Shown: piece after piece, positions 1-64,000 of the stretch | Layout: each line of letters begins with the position of its first letter | How positions within the stretch are numbered: the stretch's first letter is position 1 | Source: Selenomonadales bacterium | GTDB lineage: Bacteria; Bacillota; Negativicutes; Sporomusales; UBA7701 | Assembly (NCBI GenBank): GCA_029976065.1 | Contig: JARKNV010000047.1 | Span: 62,001-126,000, forward strand | DNA length: 64,000 nucleotides | Reading direction: 5' to 3' | Notes under the pieces: generated by a model | Database searches by the model: none | What the model was told of the DNA's origin: nothing | Seen by the model: only the letters and a program-made list of their open reading frames with translations | Program-made: the position numbers and the translations under genes

Positions 1-353
1 CTGATATTCACCCGGTCGAGCCCGGCGGCCTTCAGTCCCGCGGCCAGCGGCGGCAGCAGACTGCCGTTCGTGGTCAGGGAAATATCCCTGATCCGCCCCA
101 GCCCCTTGATCGCCGCGATGAACTCGGTCAGCCCCTTTCTCACCAGCGGCTCTCCGCCGGTCAGGCGGATCTTGTTCACCCCTTCGCCGCTGAACACCGT
201 AATCAGCCTCAACAGCTCCTCATAAGTCAGGATATCGGCGTGCTCCAGCCACTTCTTCCCCTGCGGCGGCATGCAATACACACAGCGGAAATTGCAGCGG
301 TCGGTCACCGAAATCCGCAAATAATTGATATTGCGTTCAAACCCGTCGAGCAT
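1..353 (-). CDS. moaA: GTP 3',8-cyclase MoaA, N-terminal part (cut by window edge)
   Basis: This is the first 117 codons of a radical SAM enzyme that makes the molybdopterin precursor from GTP. The translation reads MLDGFERNINYLRISVTDRC, then a CNFRCVYCMP cluster motif (CxxxCxxC) and the LTGGEPLVRKG glycine motif of the MoaA family. The catalytic C-terminal half with the second cluster lies left of the window. It is the last visible gene of a minus-strand run that also contains mobA, moeA and a MoeA-like gene, so the pathway assignment is well supported. Confidence 0.93.
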   Translation of the reverse strand, partial: MLDGFERNINYLRISVTDRCNFRCVYCMPPQGKKWLEHADILTYEELLRLITVFSGEGVNKIRLTGGEPLVRKGLTEFIAAIKGLGRIRDISLTTNGSLLPPLAAGLKAAGLDRVNI

Positions 354-399
354 ATCCTCGCCCCCAAACCTTGACCTCAGACACGCGAAATACGTTCTG

Positions 400-1188
400 C
401 TACAAATCGATCGTCAGTCCGTCGTAAGCCGCCGAAACCCCCGGATGGCCGGCCACGGCCGCCGCCAGCTCCGCGCTCGTCACCGGCTCGCTGTAATGCA
501 CGGACATATGGGTCAGCACCGTGCGTCCGGCCCGCACCCGCCGGCCGAGGGCGATCGCCTCCGCCACCGACATGTGGCTCTCCGGGAACCAATTCTCGCC
601 GTAAAAAGTGGCGTCGCACACCAGCCAGTCCACCCCCTCCGTCCGCAGGGCCGTCGGCGCCGGCAAACCGGCCGTATCGGGAAAATATGCCAGCCTCGCC
701 CTGGGCGTCTCCACCAGGAAACCGGCGGTTTCGATGCCGTGGTTGGCCGCCAGCGGCGTCACCGTCAGATCGCCGAACCGGTACTGCACCGCGAAGCCCC
801 AGGGCACCACCCGGAAAACCTCGATCAAATTGGGAAACGCCGCAAAGAACTGCTCGATGGCGCTCGGCGGCAGATATAGCGGTATCCGGTCCTTGCGGCT
901 GAGCTTCACGTAATACTCCAGCTCGCCGAGACCGCCGAAATGATCGTAATGCCAGTGCGTGAGGAAAACCTCGTCGATACGCTCGATCCTCTCCCGGACT
1001 AGCTGCGCCTTGAGATCGGGCGGAGTGTCCACCAGGATATTGGCCTGCCCGGTCGCGATCAGCGCCCCGCTGCGCGTCCTGGCCGTCGCCGGATTCTCCC
1101 TCGCCTCCCGGCAGCCCGGGCAATCGCAGAAAAACGACGGCGTTCCCGGTCCTGCCCCGCTCCCCATTATCTTGAAATATTGCACCAT
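400..1188 (-). CDS. PhnP-like MBL-fold metallohydrolase
   Basis: The protein has 262 residues and a metallo-beta-lactamase fold. The metal-binding THWHYDH motif is at residues 77-83, with later ligands in CDATFYG and THMSVHYS. A CDCPGC cluster at residues 21-26 is typical of the PhnP subgroup (phosphoribosyl cyclic phosphodiesterase and relatives), where it binds a structural zinc. No phn genes are nearby; the gene sits between a GNAT protein and moaA in the cofactor operon. The true substrate is therefore open, possibly a cyclic phosphate linked to molybdopterin chemistry (inference). Its start overlaps the end of the upstream gene by 22 bp. Confidence 0.8.
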   Translation of the reverse strand: MVQYFKIMGSGAGPGTPSFFCDCPGCREARENPATARTRSGALIATGQANILVDTPPDLKAQLVRERIERIDEVFLTHWHYDHFGGLGELEYYVKLSRKDRIPLYLPPSAIEQFFAAFPNLIEVFRVVPWGFAVQYRFGDLTVTPLAANHGIETAGFLVETPRARLAYFPDTAGLPAPTALRTEGVDWLVCDATFYGENWFPESHMSVAEAIALGRRVRAGRTVLTHMSVHYSEPVTSAELAAAVAGHPGVSAAYDGLTIDL

Positions 1189-1670
1189 CCCGCCCCCTCT
1201 TCAGTCCCGTTCGCCGGCTGGCCCGTAAACTCCAGCGGCACCGGCCCGCACGCCTCGCGGTCCGGACAATCCCGGCACTGCTCTCCGAACGGCGCCGGCA
1301 GCGCCGCCGCGTCGCAAACCGTAAACCCGGCACGCTGATAAAAGGCCGCCGCCGTCCCTTTGGCCATCGTCGTAACCCGGTACGGGCCTTCCGGCCGGAC
1401 GGCCTCCAGGCAATACTCCCACGGGCGGGCGGCCAGCGCCGCCAGCAGCCTGCGGCCCGTTCCCCGGCCGCGTTCCTCCGCGGCGACCGCGAACACCAGC
1501 AGATGGAACAAATCCTCCTCCGCCTGGTACAGCCGGCCCCCGGCCACCACCCCGCCGCCCTTGCGCAGCACCACGTGCTCCTCGGCCTCGCCGGCCATGT
1601 CCATCTCCGCGGCGGTGAAAATCTCCTTCAGCCTGTTCTCGTCGGCCGGCCCGGCAAACTCGATAATCAT
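1167..1670 (-). CDS. GNAT family N-acetyltransferase with C-terminal Cys cluster
   Basis: This GNAT acetyltransferase has about 167 residues. The acetyl-CoA loop is seen as ERGRGTGRRLL near residue 75, followed by the FYQRAGF motif of strand 5. The C-terminal tail CRDCPDREACG carries three cysteines and might bind a metal, which is uncommon in this family. The ATG start was chosen because GGTGGG lies just upstream; a TTG four codons earlier is an alternative. It lies in the cofactor operon between the DUF169 protein and the MBL hydrolase. The substrate is unknown. Confidence 0.75.
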   Translation of the reverse strand: MIIEFAGPADENRLKEIFTAAEMDMAGEAEEHVVLRKGGGVVAGGRLYQAEEDLFHLLVFAVAAEERGRGTGRRLLAALAARPWEYCLEAVRPEGPYRVTTMAKGTAAAFYQRAGFTVCDAAALPAPFGEQCRDCPDREACGPVPLEFTGQPANGTEEGAGWCNISR

Positions 1671-1700
1671 AGTCCCACCCAAACCTTTGCGAATTCCCGC

Positions 1701-2660
1701 CTATGCGCCCCCGGCGGACTTCAACTGGATCGCCTGCTGCGGGCACTGCCCCACGCAAGTATAACAAGCGCAGCACTTCTCGCCGGCAACCACCCGAGCC
1801 TTGACCTCCGCGCCCGCCGCTGCCAGTTCCAGCACCGACTCCGGGCAAAAAGCCTCGCACAGCCCGCAGCCGTTGCAGCGCTCCCCGTCGATAACCACTT
1901 CGACCCGTTCCTCCCCGGCCTCGCCGGGGCGGGCGACGCTGTCGATCACCGGCGGCATGTAAAGCCGCCGCCGCGCCTCCGGGATACTCTTGGCCGCCAG
2001 CTTCGCCAGCGACGCCGCGAGCTTCGGCAATTGTCCGTAAGGAATCGAAATATAAACCTCGGCATCCTCGACGTCGGACGACGCCCGCGCGCCGTAGCAG
2101 CCGAAGGAAATATTCATCTTCTGGCTCTTCATCACCTCGACGGTCAGGTCGGCGCACGTCGAATTATAGCCCGACGTACGGAACACATGCCGCTCGCCGT
2201 CGCCGTACGTCGACGCGCAGCACAGCCACATCGCCTGTTCCGGCAGCAGCGTCATAATCACCACATCCGGCTCGAACGCCGCCTTCTCCAGGGGAGCGAC
2301 CAGCGTCGCCGTATAGCTCCCCGGCGCGAACTCCGGCCGCGAGGCGATCATCTTGCGGGCACACTCGATCGTCGGCAGCTTCTTGAACAAAAGGTACAGA
2401 TCGCCAGACCGCAGTTTCTCCGACATCGTTATCAGTCCCATGATGCCGGCCCCGTCCGGGCAGGCGTGCCGGCGGGGCGGGATATACATACAGTTCCCCC
2501 GCCGGGCGGCGGCGATCGACTGGCAGTGCCGTATCCGGCTCGCCGGTTCGGCCACGCCCGCGGGCACCTGTTCCCCCGGCCGCATCAGCCTCACCGCCAC
2601 CGGGGACCATCTAAGCGTCAGCGCTTTGCGTAATTCTTCGGACAGCTTCGCATTCTCCAC
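1701..2660 (-). CDS. DUF169 protein with C-terminal two-cluster ferredoxin domain
   Basis: Residues 1 to about 240 match DUF169, a family of unknown function common in anaerobes, including conserved Cys positions such as the GYNSTCADL and FGCYGAR stretches. The last 65 residues form a 2[4Fe-4S] ferredoxin: CNGCGLCEAFCP near 262 and CCACYTCVGQCP near 296. This suggests a cytoplasmic electron-transfer role. It starts at GTG behind a GGAG site and follows an HdrD-like Fe-S protein by 25 bp. The pair may act together in redox chemistry coupled to the molybdenum or tungsten enzyme system, but this is inference. Confidence 0.8.
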   Translation of the reverse strand: MENAKLSEELRKALTLRWSPVAVRLMRPGEQVPAGVAEPASRIRHCQSIAAARRGNCMYIPPRRHACPDGAGIMGLITMSEKLRSGDLYLLFKKLPTIECARKMIASRPEFAPGSYTATLVAPLEKAAFEPDVVIMTLLPEQAMWLCCASTYGDGERHVFRTSGYNSTCADLTVEVMKSQKMNISFGCYGARASSDVEDAEVYISIPYGQLPKLAASLAKLAAKSIPEARRRLYMPPVIDSVARPGEAGEERVEVVIDGERCNGCGLCEAFCPESVLELAAAGAEVKARVVAGEKCCACYTCVGQCPQQAIQLKSAGGA

Positions 2661-2685
2661 TGGTTAAATCTCCTCTCCTGTCGCG

Positions 2686-3786
2686 TCAGTCCGCCATTAT
2701 CCGCGCCCAGATCGCCGCCCCGTCCGGGCCCTCCAGCATCGCGGCCAGCTTCTTCTTCGGTGCGGCGAAATCGTCGCGCCGCCCCAGCAGCAGGCCCAGC
2801 GCGTGGACCGCCTCCAGGCCGTCCGCGGCCCCGGCGAACTTCGCCGCGCAGCTCACGCAATAACTAACGAGCACAGCCGCGCCCGCCTGCCGCGCTTCGG
2901 CCAGTCGCCCGCCAACCAGCCCCGCCGTAAGATCGGGCCGGAAATGGGAAACCATCCCGCCGCTGCCGCAGCACAGCGCGCCTCTCCCGCTGTGCGCCAT
3001 CTCCGCGAGCTTAAAGCCGCTCGCCGTCAGCCGTTCGCGCACCTGGCGGCCGAAAATGCCCTCGAAGCGATCGGGGCACGAATCATGCACCGTGTACACC
3101 CTGCCGTCCCCCGCCCCGGCAGTCGCCGGACCCAACGCCTCGTAGACCGTCCGCAAACGGATGCCCTCCGGCGCAAGCAGCGGCCGCAGTTCGTAATAAC
3201 ACCCCGGGCAGGCCACGATCAGCTCGCGGACCTTATGCGCCCGAAAACTCGCCAGCAGCCTGCGGGCCGCGTCGTCGGCCCGCTGCGTCAGCCCCAGCTG
3301 CGTCAGCGGCTTGCCGCAGCATTTGACCGCCATCCCGCCGCAGCCGCAGCTTTCCCGCAGCGTATCGTAAACCTGGCGGGTCAGCTCCGGTACGTACGTC
3401 ATCAGCGTGCACCCCGGGAAAAAACAGCTCTCCGTCTCGCCCTTAAGCTCGATATCGCCGTAATCGACGCCGCTGTAATCGCGGAACACCTTCATCAAAT
3501 TCTGCTCGCGGTCGGGGAAAAGATAACGGTATTCGTCCGCCGCGAACTCGCCGGCCGTAACCGCCTGGTCGCGCCGCTCGGCAAACAGCTTTCTGGGGCT
3601 CAGCCCCTCGGGGCAGGCGGCCTCGCACGCGCCGCACAGCATGCAGCTGTAAGCCTCCTCCGCCGTAATCCCTCGCTTGGCCAGCCTCCTGGGCGACTCG
3701 CCCAGCTCGGCGAGCAGCGGGCAGTCCAGGGCGCACAAGCCGCATTCGCGGCACATTTTCATCTGCTCGGTAGCCATATTCTTCAC
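2686..3786 (-). CDS. HdrD/GlpC-like (Fe-S)-binding protein with CCG domains
   Basis: The N-terminus carries two [4Fe-4S] motifs, CRECGLCALDCP near residue 12 and CMLCGACEAACP near 48. Two cysteine-rich CCG domains follow: CFFPGC with later KCCGKPL, and HDSCPDR with later LCCGSGG and SYCVSC. This is the arrangement of heterodisulfide-reductase subunit D and GlpC-type electron carriers; with 366 residues it is of ordinary length. It is a soluble redox protein whose partner is not evident. It is placed between the DUF2064 transferase and the DUF169-ferredoxin gene. The start is a GTG preceded by GAGAGG. Confidence 0.85.
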   Translation of the reverse strand: MKNMATEQMKMCRECGLCALDCPLLAELGESPRRLAKRGITAEEAYSCMLCGACEAACPEGLSPRKLFAERRDQAVTAGEFAADEYRYLFPDREQNLMKVFRDYSGVDYGDIELKGETESCFFPGCTLMTYVPELTRQVYDTLRESCGCGGMAVKCCGKPLTQLGLTQRADDAARRLLASFRAHKVRELIVACPGCYYELRPLLAPEGIRLRTVYEALGPATAGAGDGRVYTVHDSCPDRFEGIFGRQVRERLTASGFKLAEMAHSGRGALCCGSGGMVSHFRPDLTAGLVGGRLAEARQAGAAVLVSYCVSCAAKFAGAADGLEAVHALGLLLGRRDDFAAPKKKLAAMLEGPDGAAIWARIMAD

Positions 3787-3821
3787 CCGATTCAGCCTCT
3801 CTTCACTGAAACAAAGCCGGA

Positions 3822-4646
3822 TCAGCGCTGCGGCGAAGGCGGCGCCGTCGCCTCCAGTCCGATCTCTTCCAGCACCTTGAGCGTATTCACCGGCAGCATC
3901 ACCGCAGCGTCATAGCAGGCCGCCAGTTGAATGCTCTTCACCACCGGGATCATGCCCGCCAGATCCACCGGGATATCGACATCCGGCACCATCTCCACAT
4001 ACGCGAACGGGATGCCGCGCTCCCGGGCCTTGACCAGCGCCATATCCAGCGCCGTGATCCCCTCCATGTTGTAGAACACCTTATCGAACTCGAACGGCGT
4101 ATTGTAGGTATAACCGATGATCGAGAAACCGCCCTCCTGGCAGGCCCCCTCGACCAGCGCGGCGCCCACCGGCGCGCCCTTTACCCTTGCCGCCGCCTTC
4201 CCGGCGTCGCTCGCGGCCAGCCTCGCCAGCTTGGCGACCGTATCGCGGATGATCGCCGGCTGGAGGGTCGGCAGATCGCCGCCGACAATCACGACGCTGT
4301 CCGCCAGCCGGCCGGCGGCGCCGTTCTTCAGGATATAATCGGCCGCGTATTGCATGCAGGCATCGAAAGAACCGCCCTGATCCGAGAACACTTCCTTGAT
4401 GGCTTTGCGGTCGGCCACGCGGGCCAGCAGCGTCTCCAGATACTCCCGGTCGCCGTCGTGGTTATAACAAATCCGCACCTCGCCGCTGTCGGCGGCGATA
4501 CAGGCGTTGATCGCGTCAAGCACGCAGCCCTCGTAAAGATCCTTCGCCTCCTCCGGCGTCAGGATGCCCCCCCGAGCGGTCGTCAGCCGCGTCTTGGTCT
4601 CGCCCGCCTTGGGCACCTTGGTGAAAACTACTACAGTGTTGCGCAT
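3822..4646 (-). CDS. DUF2064 / TIGR04282-type transferase (CofC-like)
   Basis: The N-terminus VVVFTKVPKAGETKTRL (residues 4-20) is the signature of the nucleotidyl- or glycosyltransferase family called 'transferase 1, rSAM/selenodomain-associated'. The fold is related to MobA and CofC. A GGDLPTLQP stretch near residue 140 fits the metal-binding site. Members usually sit beside an ArsS-type radical SAM gene; here that partner is about 7 kb away (11560-12513) in a different operon. In this operon it lies next to mobA, so a nucleotide transfer onto a pterin is also conceivable. The start follows GGGAGG. Confidence 0.8.
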   Translation of the reverse strand: MRNTVVVFTKVPKAGETKTRLTTARGGILTPEEAKDLYEGCVLDAINACIAADSGEVRICYNHDGDREYLETLLARVADRKAIKEVFSDQGGSFDACMQYAADYILKNGAAGRLADSVVIVGGDLPTLQPAIIRDTVAKLARLAASDAGKAAARVKGAPVGAALVEGACQEGGFSIIGYTYNTPFEFDKVFYNMEGITALDMALVKARERGIPFAYVEMVPDVDIPVDLAGMIPVVKSIQLAACYDAAVMLPVNTLKVLEEIGLEATAPPSPQR

Positions 4647-4683
4647 CGATACTACCTCCCGGTATTGTTTTCTGCCTTAAACC

Positions 4684-5313
4684 TTACCCCCGCGCCCCGC
4701 ATTCCCTTGCTGCGCCGCCCCCTCCGCCCGGGCTTTCCTCCCGGCGAAGCGCGGCGAGATCCTCGGGGGCGTTGAGATTGAAAAACAGCTCGGCCGGCAA
4801 ACCGGCCGCAGCCAGCTCCCGCTCATCCACGGCCAAAACCTTCATCGCCGGATAGAATCGGAACACCTGCCGCACGCCAGAGCGCAGGCACGCTTCGATC
4901 GGGGCGGCGCACGCCCGGGAATAAACCGCGCACAGCGGCTCCCATTCCCCGCCTATCCGCGGCACCACCGCATCGTAATCTCCCTTGCGGCTCAACAGGT
5001 ACGCCGCCAGCCGCGCCGTGAAAAACGGCATATCGCCGGCCACCACGAACGCAGCCTCGTACCGGGCCGCCGTCAGGGCGGCATGCATCCCGCCCAGCGG
5101 GCCCATCCCCGGATAAGCGTCGGCGACCTCCCTGACGTCCGCCAGATGATATTTATCGGCCGCATTGCTGGCGACGATGATCTCGTCGGACACGCCGCGC
5201 AGCTCGCCCACCGTCCGCGCAATCAGCGTCTCGTTCTGATAAACAAGCAGCGTTTTATCCCGGCCCATCCGCGAGCTGCGCCCGCCGGCCAGAATTATGC
5301 CGCTAACCGCCAT
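4684..5313 (-). CDS. mobA: Molybdenum cofactor guanylyltransferase MobA
   Basis: The N-terminal LAGGRSSRMGRDK loop (from about residue 7) binds the nucleotide and identifies the MobA family, which attaches GMP to Mo-molybdopterin. GMGPLGGMHAAL and the VAGDMPF metal site follow in the expected order, and the ENPVEL-type end is seen as FFNLNAPEDL. At 209 residues the length is normal, but the last 15 residues are a Gly/Ala/Arg-rich tail. It lies directly between moeA and the DUF2064 gene in the cofactor operon. Confidence 0.9.
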   Translation of the reverse strand: MAVSGIILAGGRSSRMGRDKTLLVYQNETLIARTVGELRGVSDEIIVASNAADKYHLADVREVADAYPGMGPLGGMHAALTAARYEAAFVVAGDMPFFTARLAAYLLSRKGDYDAVVPRIGGEWEPLCAVYSRACAAPIEACLRSGVRQVFRFYPAMKVLAVDERELAAAGLPAELFFNLNAPEDLAALRREESPGGGGGAARECGARG

Positions 5314-5356
5314 CGAACCCGCCTCCCCTCCGGGAAGAATCGCCGGGCCGGCCGGC

Positions 5357-6589
5357 CTAGCGTCCGAACACGTCGCCGACGATCAGCACCGAAACATCCT
5401 GGCCGGCCACCATCCGGCCGCTGCCGGCCGGCACATCGACATACGCGTTGCAGTTCACCAGCGACTTCAGCACCCCGTTGCCCTGCTCCCCGGTCAGCAT
5501 CACCCGGTTGACCCCTTCCGCCACCTGGAAGCGCCCGCGCAGGAAGCGCCGCTGCGGACTCGCCTTGGCGAAATCGTCGCCGAGCTTCGCCCCCAGCCTC
5601 GCCGGCAGGTAACTGTTCAGCCCCATCTTCTTCTTGATCAGCGGCACCGCGATCAGCTCGAACGTGATCAGCGCCGCCGCCGGATTGCCCGACAGGCAGA
5701 TGACGAACTTGCCGTTCGCCTCGGCGGCCACCGCCGGCGAGCCCGGCTTCATGTTCACCCCGCGGTAAATCACGTCCGCCCCCAGGCGGGCCAGAGCGTC
5801 CGGCACCACGTCGTAATCGCCCACCGAAACGCCGCCGGTCGTAATGACGATATCGGCGTCCGCCAGCCCCAGGGAAATGATGTTGGCGATCGCATCCAGC
5901 TCGTCCGGGACGTTGCCGAGGGCGGTGATCTGCGTCCCCAGCTTCAGGCAGGCCGCCACCAGGCTGGGCAGATTGCTGTTGTAAATCTTCCCCGGCTGCA
6001 GCTTCTGGGACGAATCCACCAGCTCATCGCCGGTGCTGATAACCGCGATCTTCACCTTATCGAACACCGGCACCTCGGCATAGCCGAGCGCCGCGATCAG
6101 CCCCACCAGCGCCGGCGACACCGTCGTCCCGCGGGCAGCGATCACCTCGCCCTTCCTCACGTCCTCGCCCGCCGGCACGATATTGCCGCCCGCTTTGACC
6201 GGGTGGAAGAACTTGCAGATATTCCCCGCCCGCCTGACATCCTCGAACTTTATAACCGCATCCGCCCCGGCCGGGATCGCCGTCCCCGTCATGACCTTGA
6301 TCGCCGTCTTCGTCGTCACCTTTCGCCGGGCCGTATGGCCGGCGGCGACCTCTTCGACCACCTCGAGGACGACCGGATTATCCGCCGACGCCTGGGCGAT
6401 ATCCTGCGCCCGGACGGCGTAGCCGTCCAGCGGCGACTTGTCGAACGGCGGCAGATTGAACGGCGCCTCGATATCCCTGCTCAAAACCCGGCCCACGGCG
6501 TCGAACAGCGCCAGCTGGCACTCCCCGACCGGGTCCGCCAGGCTCAGCAGCAAATCCTGGGCCTCTTCCAGCGCTACGTTCCTTCTCAT
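5357..6589 (-). CDS. moeA: Molybdopterin molybdotransferase MoeA
   Basis: This 410-residue protein inserts molybdate (or tungstate) into adenylylated molybdopterin. Recognisable family motifs occur in order: PPFDKSPLDGYAVRA near residue 47, TGTAIPAGADAVIKFED near 100, TTGGVSVGDYDV near 250 and the LSGNPAAA loop near 296. The length is typical and it appears complete. It follows a second MoeA-like gene by 16 bp. Two MoeA-type genes in one operon are often associated with separate molybdenum and tungsten insertion, but the sequence alone does not show which metal each uses. Confidence 0.93.
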   Translation of the reverse strand: MRRNVALEEAQDLLLSLADPVGECQLALFDAVGRVLSRDIEAPFNLPPFDKSPLDGYAVRAQDIAQASADNPVVLEVVEEVAAGHTARRKVTTKTAIKVMTGTAIPAGADAVIKFEDVRRAGNICKFFHPVKAGGNIVPAGEDVRKGEVIAARGTTVSPALVGLIAALGYAEVPVFDKVKIAVISTGDELVDSSQKLQPGKIYNSNLPSLVAACLKLGTQITALGNVPDELDAIANIISLGLADADIVITTGGVSVGDYDVVPDALARLGADVIYRGVNMKPGSPAVAAEANGKFVICLSGNPAAALITFELIAVPLIKKKMGLNSYLPARLGAKLGDDFAKASPQRRFLRGRFQVAEGVNRVMLTGEQGNGVLKSLVNCNAYVDVPAGSGRMVAGQDVSVLIVGDVFGR

Positions 6590-6605
6590 TCTTTCCCCGC
6601 CCCCT

Positions 6606-7628
6606 CTACGCGCCCGTTCCGAACGAACAATTCGGGTAGCGGCACGTCTCGCACTCCAGACACAGCCCGCCCATTCCCAGCTTGGCGATCATCGGCCGGG
6701 TAACCGTCCGCCCGGTCAGCACCTGCGGCAGAACAAGATCAAAAACCGTCGTCTTGTGATACATCACGCACCCCGGCAGCCCCAGGATCGGCACCCCGCC
6801 GAGATAAGCCACCATCAGCATCGCCCCCGGCAGCACGGGAGCGCCGTAAGTCACGATCGACGCGCCCGCCGCTCTGATCGCCGTCGGCGTCACATCGTCG
6901 GGATCGACCGACATTCCCCCGGTCGTCAGAAGCAGCTCGGCGCCCTTAGCCATCAGCGTCTTTATCGCCCCGGAAATCCGCCCCACATCGTCAGGCACGA
7001 TGATATGCTCGATCACCCGGCAGCCAAACGCCTCGACCTTTGCCTTCACCACCGGCCCGAACTTATCCTCGATCCGCCCGTGGTAAACCTCGCTGCCGGT
7101 AGTGATGACCCCCACCTTCAGCGGGCGGAACGGCAGCACCCTTATCACCCCGGTTTGCGGCGCGAGCGCCTCCGCCGCGGCCAGTTTCTTCTCCTCGATC
7201 ACCAGCGGAATCACCCGCACCCCGGCGACCTCCGCTCCCTTCCTCACCGGCCGGCCGTTGTTGATCGTAGCCGCCGCGATCTCTTCCAGCATATTGATAC
7301 CCACCAGGGCCTCCTCGTCGATAACGCACAATCCGTCCCGCTCGGCCACCAGCTTCACCTTGCCCTCGCTCGGCTCGGTAAGGGAAAGGCCCTCGCCCGC
7401 GAGCGCCCGCGCTATCCTGAGGCCGGCGTCGTTCTCGTGCACGAACCCCTGCTTCAGCTCCCAGACATACAGGTGCTCCTTGCCCAGCTTCAGCAGCTCG
7501 GGGATATCCTCCGTCGCGACGATATGGCCCTTTTTATACGCCGGGCCTTTCGCCTGGCCGGGGACAATCCTGGTAATATCGTGGCACAGCACACTGCCGA
7601 CCGCATCCTCGACCCTGATCATCTGCAT
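6606..7628 (-). CDS. MoeA/MogA-like molybdopterin-binding protein with C-terminal Cys motif
   Basis: The protein has a MoeA N-terminal-type region followed by a MoCF (molybdopterin-binding) domain, with VGVITTGSEVYHG, LLTTGGMSVDPDDVTP and ILGLPGCVMYHKT. Its last 20 residues contain CLECETCRYPNC, a possible Fe-S or zinc site. The start was set at the ATG 9 bp after GAGGAG; upstream in-frame codons would run into the leader. It is the first gene of the nine-gene cofactor run. It is distinct from, and shorter than, the canonical MoeA downstream of it and is probably a second metal insertase or a sensor of the cofactor. Confidence 0.82.
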   Translation of the reverse strand: MQMIRVEDAVGSVLCHDITRIVPGQAKGPAYKKGHIVATEDIPELLKLGKEHLYVWELKQGFVHENDAGLRIARALAGEGLSLTEPSEGKVKLVAERDGLCVIDEEALVGINMLEEIAAATINNGRPVRKGAEVAGVRVIPLVIEEKKLAAAEALAPQTGVIRVLPFRPLKVGVITTGSEVYHGRIEDKFGPVVKAKVEAFGCRVIEHIIVPDDVGRISGAIKTLMAKGAELLLTTGGMSVDPDDVTPTAIRAAGASIVTYGAPVLPGAMLMVAYLGGVPILGLPGCVMYHKTTVFDLVLPQVLTGRTVTRPMIAKLGMGGLCLECETCRYPNCSFGTGA

Positions 7629-7867
7629 CCGTACCATCTCCTCAGCAACTTGTCGTTCAACCGCATCCGGGCCGTTGCCGGCGGCGGGAACGTCCCGGCC
7701 ACCTTGCAGCCGCTTATACATATATAAGTACTTGCAATATCCGTGCCAGCGCCTTCACCCTCGAAAATGCGCGCCGCGCCGCAAGCTTCCGTCGCCGCCG
7801 GCCGGAAAATCCGCCGTGGATTTTCATTTTGACACACGCTTTCCCAAAAGAGTACACCTGCGCCGCC
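7629..7867 (-). promoter_or_regulatory. Untranslated leader upstream of the cofactor operon
   Basis: About 240 bp without a gene lie between the terminator of the flavin reductase operon and the first cofactor gene. It contains several GC-rich inverted segments, including a TTCCG/CGGAA stem near 7790-7810. Molybdenum-cofactor riboswitches occur upstream of such operons in other bacteria, but the conserved core could not be recognised by eye. The promoter of the operon should lie here. Confidence 0.35.
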
Positions 7868-7872
7868 AACGG

Positions 7873-7897
7873 AAAAACCGGCCCCACCAGGACCGGT
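7873..7897 (-). terminator. Intrinsic terminator after the flavin reductase gene
   Basis: On the minus strand an ACCGG-based stem is followed directly by five T residues, just beyond the stop at 7905. It separates this operon from the cofactor operon. Confidence 0.8.
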
Positions 7898-7904
7898 CGT
7901 CGCG

Positions 7905-8489
7905 TCAAACCTGCTTATTTTGCCCGAGCGCGCGCCCCAGCGAATACGCCGGCCCCAGCTTGCGGCCGACCGCATAATAGCACCTGTCCGCCGGGCTGCA
8001 CACCGGCGGGTCCACCTTCGCAAGCTCCGGCAGCCCGTCCGTGCCCAGCACGTCCTCATCCGCCTTCGCATCGGCGATCCGGCCGACGTACAGCGTATGG
8101 CTGCCGAGCTCCACCGCCTCCGCCACCTCGCACTCCAGCACCACCGGGAACTCCTCCACATACGGGGCATCCACAAGCGCGCTCGCGACCGGCGTCAGCC
8201 CCGCCGGCGCGAACTTGTCGCCCTCCCGGCCGGAAACCAGGCCGACATAATCCGCCGCGGCGACGTGCGCCGCATCCGGGATATTGACCGTGAACGCCTT
8301 GCGGGCCGCAATGTTGCCGTGCGACAGCCGCGACTTCCTCACCGCCACCGCCACGCAGGGCGGCTCCGAACAGCATATCCCGCACCAGGCGGCGGTCATC
8401 AGGCAGGGAGCGCCGTCCTCGCCGTAGCTGCCGATCACCCACACCGGCGTCGGCATCGCCAGCGGTTTCGCCCCCAACGATTTTTTCAT
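7905..8489 (-). CDS. Flavin reductase family protein (FMN-binding split barrel)
   Basis: This 194-residue protein matches the flavin-reductase-like, FMN-binding split-barrel family: TAAWCGICCSEPPCVAVAV near residues 33-51, a VNIPDAAHVAAADYVG stretch near 88, and YYAVGRKLG near the end. Such proteins bind FMN and either reduce free flavin for a partner or act as small flavoproteins in anaerobes. It ends the operon that begins with the radical SAM genes and the ABC importer. No flavin monooxygenase is present, so the SsuE/SsuD-type role is doubtful. The start follows GGAGGC. Confidence 0.85.
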   Translation of the reverse strand: MKKSLGAKPLAMPTPVWVIGSYGEDGAPCLMTAAWCGICCSEPPCVAVAVRKSRLSHGNIAARKAFTVNIPDAAHVAAADYVGLVSGREGDKFAPAGLTPVASALVDAPYVEEFPVVLECEVAEAVELGSHTLYVGRIADAKADEDVLGTDGLPELAKVDPPVCSPADRCYYAVGRKLGPAYSLGRALGQNKQV

Positions 8490-8504
8490 TTTACCGCCTC
8501 CCCG

Positions 8505-8993
8505 TCAGCCCAGCCACCGGTACATGACATAGGCGTCCACAAGGCCCTTTTCCTTATGCGCGAAAGCCTTCGGCAGCCTGCCCACGATCGTGAAACCGCA
8601 TTTCTGCCACAGCTCCACCGCCACGGTATTCGTCGAAACCACGAAATTGAACTGCAGCGCCTTGAACCCCAGCGACCGCGCCTCATTAAGGGAATGCTCG
8701 CACAGCGCCCGGCCGATCCCCTTCCCGCGGGCCGCGGCACTCACGGCATACCCCGCGTTGGCGACATGCGCGCCCAGTCCCGGCTGGTTCGGCTTCATAA
8801 AATACGTTCCCACGATCTTGCCGTCCTCCACCGCCACATAAGTGGCGAGCGGCGCCTCCATCCACAGGCGGAAGCCCTCCTGCTCGGAAGTGTCGGGCGC
8901 GAACGAATACGTATCCCCGCGGGCAAAAACCTCGCTGAGGATCGGCCAAATCCCGCCGAAATCCTCCGCCGTCGCCCGTCTTATCGCCATCAT
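8505..8993 (-). CDS. GNAT family N-acetyltransferase
   Basis: The protein has about 162 residues and a complete GNAT fold: IRRATAEDF at the start, the acetyl-CoA motif AARGKGIGRALCEH near residue 90 and the AVELWQKCGF motif near 125. The ATG at 8993 was chosen because AGGAGG stands 8 bp upstream; a second ATG one codon later is also possible. It lies 15 bp upstream of the flavin reductase and 12 bp downstream of the ABC ATPase, so it is co-transcribed. The substrate may be the imported compound or a metabolite of it (inference). Confidence 0.85.
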   Translation of the reverse strand: MMAIRRATAEDFGGIWPILSEVFARGDTYSFAPDTSEQEGFRLWMEAPLATYVAVEDGKIVGTYFMKPNQPGLGAHVANAGYAVSAAARGKGIGRALCEHSLNEARSLGFKALQFNFVVSTNTVAVELWQKCGFTIVGRLPKAFAHKEKGLVDAYVMYRWLG

Positions 8994-9005
8994 CGTCATC
9001 GCCTC

Positions 9006-9782
9006 CTAGCCCAAATCAGCGTGAAACTCGCGGCCAATCACCTGCCGCAGGCCGAGGAACGCCGCGTCGGAACGGCGCCGCGGCCGCGGCAGGTCGACGG
9101 CGAACTCCCGCCGCACCGTTCCCGGCCGTTCCGACATCACCACTACCCGGTCGCCCAGGTACACCGCCTCCTCGATATCGTGGGTCACCATAATCATCGT
9201 CGTCCTGCCGGCGCGCCAGATATCGAGCAGCTCCGTCTGCATCTTCAGGCGGGTCAGCGCGTCCAGCGCGCCGAAAGGCTCGTCCAGCAGCAATATCTCC
9301 GGCCGGTTCACCAGCGCGCGGGCGATCGCCACCCGCTGCGCCATGCCGCCCGACAGCTCGCCCGGGTAGGCCCGCGCGAACCCGGCCAGTCCCACCATTT
9401 CGAGGTGGCCGTCCACGATCGCCGCTTTCTCCCGCTTGCCGCCCTTGCCAAGGGCGAACGCCACGTTCTCCTCCACCGTCAGCCACGGCAGCAGACGCGG
9501 CTCCTGGAAAACGATTCCGCGCTCGAGGCCCGGGCCGCCGATTTTCCGGCCCTGCACCGCCACCGTCCCCCGGTAATCGTCGTCCAGGCCGGCGATTATC
9601 CTGAGCAGCGTGCTCTTGCCGCAGCCGCTCGCGCCGACGATGCTCACGAACTCGCCCTCGCCCACCCGCAGGCTGATATTATCCAGGGCGGGCACGCCGC
9701 CGTCCCGCCCCCGGTAAGCCTTCGTCAGGCCGGTGACGGCCAGATGCACGCCGTCTAAGCCCCGGTAAAGGTTGTCTTCCAT
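9006..9782 (-). CDS. ABC transporter ATP-binding protein (SsuB/TauB type)
   Basis: All nucleotide-binding motifs are present: Walker A GASGCGKST near residue 50, Q-loop in VFQEPRLLPW, signature LSGGMAQRVAIARAL, Walker B LLLDEPFGALD and the H-loop VTHDIEEA. The pattern fits importers of nitrate, sulfonate, taurine or related small anions and organics. The start overlaps the permease gene by 28 bp, indicating a coupled unit with 9755-10564 and the lipoprotein at 10583-11569. The ligand is not determinable from the ATPase. Confidence 0.92.
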   Translation of the reverse strand: MEDNLYRGLDGVHLAVTGLTKAYRGRDGGVPALDNISLRVGEGEFVSIVGASGCGKSTLLRIIAGLDDDYRGTVAVQGRKIGGPGLERGIVFQEPRLLPWLTVEENVAFALGKGGKREKAAIVDGHLEMVGLAGFARAYPGELSGGMAQRVAIARALVNRPEILLLDEPFGALDALTRLKMQTELLDIWRAGRTTMIMVTHDIEEAVYLGDRVVVMSERPGTVRREFAVDLPRPRRRSDAAFLGLRQVIGREFHADLG

Positions 9783-10564
9783 CGCACAAGCCTCGTTTCC
9801 AGTCTACGGAGCACGCTATCCATCGCCTTGCCGACAACGCCGATCGCCAGCATCCCCACCAGCACCCGGTCGGTCTGGGCCAGCGCCCGCGCATCGGTCA
9901 GCATGTAGCCGACCCCCTTCATCCCCGCGGACAGCTCCGCCGCCACCACGCACATCCAGGCATAACCCAGTCCGATGCGCAATCCGGCGGCGATGAACGG
10001 CAGCGCCCCCGGAATCACCACCCGGGTCACGAACTTGCCCCGAGGCACCTCCAGCACCCTGGCCAGCTCGAGAAACTTGCTGTCCGTCTGGCGGACGCCG
10101 TCGAGCACGTTGACGAAGATCGGGAAAAACGCCCCCAGCGTAATGATGAAAACCTTCGACCCCTCCTCGATGCCGAACCAGAGGATGGCCAGCGGCAGCC
10201 AGGCAATCGGCGGAATGGGTCTCAGAGCCTGAATCGTCCCGTCCGTAAGCTCGCGCAGCAGCGGAAAAATGCCCAGCCCCAGCCCCAGTCCCACCCCGAG
10301 GACGGCCGCCAGGGCAAAACCCTCCAGCACCCGCAGCGCGCTCGCCCCCAGGTGGACGGCCAGCTCGCCGCTGCCCGCCATCGCCAGAAAAGCGCCGGCC
10401 ACCGCCAGCGGCGACGGCAGCAGAATCGGCTTCACCAGCCCGGCGGCGCACACCGCCTGCCACACCGCCACAAGCACGCCCGGCAGCGCCAGCGCCTTCC
10501 AGCCCGGCAGCAGAGCCGGCAGACTCCCCCGGTACGCTCTCGCCTTCTTCAGCACCATTTCCAT
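9755..10564 (-). CDS. ABC transporter permease (SsuC/TauC type)
   Basis: This 269-residue integral membrane protein has about six hydrophobic segments and the BPD_transp_1 domain. A putative EAA loop is seen in LELARVLEVPRGKFVTRVVI near residue 170, followed by LPFIAAGLRIGLGYAW. It forms the channel of the importer together with the overlapping ATPase gene and the binding lipoprotein upstream. The first 25 residues are basic and cytoplasmic. The family transports sulfonates, taurine, nitrate and similar compounds. Confidence 0.9.
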   Translation of the reverse strand: MEMVLKKARAYRGSLPALLPGWKALALPGVLVAVWQAVCAAGLVKPILLPSPLAVAGAFLAMAGSGELAVHLGASALRVLEGFALAAVLGVGLGLGLGIFPLLRELTDGTIQALRPIPPIAWLPLAILWFGIEEGSKVFIITLGAFFPIFVNVLDGVRQTDSKFLELARVLEVPRGKFVTRVVIPGALPFIAAGLRIGLGYAWMCVVAAELSAGMKGVGYMLTDARALAQTDRVLVGMLAIGVVGKAMDSVLRRLETRLVRWKTTFTGA

Positions 10565-10582
10565 CCCGATTACCCCTTGAAG

Positions 10583-11569
10583 CTAATTGCGGCGAATGAA
10601 CGCCTGCACGTCCACCGGCGCCTTCAGCAGGCCGATCTTGCCCATGAACGCCCCGGTGTCCTGCATATCGGCCACGAACTTGTCGGTGATCCGGTCGTCG
10701 TAGTTGAACTTGCCGATGATCTTCGCCAGCAGCGGCTCAGGCATCCTGATATCCTCGAGCAGCAACTTCTTGCTCTCCTCTGGGTTCTGGCGCAGATACT
10801 CCGCGCCGCGCCGGAACGCCCGGAGGCCGGCGTCGACCGCCGCCGGCTTCTTGTCCACCAGCTCACCGCTGGCCATCAGCACGGCGTACGCCTCGTAAAT
10901 GTCCGTCCCGTCGGCCAGCACCCTAATCTCGCCGGCCTCCTCCAGGCGGGTGAGCAGCGGATCCCACATCACCCCCGCCGCCACGTCGCCGCGTACCAGC
11001 GCGGTCGCCAGGTCGTCCATCGTCATATTCACGAACTGGATGTCATCCGTCGTCATCCCGTTCTTCGCCAGCAGCAGGTGCAGCAGTTTCTGCCCGTAGG
11101 CGGCCTTGGTCGTCGCCACCTTCCTGCCCTTCAGCCCTTTGATATCCGTGACGGGAGAATCCTTCTTGACCGCCAGCGCCAGCGTCCTCGGCCCCGTCGA
11201 AGCGACCGAAACGATCCGGTAATCGGTGCCGGCCGCCCGGCCGATGAAAGCCGGGAAGTCGCCCATGACCCCCATATCGATATGGCCGGCCGCGAACGCC
11301 TCGCTCACCATCGGCCCCAGGCCGAACGGCTGCCACTTCAGGCGGTAGCCGGCCTTATTAAGCTCCTCGTCGAGAAAGCCCTTCTTCTTCGCCACCCACA
11401 TATGGGCGTAATGCGGCAGCGGCACGATGCCGATGCGGATCTCCTGCCCCGCCGGCGCTGCTCCCTGCGGCTGGGTGGCAGGCTTGCCGCCGCAGCCGCC
11501 GGTCGCCAGCGTGGCCGCCATAATCAGGGCGGCAATCGCTGCAACGGCGCGCGCGCCCGTCAGCCGCAT
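10583..11569 (-). CDS. ABC transporter substrate-binding lipoprotein (SsuA/NrtA-like)
   Basis: The protein has about 328 residues and starts with MRLTGARAVAAIAALIMAAT, then a lipoprotein-type cleavage site ending in GGC near residue 26. Its periplasmic-binding type II fold resembles SsuA/NrtA proteins, with the IRIGIVPLPHYAHMWVAKKK strand and a GHIDMGVMGDFPAFIG pocket segment. The start is the ATG 10 bp after GGGGGAG; it overlaps the end of the radical SAM gene by 10 bp. The ligand is unknown, but the coupling to two radical SAM genes suggests an unusual organic compound rather than a bulk sulfur source. Confidence 0.88.
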   Translation of the reverse strand: MRLTGARAVAAIAALIMAATLATGGCGGKPATQPQGAAPAGQEIRIGIVPLPHYAHMWVAKKKGFLDEELNKAGYRLKWQPFGLGPMVSEAFAAGHIDMGVMGDFPAFIGRAAGTDYRIVSVASTGPRTLALAVKKDSPVTDIKGLKGRKVATTKAAYGQKLLHLLLAKNGMTTDDIQFVNMTMDDLATALVRGDVAAGVMWDPLLTRLEEAGEIRVLADGTDIYEAYAVLMASGELVDKKPAAVDAGLRAFRRGAEYLRQNPEESKKLLLEDIRMPEPLLAKIIGKFNYDDRITDKFVADMQDTGAFMGKIGLLKAPVDVQAFIRRN

Positions 11570-12513
11570 TTTTCCAGGCTCCCCCGGCAGCTGCTGCCGG
11601 CGCCGGCCGTGCAAGCGAAGCAATGGTCGCCGCACTTGATGGGCAGCCCCACCAAATCCCGCGCGCTCACAGCGCCGATCCCGGCCTCCGTCGCCGGCAG
11701 GCCGAGCGCCTGGTTGAAATCGCAGTCGAACAGCCGGCCCTGCCAGTCCACGCTGATCTGGCTGCGGCACATCACCTGCCCCAGATTATGCGCGTTGAAG
11801 CTGCTCGCCAGCAGCTCCAGGTACCCCGCCAGCTGCCCCTGTTTCGCCAGATCGGCGCGGAAGCGGCCGATCGGCACATTCGTGATTGTCAGCAGATTAT
11901 CGAACCTGATGCCGAAATCGTTGCCGAGATTCTCCTTGTACGCGGTTTCCAGTTCGCCCTGCGGCCCCGGCAGAAAGGCCCCGCCGGGGTTGTACACCAG
12001 ATTGAGCCTCAGCTTGCCGGCGCCGTAGCCGAGCGCATTCAGCTTCTTCAGCACCCTGATATTCTTTTCGTATACCCCCCCGCCCCGCTGGGCGGCGACG
12101 TTGCTCTCCATATAACACGGCATCGACGAAACGATCTCCACCCCGTTCGCGGCGAAGAACTCCGGCAGGTGGCTTTTCCCCGCCTCCTCCATTATCGCCA
12201 GGTTGGAGCGGACAATGATGCGCTTCACATTCTCCAGCCGGCGCAGCTCGCCGATGAAATACGCCAGGTACGCATTCGCCTCCGGCGCCCCGCCGGTGAT
12301 ATCCACGTCGATCGCCCCCGCGCCCTTTGCGAACCGCAGGCAATCGTCCACAACCTCGCGGCTCATCGCCTCCTTGCGGTCGGGGCCCGCCTCCAGGTGG
12401 CAGTGGCGGCACCTAAGGTTGCACACATACCCCATGTTCACCTGCAGGATATCCAGCCTGTCCCTGACCAGCGGCTGCCTTGCCTCATCCGCTAACTCCT
12501 GAAAACTGCGCAT
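11560..12513 (-). CDS. ArsS-like radical SAM protein (Cys form of the rSAM/selenodomain family)
   Basis: The CNLRCRHCH cluster motif is at residues 31-39 and the C-terminal half ends in CGDHCFACTAGAGSSCRGSL, the signature of the ArsS family (TIGR04167). In many relatives the final position of the GSSC motif is selenocysteine; here it is a TGC cysteine codon. Known members act in arsenosugar biosynthesis, transferring an adenosyl group to dimethylarsinite, but no other ars gene is visible nearby. It lies between the BioB-like gene and the binding lipoprotein. A DUF2064 partner protein is encoded at 3822-4646. Confidence 0.85.
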   Translation of the reverse strand: MRSFQELADEARQPLVRDRLDILQVNMGYVCNLRCRHCHLEAGPDRKEAMSREVVDDCLRFAKGAGAIDVDITGGAPEANAYLAYFIGELRRLENVKRIIVRSNLAIMEEAGKSHLPEFFAANGVEIVSSMPCYMESNVAAQRGGGVYEKNIRVLKKLNALGYGAGKLRLNLVYNPGGAFLPGPQGELETAYKENLGNDFGIRFDNLLTITNVPIGRFRADLAKQGQLAGYLELLASSFNAHNLGQVMCRSQISVDWQGRLFDCDFNQALGLPATEAGIGAVSARDLVGLPIKCGDHCFACTAGAGSSCRGSLEKCG

Positions 12514-12555
12514 ACTGCTCCACTCCCTTTTGACTTCGTTATCGCTACGCCGAAC

Positions 12556-13563
12556 TTACGGCCGCTGTCCGCCGCCGAACATCACCGACGGCCCGGCAAG
12601 CGGTTCCCAGCCGGCCTCTTCCAGCAAATGCCGCGCCCGTTCCACCGTCCAGCCCCTTACCGTGGCCTCGCTGGTATCGCGCGGGTTGGCCCCCTGCTCC
12701 GCCCAGAACAGGTTGGCCCCGGCCATCGCGCCCATTCCGTTGGGCTCGTGGGTGCCGAAGCCGACGATATCGTAGCCGCTCGCCAGCCTCACCACCGCCA
12801 GGATATGCGCCATCCGGCCGTATTTGACCGACCCGTGCGCGGTCAGTGGCAGGCCGGGAATGTTGATCCGCCGGCAGGCGGCGCTGTTCACCGGCTTCAG
12901 GTCCCTGGTAAGCACCGTCGTCGCCGTCAGCTCCTCGACCGTGTGCTCCGGCCCCACCGGCCCCACGCTCGTGCCCAACAGCAGCCCCGCCTGCTTCGCA
13001 GCCAGGATCGTGCGCACCCGCACCCGGGGGTCGATGGCCGTAACCTGGCCCTCGCCGAGGCGCACGCAATGGTAAATGCCGGCGAACCCGGCCTTCCTGA
13101 GCGCCCTGGCCCCCGCCGCGTCGAAATCGTCCACATTGGCCACCAGCGGCGTCTCCGGCCGGAGGGCGGCCCGGACCTCCCCGGCGATCTTCAGGTAATC
13201 GGGCAGGGCGACGGCGGCGGTCGCCATCAGATAAATGGCGTTTGCCCCGGCCGCCTCCAGCCCCAGGCAGTTCTCCACGATCGCCGCCGTCGGCTGCACC
13301 CTGGCTTCCGGAAAAACACCATGCTTCGCGGCAAACGAGCAATACTCGCAATTCTTCGGGCACGGGCCGACATCCACGCCCACCTGGCCGTGCACCTCGC
13401 CTTTGCCCTTCGCCGTCGCCTCGCTCATCTTCCGCGACGCATGCTGCATAAGAAAAGCCTCTTCCGACCGCCAGTCCACGCCGAACAGCGTCCTGATCTC
13501 CGCCGCGGTGATCTCCCCGCCGTCCAGCGCCTTGGCCACTATCCCGGCAACCACCTTATCCAT
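12556..13563 (-). CDS. BioB-like radical SAM protein of unknown product
   Basis: This 335-residue protein resembles biotin synthase. The radical SAM motif is CPKNCEYC (CxxxCxxC) at about residues 68-75. Downstream stretches such as VGPVGPEHTVEEL and RINIPGLPL recall BioB and its paralogues. The usual ligands of the second BioB cluster could not be assigned with certainty, and no bio genes are nearby. It may be a paralogue performing sulfur or methyl chemistry on the compound handled by the linked importer (inference). It is followed by the ArsS-like gene after 42 bp. Confidence 0.75.
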   Translation of the reverse strand: MDKVVAGIVAKALDGGEITAAEIRTLFGVDWRSEEAFLMQHASRKMSEATAKGKGEVHGQVGVDVGPCPKNCEYCSFAAKHGVFPEARVQPTAAIVENCLGLEAAGANAIYLMATAAVALPDYLKIAGEVRAALRPETPLVANVDDFDAAGARALRKAGFAGIYHCVRLGEGQVTAIDPRVRVRTILAAKQAGLLLGTSVGPVGPEHTVEELTATTVLTRDLKPVNSAACRRINIPGLPLTAHGSVKYGRMAHILAVVRLASGYDIVGFGTHEPNGMGAMAGANLFWAEQGANPRDTSEATVRGWTVERARHLLEEAGWEPLAGPSVMFGGGQRP

Positions 13564-13592
13564 AACAAATCATCTCCCGTTTATTGGCCGCC

Positions 13593-14396
13593 TCAGACCG
13601 GTTTATCCTCCGGCGGCGCGAACCTGAACTCCGGCTCCTTCTCCCGCAGCGCCGCGGCCGCCTTGCCGGTCGTCACCTCGAACCACACCCCCTCGACCCT
13701 GCGGCCGGAAAAGGTCGGCCCGAAGCGCACGAAAATCTCCCTGTCCCAATCGTATATCTCCTGCAGCGACGGCTCCAGCACGCGCAGCTTGAGCTGCCCG
13801 TACGAATACCGCGTATGCTCCAGCGCCAGCAGCCTCATCAGCTCGGGAATGCTGTACTCCACCACCCCGTCTGCCTTGCGGGCCCAAATGATGTCGAACA
13901 CTGCCAGCGTATGCTTGCCCTTGTACTGAATGCCCCTGACGAGCTGCGTTTCCGCCTCGCCGGGCTCCAGGGCGGCGATCAGCGCCAACACCGGCGCCGA
14001 AAACTGGAAAACGATCTCCCGCCCGTCGCAGCCGATGGCCTGGAACCACTGGGCCCGCGTCAGCATCCCCGCCGCCTCGTCTCGCAGCCACACGCCCTTG
14101 CGCGCCAGCTTCTCGATCTCGCCGGCCAGGTACACATGAACATCCCCTGCGTCGCCGAGAGCCGGAAAATCGCCGGCCTTCATCCGGAAAACCGTCTGCG
14201 CCGGATCGTGAACAAGTTCGATTGCGGCGGTCAGGATCTTCTGCTGCAGCTCGGTCAGCGGGTCGCGGCGCCCCGTCAGGCCCGCCGCCCTCAACAGCTG
14301 GTTGGGCCTGATCCCCTGTCCGCCCGGATGGAGAGCGGCGGCGGCGAGCTTATCGGCCGACAACTCGGCGGCCTGTCTCTTGAGGCTTATTTCCAT
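13593..14396 (-). CDS. Rep_3-family replication-initiator-like protein
   Basis: The 267 residues show the two-winged-helix pattern of plasmid RepB/Rep_3 initiators. The second half has YSIPELMRLL, then YGQLKLRVLEPSLQEIYDWD and a GRRVEGVWFEV strand. Such proteins normally bind iterons at plasmid origins. Here the gene is chromosomal, stands 29 bp upstream of a radical SAM gene and reads in the same direction, so it has possibly been adopted as a regulator. No iteron array is visible next to it. The ATG follows AGGTGAGG. A -35/-10 pair lies in the palindrome upstream. Confidence 0.68.
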   Translation of the reverse strand: MEISLKRQAAELSADKLAAAALHPGGQGIRPNQLLRAAGLTGRRDPLTELQQKILTAAIELVHDPAQTVFRMKAGDFPALGDAGDVHVYLAGEIEKLARKGVWLRDEAAGMLTRAQWFQAIGCDGREIVFQFSAPVLALIAALEPGEAETQLVRGIQYKGKHTLAVFDIIWARKADGVVEYSIPELMRLLALEHTRYSYGQLKLRVLEPSLQEIYDWDREIFVRFGPTFSGRRVEGVWFEVTTGKAAAALREKEPEFRFAPPEDKPV

Positions 14397-14413
14397 TTCC
14401 TCACCTCAGCCCC

Positions 14414-14443
14414 ATTATATAGCAGAAAAGCTGACGATTGCAA
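14414..14443 (-). promoter_or_regulatory. Promoter of the Rep-like gene, partly inside a palindrome
   Basis: On the minus strand TTGCAA (14438-14443) is followed after 18 bp by a perfect TATAAT (14414-14419), about 18 bp before the start codon at 14396. The -35 element lies within the left arm of the 25-bp inverted repeat. Confidence 0.5.
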
Positions 14444-14477
14444 GTCGATTTTGACTTGCAATCGTCAGCTTTTCTGC
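14422..14477. terminator. Perfect 25-bp inverted repeat, probable bidirectional terminator
   Basis: Two perfect 25-bp arms (14422-14446 and 14453-14477) enclose a 6-bp loop. Each outer arm has an A/T run (GAAAA, CTTTTC), so a terminator can form on both strands. It stands immediately after the stop of the anti-sigma gene. It overlaps the promoter of the Rep-like gene, which is unusual. Confidence 0.7.
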
Positions 14478-14487
14478 CGCTCTATCG

Positions 14488-14901
14488 CTAATTATCCAGC
14501 TTAACGGCCAGCGTCAGGACGTTGCGGCCCTCGCGGCGGTTGTAGTGCACCTCGTCCAGCAGGCGCCTGATGAGAAAAATACCCAGGCCGCCGACCTGCC
14601 GGTTTTCCAGCTCGGCCTGCAGGTCCGGAGCCGCCGCCTCCAGAGGATTGAACGGCACGCCGTTGTCGACGAAATCCACCCGGAAAGTGCCCGCGTCCCT
14701 GGCGCAGACGATGGTCACCTGCCCCGGCGGCACCTCGTACGCGTAACTGCAGATATTCGTCACCGCCTCCTCGGTGGCCAGCTCCAGCTGCATCACCCGC
14801 TTGGCATGCACGCCGGCCGCCTCCGCGGCCTCGGCCACGAACGCCACCATCGGGGGAATATTTTCGATGTTGGCGATAAAAGTGCGCTCCGCCGTCTGCA
14901 T
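14488..14901 (-). CDS. Anti-sigma factor / RsbW-like serine kinase
   Basis: This 137-residue HATPase_c_2 domain has the N-box LATEEAVTNICSYAY near residue 41, the DNGVPFNPLE box near 84 and the GGLGIFLIRRLLDEV box near 110. Such proteins phosphorylate an antagonist of the STAS type or hold a sigma factor. Start and stop overlap with the upstream STAS gene (TGATG), so the two are translationally coupled. No sigma factor gene is adjacent, so the target is unknown. Confidence 0.88.
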   Translation of the reverse strand: MQTAERTFIANIENIPPMVAFVAEAAEAAGVHAKRVMQLELATEEAVTNICSYAYEVPPGQVTIVCARDAGTFRVDFVDNGVPFNPLEAAAPDLQAELENRQVGGLGIFLIRRLLDEVHYNRREGRNVLTLAVKLDN

Positions 14902-15239
14902 CACTTGCTCCCTTCCGTCAGCGCCTGTTCGAGCCCCGGATGCACCGGCAGAAAAGTATCGAAACCGGACAAGTCGAACACCTCCTTGACAAGCCCGCTC
15001 AGTCCGCACAGGGAAAGGACGCCGCCGCCGCTTTTGAGCTTCTTGGCGACCGCCAGGATGCTGCGCAGGCCGGCGCTGCTGATATACTCCAGCTTGCCGA
15101 AATCGAGGACAATCTTCGTCTGGCCCTGCTCCATCGCCGCCGCGCACTGCCGCTCGAAATCCGGGGCAGCGGCGATATCCAGCCGCCCCTCCACCTGCAT
15201 CACCAGGAACCCTTTCTCCTGGTACACGATAATCTTCAT
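14901..15239 (-). CDS. STAS-domain anti-sigma factor antagonist
   Basis: The protein has 112 residues of one STAS domain. The conserved phosphorylatable serine is in YISSAGLRSIL near residue 55, as in SpoIIAA and RsbV. An ATG after GAGAGG is preferred over a GTG two codons earlier. It forms a two-gene switch with the overlapping kinase gene downstream. Its transcription diverges from menA. Which stress or developmental signal it serves cannot be seen. Confidence 0.9.
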   Translation of the reverse strand: MKIIVYQEKGFLVMQVEGRLDIAAAPDFERQCAAAMEQGQTKIVLDFGKLEYISSAGLRSILAVAKKLKSGGGVLSLCGLSGLVKEVFDLSGFDTFLPVHPGLEQALTEGSK

Positions 15240-15356
15240 CGACACCTCTCCCTCCGCGCCGCCGGCGTACGGCCCGTCACCGCCGCCATAATCCTAATTC
15301 CCCGCCCGGAGGAATATTCCTGCCTCTCCCGTGCCTGCGGCGCTCCCCGCCACCCT

Positions 15357-15386
15357 TTGTCAACCCGCCGCCATCCCTGCTATAAT
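15357..15386 (+). promoter_or_regulatory. Promoter of menA
   Basis: TTGTCA (15357-15362) and TATAAT (15381-15386) are separated by 18 bp and lie about 65 bp before the menA start. Confidence 0.65.
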
Positions 15387-15450
15387 ATTAATGCCCCTTT
15401 CTCCGCAGGGACGCCGCCGCAATTAATCAGGGTTTGAGAAAGGACAAAAG

Positions 15451-16401
15451 ATGCAAACGCAGATAAGAACCGGCCGGGACCCGCTGCTCCCGCCCGCGCG
15501 AACACCCGGCGCCTGGCTGGTGTGGTGGCGGCTGGCCCGCCCCCACACCCTCACGGCCTCCTTCGTCCCCGTGGCTATCGGCACCGCCTTTGCCCTGCCC
15601 CACGGGCCGACCCGCTTGCCCGTCTTCCTGGCCATGCTGCTCGCCAGCCTTCTCATCCAGGCCGCCACCAACATGTTCAACGAATACTTCGACTACCGCC
15701 GCGGCCTGGACAACGTCCATTCCGTCGGCATCAGCGGCACGATCGTACACGACGGCTTCGCCCCGCGGACCGTCCTGGCCGCCGCACTTATCACCACCGC
15801 CGCGGCGTTCTTCCTCGGCCTCTATCTCTGCTTCGCAACCGGCTGGGAACTGCTGCCCGTCGGCTTCGCCCTCGCCTCGGTCGGCTACTTCTACTCCGGC
15901 GGCCCCTGCCCGCTCTCCGCCACCCCCCTCGGCGAAATTGCCTCCGGCCTGTGCATGGGGCTCGGCATCATCGCCGTCGCCTTCTATGTCCAGACCGGCT
16001 TCATATCCCCGCAGGCCCTTCTCGTGTCCGTTCCCACCTCCGTCCTCATCGGCGCCATCCTCATGGCCAACAACATTCGCGACCTTGACGGCGACGCGCT
16101 TCACGGCCGGCGCACGCTCGCCATCCTCCTCGGCCGCGGCCGCGCCATCCTGGCGCTCGCCGCCATGTTCGCCCTCGCCGGCCTCTGGCTCGTCGGCCTC
16201 GTCATCGCCGGCGTCGCCGGTCCCTGGGCCCTGCTCGCCCTCGCCGCCATACCCAAAGCCGCCCGGGCCGTCCGCGGCTTCACCCGCGGCGCCACCCCCG
16301 CCGAACTGATGCCGGCCATGGTGGCCACCGCCCAGACCAACACCGTCTTCGGCCTCCTGCTCGCCCTCGGGCTGCTCGTCCAGCACCTCGCCGCCCGGTA
16401 A
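15451..16401 (+). CDS. menA: 1,4-dihydroxy-2-naphthoate polyprenyltransferase MenA (UbiA family)
   Basis: This 316-residue membrane protein has about eight transmembrane segments and both Asp-rich prenyl-diphosphate motifs: NMFNEYFDYRRGLD near residue 74 and NNIRDLDGD near 211. It attaches a polyprenyl chain to dihydroxynaphthoate during menaquinone synthesis. A good ribosome site (GAAAGGA) precedes the ATG. No other men genes are in the window, so a general UbiA prenyltransferase cannot be fully excluded, though the second motif and length fit MenA well. Confidence 0.85.
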   Translation: MQTQIRTGRDPLLPPARTPGAWLVWWRLARPHTLTASFVPVAIGTAFALPHGPTRLPVFLAMLLASLLIQAATNMFNEYFDYRRGLDNVHSVGISGTIVHDGFAPRTVLAAALITTAAAFFLGLYLCFATGWELLPVGFALASVGYFYSGGPCPLSATPLGEIASGLCMGLGIIAVAFYVQTGFISPQALLVSVPTSVLIGAILMANNIRDLDGDALHGRRTLAILLGRGRAILALAAMFALAGLWLVGLVIAGVAGPWALLALAAIPKAARAVRGFTRGATPAELMPAMVATAQTNTVFGLLLALGLLVQHLAAR

Positions 16402-16540
16402 GCGGCGCCCAGCCTCCCGCCTCCCGCCGGAAAAATATAACTTAATATAGAAGAAAAAGTGGTTCCGGCATTATATAATTTAACCATTCCAATACACACG
16501 CCGGTTCCGCATCGGCACGCATCGCGGGAGGAGCAGCACC

Positions 16541-17446
16541 GTGGACCTGGGCATCAGCGCAGAAATACTTGACCAAATGTTCGAAGGTGTATACGTCGTC
16601 GACAAAGATAAAACCGTCCTCTACTGGAACGCCGCCGCCGAAGCGCTGACAGGCTATCCCTCGGCCCGCCTCGTCGGCAGGCGTTGCGACGACAACCTCC
16701 TCATGCGCATCAACGTCAGCGGCGAAAGCCTCTGCGAAGACGGCTGCCCGCTCAAAAACACCCTCCTCGACGGCCACGTAAGGGAAGCGGCCGTCTTCCT
16801 CCGCCACGTCCAGGGGCACCGCGTTCCGGTCACCGTCCGCGCCATCCCCCTCAAAGACGACGCCGGCGCCATCCGGGCCACCATGCAAGTCTTCACCCGC
16901 AGCGGTACCGTCACCCGCCAAGAGCAGCTCAAAGACCTGGCCCAAAAGGCCTACCTCGACCCCCTCACCGGCATCCCCAATAAACAATACATCGAAACCA
17001 AGCTCAAAAGCATCCTTGCCGAAGAAGTGCCCGGCGAAAACCCGACCCTCGGCCTCCTCTTCCTCGAACTGGCCAACCTCAAGGAAATAAACGACGACTT
17101 CGGCGTGACGGCCGCCAACGACGCCATCAAAGTCACCGCCCGCACCGTCGTCGAAAACCTCGACCCCGGGGACCTTGCCGCCCGTTGGTACGGCGGCCGC
17201 ATCCTCATCGTCTCCCGCATGGACAAAAAGGCCGCCCTCCTCAACTGGGCCAGCAAAATCAAGGCCCTCATCCTCCAATCGACCATCGACCAGGAGGAGG
17301 AAGAAATCCCGTTGAAAGTCTGCATCGGCGGCCTCGTCGCCCAAAAAGGCGAAAACGTCAACCTCGTCCATCAATCGCTGGAAAGCGCCCTCCGAGCCAG
17401 CTACACCTCCACCGCCAACATCAACATCAAAGCCGACGCCTTCTGA
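16541..17446 (+). CDS. PAS domain protein with degenerate GGDEF domain
   Basis: An N-terminal PAS domain (about residues 5-115) contains LCEDGCPL, a Cys pair often seen in this sensor type. A GGDEF-like domain follows from DPLTGIPNKQYIE near 143. The catalytic GGDEF loop is replaced by WYGGRILI near 220, so diguanylate cyclase activity is unlikely; the protein may bind a nucleotide or act as a signalling scaffold. The start is GTG behind a strong GGGAGGAG. It is monocistronic and ends at a bidirectional terminator. Confidence 0.85.
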   Translation: MDLGISAEILDQMFEGVYVVDKDKTVLYWNAAAEALTGYPSARLVGRRCDDNLLMRINVSGESLCEDGCPLKNTLLDGHVREAAVFLRHVQGHRVPVTVRAIPLKDDAGAIRATMQVFTRSGTVTRQEQLKDLAQKAYLDPLTGIPNKQYIETKLKSILAEEVPGENPTLGLLFLELANLKEINDDFGVTAANDAIKVTARTVVENLDPGDLAARWYGGRILIVSRMDKKAALLNWASKIKALILQSTIDQEEEEIPLKVCIGGLVAQKGENVNLVHQSLESALRASYTSTANINIKADAF

Positions 17447-17462
17447 CGCCGCGCCATACAGC

Positions 17463-17488
17463 AAAAACCCGCGCAAGCGCGGGTTTTT
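17463..17488. terminator. Bidirectional terminator between convergent genes
   Basis: AAAAACCCGCG and CGCGGGTTTTT arms surround a short loop between the GGDEF-like gene and the convergent histidine kinase gene. It belongs to a set of four similar hairpins in the window. Confidence 0.85.
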
Positions 17489-17500
17489 CTTCTTTCGTCC

Positions 17501-19981
17501 TCAACTCTGTCTGATCGGCAGCCTGATAGTAAACGTCGCTCCCGAACCGGCCTCACTGTCGACCGTTATCGCGCCGTTATGGCCGTTCACCACGATATCG
17601 TACGATATGCTCAGCCCCAGGCCGGTTCCCTGTCCCACCGGCTTGGTCGTAAAGAACGGATTGAAAATATCCTTGCGGATCTCCTCCGGAATCCCTGTCC
17701 CGTTGTCCGCGATAGAACAGTAAACCGAATCCTTGTCGCGCCAGCTGCGGATCCTGATAACCCCCGGCGTTCCCGCCTGCTTGCTCCTGATCGCCTGGGC
17801 GGCGTTAAGCAGAACGTTGAGCAGCACCTGGTTCACCCTGCTGCCCATCGCCTCGATAGGCGGCAGCTTGCCAAGCTGCTCCTCCACCACAGCCGCGTAC
17901 TTCACCTCGTTGCGGGCCACGGTCAGCGTGTTCCTGATGCCGGCGTTCAGATCGTACTCCTCGAAAACCTCCTGGTGCTCCACGCGGGAAAACAGCAGCA
18001 GCGCCTTGACGATATTGGCCACCCGGTCGACCCCTTCGCCCGTCTCGGCGAACAGCGGCTTAAGATCCCCCAGGATGTAATCCAGTCTGGTCTGCCGCTC
18101 CAGCGCCTCGATCCTGTCCGCCAAGCCCCGCAGCGGCCCGGCCTCCTCCTCCCGGACCCGCCTGTTCAGCTCCCGGTACGCCGCCACCATCTCCGCCACC
18201 CGGCCGACATATCTCTGCAGCGTATCGAAATTGCTCACCACAAAACTGAGCGGGTTGTTGATCTCATGGGCCACGCCCGCGGCCAGTTGACCGATCCCGG
18301 CCATCTTCTCGTGCTGGATCAGATGGGCCTGCGTCTCGCGCAGCTTCTGCAGCGCCTCCCTCAGCTCGGCGTTCCTCTCCTCCAGCGCCCGTTCCGTTGC
18401 CTTCTGCTCGGTGATGTCCTGGTTCGCCCCGTACCACAGGAGCGGCCTGCCGTCGGCGTCCTTGACGATGTTGATTCTCACCACGATCGTCCGCACCTGT
18501 CCGTCGCGGCAGAGAATGCGGTGCTCCACCTGAGTGGAATAGCACCCCTGGCTCGCCAGCGCTTTTTGCATCTCCCGGCCCACCAGCCAGGCGTCGTCGG
18601 GGTGGCAGAAATCCCTGGCGTACTCCTCCGGGGTCTTGAAACGGCCCTCGCGGGCGGTGTCCGTGCCGTAAATGGCGTAAAACTCGTCGTTGAACTCGAA
18701 ACTCTGCTTATCCACCCGGAAACGCCACGGGCCGAGGTGGGCCAGCTCCGCCGCCAGCGCCAGCGTGTCCCGGCTCACGCGGAGCGCCTCCTCCATCTCC
18801 TTCTGGTCGGTGATGTCATGCTGGACCGACAGGTAATAGGCAATCTCCCCCGCGGCGTTCTTCACCGGGGAAATCGACGCCAGCGTCCAAAACAGCGCGC
18901 CGTTTTTCTTGCGGTTGCAAAACTCGCCGCGCCACTCCCGCCCGGCCTGCATGGTCTCCCCTATCTCGTTGTAGAAGCTGTCGGGGTGAACGCCGGACTT
19001 CAGGCACTCGCGGGGCGTCATGCCGATGACCTCCGCGGCCGTGTATCCCGTCACCTCGGCAAACTTCGCGTTCACATACGTTATCCGGCCGTCCGTGCCG
19101 GCGATCAGCACGAGCCCGGGGCTTTGGTCGAGCGCCTGGGACAACTTGCGGATCTCCTCCTCGGCCAGAACCCGTCGCGTTATCTCCTCCGACATCTCCA
19201 CAACCGAAGTGACGGCGCCCTTGTCATCCTTGATCGGCGCGGCGACCAGCCTGAAGAACCGGTCGCCCGCGCCTTCCTTCCCGGCTTGCCTGTACACGCT
19301 TTCGTGGAGCCTCCCGTCCCGGAAAGCCTTCCTCGCCGGACACTCCTGACAGGGCTGCGCCCCCTCGCCGTTGATAAACTCATAGCAAAAAGGCGCCAGA
19401 GAAAGATCGATGGCGCGGAAATCCTCGCGCATAAACCTGTTTGCCCCTATGATCCGCATCTGCGGGTCGAGGACGAATATGCCGAAATGGACGCTGTCCA
19501 TAACGCTCTTGTTCAGCGCCTCCGATTTTTGCAACGCCTCCTCGGCCCGTTGGCGCAGTTCTTCGCGGGCCGCGACGGCCGGGTCCGGCAGCGCGTCGGG
19601 AAAAACCCCCAGAAGCCCCACAACCTCGCCCCGGTCGTCCTTCAGCGCCGTCTTCAGGATGGCGGCCGTGCTTATCCGGCCGTCCGCCGTCCGGAAAGAG
19701 GTCTGCAAACGGCGCACCCCCTGCGCCTTCATCGCTTCCCGGTCCTCAGCCCGGCCTTTTCGGACCGAGGCGGGCGGATAAAGGTCGCGGGGCCCCTTGC
19801 CGATAAACCGCTCCCTAGGCATATTCAAAAAAAGCTCGAAAGCCTTGTTGCAATCGCGGTACACCCCGTCGCAATCCTGAATAAAAGCCGCGGCGGGAAT
19901 GACATCGAGATCGGCGATATAGGGGGGCGGCAGCTCGGAACGCTTATCCGCTTGCCGGTCGGTAACCGCACGCTTGGCCAT
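17501..19981 (-). CDS. Multi-PAS sensor histidine kinase
   Basis: The protein has about 826 residues: four or so PAS/PAC modules, a coiled linker, then HisKA with the phosphorylated His in AAGVAHEINNPLSF and an HATPase domain with NVLLNAAQAI, DNGTGIPEE and GTGLGLSISYDIV. It has no clear membrane segment, so it probably senses a cytoplasmic signal. The ATG at 19981 was chosen because GGAGGAATT precedes it; the longer upstream frame is G+C-rich read-through. There is no receiver gene next to it. The PAS region with HYGHD-type spacing resembles redox or ligand sensors, but the signal is unknown. Confidence 0.9.
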   Translation of the reverse strand: MAKRAVTDRQADKRSELPPPYIADLDVIPAAAFIQDCDGVYRDCNKAFELFLNMPRERFIGKGPRDLYPPASVRKGRAEDREAMKAQGVRRLQTSFRTADGRISTAAILKTALKDDRGEVVGLLGVFPDALPDPAVAAREELRQRAEEALQKSEALNKSVMDSVHFGIFVLDPQMRIIGANRFMREDFRAIDLSLAPFCYEFINGEGAQPCQECPARKAFRDGRLHESVYRQAGKEGAGDRFFRLVAAPIKDDKGAVTSVVEMSEEITRRVLAEEEIRKLSQALDQSPGLVLIAGTDGRITYVNAKFAEVTGYTAAEVIGMTPRECLKSGVHPDSFYNEIGETMQAGREWRGEFCNRKKNGALFWTLASISPVKNAAGEIAYYLSVQHDITDQKEMEEALRVSRDTLALAAELAHLGPWRFRVDKQSFEFNDEFYAIYGTDTAREGRFKTPEEYARDFCHPDDAWLVGREMQKALASQGCYSTQVEHRILCRDGQVRTIVVRINIVKDADGRPLLWYGANQDITEQKATERALEERNAELREALQKLRETQAHLIQHEKMAGIGQLAAGVAHEINNPLSFVVSNFDTLQRYVGRVAEMVAAYRELNRRVREEEAGPLRGLADRIEALERQTRLDYILGDLKPLFAETGEGVDRVANIVKALLLFSRVEHQEVFEEYDLNAGIRNTLTVARNEVKYAAVVEEQLGKLPPIEAMGSRVNQVLLNVLLNAAQAIRSKQAGTPGVIRIRSWRDKDSVYCSIADNGTGIPEEIRKDIFNPFFTTKPVGQGTGLGLSISYDIVVNGHNGAITVDSEAGSGATFTIRLPIRQS

Positions 19982-20181
19982 AATTCCTCCGAAAAATCTC
20001 CCCTGCCCGACAGTCTGTCCGCCTGGCAGCGTCATGTACCCCAATGGTCGTCCTGTTTTTCCGTCCTCGGCAAAACGCCGCCGCGGCAATCCTGCCTGCT
20101 TGTAATTTACGACACCGGCGCTCCCCTCTCCTCCCTGCCGGCCGAATTGCCGCCCCGCCCTTCCCCTCCCCAAAACATGCG

Positions 20182-20208
20182 AAAACCCGCGCATCCCGCG
20201 CGGGTTTT
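20182..20208. terminator. Intrinsic terminator after the PLP-enzyme gene
   Basis: AAAACCCGCGC and GCGCGGGTTTT arms follow the stop at 20235 on the minus strand. It is nearly identical to the hairpin at 25430-25458. Confidence 0.85.
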
Positions 20209-20234
20209 CCTTTCCCGGCCTGGCGCCGCCCGAA

Positions 20235-21593
20235 TCAGGCCCGCAGCGCCGCGATCCTCTCATTGTAGTGGCCGACCTTGGCGTACTCCCCGTCCCAGAA
20301 GGCTTGGTCGCGCATCGCGTCGAGGAAATCCTTCGCATAGCCGAACTTCAGCCAGTCGCTCTCCTTCTGGGCGAACAGCCGCTCCTTCATCGCCGCCCGG
20401 CGGAAATCGTACACCTGCCCCTCCGTCGCTCCCAGGAAAATATCGCCCGCCCAGCGGTCGAGCACGGCCGGGGCCGTCTCCAGGTACCGGCCGTCCAGCT
20501 CGTCGAGCACCGACTGGTAGCGGTCGAAGCCGTCGGTCGCCACCGTCACCACATTGTCCCCCGGGCCGAGGCGCAGGAACTTCGCCAGCTTGATCGCCCC
20601 CAGCACGTTGCAGATTCCCGACGGCCCGAAGCAGTCGCGCAGCCCCAGGGCAAAAGCCCGCGCCACGCCGAGCTTCGCCAGCGTATCCGTCCCGTCGCGG
20701 AAAATCTTCAGCCCCTGCACCGTCTCCTCGTCGCGCACGAGGATGACGAAATCGGTTGTCAGCACGTTGTGGATGAGGGTGCACATCTTGTCGCCGATAC
20801 CCTCGATGCGGTGCTGCCCACAGCCGCCGTTCGCCAGCGTCGAGCACTCGTACGGCTCCAGCGCCGCCACCTTCGCCTCGGGGAACGCCGCCTTGATCTG
20901 GTCGCCGGCGGCAATCGTCCCCGCCGAGCCCGGCGCCGAGGTAAAGCCGGCGATCCGTCCGTTGCCGATCCCCTTCACCGCCGCGACCGCGCTGCTGCCG
21001 GTCACGTGGCGGTGGAAGCGGTAGTTCGGAAACAGCTCGAACTGCGCCAGCGCCTTGTATTGCGGGTTTTTCATCAGTTCGTGGGTCCTCTGCAGGGTGA
21101 GGATGACGTCCGACTCCGACCCCGGCGTCAGCTCCAGCTCGCCGCCGTACTTCCTGATGCGCTCGTAGCGCTCGCGGCTCATGGTGTCCGGCATGATCAC
21201 GATCGCCCGGAAGCCGAGCAGCTTCGCGATATACGCCGTGCCGATGCCGAAATTGCCGGTCGAGGGGCCAAGGATGGTATGCTCGCCGGGGATTATCGCC
21301 CCGTCCGCCAGCCCTTCGATCAGCGTGGCGTAGGCCGGCCCCACCTTGTGCGAGCCGGAGGGAAACCCGTTGCCCAGCAGCACGACGATATTGGCGTCCA
21401 CCCCGGTCAGCGCCGGCGGCAGCACCAGCCGGCGCACCTCGCCCGCCCCGTCGCGCCAGGTGATGTTGAACAGATTCACCGGGTCGAGCTCGTCCGCCGT
21501 CAGCGCGGCCAGCGCCCGCCTGCGCAAGCCCCCGTCCAGCAGGCCGGGGTCGAGCATCTCGTCATAGGTCGGTCCGAAAGGGATCTTGGCCAT
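20235..21593 (-). CDS. PLP-dependent lyase/synthase of fold type II (YgeX- or CBS-like)
   Basis: This 452-residue enzyme has the beta-family PLP fold. The Schiff-base lysine is probably in FPSGSHKVGPAYA near residue 80, with the STGNFGIGTAYIAKLLG motif near 118 and a GSAGTIAAGDQ phosphate-binding loop near 225. It resembles cysteine-synthase-like and diaminopropionate ammonia-lyase families. The gene downstream of a YgeY peptidase homologue parallels the ygeX-ygeY pair of enterobacteria, suggesting amino-acid degradation. Its exact substrate is uncertain. The ATG at 21593 is 6 bp after GGGAGGA. Confidence 0.72.
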   Translation of the reverse strand: MAKIPFGPTYDEMLDPGLLDGGLRRRALAALTADELDPVNLFNITWRDGAGEVRRLVLPPALTGVDANIVVLLGNGFPSGSHKVGPAYATLIEGLADGAIIPGEHTILGPSTGNFGIGTAYIAKLLGFRAIVIMPDTMSRERYERIRKYGGELELTPGSESDVILTLQRTHELMKNPQYKALAQFELFPNYRFHRHVTGSSAVAAVKGIGNGRIAGFTSAPGSAGTIAAGDQIKAAFPEAKVAALEPYECSTLANGGCGQHRIEGIGDKMCTLIHNVLTTDFVILVRDEETVQGLKIFRDGTDTLAKLGVARAFALGLRDCFGPSGICNVLGAIKLAKFLRLGPGDNVVTVATDGFDRYQSVLDELDGRYLETAPAVLDRWAGDIFLGATEGQVYDFRRAAMKERLFAQKESDWLKFGYAKDFLDAMRDQAFWDGEYAKVGHYNERIAALRA

Positions 21594-21622
21594 CGTCATT
21601 CCTCCCGTCAATACATGAAGCC

Positions 21623-22801
21623 TTACAGCTTATGGGGCAGCAGGGCGAAGAACGCGCACGCCTGGACGATATCCGCCAGCGGGCAGTACTCGTTCGCCAT
21701 GTGGGCCGTCTTCTCCACCCCGGCGCCGAAGCCGATCGTCGGTATCCCCAGCTTGGCGGACGCCACCCCGTTCGTCGAGAAATCCCACTTGTACGGCTTG
21801 GGCTCCGCCCCGAAAATCTCCCGGTAGGCCGCGAAGCAGCCCCGCGCCAGGGGATGGTCGGGCGCGATCTCCCACGCCGGCAGATACGAGTGGAGCACGA
21901 CCTCCTCGCCGGTATAGCTCGTCCCGGCCGCGTCGTAGATTTCCCACGTCGCGTCCACGCTGCCGATCAGCATATCCATCTCCCGCCCGACCGCCTCCTC
22001 CGTCTCGTGGCAGCAGATGCGGCGGTCGACGTACAGCATGCAGCTCCCCGGCACCGCGTTCAGCGACGCCGACACGCTCTCGATCCTCGTCAGCGCAATC
22101 GACGGCCGCTCCGGCGGCATATCCTGGTACTTCGCCGCCAGCGCCGCGATGCGGTTAATTATTCCGGCCGCCTTGTACACCGCGTTGTCGCCCTTCTCCG
22201 GCGCCGCCCCGTGGGCCGACACGCCCTTCACCGTAATCTTGTAAATCGCCCGGCCGAGATGGCCCATGGCCAGGTTGAGATGACTCGGCTCGCAGATCAC
22301 CACATAATCCGGCCTGAGGCCGTTGTCCACGATGGCGCGGTACAGGCCCTCGCCGTCGAAATCCTCCTCCATCACCGACCCGCACACATACACCGTCTTG
22401 CCGGCCGTCAGGCCGAGCCTCTTCATGGCATGGCCGGCATACACGCTCGCCGCCAGCGACCCCTTCATATCCGAAGACCCCCGCCCGTGCAGCCTGCCGT
22501 CCGCGATATCGCCGCTGTACGGCCCGTGGACCCACTCCGCCGCGTCGTTCACCGCCACGTGGTCCATGTGCGAATCGTACAGCAGCTTCACCGGCCCGTC
22601 GCCGATCCGGCCGATCACGTTGCCCACCTTGTCGATGAACACCTCGTCATAGGCCAGCCTCTCCATCTCCGCCTTGATCCGCCGGGCCAGCTCGCCCTCC
22701 CGTCCCGTCCTGCTCTTGATGCGCACCAGCTCCTGGGCGAACGCGATCAACTCGCCCTCCAGCGCCTTCACCGCCGCCTGCACCTGCTCGTTCACGCCCA
22801 T
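21623..22801 (-). CDS. YgeY-type M20 peptidase / deacylase
   Basis: This 392-residue M20 metallopeptidase has the first metal motif YDSHMDHV near residue 95, GRGSSDMKGSLAAS near 130, the catalytic Glu pair in VMEEDFDGEG near 166 and a late FSTNGVASAKLGIPTIGFG segment. These features match the 'YgeY family selenium metabolism-linked hydrolase'. It probably removes an acyl or carbamoyl group from an amino acid derivative. It is the first gene of a two-gene operon with the PLP enzyme, divergent from an AraC regulator. No selenium-metabolism gene is in the window. Confidence 0.85.
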   Translation of the reverse strand: MGVNEQVQAAVKALEGELIAFAQELVRIKSRTGREGELARRIKAEMERLAYDEVFIDKVGNVIGRIGDGPVKLLYDSHMDHVAVNDAAEWVHGPYSGDIADGRLHGRGSSDMKGSLAASVYAGHAMKRLGLTAGKTVYVCGSVMEEDFDGEGLYRAIVDNGLRPDYVVICEPSHLNLAMGHLGRAIYKITVKGVSAHGAAPEKGDNAVYKAAGIINRIAALAAKYQDMPPERPSIALTRIESVSASLNAVPGSCMLYVDRRICCHETEEAVGREMDMLIGSVDATWEIYDAAGTSYTGEEVVLHSYLPAWEIAPDHPLARGCFAAYREIFGAEPKPYKWDFSTNGVASAKLGIPTIGFGAGVEKTAHMANEYCPLADIVQACAFFALLPHKL

Positions 22802-22943
22802 CCATCCTTCCTTAAATCGCCGTGGGCCCCCTGCGGCCCGCCGTTGAAAAAATCCCTTGTTAATATATAATTATATTGATAAATATTTTATATTTCTACA
22901 ACCATATTGGCGAATTATATCGCTATATTGCGCGGAGGGCATC
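22802..22943. promoter_or_regulatory. AT-rich divergent promoter region with repeated ATATTG motifs
   Basis: The 142 bp between ygeY-like and araC-like starts are very AT-rich in a G+C-rich neighbourhood. Short repeats ATATTG occur at about 22872, 22903 and 22925, the last two being CATATTGGCG and CTATATTGCG. These are candidates for AraC-regulator half sites. Confidence 0.4.
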
Positions 22944-23837
22944 ATGCAGATAACCGACATCCGCATCGACGGCAACAAGCGCGAGACGACCGTCCACGGC
23001 AGCTACGACTTCCCCCTGGCCGTCTACCTCGACCGCCTCGACAAAAACCTCCTCGGCTACGTCAACTGGCACTGGCACGAGGAAATCCAGCTCGCCCTCG
23101 TCACCAAGGGCGAGGTCGCCTTCCACGTCAACCGGGACGTCCATATCCTCGCCGCCGGCCAGGGCATCTTCATCAACTCCGGCTGCCTGCACATGGCCAA
23201 ACCGGCCGCCGCGCCCGACAGCACCTACATCTGCGTCAACGCCGACGCCGCCCGGCTGCTGTCCTTCTTCCCCGGCAGCGCCATCGAGCAGAAGTATCTC
23301 AAGCCGTACCTCAAGCACCCCGGCCTCGCCGCCGTCGTCCTCGACAGCGGCGTCGAGTGGCACAAGCCCATCCTCGCCGGCATCGAGGAAATCTACCGGC
23401 TCCACACCAACGACGCCTTTGGCTGCGAACTCGACATCGCCGTCGCCCTCGCCGGCGTCTGGCGCCGGCTCATCGCCCGCTGCCGCGACGCCGCGCCCGC
23501 CGCCGGCGAAAACACCGACCACCGGCGCATCAAAACCGTCATGGCCTACATCCACGACCACTACCCGGAAAAGCTCACCCTCGGGGAAATCGCCGCCGCC
23601 GCCAGCATCAGCAAAGGTGAATGCTGCCGCCTCTTCAAGCGGGTCGCCGGCTGCACCGTCTTCGCCTACCTCATCGGCTACCGGATTGACAAAAGCCTCG
23701 AACTGCTGCAAACCACCGACCTGACCGTCAGCCAGATCGCCGACCGCGTAGGCTTCGGCACCGCCAGCTACTACATCGAAAACTTCAAAAGCCGGCTCGC
23801 CTGCACCCCCAGAGAATACAGGAAAGCCGGCTCATAG
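22944..23837 (+). CDS. AraC family transcriptional regulator with cupin sensor domain
   Basis: The 297-residue protein has an N-terminal cupin-type ligand domain (NWHWHEEIQLALVTKGEV near residue 42) and a C-terminal AraC HTH domain with KLTLGEIAAAASISKGECC and SQIADRVGFGTASYY. The ATG follows GGAGGG. It is divergent from the YgeY/PLP operon across an AT-rich spacer, so it probably controls those genes in response to their substrate (inference). Confidence 0.9.
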   Translation: MQITDIRIDGNKRETTVHGSYDFPLAVYLDRLDKNLLGYVNWHWHEEIQLALVTKGEVAFHVNRDVHILAAGQGIFINSGCLHMAKPAAAPDSTYICVNADAARLLSFFPGSAIEQKYLKPYLKHPGLAAVVLDSGVEWHKPILAGIEEIYRLHTNDAFGCELDIAVALAGVWRRLIARCRDAAPAAGENTDHRRIKTVMAYIHDHYPEKLTLGEIAAAASISKGECCRLFKRVAGCTVFAYLIGYRIDKSLELLQTTDLTVSQIADRVGFGTASYYIENFKSRLACTPREYRKAGS

Positions 23838-23851
23838 CCGTCGCCGGCGCG

Positions 23852-24544
23852 TCAAAGCCCGCGCAGCCGGTAGCCCACGCTGCGGACCGTCTCGATCGCC
23901 TCCGCCACGGCCGGGTCGGCCGCCAGCTTCAGCCGCAGGTGGCGGATATGGACATCCACCGTGCGGGTATCGCCGGCGTATTCGTACCCCCATACCCGGT
24001 CGAGCAGCTCGTCGCGGGAAAACACCCGGCCGGGATTGGTCAGGAAAAATTTCAGCAACTCGTGCTCCTTCGGGGTCAGCGCCAGCTTCTCCCTGCCCAG
24101 GAACGCCTCATACCTGACGAGGTTCATGCGCAGGCCGCCGAACACCAGCTCCTCCGACTGCTGCGGCTCCTTGTGGCTGCGGCGCAGCACCGCCTTCACC
24201 CGCGCCACCAGCTCACGGGGGCTGAACGGCTTTGCCACGTAGTCGTCGGCGCCCATCTCCAGCCCCAGCACCGTATCGATCTCCTCCGCCTTGGCGGTCA
24301 GCATGATTATCGGTATGCCCGCCGTCGCCGAGCTGGCCTTGAGCAGGCGGCACACCTCCAGGCCGTCCGTTCCCGGCAGCATTATATCGAGCACGACCAG
24401 GTCCGGCCTCGCCCCGCGGACAAGCTCCAGTCCGGCCGGCCCGTCCTCCGCCTCCAGGCAGGCGAAGCCCTCCTTCTCCAGGTTGTACCTCACCAGTTCG
24501 CGGATATTCGCTTCGTCGTCGACAACAACAATCGTCCCTTTCAT
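23852..24544 (-). CDS. PhoP/PhoB-like OmpR-family response regulator
   Basis: The receiver domain has the acidic pair in VVVDDEANIREL, the phosphorylated Asp in LVVLDIMLPGTDG near residue 54 and the Lys in YVAKPFSPREL near 105. The winged-helix effector domain contains YEYAGDTRTVDVHIRHLRLKL, very close to PhoP/PhoB regulators. No histidine kinase is adjacent. Three PHO-type promoters occur at 41.5-44.6 kb, so it is a candidate PhoP for them, though that link is only inference. An ATG two codons upstream is an alternative start. Confidence 0.88.
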   Translation of the reverse strand: MKGTIVVVDDEANIRELVRYNLEKEGFACLEAEDGPAGLELVRGARPDLVVLDIMLPGTDGLEVCRLLKASSATAGIPIIMLTAKAEEIDTVLGLEMGADDYVAKPFSPRELVARVKAVLRRSHKEPQQSEELVFGGLRMNLVRYEAFLGREKLALTPKEHELLKFFLTNPGRVFSRDELLDRVWGYEYAGDTRTVDVHIRHLRLKLAADPAVAEAIETVRSVGYRLRGL

Positions 24545-24569
24545 TCCCATCCCCCCGCTCATCATACGC

Positions 24570-24607
24570 AAAAACGGCGGCCGAACACCCCCGGCCGCCA
24601 TTTTTTC
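24570..24607. terminator. Intrinsic terminator, GGCGGCCG stem with T-runs on both sides
   Basis: A GGCGGCCG/CGGCCGCC stem is flanked by T-runs in both directions. It follows the stop at 24646 on the minus strand and lies just upstream of the response regulator start. Confidence 0.8.
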
Positions 24608-24645
24608 TCCTTTTTCGCCGCCCGTCAGTTCGGGCCCGGCTTCCG

Positions 24646-25311
24646 TCAGAGGGCGAACTTGCTCCTGAAATCGTCAAGCGCCCTGGTGCTGCCGTCGTTC
24701 ACCACGCTGCGCACCGCATTGCCGAACACGGCCGGCCGGCCCGACCGCCGCTCCACGGTGTAATTCTGGACATACTCGCCCTTCCTCACGTCGACGTACG
24801 CCGCCCGCAGCGTGACGTCGGCGTAGTCCACCTCGTGCGTCTCGTAGGAATGGGTGGTCGTCCGGCCCTTATCGTCCTTAAAGTTATCGAAGTGGGTCTG
24901 CATATGGCCGGTCACCTTCGCGTCGCCGATCACCACCAGCAGGAAATCCACATTCTTGCCCTTCCCGTATTCCACCAGCTGCGCCAGCTTCAGCTCCCGC
25001 AGCAGGCCGACCGAATCGGGCACGATATCCTTCTTGCTCAGAAAAGTCTTAAAATCCGCGCCGTCCAGGTGCTGCACCGCATAGCCCGCTTTTTGCGCCG
25101 CCTTTTCGTTGAGCGCCGCGTTGAACATATCCGTCGGCTTGGCATTGTTCTCCGCCCGCATAATATCGGTCAGCATCATCACCACGCCCAGCACGGGCCT
25201 CGCTTCCGGCTGCCCGGCCGGCTCCTCGCCCGCCGCCAGCCCCACGGAGGGCAGCAGCAGCATAACCACCGCGACAATTGCGGCCTTCAGCCCGCAAACC
25301 CGATCAGCCAC
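24646..25311 (-). CDS. Secreted protein of unknown function
   Basis: This 221-residue protein starts at GTG after GGAAGGG and has a signal peptide (basic start, then a VAVVMLLLPSVGLAAG core) with a likely cleavage near residue 27. The mature part is mostly charged and of mixed structure, with a LLVVIGDAKVTGHM strand and a C-terminal NDGSTRALDDFRSKF helix. I do not recognise a family. It is located in the periplasm or cell wall, is monocistronic and has its own terminator. Confidence 0.65.
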   Translation of the reverse strand: MADRVCGLKAAIVAVVMLLLPSVGLAAGEEPAGQPEARPVLGVVMMLTDIMRAENNAKPTDMFNAALNEKAAQKAGYAVQHLDGADFKTFLSKKDIVPDSVGLLRELKLAQLVEYGKGKNVDFLLVVIGDAKVTGHMQTHFDNFKDDKGRTTTHSYETHEVDYADVTLRAAYVDVRKGEYVQNYTVERRSGRPAVFGNAVRSVVNDGSTRALDDFRSKFAL

Positions 25312-25429
25312 GAATTATCACCCTTCCTGTCAGATATCGCCGATTATTGTTTCCTTCGGCGCGCTGGCGCCATTTTCCTCCCCCGCCGCGCATCCCCCGG
25401 CCAAACGCCGTCAACCGCCTCCAAAAGTC

Positions 25430-25458
25430 AAAAACCCGCGCATCCCGCGCGGGTTTTC
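25430..25458. terminator. Intrinsic terminator after the DJ-1 gene
   Basis: AAAACCCGCGC and GCGCGGGTTTT arms follow the stop at 25503 on the minus strand. The core is identical to that at 20182-20208. Confidence 0.85.
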
Positions 25459-25502
25459 TCCTTCTCGAAACCTATTGCCCATATTACGCCGGCCGTCCCG
25501 GG

Positions 25503-26027
25503 TCAGTCTCCCGCCAGCACCTGCAGGAACGCCTGCATATACTGCGGCAGATCGGGCGGGCGGCGGCTGGAAACGATATGGCCGTCGACCACCGCCGGCT
25601 CGTCGACCCACACCGCGCCGGCATTCTCCATATCGTCCCTGATGCCGGGCGTGCTGGTAACCCTCCTACCCTTAAGAACCTTCGCGGAAATGAGCACCCA
25701 GCCCGCGTGGCAAATCTGGCCGATCGGCTTGCGGGCGGCGTCGAACTCCCTCACCAGCCGCAGGACTTCCGGATAGCGGCGCAGCTTGTCGGGCGCCCAG
25801 CCGCCGGGGACGAGCAGCGCGTCGTAATCGCCCGCGGCCGCCGCCGGAAAGCTTATGTCGGCGACCGTCGGCACACCGTACTTGCCGGTATATGTAGCCT
25901 GCGCCCTCTCGCCCGCTATATCCACCTTCAGCCCGGCCTCGCGCAGCCGCAACACCGGATACCACAATTCCAGATCCTCGAAATCGTCGGCAATAAACTG
26001 GAGCACCTTCCCTGTCCTGACAGGCAT
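25503..26027 (-). CDS. DJ-1/PfpI family protein
   Basis: This 174-residue protein has the class I amidotransferase-like fold. The nucleophile elbow cysteine is in PIGQICHAGWVL near residue 103, and the PGGWAPDKLRR loop precedes it. Members act as deglycases, proteases or chaperones against damaged proteins. The start was set at the ATG behind a G-run 8 bp upstream. It is transcribed alone. The specific activity is not predictable. Confidence 0.88.
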   Translation of the reverse strand: MPVRTGKVLQFIADDFEDLELWYPVLRLREAGLKVDIAGERAQATYTGKYGVPTVADISFPAAAAGDYDALLVPGGWAPDKLRRYPEVLRLVREFDAARKPIGQICHAGWVLISAKVLKGRRVTSTPGIRDDMENAGAVWVDEPAVVDGHIVSSRRPPDLPQYMQAFLQVLAGD

Positions 26028-26099
26028 GGCGTGAACCCCCCCGATATAATTTCGCATGTAAAATTATACCATAACTCACGCCGCCGGAAAAGCGCGGTC

Positions 26100-27158
26100 C
26101 TATTGCCCCTTCCGCTCCAGATTGATCGTCCGCGTCGGGAAAGGAATTTTTATTCCCTCCCGCCGGAAAACGGCATGCAGCCGCTTGATGAACTCATGGC
26201 GGACGAGGTACTGGTCTGTCACCGACTTCACCCGCAGAATGACGTTGAAGCTGATGCTCGACTCCGCGAACGCCACGTAGCGCACCACCGGCTCGAAACT
26301 GGCGACGCCGCCCGCCGTCTCGCGCAGCACCGCCTTTGCCACCTCGACCGTCACCCGCTCGGCGTGGTCGAGATCGCAATCGTAGCCCACCCCCACGGGA
26401 ACGGCGATCGTGCATTCGGCGAACGGCTGCGCGAAATTGGTGATCGTCGTCGTGGCGAACTTCTGGTTGGGAATCACCACCATATTCTCGGTGCCGGTCC
26501 TGATCGTCGTATTGCGCCAGCTCATATCCACCACATGGCCCTCTTCGCCCGTCGACAGACGGACGAAATCGCCGATCTTGATCTGCTTGGCCACCAGGAT
26601 ATTGATGCCGGAAAACAGATTCGCCAGCGTGTCCTGCAGCGCCAGCGCGGCCGCCAGGCCGCCGACCCCCAGGGCGGTCAGGAGCGGCGAGATCGAAACC
26701 CCGAAAGACTGGAGCAGGAACAATATCCCCACCGAATAAACGCCCAGATCGATCGTCGTCACCAGGATCGAGGTCGAGGCGAACGCCCCCGTCGACTTGC
26801 CGAACTTCTGCTTCAGGTAACCGGCCGTCAGGCGCGCCACCAGAAGCGTCACCGACATGATGACGAGCGAACGGAAGATCCGCTCCAGAAACATCAGCGG
26901 CCGCGGCGGAATCGTCAGGATTTCCATCGAAACATACAAAGCGATGAGGATGCCCAGCAGCGTGGGTATACCCTTGAACGTCTGTTCCAGCAGGGCATAG
27001 GAAATGTCGGTCTTGCGGGCCGCTATCCTGAGCAGCCTGTAAAACACGAACTGGATTATCGTGATGCCCAGCGCCAGACAGACGAGGAAAACCGCCAGGC
27101 GCGTCCGGAAGCCGCCGGCGACGATCCTGTTTACTAAGTCTGTAAGTATTTCCGGCAT
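26100..27158 (-). CDS. Mechanosensitive ion channel of the MscS family
   Basis: This 352-residue membrane protein has about five hydrophobic segments. The pore helix region GVGGLAAALALQDTLANLFSG near residue 165 is the MscS TM3 signature, followed by the beta domain with FVRLSTGEEGHVVDMSWRNTTIRT and IPNQKF. It releases solutes after hypo-osmotic shock. It stands alone between the DJ-1 gene and the chemoreceptor. Confidence 0.92.
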   Translation of the reverse strand: MPEILTDLVNRIVAGGFRTRLAVFLVCLALGITIIQFVFYRLLRIAARKTDISYALLEQTFKGIPTLLGILIALYVSMEILTIPPRPLMFLERIFRSLVIMSVTLLVARLTAGYLKQKFGKSTGAFASTSILVTTIDLGVYSVGILFLLQSFGVSISPLLTALGVGGLAAALALQDTLANLFSGINILVAKQIKIGDFVRLSTGEEGHVVDMSWRNTTIRTGTENMVVIPNQKFATTTITNFAQPFAECTIAVPVGVGYDCDLDHAERVTVEVAKAVLRETAGGVASFEPVVRYVAFAESSISFNVILRVKSVTDQYLVRHEFIKRLHAVFRREGIKIPFPTRTINLERKGQ

Positions 27159-27339
27159 TCGTTCCTCCCAGAATATGACAACATTCTTAACATAATAATA
27201 TTATTTCGTCAAACGCCCCCGTTTTCCCTGCCGGCGGCGTATCTTTCCACGATATTTGGGGCTGCCGGTATGCTGTTGCGGGCGTTCCCCCGCCTTTATT
27301 CATTCTCGGCAAAAACGCCGTTGTCCCCACAAACAGCGC

Positions 27340-27366
27340 AAAACCCGCGACACCGTCGCGGGTTTT
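27340..27366. terminator. Intrinsic terminator after the chemoreceptor gene
   Basis: AAAACCCGCGAC and GTCGCGGGTTTT arms follow the stop at 27389 on the minus strand. Confidence 0.85.
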
Positions 27367-27388
27367 GACTTCCGGCCCAACCCCGTAT

Positions 27389-28204
27389 TTACACGATTTC
27401 CGCGATCCTCTCGACATTCTGGGCCGAAGCCGCCAATTGCTCCATCGACGCGGAAATCTCCTCGGAAGCCGCGGCCTGCCGTTCGCCGACAACCGCCGTC
27501 TGGGTTATCGTATCGACAATCTGCACCACCTCGTTCTGGATCGCATGCAAAATCGACTTGATATCCTTCACGGACGTGGCGCTATTGTCAGCCATTTTTC
27601 TAATCTCATCGGCCACGACGGCAAAACCGCGTCCGTGCTCCCCCGCCCTGGCCGCCTCGATGGCGGCGTTCAGCCCGAGCAGGTTCGAGTTGGCGGCGAC
27701 GTCGCTGACAAATTGAAGGATTTCGTCGGTTTTCTTAATCTCGGCCAGCACTTTTTGGCCGCCATCCTTCAGCTTCGTCAGCTCCTCGGAAAGGCGCATC
27801 GCCATTGACGCCATTTCCTCGGTAGTGGCCGTAATCTCCTCGGCGGTCGAGGCGATCGTCTGCGACGCCTCGTGGAGCGTTTGCTGGGTAGCCATACTCG
27901 TACCCGTCGCGATTGCGCCGACCAGATTGCCCTCCTCATAAACCGGTGTGGCGATCGCTTTCACAGCCACTCCGTACAGCTCCTTATTCAGCGTGACATG
28001 AATATCCTGGCGGGTTTTCAGGCACTTGTCCAACGCCCCGCCGCTCTGGGCCTTCTCGCCCTCCGTAACATTCATATCGAAGGTCTTCGCGGCAACATAT
28101 TTGACCACCAACCCGGTATCGTCACAAATCATCACGCAGCAGTCGAGCGGCATCAGCGCCTGGAATTTCGCCGCCGAATCGATAAGTTTCTGCAACTCGT
28201 TCAC
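27389..28204 (-). CDS. Soluble methyl-accepting chemotaxis protein
   Basis: The 271-residue receptor lacks membrane segments. Residues 1-115 form a small sensor domain with a [15 protein letters not shown] strand. Residues 130-271 form a short MCP signalling hairpin with the tip [37 protein letters not shown]. It probably senses a cytoplasmic ligand. The GTG start has GGAGGG. The cheW gene lies 29 bp upstream, so the two form an operon; no kinase is nearby. Confidence 0.9.
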
Positions 28205-28233
28205 ATATTTCCCTCCTTTTTTGACCGTGCCTG

Positions 28234-28677
28234 CTAACTGGCTTTATCGAGTGCCGCCAGCTGTTCCGCAGAAAAAACCCTCGACAAATCGAGCAGAATC
28301 ATCAGACTGTCGTTGAACTGCGCTATCCCGTATACATACCCCGTGATGTTGGCAACCAGGGCGGGAGCTTGCTGAACCGCGTCCTGGGGCAAGTTGACCA
28401 CCTCGGTGACCTCGCCGACAACCAGCCCCACGCGATGCTCGTTTATCTCCACCACGATAATCTGGCCCCGCGCTCCCGCTTCCGCGGCGATGCTGAATCT
28501 GGCCGCGAGGTTGATCACCGGGATGACCTCCCCCCGCAGATTGATGACCCCTTCGAAATAATCCGCCATATCCGGCAGGACGGTCGGGGGCTTGAAATTG
28601 ATTATCTCCTTGACCTGGCTGATCGGCACGCCGTACTTTTCTCCCCCCAACTTGAACACGACAACATGTTCTCCCAT
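28234..28677 (-). CDS. cheW: Chemotaxis coupling protein CheW
   Basis: The 147-residue CheW domain has [21 protein letters not shown] at the start and the [19 protein letters not shown] core near residue 43. It links receptors to the CheA kinase, here probably the soluble receptor encoded just downstream. The start follows AAGGAGG. A long leader with a terminator hairpin precedes it, so expression may be attenuated. Confidence 0.92.
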
Positions 28678-28752
28678 ATCAAACCTCCTTCTCTCATGCT
28701 CGAATTGCTTCCGGGAACCCTCCTGCGGAACCCCGGAACCTTGGCTCCCTCA

Positions 28753-28815
28753 TCATCCCCCCTTATGCCGGCGGCTTCCTGCGGCAAATCCCAAAAATCG
28801 CCACTTCCCGTACAT
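28753..28815 (-). CDS. Possible 20-residue leader peptide
   Basis: The ATG is preceded by AAGGAGGTGGC, a near-perfect ribosome site, and the frame encodes MYGKWRFLGFAAGSRRHKGG before a TGA. It lies between a terminator hairpin and cheW. Translation is plausible because of the ribosome site; there is no other support. Confidence 0.35.
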   Translation of the reverse strand: MYGKWRFLGFAAGSRRHKGG

Positions 28816-28862
28816 GCCACCTCCTTCTCAAGCCGCCTCTCCAAAATCCCTTGTTGGCACTC

Positions 28863-28892
28863 AAAAAGGCGGGACCATCTCCAGGTCTCGCC
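28863..28892 (-). terminator. Terminator hairpin inside the cheW leader
   Basis: On the minus strand GGCGAGACC pairs with GGTCCCGCC (one mismatch) and is followed by five T residues. It is about 190 bp upstream of cheW with no complete gene before it, as expected for an attenuator. Confidence 0.65.
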
Positions 28893-29175
28893 TTTCAGCC
28901 CTTCAGCCATTCACCCTCGTCAACGGAAACCGCGCCTGCATATAGGTCCCCTCTCCTCAGCCCCAGCGCCTTGCCTCGTCGCTGCCGGCAGCTTTACCGC
29001 CCGATATTCGTATTGCCGGCAGCAGCCGCCGTATCGGCAGCCAAGAACGCCGCGGCAATTTATCACCCACAAATAATTGTATTACATTCCGACATGTCGA
29101 ACCATGTCACTTCTTTACCATAATTAAACACGGTTCTACACAAATAGGTAACAGAGTAACCATATTTTTTTGCCC

Positions 29176-31134
29176 TCACAGGCCCAGCTTCCGCAGCTTG
29201 ATTGCCTCCGCAAGTGCCAGTCTTGCCTCGACATCCTCGATAGAAACGCCCAGGAGCTTCTCGATATGGTTCTTGTGGCGGACCGCCGTATTGTAATGCA
29301 TAAAAAGCCTTTTGGCCGCCTCCTTCAAGCTCGTGCTTTCCAGCATGACCTCCAGCGTGCGCATCATGTGCGTCCCCTTCAAACGGTCGTATTCGATCAA
29401 CTTGCCGAGGGTGTCCTGGATATACTCCCTGGCCAATTCATCGCCGCGGAAATTGGCCAAAAACTTGTATATGCCGATATCGCGGAAATGACAAACCCTC
29501 CCGGGAGCATCCTGGCTGCGGGCCACCAGAACGGCGACAGCCGCCTGGCGGCAGCTCCGGCGAACGCCCTCCGGGCCGCACAGCCTGCACCCCACGCCGA
29601 CTGCCGCCTTCAGCTTCGGTTCGCAGGCCGCGATCACCTCCAGGATATGCTCGGCCACCCTCATATCCGCCGCCGCGTCGCCGTCCGCCGCCGCGTCGCC
29701 GACCAGCACGCCGATATCGCCGTGGCAATCCCAAACGAACATATTCTGCAGATTGCTCATCAGTTCGATTATCCCGCTCAGCATATTGATCGAACCCTCG
29801 GGCGAAGCGCCCTCGCCCTCCTGGCCGGCTACATGGACGACACAGCAAAACAAAGGCGCCGCAAGATCGACGCCGAAAGCCCTAGCGGCGCTCATGGCCT
29901 TCGCGCCCGCGATCCTGCCGTCCACGACATCATCGATAAAACTGTTGCGCCGCCGGAGCGCGAGCGTAAATTCCATCAGCCTCTCGGCCCGCCGCTTTTC
30001 GCTGACATCGGTCAAAACCACCGCCACCGTCCTCAGGCCGTCCGCCCGATAATTCATCGGCGCCACCCGCGCCTCGAGATACTTTCTTTGCCCTCTCAGC
30101 GAGAAATTCATGCTGAACTCCTGCGGCCGGCCGGTTTGGATGACCCGGCGAAATATATTGAGCAAAAAATCCGCTTCCCTCGCCGGCAGCACCTGGTGCA
30201 GCTTCCGTCTCTTCAGCTCCTCGTACGGCAAAGGCAGCAGTTTGTCGTTGGGGCCGAAAATCTCGATATAGCGGCCGCCTTCGTCCACTATCATGCTGAC
30301 GTCGGGAATCGCCTGGGCGAAATCCCTGAGCCGTGTTTCGCTTTCCCGCTGCTTCGCCGCCAACTCCTTGAGAGCGGTGATGTCGATGAGCAGGCCGGTC
30401 CAGTGAGGCTCTCCGCCGATGCCCGCCACCAGCTTGCCGGTGCCCAGGACCCAACGGTAACTGCCATTCTTGTTGCGGATCCGATATTCCACCTCGATTT
30501 TTTTCCGCCGGCCGGCCAGACATTCGGCGCCTTCCCGCACGAGCATCTCCCTGTCCTCGGGATGGCACAGGCTCAGCCAGCCATCGGGCATATTGCCCGC
30601 TTCCTCGCCGCTATAGCCGAGCATCTCCCACCACTGTCGATAAGCTGCCGGCAAGCCGCCGCCGTGGACAAAGTTCACGACTCCGGCCCTGGCCCCGTCA
30701 AGGGCCAGGGCCAGCTGCTCGCAGCTGTTCAGCAGCTCCTGCTCCATCTTTTTGCGGGCCGTTACATCGCGGGATATCACCAACAACTCGACGGTTCTGC
30801 CCGCGGCGTCCGTTATCCGGCTGACTTCCGCCTCCAACCAGCGGCAACTGCCGTCCTTGCAAAGATAGCGATGCTCGAAACGCGATTCCGTCCCCGGCCG
30901 CCCCGCTCTCACTGCGGCGAGAATCCCGCCGATGGCAGGCACTTCCTCGGGATGGCAATAATCGAGGTTGCTCGTGCCTACGAGCTCTTCGGGCGAATAA
31001 CCCAATACCTTCCGCACCGAAGGGGAAACATAGCGGATCTCGCCGTCCAGCCCGTGGATGGCAATAATATCATTGATGGTTGCCGCGATAAGATTTAATA
31101 GCTGTTCGTCAAACTTGTAATAACGCACGCCCAA
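29176..31134 (-). CDS. PAS-domain regulator with PucR-type C-terminal HTH
   Basis: The protein has about 652 residues. Three PAS/PAC domains fill the first 380 residues, for example FDEQLLNLIAATINDI and CLAGRRKKIEVEYRIRNKNG. A middle domain resembles the GGDEF-like CdaR/PucR linker. The end carries a PucR-type HTH (SLKEAAKRLFMHYNTAVRHKNHIEKLLG). It is thus a sigma-70-dependent one-component regulator, probably responding to a small ligand or redox state. The TTG at 31134 has GAAGGAG 5 bp upstream; a GTG two codons later is possible. The target genes are not evident. Confidence 0.82.
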   Translation of the reverse strand: MGVRYYKFDEQLLNLIAATINDIIAIHGLDGEIRYVSPSVRKVLGYSPEELVGTSNLDYCHPEEVPAIGGILAAVRAGRPGTESRFEHRYLCKDGSCRWLEAEVSRITDAAGRTVELLVISRDVTARKKMEQELLNSCEQLALALDGARAGVVNFVHGGGLPAAYRQWWEMLGYSGEEAGNMPDGWLSLCHPEDREMLVREGAECLAGRRKKIEVEYRIRNKNGSYRWVLGTGKLVAGIGGEPHWTGLLIDITALKELAAKQRESETRLRDFAQAIPDVSMIVDEGGRYIEIFGPNDKLLPLPYEELKRRKLHQVLPAREADFLLNIFRRVIQTGRPQEFSMNFSLRGQRKYLEARVAPMNYRADGLRTVAVVLTDVSEKRRAERLMEFTLALRRRNSFIDDVVDGRIAGAKAMSAARAFGVDLAAPLFCCVVHVAGQEGEGASPEGSINMLSGIIELMSNLQNMFVWDCHGDIGVLVGDAAADGDAAADMRVAEHILEVIAACEPKLKAAVGVGCRLCGPEGVRRSCRQAAVAVLVARSQDAPGRVCHFRDIGIYKFLANFRGDELAREYIQDTLGKLIEYDRLKGTHMMRTLEVMLESTSLKEAAKRLFMHYNTAVRHKNHIEKLLGVSIEDVEARLALAEAIKLRKLGL

Positions 31135-31271
31135 TATCGCTCCTTCTGATACATCTTTCCTGTACAACTTAGACAAATGCCGGATTTTCCTTCTATGATC
31201 ATCTTCGCAGCCTTCATCCCCTGTTTTAATAATTTTATCCGCGGTATTGAGTACCGCCCCCTAGGCAACAA

Positions 31272-31302
31272 GGAACCGGCATCTCGCGATGCCGGTTCCT
31301 TT
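31272..31302. terminator. Hairpin upstream of the PAS-PucR gene
   Basis: Perfect 11-bp arms GGAACCGGCAT/ATGCCGGTTCC are followed by TTT on the plus strand. No plus-strand gene precedes it, so it may act as a second terminator for the HAD gene or as part of a leader. Confidence 0.45.
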
Positions 31303-31338
31303 GCCTGCCGTTCGTCTCTGCCCCAGTAATCAGCCGCC

Positions 31339-31392
31339 CCGGAAAATAGCGGGCCCTGTTGCCGCCTGGCAACAGGGCCCGCTATTTTCCGG
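31339..31392. terminator. Strong terminator with perfect 25-bp arms
   Basis: Two 25-bp arms and a 4-bp loop directly follow the stop of the HAD gene at 31395. Outer runs AAAATAGC/GCTATTTT make it active in both directions. Confidence 0.8.
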
Positions 31393-31394
31393 AT

Positions 31395-32360
31395 TTATTC
31401 CTTCTCGAACGGATAAACAACCTTCCAGTCCTTCTTCATATCGACAACCGTCCAACCCTTGGCCTCCGCCTCGTCGAGCGCCTTGTCCAGCCTGCCGCGG
31501 GCCGAACTTCGGTCATAGGCCCACTCGCGCTCCGCGTCGGTGTGGCGCACCAACAGCGCGAACCTGAGCCCGCTGCCCGCCTTCGTCCACTGCAGCATCT
31601 CCAGGTCGCCGTCCGAATTGCCGAACGCGGCAATCGGGCGGCGGCCGATATATTTGCTGATCGCGACCGCCTTGCCGGGGCCCTCGGCGATAAGCTCGAC
31701 CTCAGGCAGATAAACGATCACCGGCCGGCCGTCCCGCAGCGCGAGCTTCGTCTTCACGCTGCTGCCACAAACCTGCTCCGGCGGAATCCCGTAAATCTTC
31801 TCCGTCCAGGGGCGCATGAAATCCGTCCAGCCGCCGGATACGATATAAACCTTGAACCCGTTGTCCCGCAGATAGCCGATAAGCTCGAGCATCGGCTGGA
31901 AAACCATCTCCGTATACAGCCGGCCCGTCTGGGGGTGCCTGGCCACCGCCGCCCAGTCCTTCACGCTGTGCGCGAACTCCTCCGTCGTATAGCCGGCATG
32001 CACGAGAATGTGGATCTCGGGGGGAAACTTCTCGGAATCGCCGTCAAGCACCGCCTTCAAAGTCGGCGCCTGCCGCCACCCGGGGTGGCGCGGCGCAATC
32101 GCCCGGAACCGGTCGAGCAGAAACACCTCGGGGAAATACATCGGCTGCTCCGACCACAACGTCCCGTCATTGTCGAACGTCGCGATCCGCTCGGCCACCG
32201 GCACGAAATCCGGCGAATCCTCCCGCGTCACCGCCTCGACAAACGCAACTATCGCCTTCTTCGTCGGGGTATCGTTCCAGGCTGGTAGCGGATCGGCCGC
32301 GAAAGCGGTGCTGACGGACAGCAGCAGAACCAGCAAAGTCACCGCGAAAATCCTTCTCAA
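31395..32360 (-). CDS. Secreted HAD-family phosphatase
   Basis: The 321-residue protein has a signal peptide (MRRIFAVTLLVLLLSVSTAF, cleavage after AFA near residue 21). The HAD motif I is FDNDGTLW near residue 63, motif II is IVSGG near 172 and the later Asp pair is in AAFGNSDGDLEML near 245. It therefore hydrolyses phosphate esters outside the cytoplasm. The start is TTG after GGAGGGG. It is close to but not in the phosphate-regulated cluster, and no PHO box was seen upstream. Confidence 0.85.
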   Translation of the reverse strand: MRRIFAVTLLVLLLSVSTAFAADPLPAWNDTPTKKAIVAFVEAVTREDSPDFVPVAERIATFDNDGTLWSEQPMYFPEVFLLDRFRAIAPRHPGWRQAPTLKAVLDGDSEKFPPEIHILVHAGYTTEEFAHSVKDWAAVARHPQTGRLYTEMVFQPMLELIGYLRDNGFKVYIVSGGWTDFMRPWTEKIYGIPPEQVCGSSVKTKLALRDGRPVIVYLPEVELIAEGPGKAVAISKYIGRRPIAAFGNSDGDLEMLQWTKAGSGLRFALLVRHTDAEREWAYDRSSARGRLDKALDEAEAKGWTVVDMKKDWKVVYPFEKE

Positions 32361-32482
32361 CTGCTTTCCCCTCCATCAAGCCTTCGGCTGCTTTATTTAT
32401 CGTCGCGGCAAAGCAGCGCATTTGGCAGCCATCTCTTTACGGCAGCTTTGTTTCTGCCCTCTTTTGCTTACAGCCGCTATTT

Positions 32483-33463
32483 TCATTTTCCCCTTGGCAA
32501 CTCTTGGCATCTGGCAGGTCTTTTCTTATTTGACCGCTTTTTACTGTTAACCAACGGGGGTTGCCGCAGGCTGCTTTTCCATGCCAAAGCGAATTTGGTG
32601 AAAGTCTTTACCGGCGCCGCGATATGCGGCTGATTCCGTACAGCAAGTGCCGTGGTGCGTTGAAACGGATTGTTTAACCGCACCATGGTAATCTTGGACA
32701 TAATGAAAGAGCGGGCAAGTCGCCAGGTCAACAAAGTTACGCCCAGGCCTTCCGTAACCAAGCCGATTATCGTTTCGACATTCCTGCTCTCATGTATTTT
32801 GGCCGGCATAACGCCGGCTTTTTTGAAAGACTCCATACAAATTTGATACATTCCCGAGTCCGAGTCCAATAGAAAGAACACTTCATTCTCGGTATCCACC
32901 AGATCAATCGCGGTTTGTTTGGCTAACGGATTTAATTTATTGGTGACGAGGACAATATCGTCCTCCATAAAAGGATAACAAGTAATCGATGGATGGATAG
33001 AGACGCTGGGCACGGGAGCGGTAATAAAAGCCAAGTCTAATTCCGCCCGCTTGAGGAGTTCCAAAAGTTCCTTGTTTTGCCTCTCCTTGATTTCGATATT
33101 GATGTTGCTATATTCCTTTTTAAAAGCCACTATTAAGGCCGTAAGCCCCAAACGTCCCATCACGGGAATGCTGCCCACTACCAAATGGCCCTGCGAAAGC
33201 AAACTGTATTCCCGCACAGCCAGTTTCAAAGCCTCGAATTCCTCCACAATCCGCTGCGCGTAATCGATAAACTTTTCGCCGGCGTCAGTCAGCTTTATGG
33301 GACGAGTAGTACGGTCAAATAACCGGACGCCCCCTAATTCGTTTTCAATCTTACCCAAATGCTTCGAAAGAGCGGGCTGGGACAACGCGATTTCGTAGGA
33401 AGTCTCGGTAAAATTTTTATAACGGGCGAGGGCCAACACATTTTTGAGCTGTTCAATGTCCAT
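32483..33463 (-). CDS. LysR family transcriptional regulator
   Basis: The N-terminal HTH is typical of LysR: MDIEQLKNVLALARYKNFTE and SQPALSKHLGKIENELG. The effector domain follows with HLVVGSIPVMGRLGLTALI. It is divergent from the gamma-resorcylate decarboxylase gene, so it probably activates that gene and the carrier in response to an aromatic acid (inference). The last 25 residues are basic and Arg/Lys-rich beyond the usual end. Codon use is less G+C-rich than in the flanking genes. Confidence 0.9.
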   Translation of the reverse strand: MDIEQLKNVLALARYKNFTETSYEIALSQPALSKHLGKIENELGGVRLFDRTTRPIKLTDAGEKFIDYAQRIVEEFEALKLAVREYSLLSQGHLVVGSIPVMGRLGLTALIVAFKKEYSNINIEIKERQNKELLELLKRAELDLAFITAPVPSVSIHPSITCYPFMEDDIVLVTNKLNPLAKQTAIDLVDTENEVFFLLDSDSGMYQICMESFKKAGVMPAKIHESRNVETIIGLVTEGLGVTLLTWRLARSFIMSKITMVRLNNPFQRTTALAVRNQPHIAAPVKTFTKFALAWKSSLRQPPLVNSKKRSNKKRPARCQELPRGK

Positions 33464-33733
33464 GTTGCACCTCTAGTACTATTCTGCTCTGGAATAATTA
33501 TACACCAGTTTGGCGTCCGTGTGTTAACTCCCATTATTCTGTCCTAGAATAGTTGTATGTCTATTCAGAATTGCCTAATAAAACTTATCTCACTACAATG
33601 TAATCAACAATAAGTGAGCCAAACTTTGTGCGCACAAAGTAAATCATCCAACTATAAAACGGGTCATTTGTTGTTGCCCCAAGCGGCTTTCGGGGAAAAG
33701 CCGTCTGCCGATAACACTCTAGGAGGTTCAAAA

Positions 33734-34714
33734 ATGAAAGGCAAAATTGGTCTAGAGGAACACTTTTCCATTACCGATACTTTGGGCGATTCGCAACAAT
33801 ATTTTACACCGGATAAATGGCCGGAGTTCAAGTACCGTCTGTTGGATATCCATGAGCGGCGCCTTGCCGAAATGGATGAAAACGAAATAGAGTTTGCGGT
33901 AATATCGTTGAATTCGCCGGCAATCCAGGCCATTCTTAATCCCCAGCAGGCTATCGACATGGCCAAGCGCGCCAACGACTTTCTCGCCGAGCAGATTGCC
34001 AAGCAGCCCAAGCGGTTCGCCGGCTTTGCGGCGCTTCCAATGCAGAATCCGGACGCAGCAATAGCCGAGTTGCAGCGCACGGTCAAAGATTATGGCTTTA
34101 AGGGGGCCCTGGTCAACGGGTTCACCCAACTCGACGTCGACGACAGCTCCGTTTATTATGATTTGCCCCAATATGAGCCGTTCTGGGCCGAAATGGAAAA
34201 ACTTGATCTGCCTTTCTACATGCATCCCCGTAGCCCGCTGCCAAGCCAGCGAAGGATATATGAAGGCCATCGCTGGCTGATTGGCGCCGCATGGGGTTTT
34301 GGCGTGGAAACCGCCACCCATTCCCTGCGCTTGATGGGCAGCGGCCTTTTTGACAAATATCCGAAACTGAAGATCATCCTCGGCCATCTTGGCGAAATGC
34401 TGCCGAACAGCATCTGGCGAACCTCACACCGGATATCTATCGCGCCGCGCGGCGTAAAATCCCAGAAACCGTTTTATTACTACCTGCAAAACAACTTTTA
34501 TGTGACCACCAGCGGCAATTTCCATTTGCCCACGATGTTGGCCGCTATGCTGGAAATGGGTTCGGACCGCGTTTTATTCTCGACCGATTATCCCTTCGAA
34601 CAAATGAGTGAAGCCTCCACCTGGTTCGACGCCGCCGAGATCAGCGACATTGAACGCGAAAAAATCGGGCGGCTAAACGCGAAAAAACTATTCAAGCTTG
34701 ATTTTCTCGACTAA
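33734..34714 (+). CDS. Gamma-resorcylate (2,6-dihydroxybenzoate) decarboxylase
   Basis: The 326-residue amidohydrolase-family protein matches the zinc- or manganese-dependent non-oxidative decarboxylases. It starts GKIGLEEHFSI, with the ExH metal motif, then FYMHPRSPLPSQ near residue 162, KIILGHLGEMLP near 215 and VLFSTDYPFE near 283. Sequence order and spacing match gamma-resorcylate decarboxylase very well. The enzyme reversibly converts 2,6-dihydroxybenzoate to resorcinol. The ATG follows AGGAGG. It may serve degradation of, or CO2 fixation onto, phenols; no resorcinol-pathway genes follow. Confidence 0.85.
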   Translation: MKGKIGLEEHFSITDTLGDSQQYFTPDKWPEFKYRLLDIHERRLAEMDENEIEFAVISLNSPAIQAILNPQQAIDMAKRANDFLAEQIAKQPKRFAGFAALPMQNPDAAIAELQRTVKDYGFKGALVNGFTQLDVDDSSVYYDLPQYEPFWAEMEKLDLPFYMHPRSPLPSQRRIYEGHRWLIGAAWGFGVETATHSLRLMGSGLFDKYPKLKIILGHLGEMLPNSIWRTSHRISIAPRGVKSQKPFYYYLQNNFYVTTSGNFHLPTMLAAMLEMGSDRVLFSTDYPFEQMSEASTWFDAAEISDIEREKIGRLNAKKLFKLDFLD

Positions 34715-34973
34715 TCATTGCTCAGAAGGCTGTTGTGCTTTTAATAGGCCTTTAACGCACCACGGCGAATAAGCTTAATAAGTCGGCAAGAAAACTCCAC
34801 ATCCGAAATCCTTGCCAAGTACAAAGCCGGGAGTTGCGCATTCTTGCGGATCGCCCGGCTGTTCTTTTTCTATCGCCCTATCGGGCGCATCGCCTGTAAA
34901 GCTAGCTGAATCAAGAGCCGTTAATCGCCGAATGACTTGGAAAAAGTGCATAAAGTAAGGAGGCTTACGAATA

Positions 34974-36263
34974 ATGGGCACTGAGCAAAAATTTTACGGC
35001 TGGAAGCTTGTCGGGGCACTTTGGGTAATTTATTTTCTAAATATGGGGTTTCCGCTATATGCCGGAGCCATAATAAATTCCTATATGCTCAAGGACATCG
35101 TCATGGATCGGGCGACTTACGGATTGGGATTCACCCTGTGCAATTTATGTACCGGCGGCCTGTCGGTCGTGGTAGCCTTAGCTGTTGCCAAATGGGAGGT
35201 AAGAAAAACATTTCTGATCGGAAGTTTTCTCCTGATTGTCGGCGCCTTGTCCATGGTCTACTGGGCTAGTCAGCCCTGGCACTATCTGCTTGGCTTCGGC
35301 ATCCTCATGGGCAGCGGCATGAGCTTTGGCTGCGTAGTTCCGGCAACGACAACCTGCACCCGCTGGTTTACCCGCTTCCGGGGCCGAGCCATCGCCATCG
35401 TACTGACGGCATCGGGTTTTGGCGGTTTACTCGGTGCTCCGCTGATAAATAAATTTTTGGCGCTCAACGGAGGCGATTGGCGGCAAGCCTGGTTATTCGT
35501 GGCAATAATCGCCGTAGTTGCCGGAATCATCACCTACCTTTTCGTAAAGGAACGGCCCGAAGAATTAGGCCAAGTCCCCGACGGCACACCTGCGGTAAAT
35601 CCCGTTCAGAAGTCTGCCGGTCAGGCGCTCCACAGCAAATACGACTGGACGCCGTCGGAAGTCTTCCGGACTAGAGCGTTCTGGCTGGTACTGGTAGGGG
35701 TTATTGCCTGTAAAGTGCCCTTCTTCTTCTTCACCGCTCATGGCGTTTTACATGCCAAAGGAGTAGGAATCTCTCCCGCGGATGCCGCCTTGCTAATGGG
35801 CTTGTACACCATGGGCGGGATTCCGGGACGGCTGATTGGCGGTTGGCTGATGGATAAAATGACGTCGCGCTATGTTTTCATGCTCGGTTTATGTTGCTAC
35901 ATTATCGGCTATTTAATGGAAATGTATGTAAGCGCAAACTCCGTCATCCTCGCCTACATTGCCGCCATTTTTATCGGCGCCGGGTTCGGGTGGACATTTG
36001 TGGTCGTCAATACCATCCCCGGCCATTATTACGGCCCTAAATCCTTTGCCAAGATAAACGGCACATTTATCACGGCCTCCTCGGTTCTTAGTTCCCCTAT
36101 CGGCTTGATTGGCGGCATGCTGTTCGATACGTACAAAAGCTACACCGTTGCGTTTTGGTTCTGTATCGCTACCTGCGTAGTTGGCATCATCGCCTTGCTG
36201 TTCGCAAAAATGCCCCAGCCGCCCGTTGTCAAGCCACAGGCCGCAGCAGTACATGAGTTGTGA
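34974..36263 (+). CDS. MFS transporter, OFA (oxalate/formate antiporter) type
   Basis: The 429-residue carrier has 12 hydrophobic segments. YGWKLVGALWVIYFLNMG opens it, TRWFTRFRGRAIAI lies in the loop after TM4, and the RPEELG motif is in the central loop. It resembles monocarboxylate and OFA-family carriers. Linked to the decarboxylase and LysR gene, it probably exchanges or imports an aromatic or dicarboxylic acid (inference). AAGGAGG lies 10 bp before the ATG. Confidence 0.85.
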   Translation: MGTEQKFYGWKLVGALWVIYFLNMGFPLYAGAIINSYMLKDIVMDRATYGLGFTLCNLCTGGLSVVVALAVAKWEVRKTFLIGSFLLIVGALSMVYWASQPWHYLLGFGILMGSGMSFGCVVPATTTCTRWFTRFRGRAIAIVLTASGFGGLLGAPLINKFLALNGGDWRQAWLFVAIIAVVAGIITYLFVKERPEELGQVPDGTPAVNPVQKSAGQALHSKYDWTPSEVFRTRAFWLVLVGVIACKVPFFFFTAHGVLHAKGVGISPADAALLMGLYTMGGIPGRLIGGWLMDKMTSRYVFMLGLCCYIIGYLMEMYVSANSVILAYIAAIFIGAGFGWTFVVVNTIPGHYYGPKSFAKINGTFITASSVLSSPIGLIGGMLFDTYKSYTVAFWFCIATCVVGIIALLFAKMPQPPVVKPQAAAVHEL

Positions 36264-36325
36264 TCGATCAGGCGGCCTGACTGCGCCCTGAAAAATCATT
36301 ACGCCTGCCGAATCTCAAGATTCAC

Positions 36326-36373
36326 AAAAAAGCGCAAGCTTTGTACCGAAGTGGTGCAAACTTGCGCTTTTTT
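36326..36373. terminator. Bidirectional terminator
   Basis: AAAAAAGCGCAAG and CTTGCGCTTTTTT arms lie between the convergent MFS and DUF4931 genes. Confidence 0.85.
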
Positions 36374-36378
36374 CCTAA

Positions 36379-37146
36379 TTATATCCCGTATATTCGCTTG
36401 AGGTCGGCGGCGATGTCGGGCATGCGGGTGGACAGCTGGGGAATGGCGTAGCCGACGAAGATGGGCGAAGTAACGAACCGGGGCATTATTTTGGCGGTTA
36501 TCCGGCCGCCGATATGGTAGAAGAAGATGTTGTAGCTGTTACAGTGGCGGTTGAAGTTGTGGAGAAAGTAGTGGGCGCAAATCTGCAGATAATCGGCCAG
36601 GCGGTCGAGGTGCCCGAGGTCGGCGAGCTTGAGGTTGAGCTCGGTGAAGCCGACCAGCGGCTTGTCGGCGATAGCGAGTTCGACGCCGCCGTCGCGGCTG
36701 ATGACGATGCCTTCGAGGCTGGCCGGGGGAATGTTGGCGGTGTAGTCGACATGGCGGAGGCCGACGATCTGCATGTGGGGATGGCCGATGGTGCCGCCCG
36801 AACTGGGACCGTGGTTTTTGAAAAACAGGACCGAGGCGAATTCGCCGCCGGCGATCATATCCAGCCATTTCTCGGTGCCGAAGCGGATGACCCGGTGGAG
36901 GTGGTCCTTGGGATAGAGCGACAGCTCCGCCGTGCAGTCATCGGTTTCGATGAGGACGGTCGGGAAGGTATCCCGGAGCACCGGGTATTTGTTGGCGACG
37001 AGCAGTATCGGTCCGTCGGCGGCGATGATGCCCTCCAGCTCGTCGCGGCAGCAGAAGGGGCATTTATGGCCTCTATCGACCACGGTCACCGGTTTGGTGC
37101 CGCCGATCGCGGTGTCAAAAACGAGGTGGGTATGCCTTGGGGTCAT
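36379..37146 (-). CDS. DUF4931 / GalT-like HIT-fold protein
   Basis: The 255-residue protein has a CPFC motif near residue 29 and a HIT-type GHPHMQIVG motif near 121, with HGPSSGGT just before it. These are features of galactose-1-phosphate uridylyltransferase-like proteins of the DUF4931 family, which probably carry out nucleotidyl transfer or hydrolysis. The second Cys of the zinc site appears as CPFCC. It stands alone, and the substrate is unknown. The ATG has GAGGAG upstream. Confidence 0.8.
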   Translation of the reverse strand: MTPRHTHLVFDTAIGGTKPVTVVDRGHKCPFCCRDELEGIIAADGPILLVANKYPVLRDTFPTVLIETDDCTAELSLYPKDHLHRVIRFGTEKWLDMIAGGEFASVLFFKNHGPSSGGTIGHPHMQIVGLRHVDYTANIPPASLEGIVISRDGGVELAIADKPLVGFTELNLKLADLGHLDRLADYLQICAHYFLHNFNRHCNSYNIFFYHIGGRITAKIMPRFVTSPIFVGYAIPQLSTRMPDIAADLKRIYGI

Positions 37147-37301
37147 GGCCAAGTCTCCTCGCGGGCGAAAGTGTCTTGCTTTTCTTATTATACCATACCG
37201 CCGCCTTCTGTCTGTCGCTCATTTCGCCGCCCCGCCCCCGCCCAGCGGCAATTCGCCCCGCTCCGGCCCGACCCCGAGCCTCCACGTCAATACCCGAAAA
37301 A

Positions 37302-37958
37302 CTAATCCAACTGCTCCAGCCGGTAAATACCCTTGTTATCGCCGATCACGAACAAAATATCCCCCTGCCGGAAAACCTCCGCCGGCTTCGGCGAAACCTG
37401 AATCATGCCCTCGCGCTTGAGGGCAACCAGATTTAAGCCGTACCCTTCCCGCAGGTTGGAATCGGCCAGCGCCTTGCCGACCATCGCCTGGGGAACGGCC
37501 ACCTCCACAATGCTCAGTTCCGGCGACAGTTCGATATACTCCAGCACGTTGGCCGAAATCAGGTTATGGGCGATGCGCATCCCCATATCCCATTCCGGAT
37601 ACACCACCCGGTCGGCGCCGATCTTCTCCAGCAGCTTGCCGTGAAGCGCGTTCTGCGCCTTGGCCACGATATGGCCCACCCCCGCCTCCTTCAGGAGCAG
37701 AGTGGTAAGAACGCTGGCCTGGACATCGTGGCCGATCGCGACGACCACCGCGTCGAAATTCCTTATTCCCAGGGACTTGAGCGCCTCCTCGTCGGTCGTG
37801 TCGGCGCGCACCGCGTGAGTCACGACCTCGCTTATCTTCTGGACGCGTTCCCCGTCGTCGTCCACCGCCATAACCTCGTAGCCCTGGCGCGCCAGACACG
37901 TGGCCACGCTCGAGCCGAACCTCCCGATGCCGATCACGGCAAATTGTTTCCTCTTCAT
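37302..37958 (-). CDS. ktrA: Potassium uptake regulatory subunit KtrA (TrkA-N/TrkA-C)
   Basis: This 218-residue protein has an N-terminal RCK domain with the GIGRFGSSVA nucleotide loop and VMAVDDD, and a C-terminal RCK-C domain ending in QGDILFVIGDNKG. It gates the KtrB channel subunit in response to nucleotides and often c-di-AMP. The ATG at 37958 follows GAAGGAG. Its gene overlaps closely with ktrB (11 bp apart). Confidence 0.92.
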   Translation of the reverse strand: MKRKQFAVIGIGRFGSSVATCLARQGYEVMAVDDDGERVQKISEVVTHAVRADTTDEEALKSLGIRNFDAVVVAIGHDVQASVLTTLLLKEAGVGHIVAKAQNALHGKLLEKIGADRVVYPEWDMGMRIAHNLISANVLEYIELSPELSIVEVAVPQAMVGKALADSNLREGYGLNLVALKREGMIQVSPKPAEVFRQGDILFVIGDNKGIYRLEQLD

Positions 37959-37969
37959 GGCCACTCCTT

Positions 37970-39319
37970 CTAACCGATGATTACTTTCCCCTCGGGATAT
38001 TGCAGTTTACCGTTCCGTTTCTTGAGCGCCAGCGACAGCACCAGCGTAAGCGTCCCGACCCGGCCGGCGAACATCGTGCCGATGATCAGCAGCTTGCCGG
38101 CCGCCGACAAGGTGGGAGTTATGCCGGTGGACAGGCCGACCGTGCCGAAGGCGGAGGTAACCTCGAACAAAATGTTGATGAGCGACGCCTCCTCGGTGAG
38201 CGTCATCGCCAGCGTCACGCTCATTATCAGACCGGCCGAAATCACGGCCACGGCCACGGCTTTGGCAATCGTCGCGTCCGCCACCTGGCGCTTAAACAGC
38301 GCGACCCCCTTCTTGCCCCGGATAAAGCTCACAACCGACGCGGCGATTATAGCGGCGGTCGTCGTTTTTATGCCGCCGCCGGTCGATGATGGCGACGCGC
38401 CGATATACATCAGGATAATGAGAATCAGCAGCGTCCCTTCGCGCAGGCCGCCGATGTCCACGGTGTTAAAACCGGCCGTCCGCGCCGTGACCGACTGGAA
38501 AAACCCCGCCAGTAACCTGGCGGCGGGCGAAAGCTCGCCGAACGCCTTGCCGCCCCACTCGAACGCGACGATTAGCACCGTTCCCAGCAATATCAGCAGG
38601 ATGGTGACCATGACGGCCAGCTTGCTGTGCAGGCTCAAGCGGCCGAAAGAGCGACGGCCCCAAATGTCGGCGATCACTGTAAAACCGATGCCGCCGGCGA
38701 TGATAAGCCCGGACAGGGCAAAAACCACGGCAGGGTCGCCCACATACCCGGTAACGCTTTTAAAGCCGCCGAAAAGATCGAACCCGGCGTTGCAGAACGC
38801 CGAAACCCCGTGCCAGTAACCGTAGTAAATCCCCCTGGCGCCGAAATCCCCATACCAGCGCGCCGCCAGGATGGTGCCGCCGATGAACTCCACCAGCAGG
38901 GTGACCCTGATTATATACAGCGTCAGCCTTACCACGCCGGAAAGCTCGAGCTGGTTCGTGGCTTCCTGGAGCACCAGGCGCTCCCGCAGGAGAATTTTCT
39001 TCCCCAGCAGCACCGCGAGCAGGGTGCTGACGGTCATCACCCCCAACCCGCCGAACTGGATCAGCAGGATGACGACGATTTGGCCGAAAAGGGAATAATG
39101 GCTGCCCGTATCCACGACCACCAGCCCCGTCACGCACACCGCCGACGTCGCCGTGAACAGCGCATCGAGAAAGCTCGTTCCCGCGCCTGATTGCGACGCC
39201 CAGGGAGTCGTCAGCACAACCGCCCCGGCCAGAATCAGCCCGGCAAAACCGGCGACAAGAATCCGGTACGGCGTCAGACTCCACGACAACATCGTCCGCA
39301 AAGCTATTATTCTGTCCAA
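37970..39319 (-). CDS. ktrB: Potassium uptake membrane subunit KtrB (TrkH family)
   Basis: The 449-residue membrane protein has four repeated pore units. Pore loops with the single selectivity glycine are recognisable in SAVCVTGLVVVDTG near residue 67, FCNAGFDLFGG, SVTARTAGFNTVD and SAFGTVGLSTGIT. It takes up K+ with Na+. The start is TTG after GAGGTG. It forms an operon with ktrA. No ydaO-type leader is visible in the 140 bp upstream. Confidence 0.93.
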   Translation of the reverse strand: MDRIIALRTMLSWSLTPYRILVAGFAGLILAGAVVLTTPWASQSGAGTSFLDALFTATSAVCVTGLVVVDTGSHYSLFGQIVVILLIQFGGLGVMTVSTLLAVLLGKKILLRERLVLQEATNQLELSGVVRLTLYIIRVTLLVEFIGGTILAARWYGDFGARGIYYGYWHGVSAFCNAGFDLFGGFKSVTGYVGDPAVVFALSGLIIAGGIGFTVIADIWGRRSFGRLSLHSKLAVMVTILLILLGTVLIVAFEWGGKAFGELSPAARLLAGFFQSVTARTAGFNTVDIGGLREGTLLILIILMYIGASPSSTGGGIKTTTAAIIAASVVSFIRGKKGVALFKRQVADATIAKAVAVAVISAGLIMSVTLAMTLTEEASLINILFEVTSAFGTVGLSTGITPTLSAAGKLLIIGTMFAGRVGTLTLVLSLALKKRNGKLQYPEGKVIIG

Positions 39320-39460
39320 ATGAAAGGCACCTCGACCGCGAATAATCTTTTTACTTAATCAAGTATAAGGTCGTTGGGGATAAAAAAGGCATCAGGAATA
39401 GCGGCAATACTATAAAGAATAGATAAAGAACAGCCGCATCGCAGTTCGCGGCAGCCACAA

Positions 39461-39497
39461 AAGCCCCACCCGCTTGCCTCCGGGTGGGGCTATTATT
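39461..39497. terminator. Terminator of the glycosyltransferase-phospholipase operon
   Basis: AGCCCCACCC and GGGTGGGGCT arms follow the phospholipase stop at 39583; on the minus strand the stem is followed by TTTTG. Confidence 0.75.
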
Positions 39498-39582
39498 CTT
39501 TGCTTTCACTTCCGCAAACAGCAAAAGCCAGTAACGGCGCCTTCGCCGCTGCCGGCTTTCTTTCATTGATGCTTGCACATTC

Positions 39583-40326
39583 TCAGGCGGCAACCCTGTA
39601 CTTCTCGGCGGCAGCCGTCATATCTACGCCGGCCTTGACCGCCTCGTTGGCAAAATGCCACAGCAGCCCGGCAGTAGTCTGCTGCGCCAGCGGCAGCAGG
39701 ATTTCCGTAGCCTTATGGTATAAGGCGCCGTCCTCCGCCAGTTTAACCGCATCGAAATAATCGGCGGCCACGGTCGCGTTGGCGACAAGCAGCGAACAGG
39801 CTGCCCGCCCCTCGCCGTAAACGCCGCCACTATCTACCGCATAGCCGCCGAAGCGCTTCTCCACCCAGGCCTCGTATTGCTTGTGCCCGTCGAGCAGCTT
39901 CGCCCGGGCGTGATGAGGCACGCACACATCCTGCACCAGATGGGCGGCCGCGCCGAGCAGGAACGCCGCCCTGCGCAGCTCCATCCTTCGCAGGGCGAAC
40001 AGAGCCATGCGGTAATAGACCGCGAACTGCTGGCGGGCGCTGGCAAAATGCCACAGCCCCTTGCCTGTAGTCGGTTCGAAGTAATGATGCACGTTCTTCC
40101 ACCCCTGATCAGCCCAGTAAACGCCGCAATCCAGCTCCTTCCCGAACAGCTGCAGAAAATCCGCGTAACGGGTAAACCCGTCGCTGCGGAGGATTTGCAG
40201 GCCCTGGCGGTTGCAAAATTCGTGCGTGATCCCGGGGCGGTCGAGCATGCCCTGCAGCGGGGAAACGGCGGTCAGCAACAGGTTCAGGCATACTTCCGAC
40301 GCACTGGTTCTTCCGGTGGTGTTCAT
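39583..40326 (-). CDS. Cytoplasmic zinc-dependent phospholipase C-like protein
   Basis: The 247-residue protein belongs to the zinc-dependent phospholipase C / P1 nuclease fold. Probable zinc ligands match the known order: H35, D67 or D73, H80-H81, H129-x3-D133, H139, and H148-x3-E152. The N-terminal Trp ligand of secreted enzymes is missing. There is no signal peptide, and AAGGAGG fixes the start, so the protein should act inside the cell. It is 30 bp downstream of a glycolipid-type glycosyltransferase under a PHO box. A role releasing diacylglycerol from membrane phospholipid is a reasoned inference; hydrolysis of another phosphodiester is possible. Confidence 0.75.
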   Translation of the reverse strand: MNTTGRTSASEVCLNLLLTAVSPLQGMLDRPGITHEFCNRQGLQILRSDGFTRYADFLQLFGKELDCGVYWADQGWKNVHHYFEPTTGKGLWHFASARQQFAVYYRMALFALRRMELRRAAFLLGAAAHLVQDVCVPHHARAKLLDGHKQYEAWVEKRFGGYAVDSGGVYGEGRAACSLLVANATVAADYFDAVKLAEDGALYHKATEILLPLAQQTTAGLLWHFANEAVKAGVDMTAAAEKYRVAA

Positions 40327-40356
40327 GCTTTCCTCCTTGACGCCAAGTGATTGGTC

Positions 40357-41475
40357 TCAGCCCGCCGGACTGACGCGTCGCGCCAGCAGGCCGCCGCCGA
40401 TTACGGCGGCGGCATCCGCCGCGGCGTGGGGGCGGCCGACAGCCGCCGCCCGCGCCCGCAATTCCTCGAGCCTGGCCGGTTGCGCCAGCAGCCGGGCCGC
40501 GATACGGCCGAGGCTGGCCGCGTCGGCCGCCCGCACGGCCGCACCCCGCCGCACAAGATAAGCGGCGTTATCCTCCTCCTGGCCGGGAAGCGGGCTGTAC
40601 AGCAGCAGCGGTATTCCGACGGCCAGCGCCTCGCTGCACGTCAGCGCCCCCGGTTTGGTTATCAGCAGAGAGGCTGCGGCCATCAGCTCATGAATCCTAT
40701 CGGTGAAGCCCACTACCGTTATCCGGTGCGGCGAAGCGGCGGCCGTGGCCGCTAGCCTTTGCCGGAGAGCATCGTTCCCCCCCGCCGCGACGGTGATATC
40801 CAGCCGCCTGCCCGCGGCCGCCAGGGCGGCCAAAGCCTCCTCCACGGCGCCAAGCCCCAGGCCGCCGCCCATGATCAGGACGGAAGGCTGGCCGTCGCTG
40901 CGGCGGCGGTTTTGGCCGGCGAAGCCGGCGACGATCGGGATGCCGGTGGCGTGAACGCGTTCGGCGGGTATGCCGAGCGCCGTCAGCGCCGCCTTCATCT
41001 CCTGGCTGGCGACGAAATACATGTCCACTTCCCGGTGGACCCACAGGCGGTGCACGGCAAAATCCGTCAGCACGGCCGCCAGGGGCAGGGACATGCGCCG
41101 GCCGCGGCGCAGCGAGGCGGCGGCGCAGCACGGAAAGGGATGGGTGAAGACGGCGATGTCCGGCCGGTGCTCCGCCACCATGGCCAGCAGTTTCCTTCTC
41201 ATAACGAGGGCGGTCAGATCGCTCAGCCCGGCCCCCGGCAAAGGCCCCTGCGACCAGCGGTACAGTTGGTCGTAGGCAGCCGGGAAAACCTCGAGCATTT
41301 TCAGGTAAGTATCCTTGACAAAACGGCTGGCGGCATCCCCGTCGTCGAGGAAATCGGCGACCACCGCCCGCGCTGCGAACCGTCCGTCAAGCAGCGCGTC
41401 GCGAACGGCGTTCGCCGCCCGCGTATGCCCCGAGCCCACCGAGGCGGTAACAATCAGCGCCTTTGCATCGTCGAT
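40357..41475 (-). CDS. MGDG synthase/UgtP-type diacylglycerol glycosyltransferase
   Basis: The N-terminal domain (ALIVTASVGSGHTRAA) is the MGDG-synthase acceptor domain. Its middle matches UgtP: LAAVLTDFAVHRLWVHREVD and RVHATGIPI. The C-terminal GT-B donor domain has MGGGLGLGAVEEAL and ITKPGALTCSEALAVGIPLL. It should transfer a sugar from a UDP-sugar to diacylglycerol at the inner membrane face. No ATG, GTG or TTG start includes the first beta strand. An ATC at 41475 stands 9 bp behind AAGGAAGGGG and gives a full domain, so it is the proposed start; the GTG at 41439 would delete the strand. Confidence 0.85.
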   Translation of the reverse strand: MDDAKALIVTASVGSGHTRAANAVRDALLDGRFAARAVVADFLDDGDAASRFVKDTYLKMLEVFPAAYDQLYRWSQGPLPGAGLSDLTALVMRRKLLAMVAEHRPDIAVFTHPFPCCAAASLRRGRRMSLPLAAVLTDFAVHRLWVHREVDMYFVASQEMKAALTALGIPAERVHATGIPIVAGFAGQNRRRSDGQPSVLIMGGGLGLGAVEEALAALAAAGRRLDITVAAGGNDALRQRLAATAAASPHRITVVGFTDRIHELMAAASLLITKPGALTCSEALAVGIPLLLYSPLPGQEEDNAAYLVRRGAAVRAADAASLGRIAARLLAQPARLEELRARAAAVGRPHAAADAAAVIGGGLLARRVSPAG

Positions 41476-41507
41476 GGCGGTAGCCCCCCTTCCTTTCTCT
41501 CACCTTC

Positions 41508-41561
41508 ATTGTAGCAGGCCATAATTACCGGGCTGTTAAGGCAAGTTTAAGGATGCGTTAA
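41508..41561 (-). promoter_or_regulatory. PHO box and -10 of the glycosyltransferase-phospholipase operon
   Basis: Three TTAACA-like hexamers on the minus strand (plus-strand TGTTAA 41534-39, GTTTAA 41545-50, CGTTAA 41556-61) repeat exactly every 11 bp. A -10 box TACAAT (41508-41513) lies 20 bp downstream. This is the PhoP-binding arrangement of Bacillus-type Pho promoters and matches the pstS and pstC promoters nearby. Confidence 0.75.
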
Positions 41562-41582
41562 ATTTTCGGCCGCAAGTACGAA

Positions 41583-41616
41583 AAAAAGCATGCCGGCTGA
41601 TTTAGCAGGCACGCCC
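41583..41616 (-). terminator. Terminator after pstA
   Basis: A GCGTGCC/GGCATGC stem is followed on the minus strand by seven T residues, 15 bp after the pstA stop. It shows that no pstB follows in the transcript. Confidence 0.8.
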
Positions 41617-41630
41617 GGGAAATTCGTCGT

Positions 41631-42545
41631 TCAGCTGTTTGTCCCGCTCAGCCTGCGCTGCAGCAGCCTGCCGGGGATGGTGAACACGAGGTTGAAAATC
41701 AGGATAGTTATCACCAGCAGGGCGCCGATGCCGTTGGCGATCTCGATCCGGTCGGGCACCAGGCCGACGGCCATGACGTACCACATGTGCACAGCCAGCG
41801 TCTCCCCGGCGGCGAGCAGGTTCGGGTCGGGCAGTTGCCGCGACACCGTCGTGCCGGCGGTGAAGATGAGGATGGCCGATTCCCCCAGGGCCCTGCCGGC
41901 CGTCAGCGTCAGGCCGGTTATCATGCCCGGCATGGCCGTCGGCAGCACCACCCGCCAGATAGTCTGCCATTTCGTCGCCCCCAGGGCAAGGCTGGCCTCC
42001 CGGTACTGATGGGGAACGGTCTTTATCGCCTCCTCGGTGACCCTGACCAGCACCGGAATATTCAGCAGGGACAGGGTGAGCGCCCCGCCGATGATGCTGA
42101 AGCCGAGACCGAGAGTATTTACGAAGATAATCATCCCGAACAGGCCGAGCACGATGGAAGGGACGGTCGCCAGGCTCTCGGTGCTCAGGCGGATGATATC
42201 GGTCAGCTTGCTCTGGCCGGCGTATTCGGCCAGATAGACGCCCGCGCCGACCGCCACCGGTATCGAAAAAGCCATGGAAAGGAAGAGGATGTAGAAGGAA
42301 TTGAACAGCTGCGGGCCCACGCCGCCGCCGGCCCGGGTATCGGTGGACATGCCGGTGACGAAGTCCCACGACAGCACCGGCAGCCCCTTATACAGGATGT
42401 AGGTCAAAAAAGCGGCCAGGATGCCGAGGATAACGAGGCCGGACAGCCACAGGCCGAGATTGGCCGCCTGGTCGACGAGCTTGGGGCTGATAAGGCGCTT
42501 GTCTTTCATTACGACAGGCTCACGTTCGACTGCTTCCGCATCCAT
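41631..42545 (-). CDS. pstA: Phosphate ABC transporter permease PstA
   Basis: The 304-residue permease has six membrane segments and family hallmarks: GVGPQLFNSFYILFLSMAFS near residue 77, TVPSIVLGLFGM near 128 and the cytoplasmic loop YREASLALGATKWQTIWRVV near 183. Together with PstC it forms the phosphate channel. The start lies 1 bp from the pstC stop, so the two are co-translated. The usual ATPase gene pstB does not follow. Confidence 0.93.
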   Translation of the reverse strand: MDAEAVEREPVVMKDKRLISPKLVDQAANLGLWLSGLVILGILAAFLTYILYKGLPVLSWDFVTGMSTDTRAGGGVGPQLFNSFYILFLSMAFSIPVAVGAGVYLAEYAGQSKLTDIIRLSTESLATVPSIVLGLFGMIIFVNTLGLGFSIIGGALTLSLLNIPVLVRVTEEAIKTVPHQYREASLALGATKWQTIWRVVLPTAMPGMITGLTLTAGRALGESAILIFTAGTTVSRQLPDPNLLAAGETLAVHMWYVMAVGLVPDRIEIANGIGALLVITILIFNLVFTIPGRLLQRRLSGTNS

Positions 42546-42546
42546 G

Positions 42547-43440
42547 TCAGGCCGTCCTTTCTCCGGCTACCCGCCGGATGACCACGATCATCGCCAGTGA
42601 TATCAGCAACAGGACCAGCGCCATCAGAAACAGCGAATTGCCCCACGCCGAACCGAACGGCGTGTTGCCCATCTCGACGACGATCTCGCTGGTAAGGGTC
42701 GAGGTCGGCATGAACAGCGAACGGGCCAACTGGGGGGTATTGCCGATGACCATCTGCACGGCCATCGTTTCGCCGACCGCCCGCGCCATGGCGAGAATGA
42801 TCGAGGTAAGAATGCCGGGCAGGGCGGCCGGCAGAATAACGCCGGTAATCGTCTGCCAGCGGGTCGCCCCGAGCGCCAGCGACCCCTCTTCCAGGGGGCG
42901 GGGAACGGAACGGATGGCATCCTCCGAAATACTGATGATTGTCGGCAGAATCATGACCGCCAGGATGGCCGACGCCGCCAGCAGGCCGAAGCCGGTGTTG
43001 ACGCCGAACTGCACCCTTATATAAGGTACGAGGATCGTCAGGCCGATAAAGCCGTAGACCACGGAAGGGATGGCCACATAAAGGTCGGTGGCCGGGCGCA
43101 TGACCTCACGGAGCCGCGGCGGAGCGATCTTGGCCATGAAGATGGCGCCCGCCAGTCCCAGCGGCGCGCCCATCAGCACGGCGAGGACGGTGACATATAC
43201 CGAGCCGAGGATGAAACTCAGCGCGCCGAACTTGCCTTCAGTCGGGTCCCATTTGCCGGCAAGGAAGAAATCGGCCGGGCTGACCTCCTTAAAGGTCATC
43301 AGGCCCTGCTGACCGACGAAAATGATGATGGCGGCAATGATAACCGTCAGCAACAGCGCGCTGACGATGAACAAATAGCGCATATAGCGGTCGTAGGCCA
43401 GTTTGAGGTTGTGGTCGCCGGCGTTAACCAATGATGCCAT
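42547..43440 (-). CDS. pstC: Phosphate ABC transporter permease PstC
   Basis: The 297-residue permease shows six membrane segments, AIPSVVYGFIGL near residue 128 and the loop PLEEGSLALGATRWQTITGVI near 182. The ATG at 43440 has GGGGGAG 8 bp upstream; the ATG 12 codons earlier lacks a ribosome site. It is the first gene of a pstCA operon with its own PHO promoter, separated from pstS by a terminator. Confidence 0.93.
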   Translation of the reverse strand: MASLVNAGDHNLKLAYDRYMRYLFIVSALLLTVIIAAIIIFVGQQGLMTFKEVSPADFFLAGKWDPTEGKFGALSFILGSVYVTVLAVLMGAPLGLAGAIFMAKIAPPRLREVMRPATDLYVAIPSVVYGFIGLTILVPYIRVQFGVNTGFGLLAASAILAVMILPTIISISEDAIRSVPRPLEEGSLALGATRWQTITGVILPAALPGILTSIILAMARAVGETMAVQMVIGNTPQLARSLFMPTSTLTSEIVVEMGNTPFGSAWGNSLFLMALVLLLISLAMIVVIRRVAGERTA

Positions 43441-43480
43441 TTCGTCTTCTCCCCCGGGTTCTTGCTTGTCGTTCATCTTA

Positions 43481-43534
43481 ATTATAAGGATTATCTATTA
43501 GGCGAGTGTTAATGCCATGTTAATTTTTTGTTAA
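43481..43534 (-). promoter_or_regulatory. PHO box and -10 of pstCA
   Basis: Three perfect TTAACA hexamers on the minus strand (plus-strand TGTTAA at 43507, 43518 and 43529) repeat every 11 bp. A perfect TATAAT lies at 43481-43486, 20 bp downstream. This gives pstCA an independent phosphate-starvation promoter. Confidence 0.85.
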
Positions 43535-43555
43535 GTTTGGCGGCTGGTCGAAGAT

Positions 43556-43586
43556 GAAAAAGCGGCGCGCTATGGCGCCGCTTTCC
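43556..43586 (-). terminator. Terminator after pstS
   Basis: A GCGGCGC-type stem followed by TTTTT on the minus strand lies 16 bp beyond the pstS stop. Confidence 0.8.
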
Positions 43587-43601
43587 CCGATCTATGTCAA
43601 C

Positions 43602-44462
43602 TTACTTGGGCATCTTGGTAACCGGCACGAAGCCCTGCTTCTCGGCGTACTTCTCCTGGAACTCCTTGCTGGTCGCATAGGCGATAAACGCTTTCACCGC
43701 GCCGGTCGGTTCGCCTTTGGTGTACATGCGGCCGAAGGTGAAGACCGGGTATTTGCCGCTGGTCACGTTGTCGAGCGAGAACTTAACGCCGTTATAAGCC
43801 AGGCCCTTTACCGACTGGTCGACATAGGCGGCATCGACGTAGCCGATCGCGCCGGGAGTGGAAGCGATGGCGGCCCGCACGGCCCCGTTGGAATCCTGGA
43901 TGACGGCGTTGTCGGTGAAGGACGCGCTCTTCATCACCACCTCCTGGATGGTGGCGCGGGAGCCGGACGACTTGGCGCGGTGGATGATCGTGATGGCCTG
44001 GTCTTTGCCGCCGACGTCCTTCCAGTTGGTGACCTTGCCGCTGAATACGGCCACGTATTGCTCGGGGGTCAGGCTGTCGACGGTGACGCCGGGGTTGACG
44101 ATGAACACGAAGGGGATGCCGACGAGTTTATGCTCGACGAGACCGGCGCTCTTGAGGCTGTCCTGCAGGCCGACGTCAGAGTTGCCGATGTTGACCGACC
44201 CCGCCGCCACCTGGTTCTGGCCGGTGAACGAGCCGCCGCCGGCGATGTTGACGGTCACTTTCGCGTGCAGCTTCTGGAACTCTTCCTGGGCAGGCTTGAG
44301 CAGCGGCAGCAGCGCCGTCGAGCCCGAAGCGGTCACGGTGCCCTGGATCTCGGCCGCCTGTTTGGGCTGCTCGGACTTGCTCTGGCCGCCGCAGCCGGCC
44401 AGCAGGCCGATGCTAAGGCTAAGTACGATAATAACGGCTAAAATCTTGGAAACGCTCTTCAT
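43602..44462 (-). CDS. pstS: Phosphate-binding lipoprotein PstS
   Basis: The 286-residue binding protein begins with a signal sequence and the lipobox LLAGCGG near residue 20. Phosphate-binding segments are recognisable: TASGSTALLPLLKP, AGGGSFTGQNQV, NIGNSDVG and the RAKSSGSRATI loop. It delivers phosphate to PstCA. The ATG follows AGGAGGG. It is transcribed on its own from a strong PHO promoter, consistent with the higher amounts needed of a binding protein. Confidence 0.95.
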   Translation of the reverse strand: MKSVSKILAVIIVLSLSIGLLAGCGGQSKSEQPKQAAEIQGTVTASGSTALLPLLKPAQEEFQKLHAKVTVNIAGGGSFTGQNQVAAGSVNIGNSDVGLQDSLKSAGLVEHKLVGIPFVFIVNPGVTVDSLTPEQYVAVFSGKVTNWKDVGGKDQAITIIHRAKSSGSRATIQEVVMKSASFTDNAVIQDSNGAVRAAIASTPGAIGYVDAAYVDQSVKGLAYNGVKFSLDNVTSGKYPVFTFGRMYTKGEPTGAVKAFIAYATSKEFQEKYAEKQGFVPVTKMPK

Positions 44463-44501
44463 GATTACCCTCCTAAATTGTTTGTGATTGTCTTCCCCTA
44501 A

Positions 44502-44567
44502 ATTATAACGCCGGCAATACATTCCTTGTGTTATGACAATGTTAACGTTATGTTAGCGAAGTGTTAT
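44502..44567 (-). promoter_or_regulatory. PHO box and -10 of pstS
   Basis: Four TTAACA-like hexamers on the minus strand (plus-strand TGTTAT 44529, TGTTAA 44540, TGTTAG 44551, TGTTAT 44562) repeat every 11 bp. TATAAT at 44502-44507 lies 21 bp downstream. Confidence 0.85.
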
Positions 44568-44679
44568 TTTTCCCCGTTCAGCGTTGCTCATGGGTGCCCG
44601 AAATTACTAGTTTTTTACCCTTTTATGCTCACGGTTGTACATCGATGTTTTTCGCCGACTGTCCTATTCCGTGTCCTAC

Positions 44680-44750
44680 AAAAAAGTCGGCACCCGTCTA
44701 ACGGGTGGCTTGCACGAGCCCTAGAAGGGCGTGCTACTTGCCAGCGCCTA
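44680..44750. repeat. Paired palindromes at the left end of the integrated element
   Basis: Two adjacent hairpins, CACCCG-TCTAA-CGGGTG and GCACGAGCCC-TAGAA-GGGCGTGC, lie between pstS and the integrase. Such neighbouring palindromes recall the subterminal hairpins of IS200/IS605-type elements or small non-autonomous relatives. No transposase is present. The attachment site of the integrase is expected in this same gap. Confidence 0.4.
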
Positions 44751-44753
44751 AAG

Positions 44754-44782
44754 CTAAAATAAAGGCGGGCTATATGCCCGCC
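44754..44782 (-). terminator. Terminator overlapping the integrase stop
   Basis: A GGCGGGC-TATAT-GCCCGCC stem with TTTATTTT on the minus strand includes the last codons and stop of the integrase. Confidence 0.75.
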
Positions 44783-45912
44783 AAGTACGTCCCGATAGTT
44801 TCCGCTATTTCCTCTTTGTCTCCCGGCAATAGATGGCCGTAGGTATCAAGCGTTATGGTTATTGTTGCGTGCCCCAGGTACTGCGATAGAGCCTTGATAT
44901 TTACCTTCTGGCTTATGCAGATGCTTGCGAAAGTATGGCGTAGGTCGTGGAACGTCCGCCGATCAATGCCCGAGTGTTTGACAATAGTCCCGAATTGCTG
45001 CCTTACCGACGAAAGGGAGAGGACGGCGCCGCCTGGCTTCGTAAACACTAGGCCATTATCATCGTATGCCTCGCCAAATTCCAGTTTTTCCGCCGCCTGC
45101 TTTGCCTTGTGCCGCTTTAGCTCGGCCACCGCATTGCTGTTAATAGGTATCATCCGCACGGCGTTTTCCGTTTTCGTGCTGCCGGTTTTGTATGCCTTTT
45201 CGTCCTGGTGGTATTTTACTCCCTGCCGGACGTTGATAACCCCGGCCTTTAGTTCAACATCCTGCCACCGTAGCCCGGCCAATTCACCCACCCTCATGCC
45301 GGTATGTATTGCCGTATAAATCATCGAATAAAGCGGGCTGCCTTTCCCTGCGGTCAGCAGGGCGCCGATCTCCACTTTGTTGAGCGGCTTTACTTCTTTC
45401 CCCTTCACTGTTGGCAATTTGAGCGCCATTGCTGGGCTTTTGATTATATAGCCGTCAACGGTTGCGGCCTTGAGCGAGTTTACCACGATTGCCTTTATCA
45501 ACGTCAATGAGGCCGGCTTCAAGTCCTTGGCCTTTTGATTGAAAAATTCCTGCAACTGAATCCTTTGCAGTTTCTTTAACTTGGTACCCCCGAGGGCCGG
45601 AATGATATGCAGGTTAATTTGGGTCTGGTAGTTTGAATAGCTCGTAATCTCCAGAGAATTTTTCTTGTCGGTTTCGAGCCACCGCAAAAGCCACTGCCCG
45701 AAGGTGATTTTGTCGGCGTCCATGATAAGCCCCGCGTCTTTGTCCTTATTGAATTGCTTGATCTTGGCCGCAACTTCTGACGGGTTCTTACCGTACAGCG
45801 ACTTTCTACATAGTTTGCCGACGCGGTCCGTGTAGCTCATTTTGGTATAGTACAAGTTCTTTCCCTGGTCGAACAGTATTTTGGGCATTCCCGCCGGGTT
45901 TCTCGTTGCCAT
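44770..45912 (-). CDS. Tyrosine-type site-specific integrase
   Basis: The 380-residue recombinase has an N-terminal AP2-like arm-binding domain (residues 15-60), a SAM-like core-binding domain and the catalytic domain. Active-site residues are visible: Arg in HTGMRVGELAG, HxxR in HDLRHTFAS, His in YLGHATI and Tyr in LDTYGHLL. It integrates and, with the excisionase, excises the element that fills the rest of the window. It is at the left border, pointing outwards to the chromosome. Confidence 0.95.
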   Translation of the reverse strand: MATRNPAGMPKILFDQGKNLYYTKMSYTDRVGKLCRKSLYGKNPSEVAAKIKQFNKDKDAGLIMDADKITFGQWLLRWLETDKKNSLEITSYSNYQTQINLHIIPALGGTKLKKLQRIQLQEFFNQKAKDLKPASLTLIKAIVVNSLKAATVDGYIIKSPAMALKLPTVKGKEVKPLNKVEIGALLTAGKGSPLYSMIYTAIHTGMRVGELAGLRWQDVELKAGVINVRQGVKYHQDEKAYKTGSTKTENAVRMIPINSNAVAELKRHKAKQAAEKLEFGEAYDDNGLVFTKPGGAVLSLSSVRQQFGTIVKHSGIDRRTFHDLRHTFASICISQKVNIKALSQYLGHATITITLDTYGHLLPGDKEEIAETIGTYLAGI

Positions 45913-46044
45913 GTCATCACCGCCTAAGCGTTTTCTCTTGTCCCGACCGGCCGCCTAGTGTACAATAAGGGCGGCGGCGGGTTCTGGATGCTCCCGCGTC
46001 TGCCTGGCCGGTGTCGCTGTTACCGCAGCGCCCGGCCCTTAAAC

Positions 46045-46221
46045 TTACTTGCCCCTTTGCTTTTGTTTTTCGATAAATTCCCGGAGGTCTTTTTGGTCTA
46101 TTCGCCATACCCTGCCCATCTTCGCCGCCGGCAAGCTGCCGTTAGTGATATACTGGCGGACAGTTTTTGGAGTAATCTGCAACACCTCCGCCGCCTGCTC
46201 TGGCGTAAGTAGCTTTTCCAT
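46045..46221 (-). CDS. Excisionase-like helix-turn-helix protein
   Basis: The 58-residue MerR/excisionase-type HTH begins MEKLLTPEQAAEVLQITPKT and ends in an EFIEKQKQRGK tail. It lies directly upstream of the integrase gene, the usual place for xis. A GC-rich hairpin in the gap (near 46020) separates the two genes. It probably directs excision and may repress the integrase. Confidence 0.75.
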   Translation of the reverse strand: MEKLLTPEQAAEVLQITPKTVRQYITNGSLPAAKMGRVWRIDQKDLREFIEKQKQRGK

Positions 46222-46817
46222 TTTGCACCACCTTTCACTTTAATTTTATGTCCTTTAATATCCTTTGTCAATCTTTAATGTAATATAATATTCTTTTACG
46301 CCCGACAATAACCATTATGTTAATTAGCCACGAAACAGCAAAAGCCAGCAAACGCTTGTTAATAATGGCTTCGCCGGCTTTTCGCTTTTTATAATATTTT
46401 CTGCCTGTGAATAACTTCCTTTGTCCTGTGCCAGTGAACGGGAAAGTTCACCACTGGCGGACACAGGCGGGCATATTTGCTACCTAGCCCCCAATAAACA
46501 AAAATATTTTCTATGAATGCGCAAGGTGCGAACCTACAAAAACCACAAAAGGGAAAAACCAGAGTCTATTAAGATTAAACATGTCGGAGCCCCGGCAATT
46601 AACGCTCGTTACCGCCTACCGTAAGTTTTTACCCCTAAACAAAAGTCGCCGAGCCTAGTTAAAGCTCGGTTTCTTTACCTTCTATTGCGCTTACTTTCGC
46701 ACGCCGAAAGGCGCAAAACTAGGCGCAAGTTTTGTTCAAAAATAGTTGGCCAACGCAGCACGACTCGACTTCGGAAAGAAGTATTTTTCAACGTTACCCA
46801 AAGTACCACGAAGGGTA
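46222..46817. other. Gene-poor AT-rich stretch with two hairpins
   Basis: About 600 bp with no supported gene. It holds an imperfect AAAAGCC/GGCTTTT hairpin near 46340-46385 and a CCGAGC/GCTCGG hairpin near 46648-46675. The second may terminate the HEPN gene transcript. Confidence 0.4.
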
Positions 46818-47477
46818 CTAAAGGGCTCTTTTAGGAATAGCCACATCAATAATCTCAGCGAGGTCAATAGGTGCATTTTCTACGCCGCCATAGTAAGTCA
46901 GGAGCATACCACCGAGACTATTTTTCACGAACCCAAATATTTTATGCATACTGTCGTAGGATAAGTGTATTCTTTTATCAGGCTCAAACAAATCCTTAAG
47001 TATTTCAAGTTTTTTATAGTCATCCTGCCTAAAAACTCGCTTTGTATGAATAATGGCATTGCGAACCAAGCGCAAATCCCCCATAACCTTGGAGCGAATC
47101 TCTCCGACATCAACATTTAAAATTTTAGCGAGCCGAGGCCTGGTTTCTTTCTCCCAGTAAGTATATAGAAACACAATGATTGCACATGCGTGTTGTTGCT
47201 CGTTAGATCCTCCTTTACTATTGGCCGCTATATAATCGTCTGCTCTGACAATCCTATTATGAATAACATCGGGCCTAGTCGGGTCCACATAGCTGGCGTA
47301 TACAATTACATCGCCTTCCTTATGAGAAGCACGCAAAATTCGGGCCACTTGTCTTTCTATCCTAACACAATGGCCAGCGTAACCAGCCAGAGCGTCCATA
47401 TACATTCCAATTTGTTCATTAACAAATTCGATGTATTCATGGATTACCATGTCAAATTCTTCTGTTTTTAAGTTCAT
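46818..47477 (-). CDS. HEPN-domain protein of unknown role
   Basis: The 219-residue, mostly alpha-helical protein contains LRLVRNAIIHTKR, giving an Arg139-x4-His144 pair that matches the RxxxxH motif of HEPN ribonucleases. It resembles the broad RiboL-PSP-HEPN type by layout only. HEPN proteins are common in toxin-antitoxin and anti-phage systems. It is a single gene between the excisionase and small cargo genes with no obvious antitoxin beside it. Low G+C suggests recent acquisition. Its function as a nuclease is inference. Confidence 0.6.
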   Translation of the reverse strand: MNLKTEEFDMVIHEYIEFVNEQIGMYMDALAGYAGHCVRIERQVARILRASHKEGDVIVYASYVDPTRPDVIHNRIVRADDYIAANSKGGSNEQQHACAIIVFLYTYWEKETRPRLAKILNVDVGEIRSKVMGDLRLVRNAIIHTKRVFRQDDYKKLEILKDLFEPDKRIHLSYDSMHKIFGFVKNSLGGMLLTYYGGVENAPIDLAEIIDVAIPKRAL

Positions 47478-47565
47478 TGCCCAACACCACCTTCTTCCCG
47501 GAAACTGAGTGTAAAACTAGGTACAATGTTTATGCTTGTAGCGGTGCCTCACAATCCTTAAAAAT

Positions 47566-47598
47566 GAGACACGGCCCCCCTAATCAGTGCCGTGTCTC
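47566..47598 (-). terminator. Terminator-like hairpin upstream of the HEPN gene
   Basis: GAGACACGGC and GCCGTGTCTC are perfect 10-bp arms; on the minus strand the stem is followed by ATTTTTAAG. It would end a transcript arriving from 47.6-47.8 kb. Confidence 0.6.
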
Positions 47599-47673
47599 TT
47601 GCAACAACTAAACTATGATACCCAAGGCTTCGCCACTGGTAGCCGAAATCCTCCAGGACAATGAAATAGGCAG

Positions 47674-47766
47674 TTACATATTATATACCGAGGGGACCAC
47701 TCGCCACATCATCCCCGTGGCCATGCCCCTACACCTGCCCCGCTTCGGCGGGGCCATTAATTGCAT
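47674..47766 (-). CDS. Possible 30-residue peptide
   Basis: An ATG with TAGGAGC upstream opens a 30-codon frame beginning MQLMAPPKRGRCRGM. It lies between two terminators, so a short transcript must exist there. A GCCCCGC/GCGGGGC hairpin falls inside the frame, and the transcript may equally be a small RNA. Confidence 0.3.
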   Translation of the reverse strand: MQLMAPPKRGRCRGMATGMMWRVVPSVYNM

Positions 47767-47785
47767 TGCTCCTAAGAGCCACACC

Positions 47786-47820
47786 AAAAAACCGGGAAGG
47801 TAAATCCCTTTCCGGTCTTT
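47786..47820 (-). terminator. Terminator after the small membrane protein gene
   Basis: An ACCGG(A)AAGG/CCTTCCCGGT stem followed by TTTTTT on the minus strand follows the stop at 47833. Confidence 0.75.
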
Positions 47821-47832
47821 CGGCGGTGGTAA

Positions 47833-48102
47833 TTAGTTAAATTTGATAATCGCAGCGGCCAACGTGAGCATTAGCGAGCAAGTCGCTACAGTGCAGCCGA
47901 TTACTATCTGAATTAAAGTACTGTAATGCTTATCTTCTATCTGGCGTTGTAGACGCATTTCAGTCCTTATATCCGGTGCATGACAGCCACCTGTCCCGCA
48001 GGGGCCCTTGTTACCCTGTAGTAAAGAGTCGGCGCCATCAACACTTTTATCCGCATCCTTGGCAAATTCGTATTCCTCCCTAACGGCTACAGAAGCTGGC
48101 AA
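47833..48102 (-). CDS. Small single-pass membrane protein
   Basis: The protein has about 89 residues: a charged N-terminal half with a GPCGTGGC stretch, then one C-terminal hydrophobic helix (TLIQIVIGCTVATCSLMLTL). The TTG start is 5 bp after GGGAGGTG, a very strong site; an ATG five codons upstream lacks one. No family recognised. It is a cargo gene of the element. Confidence 0.5.
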   Translation of the reverse strand: MPASVAVREEYEFAKDADKSVDGADSLLQGNKGPCGTGGCHAPDIRTEMRLQRQIEDKHYSTLIQIVIGCTVATCSLMLTLAAAIIKFN

Positions 48103-48211
48103 GTAATCACCTCCCATGGGCCTTTTAGTATAGTGTATGCCTCGTTATGTTTAGTGGTGATAACCAATTGATGGCTACCCTTTAGCATCTCACAAGAGAT
48201 AAAAGTGGACA

Positions 48212-48243
48212 GTAAAAACCCCCGGGGCGCACACCGGGGGCTT
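48212..48243 (-). terminator. Terminator after the first AbrB-like gene
   Basis: GCCCCCGG and CCGGGGG arms, then TTTTT on the minus strand. Confidence 0.8.
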
Positions 48244-48297
48244 CGTCTTTCAGATCAGTGGTACCGAGAAACCACAGTATCCTGTTCTCATCTTCTT

Positions 48298-48552
48298 TCA
48301 TTCCGCTATTTCATACTCAGCAGCAATCACGCACCGTCCACAAACCGCCCTACCCTTAAACTGTACAAGATTATCGTCGCGGCCGCAAAAAATGCATACT
48401 GCTGACATATGTTTTGACAGTATAACCTTTCCATCTTCTTCTTGTAATTCGAGAAGATCATATTCTGCTAAATCCAAGACTTGCCGGATTTCAATAGGAA
48501 TGACAATACGGCCTAATGCGTCCATCCTTCTTACAATGCCTGTGGATTTCAT
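48298..48552 (-). CDS. AbrB/SpoVT-type regulator with C-terminal zinc ribbon
   Basis: Residues 1-48 form the AbrB swapped-hairpin DNA-binding domain (GIVRRMDALGRIVIPIEIRQ). Residues 52-75 carry a CIFCG...CGRC zinc ribbon. This is the layout of transition-state regulator-like proteins of spore-formers. A paralogue lies at 51903-52151. The ribosome site is weak. It probably regulates genes of the element or host (inference). Confidence 0.82.
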   Translation of the reverse strand: MKSTGIVRRMDALGRIVIPIEIRQVLDLAEYDLLELQEEDGKVILSKHMSAVCIFCGRDDNLVQFKGRAVCGRCVIAAEYEIAE

Positions 48553-48563
48553 CAAATACTATC

Positions 48564-49316
48564 TCACTTCTTCTGCTCGGGTTTCTTGGGAAGTGGCATC
48601 TGTTTTATTGCTTCTCTACAAAGCCACTCCAAATGAACTTCCGGAGTCTTAGACTTTTGGAATAAGCCTCCGCGGCCAGCAGATGCATGTGAGTAACCCC
48701 AAACAACACTTTCACTCCTGTTATCATATAATGTTACGGCGAGAGCAGCGGTGGGATTTTCGTACGAATATCCCCCAATCGTAACGGAATGCTCTTTATC
48801 GACGGCCACGCTACCAGAAATACTAGTGTAATTTCCGCGATTATCCCAACCATGGCCCCGCACGTTGACAAACTCCGGTGTTGTATAGGTAAATGTCTCA
48901 GGAGGAATATATTTTTCAAGATACCCAAACTGGCGGACTTCTAAATAAATCGTTAAATCAGCATATTTAGGTAGGTTTTCATAGAATAACTCTAAGGCCT
49001 TTTTTCTATCCTTTTTAAACTCTACATTTAGGTCAATTCCTTGCTCTTCCATCATAGCTTTACTGATATCACCTAATGTTACCCACCGAACATTTAAGGC
49101 AGGGAAAAGCTCGTTCTTTATTATTTTCGACGATTTCTGATACGCATAAGGATCAGCAGTACCTTTTGAAATACCTAGACGCGGCCAAACAAATACAGTT
49201 TTTACAGTACTGAAATTATAATTATCATCTATATATTTCGTTTCTTTGGCAAAAGAAATCCTTTGAAACAGCAATAAAGTCAGACATACGAGAAGTAGGG
49301 AGACTGTCTTTTGCAT
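48564..49316 (-). CDS. Secreted protein of unknown function
   Basis: The 250-residue protein has a signal peptide (basic start, then a LLLVCLTLLLFQRISFA core, cleavage near residue 24). The mature part is rich in Tyr and beta-prone segments (GSVAVDKEHSVTIGGYSYEN) and ends in a Pro/Lys-rich tail. A distant link to DUF4136-like lipoproteins is possible, but no lipobox is seen. The ATG follows GAGGGGG. It lies 11 bp upstream of the AbrB-like gene and may be co-transcribed with it. Confidence 0.6.
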   Translation of the reverse strand: MQKTVSLLLVCLTLLLFQRISFAKETKYIDDNYNFSTVKTVFVWPRLGISKGTADPYAYQKSSKIIKNELFPALNVRWVTLGDISKAMMEEQGIDLNVEFKKDRKKALELFYENLPKYADLTIYLEVRQFGYLEKYIPPETFTYTTPEFVNVRGHGWDNRGNYTSISGSVAVDKEHSVTIGGYSYENPTAALAVTLYDNRSESVVWGYSHASAGRGGLFQKSKTPEVHLEWLCREAIKQMPLPKKPEQKK

Positions 49317-49380
49317 TTAGTTTACCCCCTCTCAATATTTCCATTTAATTCCTTTATTTGCTACATATTTTGATTTTCCT

Positions 49381-49545
49381 TTATTTTTCCACAAACCATT
49401 TACCCTCATCACAGAACAAATAAACCTCTTTCCTGCGAATCCGGCAGGTGTACCGTATCCCCAGGCCGCCGCCCTTGAGCGACGGAGCCTGGCGGACGTC
49501 CAGCACCCGGTCGACGGCGTATCGCTGCCCGCCCCAGTAACCCAA
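49381..49545 (-). CDS. Small conserved-looking protein, possibly truncated at its start
   Basis: An open frame of 54 codons encodes YWGGQRYAVDRVLDVRQA and ends in EGKWFVEK. The composition is G+C-rich, unlike the AT-rich neighbours, and reads like a real beta-rich domain. The only start codon in frame is a TTG without a ribosome site. It may be the remnant of a longer gene whose beginning was lost. Confidence 0.4.
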   Translation of the reverse strand: MGYWGGQRYAVDRVLDVRQAPSLKGGGLGIRYTCRIRRKEVYLFCDEGKWFVEK

Positions 49546-49598
49546 TTCCGTAAAATTGCATAGGATAATATGACTCTACGGTTAAAGGAGGAATGAAC

Positions 49599-49718
49599 AT
49601 GGGCCGCGGCTTCTTCGGGTGTGGTGGTGGCGGCAATAGTGGTATCGTTGTGGTGGTCATCATTATCATCCTTCTCCTACTGTTCGTCGGAGAAGAAGAT
49701 TCATGTTCCATTGGATAA
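49599..49718 (+). CDS. YjcZ-like small sporulation-type membrane protein
   Basis: A 39-residue protein: a Gly-rich start (MGRGFFGCGGGGNSG), one run of Val/Ile/Leu forming a membrane helix, then an acidic tail. This is the form of YjcZ/YjeA-type small proteins found in endospore formers. AAAGGAGG lies 6 bp upstream, and a good terminator follows at 49798-49844. Functions in this family are poorly known. Confidence 0.6.
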   Translation: MGRGFFGCGGGGNSGIVVVVIIIILLLLFVGEEDSCSIG

Positions 49719-49797
49719 CTAGCGGAAGACCGTTCGCACAACTCTTATTAGGTTAGCCACATTGCCCCGTACACATATACCGTCTCCCTCTTAGATG

Positions 49798-49844
49798 AGC
49801 CCCCTAAATACGGTAAAACCGTAAATGCTTAGGGGGCTCGTTTT
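49798..49844 (+). terminator. Terminator after the YjcZ-like gene
   Basis: GAGCCCCCTAA and TTAGGGGGCTC arms, then TTTT on the plus strand. Confidence 0.75.
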
Positions 49845-49875
49845 AATACAGATGTTTCTCATAGATATCAGGAAT

Positions 49876-49920
49876 AAAAATAGCCCTTTTGGACTGCTGT
49901 CCAGAAGGGCTATGTATTTT
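49876..49920. terminator. Terminator after the ABA-sandwich gene
   Basis: AATAGCCCTTTTGGAC and GTCCAGAAGGGCTAT arms directly follow the stop at 49923 on the minus strand. Confidence 0.7.
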
Positions 49921-49922
49921 CC

Positions 49923-50156
49923 TCACAGATCAATATACGTCACAGCCGCCTTACCTATCGCCTCAGGCACGGTCGCTGCCGTGGCCTTTTGGTGTTTCCG
50001 GACCCTGCCATACTGACACCACACAGCCGCGCCGCACCATTGCGTCAGCCAGCTCGTAGGCGGCCGCCAGGTCGGTGGTATAGGCGCCGGGCGGCCCATG
50101 ATCTTTTCGGCGATCAGCGCGTCACGTTCGGCGGGGGTTAGGGTAGACCAATCCAT
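49923..50156 (-). CDS. Phage ABA-sandwich-domain-like protein
   Basis: The 77-residue protein opens DWSTLTPAERDALIAEKIMG and has several Trp residues, as in the small phage proteins annotated as 'phage ABA sandwich domain'. The role of this family is not known. The ATG at 50156 is 5 bp after GGGAGAG. It overlaps closely with the HTH gene upstream, so the two form an operon. Confidence 0.55.
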   Translation of the reverse strand: MDWSTLTPAERDALIAEKIMGRPAPIPPTWRPPTSWLTQWCGAAVWCQYGRVRKHQKATAATVPEAIGKAAVTYIDL

Positions 50157-50158
50157 AT

Positions 50159-50365
50159 CTACTCTCCCTTCTTCCGCCACTGGATTTCGTAACCGAGCGC
50201 CTCAAGCAGTCCGGCAACCTCCAAGTAACGGAGCGTGCCGGACTTTAGCTTTGCGCTAAAATTTTGTTGGCTCATACCAGCCAGTTTCGCGGCTTGCGTC
50301 TCTGATATGTACCCTTCGATTAGCAGTAGCTTGCGTATTTCAAGCGCCAATTCTCCTGCCGTCAT
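50159..50365 (-). CDS. Small helix-turn-helix regulator
   Basis: The 68-residue protein has an HTH in SETQAAKLAGMSQQNFSAKL, of the Cro/XRE type. It ends in EALGYEIQWRKKGE, common in small phage repressors. The ATG has GGGAGGGG upstream. It is divergent from the zinc-ribbon gene at 50460, so the 95-bp gap is a likely operator region. Confidence 0.7.
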   Translation of the reverse strand: MTAGELALEIRKLLLIEGYISETQAAKLAGMSQQNFSAKLKSGTLRYLEVAGLLEALGYEIQWRKKGE

Positions 50366-50459
50366 TCCATCCCCTCCCATTTAATTGTATATTACCATAT
50401 CTATTTTTAAAACACAATAAAATAATGTTGGCAACAATTTAATCAGGGAGGTAATCGGG

Positions 50460-50723
50460 ATGATGCAGCGGGAACTTGAAGAACTGGTCGGGCGGCGGAA
50501 AGGAGAAGCCAAGATGGTACAGTGTAAAAACTGCGGCCACGAGTGCAGCACCACATGGGCCAACCTCGCGGCAGTTTGCCCGAATTGCAAAGCTGACCTG
50601 TTTCCACCCAAACAACCCCACCTGACGATGGCCGGGCGGGACAAGGCCGAAACCGATGACCCCGCGATCGCCGGCGAGGTCGCGGGAACCCGCATCGATG
50701 GAGCAGTGCACCGCTCCCCTTGA
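50460..50723 (+). CDS. Small zinc-ribbon protein
   Basis: The frame carries a zinc ribbon, CKNCG...CPNC, at residues 22-43, with a Pro-rich and polar tail. Two starts are possible: 50460 after AGGGAGG, or 50514 after AAAGGAG, which begins directly at VQCKNCG. No function is assigned. Confidence 0.5.
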   Translation: MMQRELEELVGRRKGEAKMVQCKNCGHECSTTWANLAAVCPNCKADLFPPKQPHLTMAGRDKAETDDPAIAGEVAGTRIDGAVHRSP

Positions 50724-50898
50724 CATAGATTGTTCTTTTAAAAGCGAATCACGGCCGGCTGAGCGCCAGGAAGAGGCAAAAATAAAAAGCCTCCTACCTG
50801 GCAACCGTCGAAGTCTCCAGGAAATGGGCTATTCCGCTCAGAAACTGGACAGACTGCATATTGCAGCTAATGATTTACTTCGAGAATCGGCTAGATGA
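50698..50898 (+). CDS. Possible small protein overlapping the zinc-ribbon gene
   Basis: A 66-residue frame with a helical end (RRSLQEMGYSAQKLDRLHIA) starts at an ATG without a clear ribosome site and overlaps the previous gene by 26 bp. The C-terminal half reads like protein; translation is uncertain. Confidence 0.3.
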   Translation: MEQCTAPLDIDCSFKSESRPAERQEEAKIKSLLPGNRRSLQEMGYSAQKLDRLHIAANDLLRESAR

Positions 50899-50993
50899 AC
50901 GCTGTCTTCACTAGCCGACGCCTCAAAACTTAGTCCCGAAAAATCATTTACACAAATTCCATTACATTATCCAAATCCTCCAAAAATCTCATT

Positions 50994-51461
50994 CTAATCC
51001 TTCCAGTTTTTATAGGCTAAGTAACGCTGGCGTCCTTCTTCAAACAAGGCCTGTTCCTCGTGGTTAGTAATCTCCAGCGACGGCACACGTATAGGCTTTT
51101 CGTTGCTGTCCAATGCAACCATGGTAAAAAACGCCGTTAGCGCTAGGTTTGCATCTGCCTCTTTATGCAAATCTTCCACAAAAGCTGATACAAATACCTC
51201 CATAGAACTGCGGCCAACAAAAGTCAACTTGCCACTACAGGTTACCAAATTACCAACATGAATTGGGTAATGAAATTCCATTTTATCCACTCGCGCAGTC
51301 ACCACATTTGCCCGAGCGTGCCTAAGCGCAACGATTCCCGCTGCGTGATCCATTAACTTCATGATTTCTCCGCCATGGACATTACCACACATGTTTGCCT
51401 GTTCGGGTTGCATTAAATTGCCAATAGTTACTTTCGATTGTGCGACTGTCTTTGCCTCCAT
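50994..51461 (-). CDS. Acyl-CoA thioesterase (hotdog fold, YciA/BFIT type)
   Basis: The 155-residue protein is a single hotdog domain with the active-site region ANMCGNVHGGEIMKLMDHAAG near residue 24, plus VVTARVDKMEFHYPIHVGNLV. It hydrolyses acyl-CoA in the cytoplasm. It is a metabolic gene of host type in the middle of the integrated element, therefore cargo. The ATG at 51461 has GAGGTGA upstream. Confidence 0.88.
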   Translation of the reverse strand: MEAKTVAQSKVTIGNLMQPEQANMCGNVHGGEIMKLMDHAAGIVALRHARANVVTARVDKMEFHYPIHVGNLVTCSGKLTFVGRSSMEVFVSAFVEDLHKEADANLALTAFFTMVALDSNEKPIRVPSLEITNHEEQALFEEGRQRYLAYKNWKD

Positions 51462-51495
51462 GGTGATCACCTCATTCTATTACTCTGGACAAGCT

Positions 51496-51765
51496 TCACC
51501 GCTTCGATATCTCAGTAACCTTATATGGGCTCGGTACATCGTCCAGATAGTTTCTCATCATCTCTACCGATACGTTATTGTTGTGTGCAATGCGTGCGCT
51601 ACATTTGATGACTAGGCCATGAGGCGTGCTGTGCAAGCTATCAACCGTTACCCCCATATATCGAGTCACTTTGCCAATCAATATTTCTTTTAGCCAACCC
51701 TTGATGACTTGAGTTCCAGAATTGCCAGTATATACGATTGTTAGTAAAAATATTTGTTCCTGCAT
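51496..51765 (-). CDS. Hypothetical protein
   Basis: The 89-residue protein starts MQEQIFLLTIVYTGNSG and looks like a compact alpha/beta fold, with no signal peptide or known motif. A start 11 codons upstream is possible; neither has a strong ribosome site. It lies 34 bp upstream of the thioesterase and has the same direction, so they may be co-transcribed. Confidence 0.45.
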   Translation of the reverse strand: MQEQIFLLTIVYTGNSGTQVIKGWLKEILIGKVTRYMGVTVDSLHSTPHGLVIKCSARIAHNNNVSVEMMRNYLDDVPSPYKVTEISKR

Positions 51766-51815
51766 AAATTGCTCAACCCCCGAAGCTGATTTTAACACAT
51801 TTAAATACAGAAAAA

Positions 51816-51857
51816 TAGCCCCTTGGCCACACGCACGGCCAGGGGGCTTGCTTTTTT
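51816..51857. terminator. Bidirectional terminator-like hairpin
   Basis: AGCCCCTTGGCC and GGCCAGGGGGCT arms with A- and T-runs outside, just upstream of the second AbrB-like gene. Confidence 0.65.
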
Positions 51858-51902
51858 GACGTTATCCGTCAGCATGGGTATAATTAACAGTGAGGTGATA
51901 TT

Positions 51903-52151
51903 GTGATCGAAGCAGGTATCGTCAGAAAGCCTGATCCCCTTGGACGGATTACTATTCCAGTAGAAATCAGGAAACAGCTTAATCTAGAGGGTTCCTCGGT
52001 TGAGATTTTTTATGGTAAAGACCAAATCGTTTTTCGTAAATTTGAATACAACTGTATCTTCTGCGGCAGCACAACTGGGATAACGAAGTTCAAGGGTAAA
52101 GCTATCTGCTCGAAGTGCAGGATTGCCATGGAGAATAATGTGGTGGAATAA
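51903..52151 (+). CDS. AbrB/SpoVT-type regulator with zinc ribbon (second copy)
   Basis: The 82-residue protein is a paralogue of the one at 48298: GIVRKPDPLGRITIPVEIRK, then a CIFCG...CSKC ribbon. The identity between the two is moderate, so the duplication is old. The start is GTG after GAGGTGATATT. A strong terminator follows. Confidence 0.82.
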   Translation: MIEAGIVRKPDPLGRITIPVEIRKQLNLEGSSVEIFYGKDQIVFRKFEYNCIFCGSTTGITKFKGKAICSKCRIAMENNVVE

Positions 52152-52181
52152 AAAAGCCCCCGGGATAATCCGGGGGCTTTG
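52149..52181 (+). terminator. Terminator after the second AbrB-like gene
   Basis: AAGCCCCCGG and CCGGGGGCTTT arms start at the stop codon; it also faces the convergent gene at 52191. Confidence 0.8.
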
Positions 52182-52190
52182 CTCCGTTAG

Positions 52191-52595
52191 TTAGTATGAA
52201 GCTTTCATACGAACGGCACCTCGCCCGAGATCATAAAGCCCAGAATAGTATGGCTTCACTACATTAATAACATAGACGAGCTTCTTAGCCTTTCTGGCGG
52301 ATTGCTCAGACGATATTTTCTTCGCCATAGCTCCAACAAGAACGGGGAAAAACTTATAGGCAATAATAACTAGCCTGAAGCCAGTTTTAAACTTCTCAAA
52401 AAACGTTCCCTTGGTCTCAATAAAAGCTCGTTTAAAAGCCGCTACCGGAGTAACCGTAAGCATTAAAAGCGGCGCAATAACAGGGAAAAGGAGCCAACCA
52501 CCCTTTACACCAGCATTGACAAACTTAAGGAGTACTCCTACGGCCAGCGAAGAATAGACTACGATAACATAGAAAATTACGAAGTCCGTATTCAT
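52191..52595 (-). CDS. Membrane protein of unknown function
   Basis: The 134-residue protein has two or three hydrophobic segments (VIFYVIVVYSSLAVGVLL and WLLFPVIAPLLMLTV) and a basic C-terminal part. No family recognised. The ATG follows GGAGGG. It lies 29 bp downstream of another membrane protein gene; the pair may form one small membrane complex. Confidence 0.55.
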   Translation of the reverse strand: MNTDFVIFYVIVVYSSLAVGVLLKFVNAGVKGGWLLFPVIAPLLMLTVTPVAAFKRAFIETKGTFFEKFKTGFRLVIIAYKFFPVLVGAMAKKISSEQSARKAKKLVYVINVVKPYYSGLYDLGRGAVRMKASY

Positions 52596-52624
52596 GCTGT
52601 TCCCTCCTCCTTATTAGTATATCG

Positions 52625-53131
52625 TTAAGCACTTGCTTTTGTGTCACTGTCATAATTCTTCTCTAAGAATCCCTCGTAAACCACCCAGTCAACACCGGTC
52701 AGAAATGCCGCGATTCCCGCACTATACCATATGTACTCAATCGGAAATGATGCTCCTTTTGCTACAACATAGCTCGACGACACCATGACATATAGATTAG
52801 CCTGTACGGAAATTACTGTCAATATACCGACCAAGCCGAATATCCCTAGAGTGCAGAAACACCCCGTATATCCAATTCCGATTCGCCTGATAACCCGGCG
52901 AAGTGGCGTATCCGGAAGAAATTTAAAGTAGTCCAATAGCAACGATCCGGCAAACAGGAGCACAGAGACAAAAAAGCCAGTACCGGGAGAAGCCCCAAGA
53001 CCAAGTACCGCAAAGGCAATTGATGTGTAGACAAATCTCCATCCTAAATGTGCAACTCTAGTTGGAGTGTCTGCTGGGCAGTTCTCAATGTACGGACATT
53101 CAACATAGCCGTTTGTTTTCTTTTTGGCCAT
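52625..53131 (-). CDS. Multi-pass membrane protein of unknown function
   Basis: The 168-residue protein has a cytoplasmic start with CPYIENCP, then about four hydrophobic segments (VYTSIAFAVLGLGAS, GFFVSVLLFAGSLLLDYF, IFGLVGILTVISVQ, YIWYSAGIAAFLTGVD). No family recognised. It heads the two-gene unit with 52191-52595. Confidence 0.55.
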   Translation of the reverse strand: MAKKKTNGYVECPYIENCPADTPTRVAHLGWRFVYTSIAFAVLGLGASPGTGFFVSVLLFAGSLLLDYFKFLPDTPLRRVIRRIGIGYTGCFCTLGIFGLVGILTVISVQANLYVMVSSSYVVAKGASFPIEYIWYSAGIAAFLTGVDWVVYEGFLEKNYDSDTKASA

Positions 53132-53300
53132 ACTCTCACCGTTGCCGTAATATGTTATATACCCCCTTCGACAAAATACCAGATATTCCTCTATATGTAT
53201 TATCGCATTTTAGTTGTGATTGTTAAGTATTTTACCAGTATTATACCATATTGGAATTAAATAACAAATAATTACAGCTTATTTCTTGGAGAAAAATATC

Positions 53301-53330
53301 AAAGCCCCCAGCCAAAACGGCCAGGGGCTT
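53301..53330 (-). terminator. Terminator-like hairpin
   Basis: AAGCCCCCAGCC and GGCCAGGGGCTT arms lie just after the 34-codon fragment on the minus strand. Confidence 0.6.
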
Positions 53331-53335
53331 CGTCG

Positions 53336-53440
53336 TTAGTCCAAAGGTACCGATAACCGTATTCCTATCCTCATCTTACTCCCCGCCCGGGCGGCGTCGT
53401 AGCTCACCACCGGGCCGAGGTAGCCAACGCGACTCGGCAT
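53336..53440 (-). pseudogene. Possible 3' fragment of a lost gene
   Basis: A 34-codon frame reads MPSRVGYLGPVVSYDAARAG and ends SVPLD before a TAA and a terminator. Its last 55 bp resemble the DNA that follows the AbrB-like gene at 48243-48297, where the frame would end SVPLI. It is probably the tail of a gene lost by deletion. Confidence 0.35.
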
Positions 53441-53624
53441 CCTAGTGATAGAACATAACCTCCAGAAGCGGTATCAATGTCTTGTGTGCGCATCTGCAAC
53501 CGTTTTTTGCGTCACTGCGTGAATTCCCTTTCGTCATCGCTTTTTCGCATCCCTGGCGGCCTGCAGGGCGACCATCTTATAGATGCAAAATGTTTAAAAA
53601 GGGAATTTTTTTTGCAGAAATGGG

Positions 53625-53718
53625 CCTCCCCGGTCCTGGGAGAATTTCCTCCAGAGATTTATACCCCCCGCGCGCGCGCGAAAAATCTGTTTTGGGAGGG
53701 ACACCTCCCGGTCCTGGG
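53625..53718. repeat. Two copies of a CTCC-GGTCCTGGG motif
   Basis: Copies at 53625-53640 (CCTCCCCGGTCCTGGG) and 53704-53718 (CCTCCCGGTCCTGGG). Related copies lie at 59651-59664, just upstream of the terminase gene, and at 60223-60234. Confidence 0.5.
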
Positions 53719-53805
53719 ATCTTCGCGGAGAAATGGAATTTTTGACCGGGGGGAACTAGGCGTCACAAAAGAAAATGCCCAGGTGCAGCCCGAGCTACCT
53801 TCGTT

Positions 53806-54003
53806 CTATGTATCCGTTGGGCTAGCGGGCTTATCGCCCACATATTCATAAAACAGTTTGGGCGATATGTAGTAAGTCCAACGGTCGCTCATTTTTAAGG
53901 CAGTTCCAAAGGGTAAGTTGCCTCGTTGTAAACCTACCCGCACAAACTGAGGGCATTTACCCATGATCTCGGCGGCTTGCTTGATGGAGATGTTATTGGG
54001 CAT
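53806..54003 (-). CDS. Small phage HTH protein
   Basis: The 65-residue protein has an excisionase/AlpA-like HTH: NISIKQAAEIMGKCPQFVRV, followed by a wing-like SDRWTYYISPKLFYEYV. It overlaps the end of the antirepressor gene by 11 bp and is the last gene of the early module. Confidence 0.6.
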   Translation of the reverse strand: MPNNISIKQAAEIMGKCPQFVRVGLQRGNLPFGTALKMSDRWTYYISPKLFYEYVGDKPASPTDT

Positions 54004-54661
54004 TGTTAAACACCCCCCCACTTTCCCGCCTATATTGCCGGACCAACATGTCCACCGCTTTGGGGCGATACATTGTCACCGTTACTGGCTTGCGGTAATT
54101 CCCTCCGCCGACAATCTTGACAATTGACCGGCAGTAGCCGTCGCGAATTGCTTTCGCTGTCGGTGTCCCGTCCAGACAAAGCCAACCGTTCCCTCGGGCT
54201 AGTTCCCGAATATATGTTTCGTTCAGTCCCGGCAGGCTGGCCAGCTTCGCCGCTTCTCTGGCGTCCCATACCAGGCCCTCATCTTCGCCAACGATTTCCC
54301 AAGATTGAGCCTTGGGTGCAGTAATCATAAGCTGCGCTTCCGCCATTTCGCGCCGGGTCCGTTCTTCCTGCAGGGCGGTAAGCAACTTGATGCCGAATTC
54401 CGGCGATGAAATCATCTTATCGAGCGTGTCAGGCGTCATGTAGGCGCCGTGGCGGCGAATGGAAGGAAGAACCTCTTCCGCTATCCAGTCCTGGAATCGC
54501 TCGGCCTCATCCTTGTTGCTTCGCATGATAAGCCGGTACAGTCCCGCTTCATCGACATACCACATTTCCTGAATCCCAGAGGGGGTCGTAAAGTTTACTA
54601 CCCCCTTGTGCTTGTCCGCGATACTGGCAAGCGTCTTGGCCCCGCTCCATGTAATGTCCAA
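53993..54661 (-). CDS. Phage antirepressor with short BRO-N and C-terminal ANT-like domain
   Basis: The 222-residue protein shows the second half of a BRO-N domain (VDEAGLYRLIMRSNKDEAE, then EEVLPSIRRHGAYM) and a C-terminal ANT/KilAC-like DNA-binding part (WDAREAAKLASLPGLNETYI). The first ~35 residues of a normal BRO-N, including the PWFVAKDV segment, are missing. The only start is a TTG 13 bp after AAGGAGG. Antirepressors switch prophages to lytic growth; this short one may be defective or specialised. Confidence 0.75.
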   Translation of the reverse strand: MDITWSGAKTLASIADKHKGVVNFTTPSGIQEMWYVDEAGLYRLIMRSNKDEAERFQDWIAEEVLPSIRRHGAYMTPDTLDKMISSPEFGIKLLTALQEERTRREMAEAQLMITAPKAQSWEIVGEDEGLVWDAREAAKLASLPGLNETYIRELARGNGWLCLDGTPTAKAIRDGYCRSIVKIVGGGNYRKPVTVTMYRPKAVDMLVRQYRRESGGVFNNAQ

Positions 54662-54663
54662 GA

Positions 54664-54915
54664 TTAGGCTGTTACCTCCTTTGTGTCTAATAAGAATCCC
54701 CGGGCCAAATTCAAAATACGGTCATACCGTGTATTAATGTCTGTGCCGACCATCTGCTCGGTAATGCTATAAAACCTTTCCGAAGTATGCGCTGTTACGT
54801 TTTTGCAAACAAAAAGTAAAGAACAGGCAGGATTATCATCGTCGTGGCTAATTTGCATTCGCGTAAGTTCAAGCTGTTGGCCGCATTCGGGGCAGGTGCA
54901 TTTTGATTTACCCAT
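54664..54915 (-). CDS. Small zinc-finger protein with helical tail
   Basis: The 83-residue protein starts with KCTCPECG and has a second Cys in NPACSLLFVCKN, a probable zinc finger related to Ogr/Delta-type phage activators (CPxC...C...C). The later part is helical. Ogr-like proteins activate late phage genes. The ATG follows GCAAGGAT. It ends 2 bp before the antirepressor start. Confidence 0.5.
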   Translation of the reverse strand: MGKSKCTCPECGQQLELTRMQISHDDDNPACSLLFVCKNVTAHTSERFYSITEQMVGTDINTRYDRILNLARGFLLDTKEVTA

Positions 54916-54931
54916 CGTTTATCCTTGCCCC

Positions 54932-55201
54932 CTATGCTACATTAATACAGGCATTTCTCAGATTAGCACACAATTGCAGCATTTCGTTCTTTGATATAGC
55001 CTTTTCCTTACGGTTTTCGCTGTTAATTTTAAAAAGCTCATATGCCATCTGTTCGACGGTAAATTCTTCCCGGCGTGCAATGATCTCTAGCGCATCAATG
55101 ATCTTCCCTTTTGTCCGAAAACCAATTGCCCAAAGCTGATGGATAGTGATTTCAACCCAATCCAACTCTTCTACCGAAAAGCATGTTTCAACACTTTTCA
55201 T
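54932..55201 (-). CDS. Hypothetical phage protein
   Basis: The 89-residue, largely helical and charged protein starts MKSVETCFSVEELDWVEITI. No family recognised. A perfect AGGAGGAATT site precedes the ATG. It overlaps the previous gene in the module by 14 bp. Confidence 0.5.
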   Translation of the reverse strand: MKSVETCFSVEELDWVEITIHQLWAIGFRTKGKIIDALEIIARREEFTVEQMAYELFKINSENRKEKAISKNEMLQLCANLRNACINVA

Positions 55202-55439
55202 TGTAAATTCCTCCTAAAATCGATTTACGCCCTGCCGGTAAATTTAATGCGCTATGTTTGGCTTTATACCGCCGCCTGCCTTGGGATACCGTTGCCTGTT
55301 CGGCGAGATACTGCGCATATTCCTCCGGATACCTGCCGACCTCCCCGGCGCACTGTTTAGCGTTAAATACCACATCACCGGTGACGGTGTGAACCCGTAA
55401 ACCCCTTTTCGGCAGGTCGGCAAACACAACTTTATCCAT
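55188..55439 (-). CDS. Hypothetical phage protein
   Basis: The 83-residue protein starts MDKVVFADLPKRGLRVHTVT and has a basic, Arg/Lys-rich second half. No family recognised. It overlaps the preceding small gene by 8 bp (ATGGATAA), typical of coupled phage genes. Confidence 0.5.
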   Translation of the reverse strand: MDKVVFADLPKRGLRVHTVTGDVVFNAKQCAGEVGRYPEEYAQYLAEQATVSQGRRRYKAKHSALNLPAGRKSILGGIYNEKC

Positions 55440-55590
55440 TGGCTTCTACCTCTTGCTTTTTGAGATAATCCCATATTATCGCAGATGCGAGGTGGTCAAT
55501 AGAAACATTGTGTTTCCTGGCGATTGCCTTCAGTTTCTCCATCGTCCTGGCGCTAACCTGGCAATTTACCACGCTATCATTGTTTGTCAT
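55432..55590 (-). CDS. Small RHH-like protein
   Basis: The 52-residue protein (NCQVSARTMEKLKAIARKHN, then a helix to the end) resembles short ribbon-helix-helix DNA-binding proteins. GAGGAGG lies upstream of the ATG. It was identified by direct translation and fits tightly between its neighbours. Confidence 0.55.
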   Translation of the reverse strand: MTNNDSVVNCQVSARTMEKLKAIARKHNVSIDHLASAIIWDYLKKQEVEANG

Positions 55591-55725
55591 GTGCGAATCC
55601 TCCTCAATTGACTGATTCGCCCCGTCATTGATATAATGATTCCGACAGGGCTTTGATTGACCATCGGGGCTCTCGTTTCCGGGTCCGGCCGCTGTGACAG
55701 CAGCGCCGGGCCTTTGTTTTTCCCG

Positions 55726-55914
55726 TCATTCTCCCCCTCTCTTTAGGAAATTAAGATACTTGTCCAGGTCGTCTCGATCAATCCGCCACTCAGCGGCCCG
55801 CCCTGTACCCAGCTTAATTCCCTGTAATCGTTTTTCGTTCAACCACTTAACGATAGTCCGAGGCTTTACCTTGAGTTCCGCGGCGACTTCCGCCGGGGTT
55901 AAGAATTCTCCCAT
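55726..55914 (-). CDS. Excisionase-like helix-turn-helix protein
   Basis: The 62-residue protein starts MGEFLTPAEVAAELKVKPRT and ends with DDLDKYLNFLKRGGE, close in plan to the excisionase at 46045. AGGTGG precedes the ATG. A GGCCCGGCGCTG hairpin follows (near 55690-55715), like the one after the other copy. It is first in the early module. Confidence 0.7.
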   Translation of the reverse strand: MGEFLTPAEVAAELKVKPRTIVKWLNEKRLQGIKLGTGRAAEWRIDRDDLDKYLNFLKRGGE

Positions 55915-56016
55915 TAGACCACCTGCCTTTCCATATTCTATAAAAATTATATCTTTTAATGTTACTTAATGTCAATACATATCTTTTAATGTATTTTTAA
56001 GTTTACGCCGCGAGAT

Positions 56017-56043
56017 AAAAAAGCAGGGGCCGAAGCCCCTGCC
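56017..56043. terminator. Terminator at the end of the tape-measure unit
   Basis: AAAAAAGCAGGGGC and GCCCCTGC arms; on the minus strand the stem is followed by six T residues. Confidence 0.75.
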
Positions 56044-56168
56044 AAAGACAACACATGCGGACTACCTGCGACTCGTCATTCAGGACGAGCGTTCGACGCA
56101 CATGTCGAACGGTAAATTCCTTTTTAGGTTCTCGTACCACAGAACGAAAACCTTGCCGCAACTCCGCA

Positions 56169-56489
56169 TCAATGCGGAATGAGGTCAAGTATTTGGCGCC
56201 GAATAATCCGCAAATTATCAGTGTACGCGATTGTATTAACAGCCGCATCACTAAGAATTTGTATAAACTGAGGACCGAAGACGGTATGCTCTACCTTCGT
56301 ACCGTTGCTGTCATCCAGGCGAATTTTAATCGTAAAGCTGCTGTCATCCAACCGTTCAAATGTACTTAACGCCGCGTATACTGCGATATCACCCTGAATG
56401 GTACATATCTTAGTCCAATATGGCGCAAATACAACGCCATGCCTCGCAAGCCATCGTTCGATTGCGGCCCGGATCATTATAACCATCAC
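56169..56489 (-). CDS. Hypothetical phage protein downstream of the tape measure
   Basis: The 106-residue protein starts at GTG or the next ATG after GGGAGGG and overlaps the tape-measure stop by 4 bp. It contains IERWLARHGVVFAPYWTKIC and a beta-rich middle. By position it could be a small tail-associated protein, but no family is recognised. Confidence 0.5.
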   Translation of the reverse strand: MMVIMIRAAIERWLARHGVVFAPYWTKICTIQGDIAVYAALSTFERLDDSSFTIKIRLDDSNGTKVEHTVFGPQFIQILSDAAVNTIAYTDNLRIIRRQILDLIPH

Positions 56490-59239
56490 GCCAACCCTCC
56501 CATAATCGCGTTCCTTACCATGTCGCCCATGTCCTCCATTATTTTCTCGACATCGGCGTCGGTATGAACATCGCCGTAATTGTGTTGAGTAACAATAACT
56601 TCCTGAGACTTGCCAACAAGCCCAACTTTCTCAAACTCCCGGCGATTCAGCGACAGAACAGCCGAAGTATACCGATCTCCGCTTGGCAGCGCCGCCCCCG
56701 TAACGATCCCGCCCCGAGCAAAGGCAGGCAGGCGCATGCCGTTAACGGCATTCATGAAGCCTACGCCGTATTTATCGACGGCGGCAGCCCTCATGACAAA
56801 TTCGCCATTGGATAACCATGCCGGAATACTGTCGGAGGTAGCGGTACCAGGGCCGTAAATTGCGCCGCCTTCGGCGAATTTTATTCCGCCGACAAGGTCG
56901 CTAGGCGCCGCTACACCCGTACCCCCGCTGGTCGTCGCCAATGCCATGGTACCCAGCAACCCAGCGGCCAGGGTTGCCCCCCCGATTGCAGACGCGCCGC
57001 CGAACGTGGCCACATTGGCAAAATATGCAGCCGGTGCCCATGCGGCTTTGAGGATGGCGGCCTGACTGATAGCGAACGCCGTGGAGGCGGCGGCGAGTGA
57101 CTTGCCAAGAGCCGCCGCCACCATCTGTTCTGCCTTCATACGAACAAATGTTTCAATAATCGCTTTCCCGGCTTCCTGCATAGCCACCCCAAACGACTTT
57201 GCCCCCATGATTGCCGACGTTAACCCGCCGGAAATACCCTGGTAAGCGGTCAAATACATCTCGGCCATCATGCTCGCGTCCGTCCGGTGAGCAGCCATCT
57301 GCAATTCACGATACGCATCCATCACGGACTGTTGTCCTTCGAGCATAGCGAGGAACGAAGCGTTTTTCTCATTCAGCAGGGTTACATACCCGGTGAGGTC
57401 GTTTTGCCGCTGCAAGGCCGATAGCTGATCTTCCAGCGCCTGCCCGGTTGTGACGTACTCAATCACCTTCTGGATTTTCTGTTTCTCTACGTCAAGTTCA
57501 GCAGCAGCCCGGGCTTTTGTCAGATTCAGCTTGTTGCCCTCGGCCATTTCATAGTCGATTCCCGCCTTGTCGAGCGCGGTCTTGATCGCCTGGCGTTGCG
57601 CCTCAGTACCGCCTGCCCATTTCGTTTCGATGCCAGAGAAAAAGTCATCTACTCCCTGCAGGCTAGTAACAGCCTCCCGGGACATGTCGGCGAAGGCTTT
57701 GTCTGCACCGTCAAGATTGAATGTAGCGTTTTTAAACTGCATGTCTTGGAACGGGCGGACAATATCTCGAAGGATAGATTGAGAGTCCTCGGCTTCTTGA
57801 AGCATAATTTTTCGCCGCTTCTCGGCATACGTTTCGTTAAGCCTGGTAAGGTCGCGCTGATAATTTGTATTTGCCGAGGCAGACTCGTTCAGCTTTTTAA
57901 GCTCATCGGCTTTCCATGCGTCAAGTTGCTGGAGTTGCGTATTGGTCATCTGCAGCCATTCTTTGTAAATTTCCTTGCTGGTCTGCTTGGCTTCTTTGGC
58001 GAGTTCCTTGTACGCCGCCGCCGCGCCCTTCGTTCCGGTGCCCCCGGGCATAACGCTGGCCGATGCCGCCGTATTTTTCGGCAGCGAGGCGTTCATATGC
58101 GAATACTCGTCAAACAGCAGCGCCATTTCCCTGCGGGCGCTGTTCGCCGCTACTCCAACCTGGTCCAATCCAACCGGATTAAACCCATTCAGCCGCGCAA
58201 CAGCATCGTCCGCCTGGTCGCCCATCTTGGCGAGAGCGTTGCCTGTATCGACGGCTAGCCCCGCAATCGCGCCCAGCGCCAGCCCGAACCACCCCAAAGG
58301 CCCGAGCGCCAGCGCGGCCCGATAGCCTGTCATGGTCAAGGCGGGGACGGCGTATGCGGTCAGCGCGACGGATACGCCCATGATGGCGGGTTCCAGCGAG
58401 TCGGGAATAAGATTTTTCAACGCCACAGTGACGCCGTGCATTTTGGTGTCAACCGCAAACGCTTCAAGCATGTCGGCTGCGGCGGTCGCGCCGCTGGCGA
58501 GCGAGGGCAGCAGTTCAGTCATCACCGCATTGCCCGCGGCGGTGAATCCGAGCTTCGCCCGGTTAATCTCGAACGTCGCGCTTTCCCACGCCTGGGCCTG
58601 CTGGGTACCGACGACAAGCCCCATTTTTTCGGCGCGGGTCGTCAATTCCGCCATCTGTTGCTCGGACAGATTTAGCAAGTCGTTTAACTTGGCGCCGGAT
58701 CTCCCGAATATGGCAAGTTCCATGGCGGTCTTTTCAACGCCATCAGCCATCTCGCGGTGCCGGGCGGCGACGTTGGCATATATCTGCTCGGCGCTCAATA
58801 ATTTCTGGTTGTCGTCCATTATCGCGATGCCAAATTTGGTATAAGCGTCCGTCGATTTTGCGCCGTTCTCCTTGATGCTCTCGAATGCGGCTTCGGCCGA
58901 TTTCGACATTTTAACGAGAGCCGCCGCCATGTCGTCGCCAGACACGCCGACCAACTGGGCGGTGGCGAGTAGTTTACTGCCAGCCTCGCCGGACATTCCC
59001 GTCACGTCGCCCAGGGTGTTTACTGCTAGGTTCCAGGATACCGCCATTTTGCCGGCGGCAACCGCAGCGGCACCGGCGGCGGCGGCTAGAACCCCGAAAC
59101 TAGCGGCAAGTTTATCGGAGGCGTCGAGGGCTTCGGGGCCGAAACCCCGCTTTAATTGGCGTTGACTGGCGGCTATTTCTTTGCGGAGGCCGGCGGAGTC
59201 GCCTCCAATGCGCACGAGTAGCTCAGCGATCGTGGACAA
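56486..59239 (-). CDS. Phage tail tape measure protein
   Basis: The 917-residue protein begins with the typical TIAELLVRIGGDSAGLRKEI motif. It has long helical and coiled stretches, hydrophobic segments near residues 305-330 and 735-790, and a C-terminal GGxxYGPGT...PAWLSNGEFVM motif of TMP families. It sets the length of a phage tail; at roughly 0.15 nm per residue this would be about 140 nm. The TTG start follows AGGGGGTG. It stands 14 bp after a terminase small subunit gene, with no head or tail genes between them. Confidence 0.9.
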   Translation of the reverse strand: MSTIAELLVRIGGDSAGLRKEIAASQRQLKRGFGPEALDASDKLAASFGVLAAAAGAAAVAAGKMAVSWNLAVNTLGDVTGMSGEAGSKLLATAQLVGVSGDDMAAALVKMSKSAEAAFESIKENGAKSTDAYTKFGIAIMDDNQKLLSAEQIYANVAARHREMADGVEKTAMELAIFGRSGAKLNDLLNLSEQQMAELTTRAEKMGLVVGTQQAQAWESATFEINRAKLGFTAAGNAVMTELLPSLASGATAAADMLEAFAVDTKMHGVTVALKNLIPDSLEPAIMGVSVALTAYAVPALTMTGYRAALALGPLGWFGLALGAIAGLAVDTGNALAKMGDQADDAVARLNGFNPVGLDQVGVAANSARREMALLFDEYSHMNASLPKNTAASASVMPGGTGTKGAAAAYKELAKEAKQTSKEIYKEWLQMTNTQLQQLDAWKADELKKLNESASANTNYQRDLTRLNETYAEKRRKIMLQEAEDSQSILRDIVRPFQDMQFKNATFNLDGADKAFADMSREAVTSLQGVDDFFSGIETKWAGGTEAQRQAIKTALDKAGIDYEMAEGNKLNLTKARAAAELDVEKQKIQKVIEYVTTGQALEDQLSALQRQNDLTGYVTLLNEKNASFLAMLEGQQSVMDAYRELQMAAHRTDASMMAEMYLTAYQGISGGLTSAIMGAKSFGVAMQEAGKAIIETFVRMKAEQMVAAALGKSLAAASTAFAISQAAILKAAWAPAAYFANVATFGGASAIGGATLAAGLLGTMALATTSGGTGVAAPSDLVGGIKFAEGGAIYGPGTATSDSIPAWLSNGEFVMRAAAVDKYGVGFMNAVNGMRLPAFARGGIVTGAALPSGDRYTSAVLSLNRREFEKVGLVGKSQEVIVTQHNYGDVHTDADVEKIMEDMGDMVRNAIMGGLA

Positions 59240-59253
59240 TTAACACACCCCCT

Positions 59254-59601
59254 TTATCCATTTTTCCTTCTGAGAAACTTCATGAAATCATCATCCTCTT
59301 CCGGATTAGCCTCTCCCGACAGTCCGGCCAACTGCTTGATAACTGCCGCATATATTTTTACTGTGGTTGTGTAAATGTTAACGGCAGGGTTTGTCCGTAT
59401 GCCTTTTTGCCCCCCGCCGTTATCATAAGAAATCACCTCTCCGTTTTTGGCTATGTCCTCCTCTAAGTCCTCAAGGCTCGCTTTCATGAAACCGGCTCGC
59501 TCGATAAGTGGTTTTACTAGGTTAACTTGCTGACTCGGCAAGTCTTTAAAAATCTCGTTAAGACGCTTTATTTCGGCCTTTGCGCGTCGATCCTTGTCCA
59601 T
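59254..59601 (-). CDS. P27-like terminase small subunit
   Basis: The 115-residue protein starts KDRRAKAEIKRLNEIFKDLP and has the ISYDNGGGQKGIRTNPAV motif of P27-family small terminases. These recognise the packaging site and hand DNA to the large subunit. GGGGAGG precedes the ATG. No large terminase gene follows; the tape measure comes next. A cos-like motif is found just upstream. Confidence 0.75.
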   Translation of the reverse strand: MDKDRRAKAEIKRLNEIFKDLPSQQVNLVKPLIERAGFMKASLEDLEEDIAKNGEVISYDNGGGQKGIRTNPAVNIYTTTVKIYAAVIKQLAGLSGEANPEEDDDFMKFLRRKNG

Positions 59602-59639
59602 TTATACCACCCTCCCCTGTAAATTACCATTGTATAAAA

Positions 59640-59708
59640 TGAAGGTCCCCCCTCCGGTCCTGGGCAGCCGCTCCCCGCGTTTCGATATGGGGGGGGATAT
59701 CCTCCCGT
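59640..59708. repeat. G/C-run region with cos-like motif upstream of the terminase gene
   Basis: Within 70 bp are CCCCCCTCCGGTCCTGGG (59647-59664) and a GATATGGGGGGGGATATC palindrome-like run. Packaging sites of phages with P27-type terminases lie at this position. It shares its motif with 53625-53718. Confidence 0.45.
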
Positions 59709-59927
59709 CTAGTAGCAATAGCCCTTTCGCGGCTCATCCGGCCAATATAAAGAACACTTGACCACTCGCCGCATAATTTCGTCGCCGTGCTTTACTGTGA
59801 CGATTACGCGTCCTTCCGTGTCGTTCGGCCAACGGCAAAGGCACACCCACCCGACGCGCAGGCATGTCCAACATATACTTTCAGCGACTCGATCATCGCC
59901 CTCCAGCGGGCATTGTTCCAGCGCCAT
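59709..59927 (-). CDS. Small Cys-rich phage protein
   Basis: The 72-residue protein starts MALEQCPLEGDDRV and has ICWTCLRVGWVCLC, suggesting a zinc site. No family recognised. It overlaps the end of the upstream gene by 124 bp in another frame, so at least one of the two starts may be wrong. Confidence 0.4.
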   Translation of the reverse strand: MALEQCPLEGDDRVAESICWTCLRVGWVCLCRWPNDTEGRVIVTVKHGDEIMRRVVKCSLYWPDEPRKGYCY

Positions 59928-60205
59928 CCCCTCCACCTCTTGATGAGCGTTCCCCTGTCTCCTGGGAGAAGCTCTGTCTCAATCCATTCCCCGACGATCC
60001 TTGTAAGCTCACTCCTCTCATCAATACGAATTAACAGCAGTGCAATACTGTCCGGCCGGCCAAACCCTGTTTTCTGATTCTCCCCGCCGCCGCAAGCAGA
60101 ATAGCAATTTAGCGCCATATCGCGCAGGGTATTCCATAGAAAATGGTGTCGCGGATATTCCGCCAGAATCTTTTCTACAGTCTCTTCGCCGGCTTCTATT
60201 TGCAT
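59804..60205 (-). CDS. Phage regulator-like protein, possibly ArpU type
   Basis: The 133-residue protein is helical with LLLIRIDERSELTRIVGEWI, resembling the late-gene regulators of the ArpU/RinA group only loosely. An AGAGG site lies upstream of the ATG. Its tail overlaps the small Cys-rich gene. Such a regulator would normally precede the terminase genes, which fits. Confidence 0.45.
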   Translation of the reverse strand: MQIEAGEETVEKILAEYPRHHFLWNTLRDMALNCYSACGGGENQKTGFGRPDSIALLLIRIDERSELTRIVGEWIETELLPGDRGTLIKRWRGWRWNNARWRAMIESLKVYVGHACASGGCAFAVGRTTRKDA

Positions 60206-60360
60206 GCTCTGCCTCTGCGCGGCTCCGGTCCTGGACAGATACGCCGCGCATTCTCAAGCCTGGCTTTTTTGCTTCGGCCGGGTACCGGTACGATCCATGT
60301 TGCGGCGCATTCACCGCGACGGCGGAAATACCGCCAGCACGAAAGGCAATCGCTAGTCAA
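60196..60360 (-). CDS. Small Cys-rich phage protein
   Basis: The 54-residue protein starts at TTG, 7 bp after GAGGTG, and reads TSDCLSCWRYFRRRGECAAT, a typical small phage zinc-binding motif. It overlaps both neighbours by 8-10 bp, in the manner of a packed phage operon. Confidence 0.5.
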   Translation of the reverse strand: MTSDCLSCWRYFRRRGECAATWIVPVPGRSKKARLENARRICPGPEPRRGRACK

Positions 60361-60625
60361 TCCCCTTCACCTCCAAAATATAACCCGCACTAGGTGCTAG
60401 GTCAGAGGGAAAACAGTGCGCCGCTCTGTGTCCCCCATCCGGTTTTTCGCCATCGCCGCCCCCGTGACTGTGCCGGCGTCCACACCACGGGCAATTGAAA
60501 TGTAGCGCCCAATAATGCGGCCCCTTCGGCCGGGCGGCCGACTGTGGGCGCCATTCTGCCGAACAGCCTACAATGGGAATATTGCCCTCATGCCCCAGAA
60601 TTGGCGCTGGGTTTTGTTTTGCCAT
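60353..60625 (-). CDS. Small phage protein with zinc-finger motif
   Basis: The 90-residue protein starts MAKQNPAPILGHEGNIPIVG and contains a CPWCGRRHSHGGGDG segment with later His residues, probably a zinc site. It resembles short proteins next to primase genes in phages. AAGGAGG precedes the ATG. Confidence 0.55.
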   Translation of the reverse strand: MAKQNPAPILGHEGNIPIVGCSAEWRPQSAARPKGPHYWALHFNCPWCGRRHSHGGGDGEKPDGGHRAAHCFPSDLAPSAGYILEVKGID

Positions 60626-60956
60626 CGTTAAAACCTCCTTGCATGATAGTCCCGTCAAACGCTTTTTTTGCCTCGATAATGGGCTTCAACTTATCCGCTC
60701 CCCGCCTAGCCGCATCAACCATCGCCATAAATTCAGCCACTGTAAAAGCGAGCTCGCCGGCCCGCTGCTTTGCCCTGGCCTTAGCTTCGTCGTGGCATAC
60801 CCATATGCTTGTACCTAAAACCGGGATAAACGATCCCGACTTAACGGGAATTTGGCAGTTGCTTCGGAAGGTACCCGCATAAATGGCCCCTACAACGTCT
60901 TCGGCCGTTTCGTATGACGGCGAGTCATCGCCGAACATATCAAGCCACTTCCCCAT
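60588..60956 (-). CDS. Hypothetical phage protein
   Basis: The 122-residue protein starts MGKWLDMFGDDSPSYETAED; the second half is helical and Ala/Lys-rich. No family recognised. It overlaps the next gene by 38 bp and follows the replication gene after a short spacer with an inverted repeat. Confidence 0.5.
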   Translation of the reverse strand: MGKWLDMFGDDSPSYETAEDVVGAIYAGTFRSNCQIPVKSGSFIPVLGTSIWVCHDEAKARAKQRAGELAFTVAEFMAMVDAARRGADKLKPIIEAKKAFDGTIMQGGFNDGKTKPSANSGA

Positions 60957-60987
60957 GATTTCACCGCCTAAACCGCGCTAGGTCTTA

Positions 60988-61020
60988 ACCTACAAAACCT
61001 ACAGAAGGGGTTTTGTAGGT
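60988..61020. repeat. 12-bp inverted repeat behind the primase gene
   Basis: ACCTACAAAACC (60988-60999) and GGTTTTGTAGGT (61009-61020) form a perfect hairpin; a further ACAAAACC copy lies beside it. It could be a terminator or part of a replication origin. Confidence 0.45.
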
Positions 61021-61044
61021 TTTGTTGGTGCCCACCCTATGCAT

Positions 61045-63363
61045 TTACGAAAAAATCTTAGGGTTAATTCGGTAAGCTGCTTTCGGCCGTCCGCCCGTTT
61101 CCCTGTCCACCTCCCGCCGCAGCCATCCAGCTTCTTCTAGCTCCCGGCAGGCGCTTGACACTAGTTCCGGCTCGGATAAATACTGCCACCCCTTGAGATA
61201 AACATCCCTCAAAGAAAAACCGTCCACCATCTGCCGCGCTTTGATCTTCCCGGCCAGTGCAGAGGCGGCTTTCATTCTTGCGTTGCCTAACAAGCCGTAT
61301 ATTCGGCGGGCATGGGTTTCCAGGTATTCGCACCAAGCCGCTGCTTTTCTCGCTGCCTCAGCGGTCACAGGTCCGGGCGCTCCTCCGTCCGCTATCCCCA
61401 CAAGGTGAAATACTAAGGCGAGCGCCGGCATAAGTTTCCGGTACTTCGTTAGATGCTCGCATAGTAGCGGAGAATCCTCGCGCCGACATTTGGCCTCATG
61501 CTCCGTAAGCCATGTATAAAAAACCTGTTGACCACCATCATCGAACCGGAAAAACGGGCGATCCCCATCCTCCTGAATGGCGCCAGCCGCGAAGAAGTCC
61601 ATGTCGGCTAATTTGGCTATTATACTGCGTGCCCTCTCCCTGGCGCTCACATCGGGAGTTTTGTCCACAAGGTTCCATTTCTCTGGCTCGTCAGGATAGA
61701 CAATCAGTTGAAAACGCTGTATCATTCCATCGTTCTGCAAACTGCTTGCCGCCTGTAGCAGGTATTGATTCAAAAGCCCCGGTTGTATTCCCCCGAGAAG
61801 AGAGAGCGCGAAATTTTGTATTCCAACCGTTCCCCGTCCTATCCGATCGCTGAAAAAGTCGCCGTAACCGTTCCATGCCTCCAAGTAAAAAGCCCGGTCG
61901 GCGTGCCGGTCGTCCCGCTCCCAGCTTGCCAGCAGGCCGGTCAACTCGTCTCGAAAGACCAGAAGCCCACGCGGGTTCTCCTTGAGTAGGGCGCCCAATT
62001 TTTCAATTGTTGCGTCGTTGCATTTGTACCTCCGACGCGCGGGCCTGTCAGGCTCACCAAGAGTAACAATATCGGCCTTTATCTGCTCCATACTACGGCC
62101 GGCTTTGCCCTTGCCCTTTGCAGCCGATTTAAGTTCATCCTGTAGTGCATCCTTCCGGGCCTTGTACTCCTGTTCGTCGGCCTCGCTGATTTTTGACGCG
62201 GCCTCGTAATCGCGCTCCGCGTCATTCTCAAGCTGCTTTAGGGGTTTCATAACCTCGGCAAGTGCAGGGGTTTTGAGCATGGACGGACCGCCTACAACAC
62301 CGCCCCATAGGTTCGGTACCACCGTCCAATCATCGTTTTTCTTTGGTCGAATCGTACACCCTGCCCCGATCACCGAAGCAGCCACCACCACGGCGCCGGC
62401 AGCGACGAAATCAAGCGGACATTGCATCCGGTTCGCAACGTCAACAAGCCAAGGCCTGAAAGCATCCGGGATTATGGCCGGCGGCAAATTAGCCACGTCG
62501 CATAGTTGCCCCTCGGGAATTTCCTCGGGTTCCGGCCATTCTTCTGCGCCTTTTTCCTCCTGGGGCTCCGCTTCGGGTATATACTTGCCAGCCGACTCGG
62601 CAATTTTTTGAACTTCGCCAGCTTCTAGCGGCGGGCGGCAGCGTGCCGCGTTTTCACTGTTCAGGGCCGCCAATATTGCCCCCTCGGAAGCTCCGCGCCG
62701 CCGCATCGAGCACGCCAGCCGAAACAGGTAGTCATTCCGCCGCCCCTCCGTGACGGTTTCGGGAAGCGCGGGGACTTCCCTTGGTTGATCCCTGGTTATC
62801 AGCGCCAGCAACCACGCGGGCGCCTCGGCCAGTGGCATTTCGTCGGGATGGAATACCGCGTCCCATTCATAGCACCGGCCCGAAATATGCCGACTAGGAG
62901 ACGCAACAAAGTACCCACCATCGGCGCGAATGTCGAGCCCAGGGGCCAAGCGAACGCGGTTTTTGACAACACCGCCAGGATGGCGGAATAAGATATGCCG
63001 GCCGCCTCCTCCTGTCTGCGCCTCGGGCGTGTCCGGCAATGGTCCGTAATCACCCACGAGATTTTCGAGAGATTCCCGGCCGGCCTCGCCGTCAACATCG
63101 AGAACAAAAAAACCGGCCACAGCGCCGGTTACTATGCCGATATTCGAATGAGGCCAAGAGCTCCACCATTTACGAATTTTTTCTGCGTCCGTCGTGGCGT
63201 CTCTTAGGCCGTTTCTCGTTCGTGGATGCTTGCCGGGTGAATCGCATTTACGGCCGCAGGAGCACCCGGTGCCCTCGGGGCTGTGCAGAGGTATTACGGG
63301 CCATCCCCGCGCCGCATACCCTAGCGCCGCTTGCATCAGGCTATTGGTATCTGTTTTGTCCAT
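61045..63363 (-). CDS. Bifunctional primase-polymerase with DUF3987 domain
   Basis: The 772-residue protein has an N-terminal Prim-Pol domain (CSCGRKCDSPGKHP, the acidic pair in FFVLDVDGEAG, GGGRHILFRH and YFVASPS), a PriCT segment near residues 205-265 and a long DUF3987 region with a nucleotide-binding type loop (VVGGPSMLKTP near 345) and FRDELTGLLASWER. Such proteins prime and unwind DNA during replication of phages and satellites. It is the main replication gene of the element. Confidence 0.9.
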   Translation of the reverse strand: MDKTDTNSLMQAALGYAARGWPVIPLHSPEGTGCSCGRKCDSPGKHPRTRNGLRDATTDAEKIRKWWSSWPHSNIGIVTGAVAGFFVLDVDGEAGRESLENLVGDYGPLPDTPEAQTGGGGRHILFRHPGGVVKNRVRLAPGLDIRADGGYFVASPSRHISGRCYEWDAVFHPDEMPLAEAPAWLLALITRDQPREVPALPETVTEGRRNDYLFRLACSMRRRGASEGAILAALNSENAARCRPPLEAGEVQKIAESAGKYIPEAEPQEEKGAEEWPEPEEIPEGQLCDVANLPPAIIPDAFRPWLVDVANRMQCPLDFVAAGAVVVAASVIGAGCTIRPKKNDDWTVVPNLWGGVVGGPSMLKTPALAEVMKPLKQLENDAERDYEAASKISEADEQEYKARKDALQDELKSAAKGKGKAGRSMEQIKADIVTLGEPDRPARRRYKCNDATIEKLGALLKENPRGLLVFRDELTGLLASWERDDRHADRAFYLEAWNGYGDFFSDRIGRGTVGIQNFALSLLGGIQPGLLNQYLLQAASSLQNDGMIQRFQLIVYPDEPEKWNLVDKTPDVSARERARSIIAKLADMDFFAAGAIQEDGDRPFFRFDDGGQQVFYTWLTEHEAKCRREDSPLLCEHLTKYRKLMPALALVFHLVGIADGGAPGPVTAEAARKAAAWCEYLETHARRIYGLLGNARMKAASALAGKIKARQMVDGFSLRDVYLKGWQYLSEPELVSSACRELEEAGWLRREVDRETGGRPKAAYRINPKIFS

Positions 63364-63414
63364 ATGCCCACCATTTCCGCCGCCTCCCCGCGGCTTGTGT
63401 TCTGCATCCGCTCA

Positions 63415-63582
63415 TTACTCGGCACCGCGGAGAAATGCCTCTAAGGCCCAGCCGGGAATAAGAATTCGGCGGCCGGCGCGAACGGCGTGTAGTTTACCCT
63501 CGTTGATAAGCTTTGTTACCGTGTTACGCGCCAGCCCTGTCATGCTCTGCACTTCTTTTACTTGGTAGATAGTCTTTTCCAT
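63415..63582 (-). CDS. Small helix-turn-helix protein
   Basis: The 55-residue protein (YQVKEVQSMTGLARNTVTKL) is a MerR/excisionase-type HTH ending in ALEAFLRGAE. It is 51 bp upstream of the primase gene. It was found by direct translation and may regulate the replication module. Confidence 0.7.
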   Translation of the reverse strand: MEKTIYQVKEVQSMTGLARNTVTKLINEGKLHAVRAGRRILIPGWALEAFLRGAE

Positions 63583-63615
63583 CTATTGAACCTCCGATCC
63601 TAATTTTAGGTATAG

Positions 63616-63822
63616 CTAATAACTTTGCGCCGCACCCTCGTTGCTTAACTTCATTATTGCAGCCCTAATACGGTCTTTTTTGTCTTCTGGTAGCTCCCGC
63701 CTTAACCATCTACAAAATGTTACGTCATTTACCCCGATCTGGTACGCAATATCATAGTTAAAAATAGAAGCCGACTTTTTCGCGGCTTCTATCATGTCTC
63801 TAATTTCTTGGTTGGGTTTCAA
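63616..63822 (-). CDS. Phage HTH protein
   Basis: The protein of about 68 residues starts at a TTG after GGAGGG (KPNQEIRDMIEAAKKSASIF) and has an HTH-like YDIAYQIGVNDVTFCRWLRR. It resembles small phage regulators. The next gene upstream overlaps it by 23 bp. Confidence 0.6.
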   Translation of the reverse strand: MKPNQEIRDMIEAAKKSASIFNYDIAYQIGVNDVTFCRWLRRELPEDKKDRIRAAIMKLSNEGAAQSY

Positions 63823-63982
63823 GCAGTTTCCCTCCAATCTTTGAACTAAACTTTTTATTGGATACTCTCCGGATTGCCGCTGCAGCAGTTTTGTCTGGCA
63901 GCCCGTAAACACGATTAAAAAAACTCTCTTCGGCTATGGCTTGTCGTTTTTTTTCCTTTTGGCGCTGTTTTCGCGTATTCAA
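63800..63982 (-). CDS. Small basic hypothetical protein
   Basis: The 60-residue, very basic protein (NTRKQRQKEKKRQAIAEESF) starts at TTG, 7 bp after GGGGG. It is the last feature before the right edge. No family recognised. Confidence 0.45.
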   Translation of the reverse strand: MNTRKQRQKEKKRQAIAEESFFNRVYGLPDKTAAAAIRRVSNKKFSSKIGGKLLETQPRN

Positions 63983-64000
63983 AAATAATCCCCCTAAATT

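What the first reader, a model, noticed from the sequence alone, without database searches (positions are those of the whole stretch)
39461..41561. PHO-controlled glycosyltransferase plus cytoplasmic phospholipase C: a candidate membrane-lipid remodelling operon
Seen: a UgtP/MGDG-synthase-type glycosyltransferase and a zinc phospholipase C-like protein, 30 bp apart, behind a promoter with three TTAACA-like repeats at 11-bp steps and a -10 box, closed by a terminator. The phospholipase lacks a signal peptide and keeps nearly all zinc ligands. Known: some proteobacteria replace phospholipids by glycolipids under phosphate stress, using a cytoplasmic phospholipase (PlcP, a metallophosphoesterase) and a glycosyltransferase (Agt). 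Inference: this operon does the same with a phospholipase of a different, unrelated family.
Basis: partly seen in the sequence, partly recalled or inferred. Interest (0 to 1): 0.85.

Follow-up and report, generated by a model that had tools for sequence, protein, structure and literature searches.

The report
Phosphate-starvation membrane lipid swap operon
Two neighbouring genes, very probably switched on when phosphate is scarce, appear to strip phosphate from membrane lipids and put a sugar in its place, using enzymes of other families than those known to do this in other bacteria.

Summary
A diacylglycerol-type glycosyltransferase (GT) and a signal-less zinc phospholipase C (PLC), 30 bp apart, lie behind three TTAACA-like repeats in 11-bp steps with a -10 box. 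In the 64-kb window, strong PHO-like sites occur only before pstS, pstC and this pair. Among Negativicutes the GT directly precedes the PLC in 41 of 53 loci; pst or phoPR genes are nearby in 30 of 53. The repeat recurs before the GT (24 of 41 at 15/18 or better; 0-1 of 41 at ten other periods), often with a -10 exactly 20 bp behind it, as at pstS. PLC genes without a GT in front often have their own box (8 of 12; 0 of 41 when second). Two or more GT copies: 48 of 55 PLC-bearing genomes, 5 of 245 others. Eight of nine zinc ligands are kept; the N-terminal Trp is not. Best reading: PhoP-controlled conversion of phospholipid to diacylglycerol to glycolipid, an analogue of PlcP-Agt built from other enzyme families. 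Regulation is well supported by comparison; enzyme activities are inferred.

The parts
41534..41561 (-). PHO-like box of the pair: three TTAACA-like hexamers in 11-bp steps
   Evidence: period 11 only; recurs in relatives
41508..41513 (-). -10 box TACAAT, 20 bp behind the last hexamer
40357..41475 (-). GT: diacylglycerol glycosyltransferase-like gene, likely ATC start
   Evidence: start codon
39583..40326 (-). PLC: zinc-dependent phospholipase C family, no signal peptide
39462..39491 (.). Strong hairpin behind the PLC, likely terminator (short T-tract on the minus strand)
41580..41615 (-). Hairpin with T-tract between pstA and the pair's promoter
   Evidence: not listed by the scan, stem interrupted
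41631..42545 (-). pstA
   Evidence: TIGR00974 over cut-off
42547..43476 (-). pstC
   Evidence: TIGR02138 over cut-off
43602..44522 (-). pstS
   Evidence: TIGR02136 over cut-off
43507..43534 (-). PHO-like box before pstC (18/18), -10 at 20 bp
44529..44556 (-). PHO-like box before pstS (16/18), -10 at 21 bp

Best explanation
A phosphate-starvation operon for membrane-lipid remodelling. When phosphate falls, phosphorylated PhoP binds the three direct repeats, which stand where a -35 element would be, and starts transcription from the -10 box 20 bp on (inferred from the promoter, which matches the pst promoters). The PLC, a cytoplasmic branch of the PC-PLC family, removes the phosphorylated head group of phosphatidylethanolamine or phosphatidylglycerol at the inner leaflet, giving diacylglycerol and a reusable phosphate ester (inferred from family, fold and zinc site). 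The GT adds a hexose from a UDP-sugar to that diacylglycerol, giving a phosphate-free glycolipid that replaces phospholipid (inferred from homology to diacylglycerol glucosyltransferase and MGDG synthase). Shown here: anatomy, conservation of the pair, its link to pst and pho genes, the PHO-type promoter, the conserved zinc site. Not shown: induction, activity, substrates, the lipid.
For: (1) GT directly upstream, same strand, in 41 of 53 PLC loci fetched from 49 of the 55 PLC-bearing genomes among 300 of the class; pst genes in the fetched span in 25 of 53, phoP/R in 28, either in 30 (26 if four loci with only 38-41% identical regulators, L048, L075, L077 and L090, are left out), in several arrangements. 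(2) Before the GT the score is 15/18 or better in 24 of 41 at period 11, in 0 or 1 of 41 at periods 7-10 and 12-17; before pstS 21 of 23 against 0. Of 36 GTs non-redundant at 80% identity, 22. (3) A TANNNT lies exactly 20 bp behind the last box in 19 of 30 GT promoters with score 14 or more (other distances 0-4 of 30), in 19 of 23 pstS (21 bp in 4) and in 5 of 6 PLC genes in loci without a GT. (4) Internal control: a box (p<=0.01) before the PLC in 8 of 12 loci where no GT precedes it, in 0 of 41 where one does. (5) In the window, sites of 15/18 or better occur only before pstS, pstC and the GT. (6) Two or more GT copies in 48 of 55 PLC-bearing genomes against 5 of 245 others (tabulated by hand; Fisher); the sister genome G002 has no PLC and lacks the third copy. 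(7) In the genus the pair lies behind pstSCA (G000, G003) or behind phoP (G004, G001; in G004 between phoP and an EAL-type gene); in G000 the phoP-EAL locus stands without it. (8) The PLC profile finds PC-PLC at E 5e-18; the predicted fold of the Anaerospora orthologue (pLDDT 72) matches PC-PLC at E 2.6e-6, TM about 0.6, S1 nuclease only at 0.56.
Against: No biochemical or expression data. The N-terminal Trp that binds zinc in PC-PLC (recalled) is absent, so the metal site is altered. 12 of 53 PLC loci have no GT in front; 17 of 41 GT promoters score below 15 and several distant loci show no convincing box. Outside the class the PLC mostly stands alone: a GT next to it in the same direction in 4 of 50 loci, a PHO-like site before the PLC at p<=0.01 in 9 of 49, only 2 of them at 15/18 or better, and before 0 of 8 GTs (two of these eight are the window genome's own paralogues). 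The genomes are related, and PLC-bearing ones tend to be large, so counts are not independent and extra GT copies may partly follow genome size. The window's own PLC model was poor (pLDDT 55). The GT's acceptor cannot be read from sequence.
Confidence: 0.74

Rival explanations
1. Phosphate salvage only: the PLC degrades phospholipid to recover phosphate, and the GT merely disposes of the diacylglycerol; replacement of membrane lipid is not the point.
For: PLC with a box of its own and no GT in front in 8 of 12 such loci; outside the class a co-directional GT neighbour in only 4 of 50 loci.
Against: Tight pairing in 41 of 53 loci and two or more GT copies in 48 of 55 PLC-bearing genomes against 5 of 245 others.
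Confidence: 0.14
2. PHO-controlled envelope remodelling with another aim: the pair makes a glycolipid anchor or precursor for a surface polymer or for the outer membrane, not a bulk substitute for phospholipid.
For: The GT is UgtP-like (NF010135 245 bits, cut-off 500), and UgtP of Bacillus also makes lipoteichoic-acid anchors (recalled).
Against: A dedicated PLC would not be needed for an anchor; no polymer gene was recognised beside the pair in the four loci whose genes were listed in full (read by eye), but neighbours of the other loci were not annotated systematically.
Confidence: 0.07
3. The PLC-family protein is not a working phospholipase (altered zinc site) but a regulator, a lipid-binding protein or a hydrolase of another phosphate ester; the GT then works on diacylglycerol from elsewhere or on another acceptor.
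For: N-terminal Trp missing; loop after the second ligand six residues shorter than in PC-PLC.
Against: Eight ligands kept in all 53 sequences apart from one gapped sequence at two positions; no S1/P1 nuclease among sequence hits at E<=0.01.
Confidence: 0.05

Closest known systems
PlcP-Agt lipid remodelling of Proteobacteria (PMC4796936 section 13 and passages; PMC8528852 and PMC8231724 passages)
   Same: Phospholipase C and diacylglycerol glycosyltransferase together behind a Pho box; same proposed chemistry.
   Different: PlcP is a manganese-dependent metallophosphoesterase and Agt a GT4 enzyme (PMC8231724); here a PF00882 zinc-PLC and an MGDG-synthase/GT28-type enzyme, a TTAACA/11-bp PHO box, and a Negativicute host.
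Secreted zinc phospholipases C (PC-PLC of Bacillus cereus, Listeria PLC, clostridial alpha-toxin; PF00882)
   Same: Same family and predicted fold, eight zinc ligands.
   Different: No signal peptide, no N-terminal Trp, shorter head-group loop, PHO-type promoter, paired with a GT.
UgtP/YpfP diacylglycerol glucosyltransferases and plant MGDG synthase
   Same: Best solved relatives (9wde E 8e-41, 4wyi E 3e-23).
   Different: Below the UgtP equivalog cut-off (245 of 500 bits); an additional copy in the genome, PHO-type promoter, linked to a PLC.
PhoP regulon promoters of Bacillus (recalled)
   Same: TTAACA-like repeats in 11-bp steps, calibrated here on pstS of the same genomes.
   Different: Lipid enzymes as targets; no binding or induction tested here.

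Membership tests
Zn_dep_PLPC (PF00882) | Profile match over the curated cut-off | tested here: met
   51.6 bits against 26.8; 52 of 52 members of A3 match at E<=0.001
Zn_dep_PLPC (PF00882) | Zinc-ligand His/Asp/Glu set of PC-PLC other than Trp1 | tested here: met
   H35, D73, H81, H129, D133, H139, H148, E152; ligand list recalled
Secreted PC-PLC type | Signal peptide and N-terminal Trp as zinc ligand | tested here: not met
   hydropathy control against PstS; no Trp at that place
Secreted PC-PLC type | Hydrolysis of phospholipid | not testable with these tools
   needs an assay
UgtP/MGDG-synthase type glycosyltransferase | MGDG_synth and GT28 C-terminal domains | tested here: met
   PF06925 and PF04101 over their cut-offs
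UgtP equivalog (NF010135) | Score over the equivalog cut-off | tested here: not met
   244.8 against 500 bits
PhoP regulon | Direct repeats in 11-bp steps at a fixed distance from a -10, as at pst of the same genomes | tested here: met
PhoP regulon | PhoP-dependent induction at low phosphate | not testable with these tools
   needs transcripts; a PhoP homologue is present in the genome
PlcP-Agt system | PlcP-type metallophosphoesterase | tested here: not met
   the only Pfam family found is PF00882
PlcP-Agt system | GT4-type Agt | tested here: not met
   best matches are MGDG_synth and GT28_C; the general Glycos_transf_1 profile is much weaker (E 1e-6)
PlcP-Agt system | Whether a true PlcP or Agt exists elsewhere in this genome | not tested
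   no search was made for them

The most novel reading that the evidence does not exclude
In anaerobic Bacillota a cytoplasmic, PHO-controlled branch of the PC-PLC/alpha-toxin family, with a conserved Asp (D29) in place of the N-terminal Trp as a zinc ligand, works with a GT28-type diacylglycerol glycosyltransferase to remodel membrane lipids in phosphate starvation: a second, independently assembled solution to the PlcP-Agt pathway, and a widespread intracellular role for a family known mainly for secreted phospholipases and toxins.
Probability: 0.5. Interest if true: 0.82.

Novelty: new variant of a known kind. Interest (0 to 1): 0.72.

Why it matters
Exchange of phospholipid for glycolipid at low phosphate is known from Proteobacteria (papers above) and from algae and plants (recalled, and search listings). 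Ten full-text searches of the held library listed no paper describing it with a zinc-PLC in Negativicutes; two searches showed only 15 of 47 and 30 of 249 papers, and most subscription journals are not held. If right, two other enzyme families do this job in a large anaerobic group with an outer membrane, a simple promoter rule predicts which species do it, and a family studied mainly as secreted enzymes and toxins gains an intracellular role.

Tried and rejected
Other periods of the repeat (7-17): only 11 stands out. A first control over the upstream regions of 726 mechanically called ORFs of these loci gave 89 with a score of 15 or more; it was set aside because it includes the pst, GT and PLC genes themselves, other genes of the phosphate neighbourhood and antisense ORFs, so shuffles, other periods and the PLC-second comparison were used. 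The choice of -10 breaks ties towards 20 bp, so the report uses the plain counts of TANNNT by distance, which have no such bias. The fold of the window's own PLC was weak (pLDDT 55; PC-PLC still on top of its matches, but TM only 0.2-0.4), so the Anaerospora orthologue was used. Nuclease reading rejected: S1 nucleases at E 0.56 and worse against 2.6e-6 for PC-PLC. Read-through from pstA as the only promoter thought unlikely: hairpin with T-tract between and the box goes with the pair where it is not behind pstA. Assembly artefact thought unlikely: same order behind pstSCA in G003. Pfam scan of ten neighbours of PLCs outside the class: no MGDG-synthase-type GT; one GT2, three EAL proteins, other genes. 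The scan did not list the pair's promoter, which has no -35 hexamer. The PLC-GT co-occurrence was not corrected for relatedness or genome size.

Full report
What is there. On the minus strand the window reads pstS (44522-43602), pstC (43476-42547), pstA (42545-41631), a hairpin with T-tract, a promoter, a glycosyltransferase gene (GT, ending at 40357), 30 bp, a phospholipase gene (PLC, 40326-39583) and a strong hairpin. Next come TrkH and TrkA-type genes. The window is C30:62001-126000 of a 3.42-Mb, 82-contig genome (87.9% complete, 6% contamination). Four named relatives were found: Anaerospora hongkongensis, Lucifera butyrica, a Pelosinus MAG and a Bacillota MAG. The first two are Negativicutes in the NCBI taxonomy, so the organism is very probably a Negativicute (inference).

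The promoter. TTAACG-N5-TTAAAC-N5-TTAACA at 41561-41534 is followed by 20 bp and TACAAT. Scanning both strands of the window for three such hexamers at 15/18 or better finds sites in three places only: before pstS, before pstC and before this pair, with a -10 at 21, 20 and 20 bp. In relatives the region before the GT scores 15 or better in 24 of 41 loci at period 11, and in 0 or 1 of 41 at the ten other periods from 7 to 17; before pstS 21 of 23 against 0. Against dinucleotide shuffles, 28 of 43 GT regions reach p<=0.01; two of the 43, L064 and L069, are GTs not in front of the PLC, and without them it is 27 of 41. Of 36 GTs non-redundant at 80% identity, 22 have a score of 15 or more and 17 the 20-bp spacing. 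Of 30 GT promoters with a score of 14 or more, 19 have TANNNT exactly 20 bp behind the last box; no other distance between 10 and 35 occurs in more than 4. For pstS it is 19 of 23 at 20 bp and 4 at 21. Where no GT precedes the PLC, 8 of 12 loci carry such a box directly before it (p<=0.01); where a GT does, 0 of 41. This is the grammar of PhoP boxes in Bacillus (recalled), calibrated here on the pst genes of the same genomes. 17 of the 41 GT regions score below 15, mostly in distant relatives.

The pair. I fetched 53 PLC loci from 49 of the 55 genomes with a PLC match among 300 genomes of the class. A GT lies directly upstream on the same strand in 41. A pst gene is in the fetched span in 25, phoP or phoR in 28, either in 30; four of the 30 (L048, L075, L077, L090) rest on regulators only 38-41% identical, which may belong to other two-component systems. 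The arrangement differs: behind pstSCA, behind phoP, between phoR and pstS, or facing pstSCA. In the window's genus both of the first two occur: G000 and G003 behind pstSCA, G004 and G001 behind phoP, with an EAL-type gene next in G004. In G000 the phoP-EAL locus stands without the pair, so the pair and its box seem to have moved together between phosphate loci. GT copies (E<=1e-30) follow PLC presence: two or more in 48 of 55 PLC-bearing genomes and in 5 of 245 others (tabulated by hand; Fisher p 4e-42, corrected neither for relatedness nor for genome size). The sister genome G002 has no PLC and two GT copies, where the four PLC-bearing genomes of the genus have three. In a midpoint-rooted GT tree without support values, all PLC-linked GTs but L050 fall on one side, together with the window genome's C63 paralogue and the out-of-class GT of L170. 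The C63 paralogue has no box (score 10).

The PLC. It belongs to PF00882 and to no NCBIfam model at E<=0.001. A profile of 52 relatives finds PC-PLC at E 5e-18, Listeria PLC and clostridial alpha-toxins. Of the nine zinc-ligand positions of PC-PLC (list recalled), eight align and are kept in all 53 sequences, except for one gapped sequence at two positions. The ninth, the N-terminal Trp, is absent. The N-terminus is less hydrophobic (best 15 residues: median 1.45, 0.59-1.95, n 53) than PstS signal peptides (2.47, 2.11-3.08, n 23). A short hydrophobic stretch with SPLQ, frequent before the first His, could touch the membrane (inference). D29 (D in 49 of 53, E in 2, N in 1, gap in 1) is a candidate for the missing ligand; this is inference, and the model is not confident there. 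The loop between the second and third ligands is six residues shorter than in PC-PLC, which argues for a head group other than choline (inference). The predicted fold of the Anaerospora orthologue (pLDDT 72, pTM 0.74, five rows) matches PC-PLC at E 2.6e-6, TM about 0.6, S1 nuclease only at 0.56.

The GT. Its best solved relatives are a processive diacylglycerol beta-glucosyltransferase (E 8e-41) and plant MGD1 (E 3e-23), with MurG far behind. It scores 245 bits on the UgtP model, below the cut-off of 500: of that kind, but not that equivalog. The acceptor is inferred.

Outside the class. A profile search of 398 genomes of the phylum finds relatives in 49, the window's own included. In 50 fetched loci a GT lies beside the PLC in the same direction in 4 (L144, L163, L170, L174; the PLC comes first in all but L170) and divergently in 1 (L173). 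A PHO-like site precedes the PLC at p<=0.01 in 9 of 49 (2 of them at 15/18 or better), including the pairs L163 and L174; none does so before 8 GTs, two of which are the window genome's own paralogues. pst genes lie near it in L135, L136, L140 and L142. The link of the PLC to phosphate is thus wider than the class, the pairing weaker.

Comparison with what is known. PlcP, a manganese-dependent metallophosphoesterase, and Agt, a GT4 enzyme, lie together behind Pho boxes and make MGDG/GADG in Proteobacteria (PMC4796936 section 13 and passages; PMC8528852 and PMC8231724 passages). PMC9239053 gave one passage, in its reference list; all other papers were seen only as search listings. The present pair works like that system but is not a member: other families at both steps. 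Whether a true PlcP or Agt is also present in this genome was not searched.

Verdict. Observation confirmed, the terminator less surely than the rest. PHO control of the pair: about 0.93. Lipid remodelling as stated: about 0.74. What is missing is biochemistry and expression.

Noticed in passing
41473-41475; L038, L039, L040: The GT seems to start at ATC (ATC in G004 and G001, ATT in G003) behind a strong ribosome site. In the window's genome and G004 no ATG/GTG/TTG lies in frame between the upstream stop and the first strand; G001 has a GTG one codon later. A conserved weak start may hold GT synthesis down.
   Followed up: partly
43507-43534: A perfect 18/18 PHO-like box with a -10 at 20 bp lies between pstS and pstC, so pstC seems to have a PHO promoter of its own.
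   Followed up: no
L038:6631-7944, L102:7496-8776, L034:14608-16440, L138:8724-11051, L155:495-1766, L164:4458-5732: EAL-type (cyclic-di-GMP phosphodiesterase) genes recur near the PLC or phoP, also outside the class (Pfam checked for the last three only).
   Followed up: partly
44770-45912: A phage-type integrase gene (PF00589) lies directly upstream of pstS; the pair seems to have moved between phosphate loci within the genus.
   Followed up: no
23861-24544: A PhoP-like regulator (75% identical to the phoP before the pair in G004) lies in the window; a closer one (85%) is on contig C81.
   Followed up: partly
L002 (G000:C12): A second, weaker PF00882 match (25.6 bits, cut-off 26.8) in the same genome.
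   Followed up: no
L034:8686-9150: An open frame in Anaerospora between the PLC and pstS with many copies of a short repeat; whether it is a gene was not checked.
   Followed up: no
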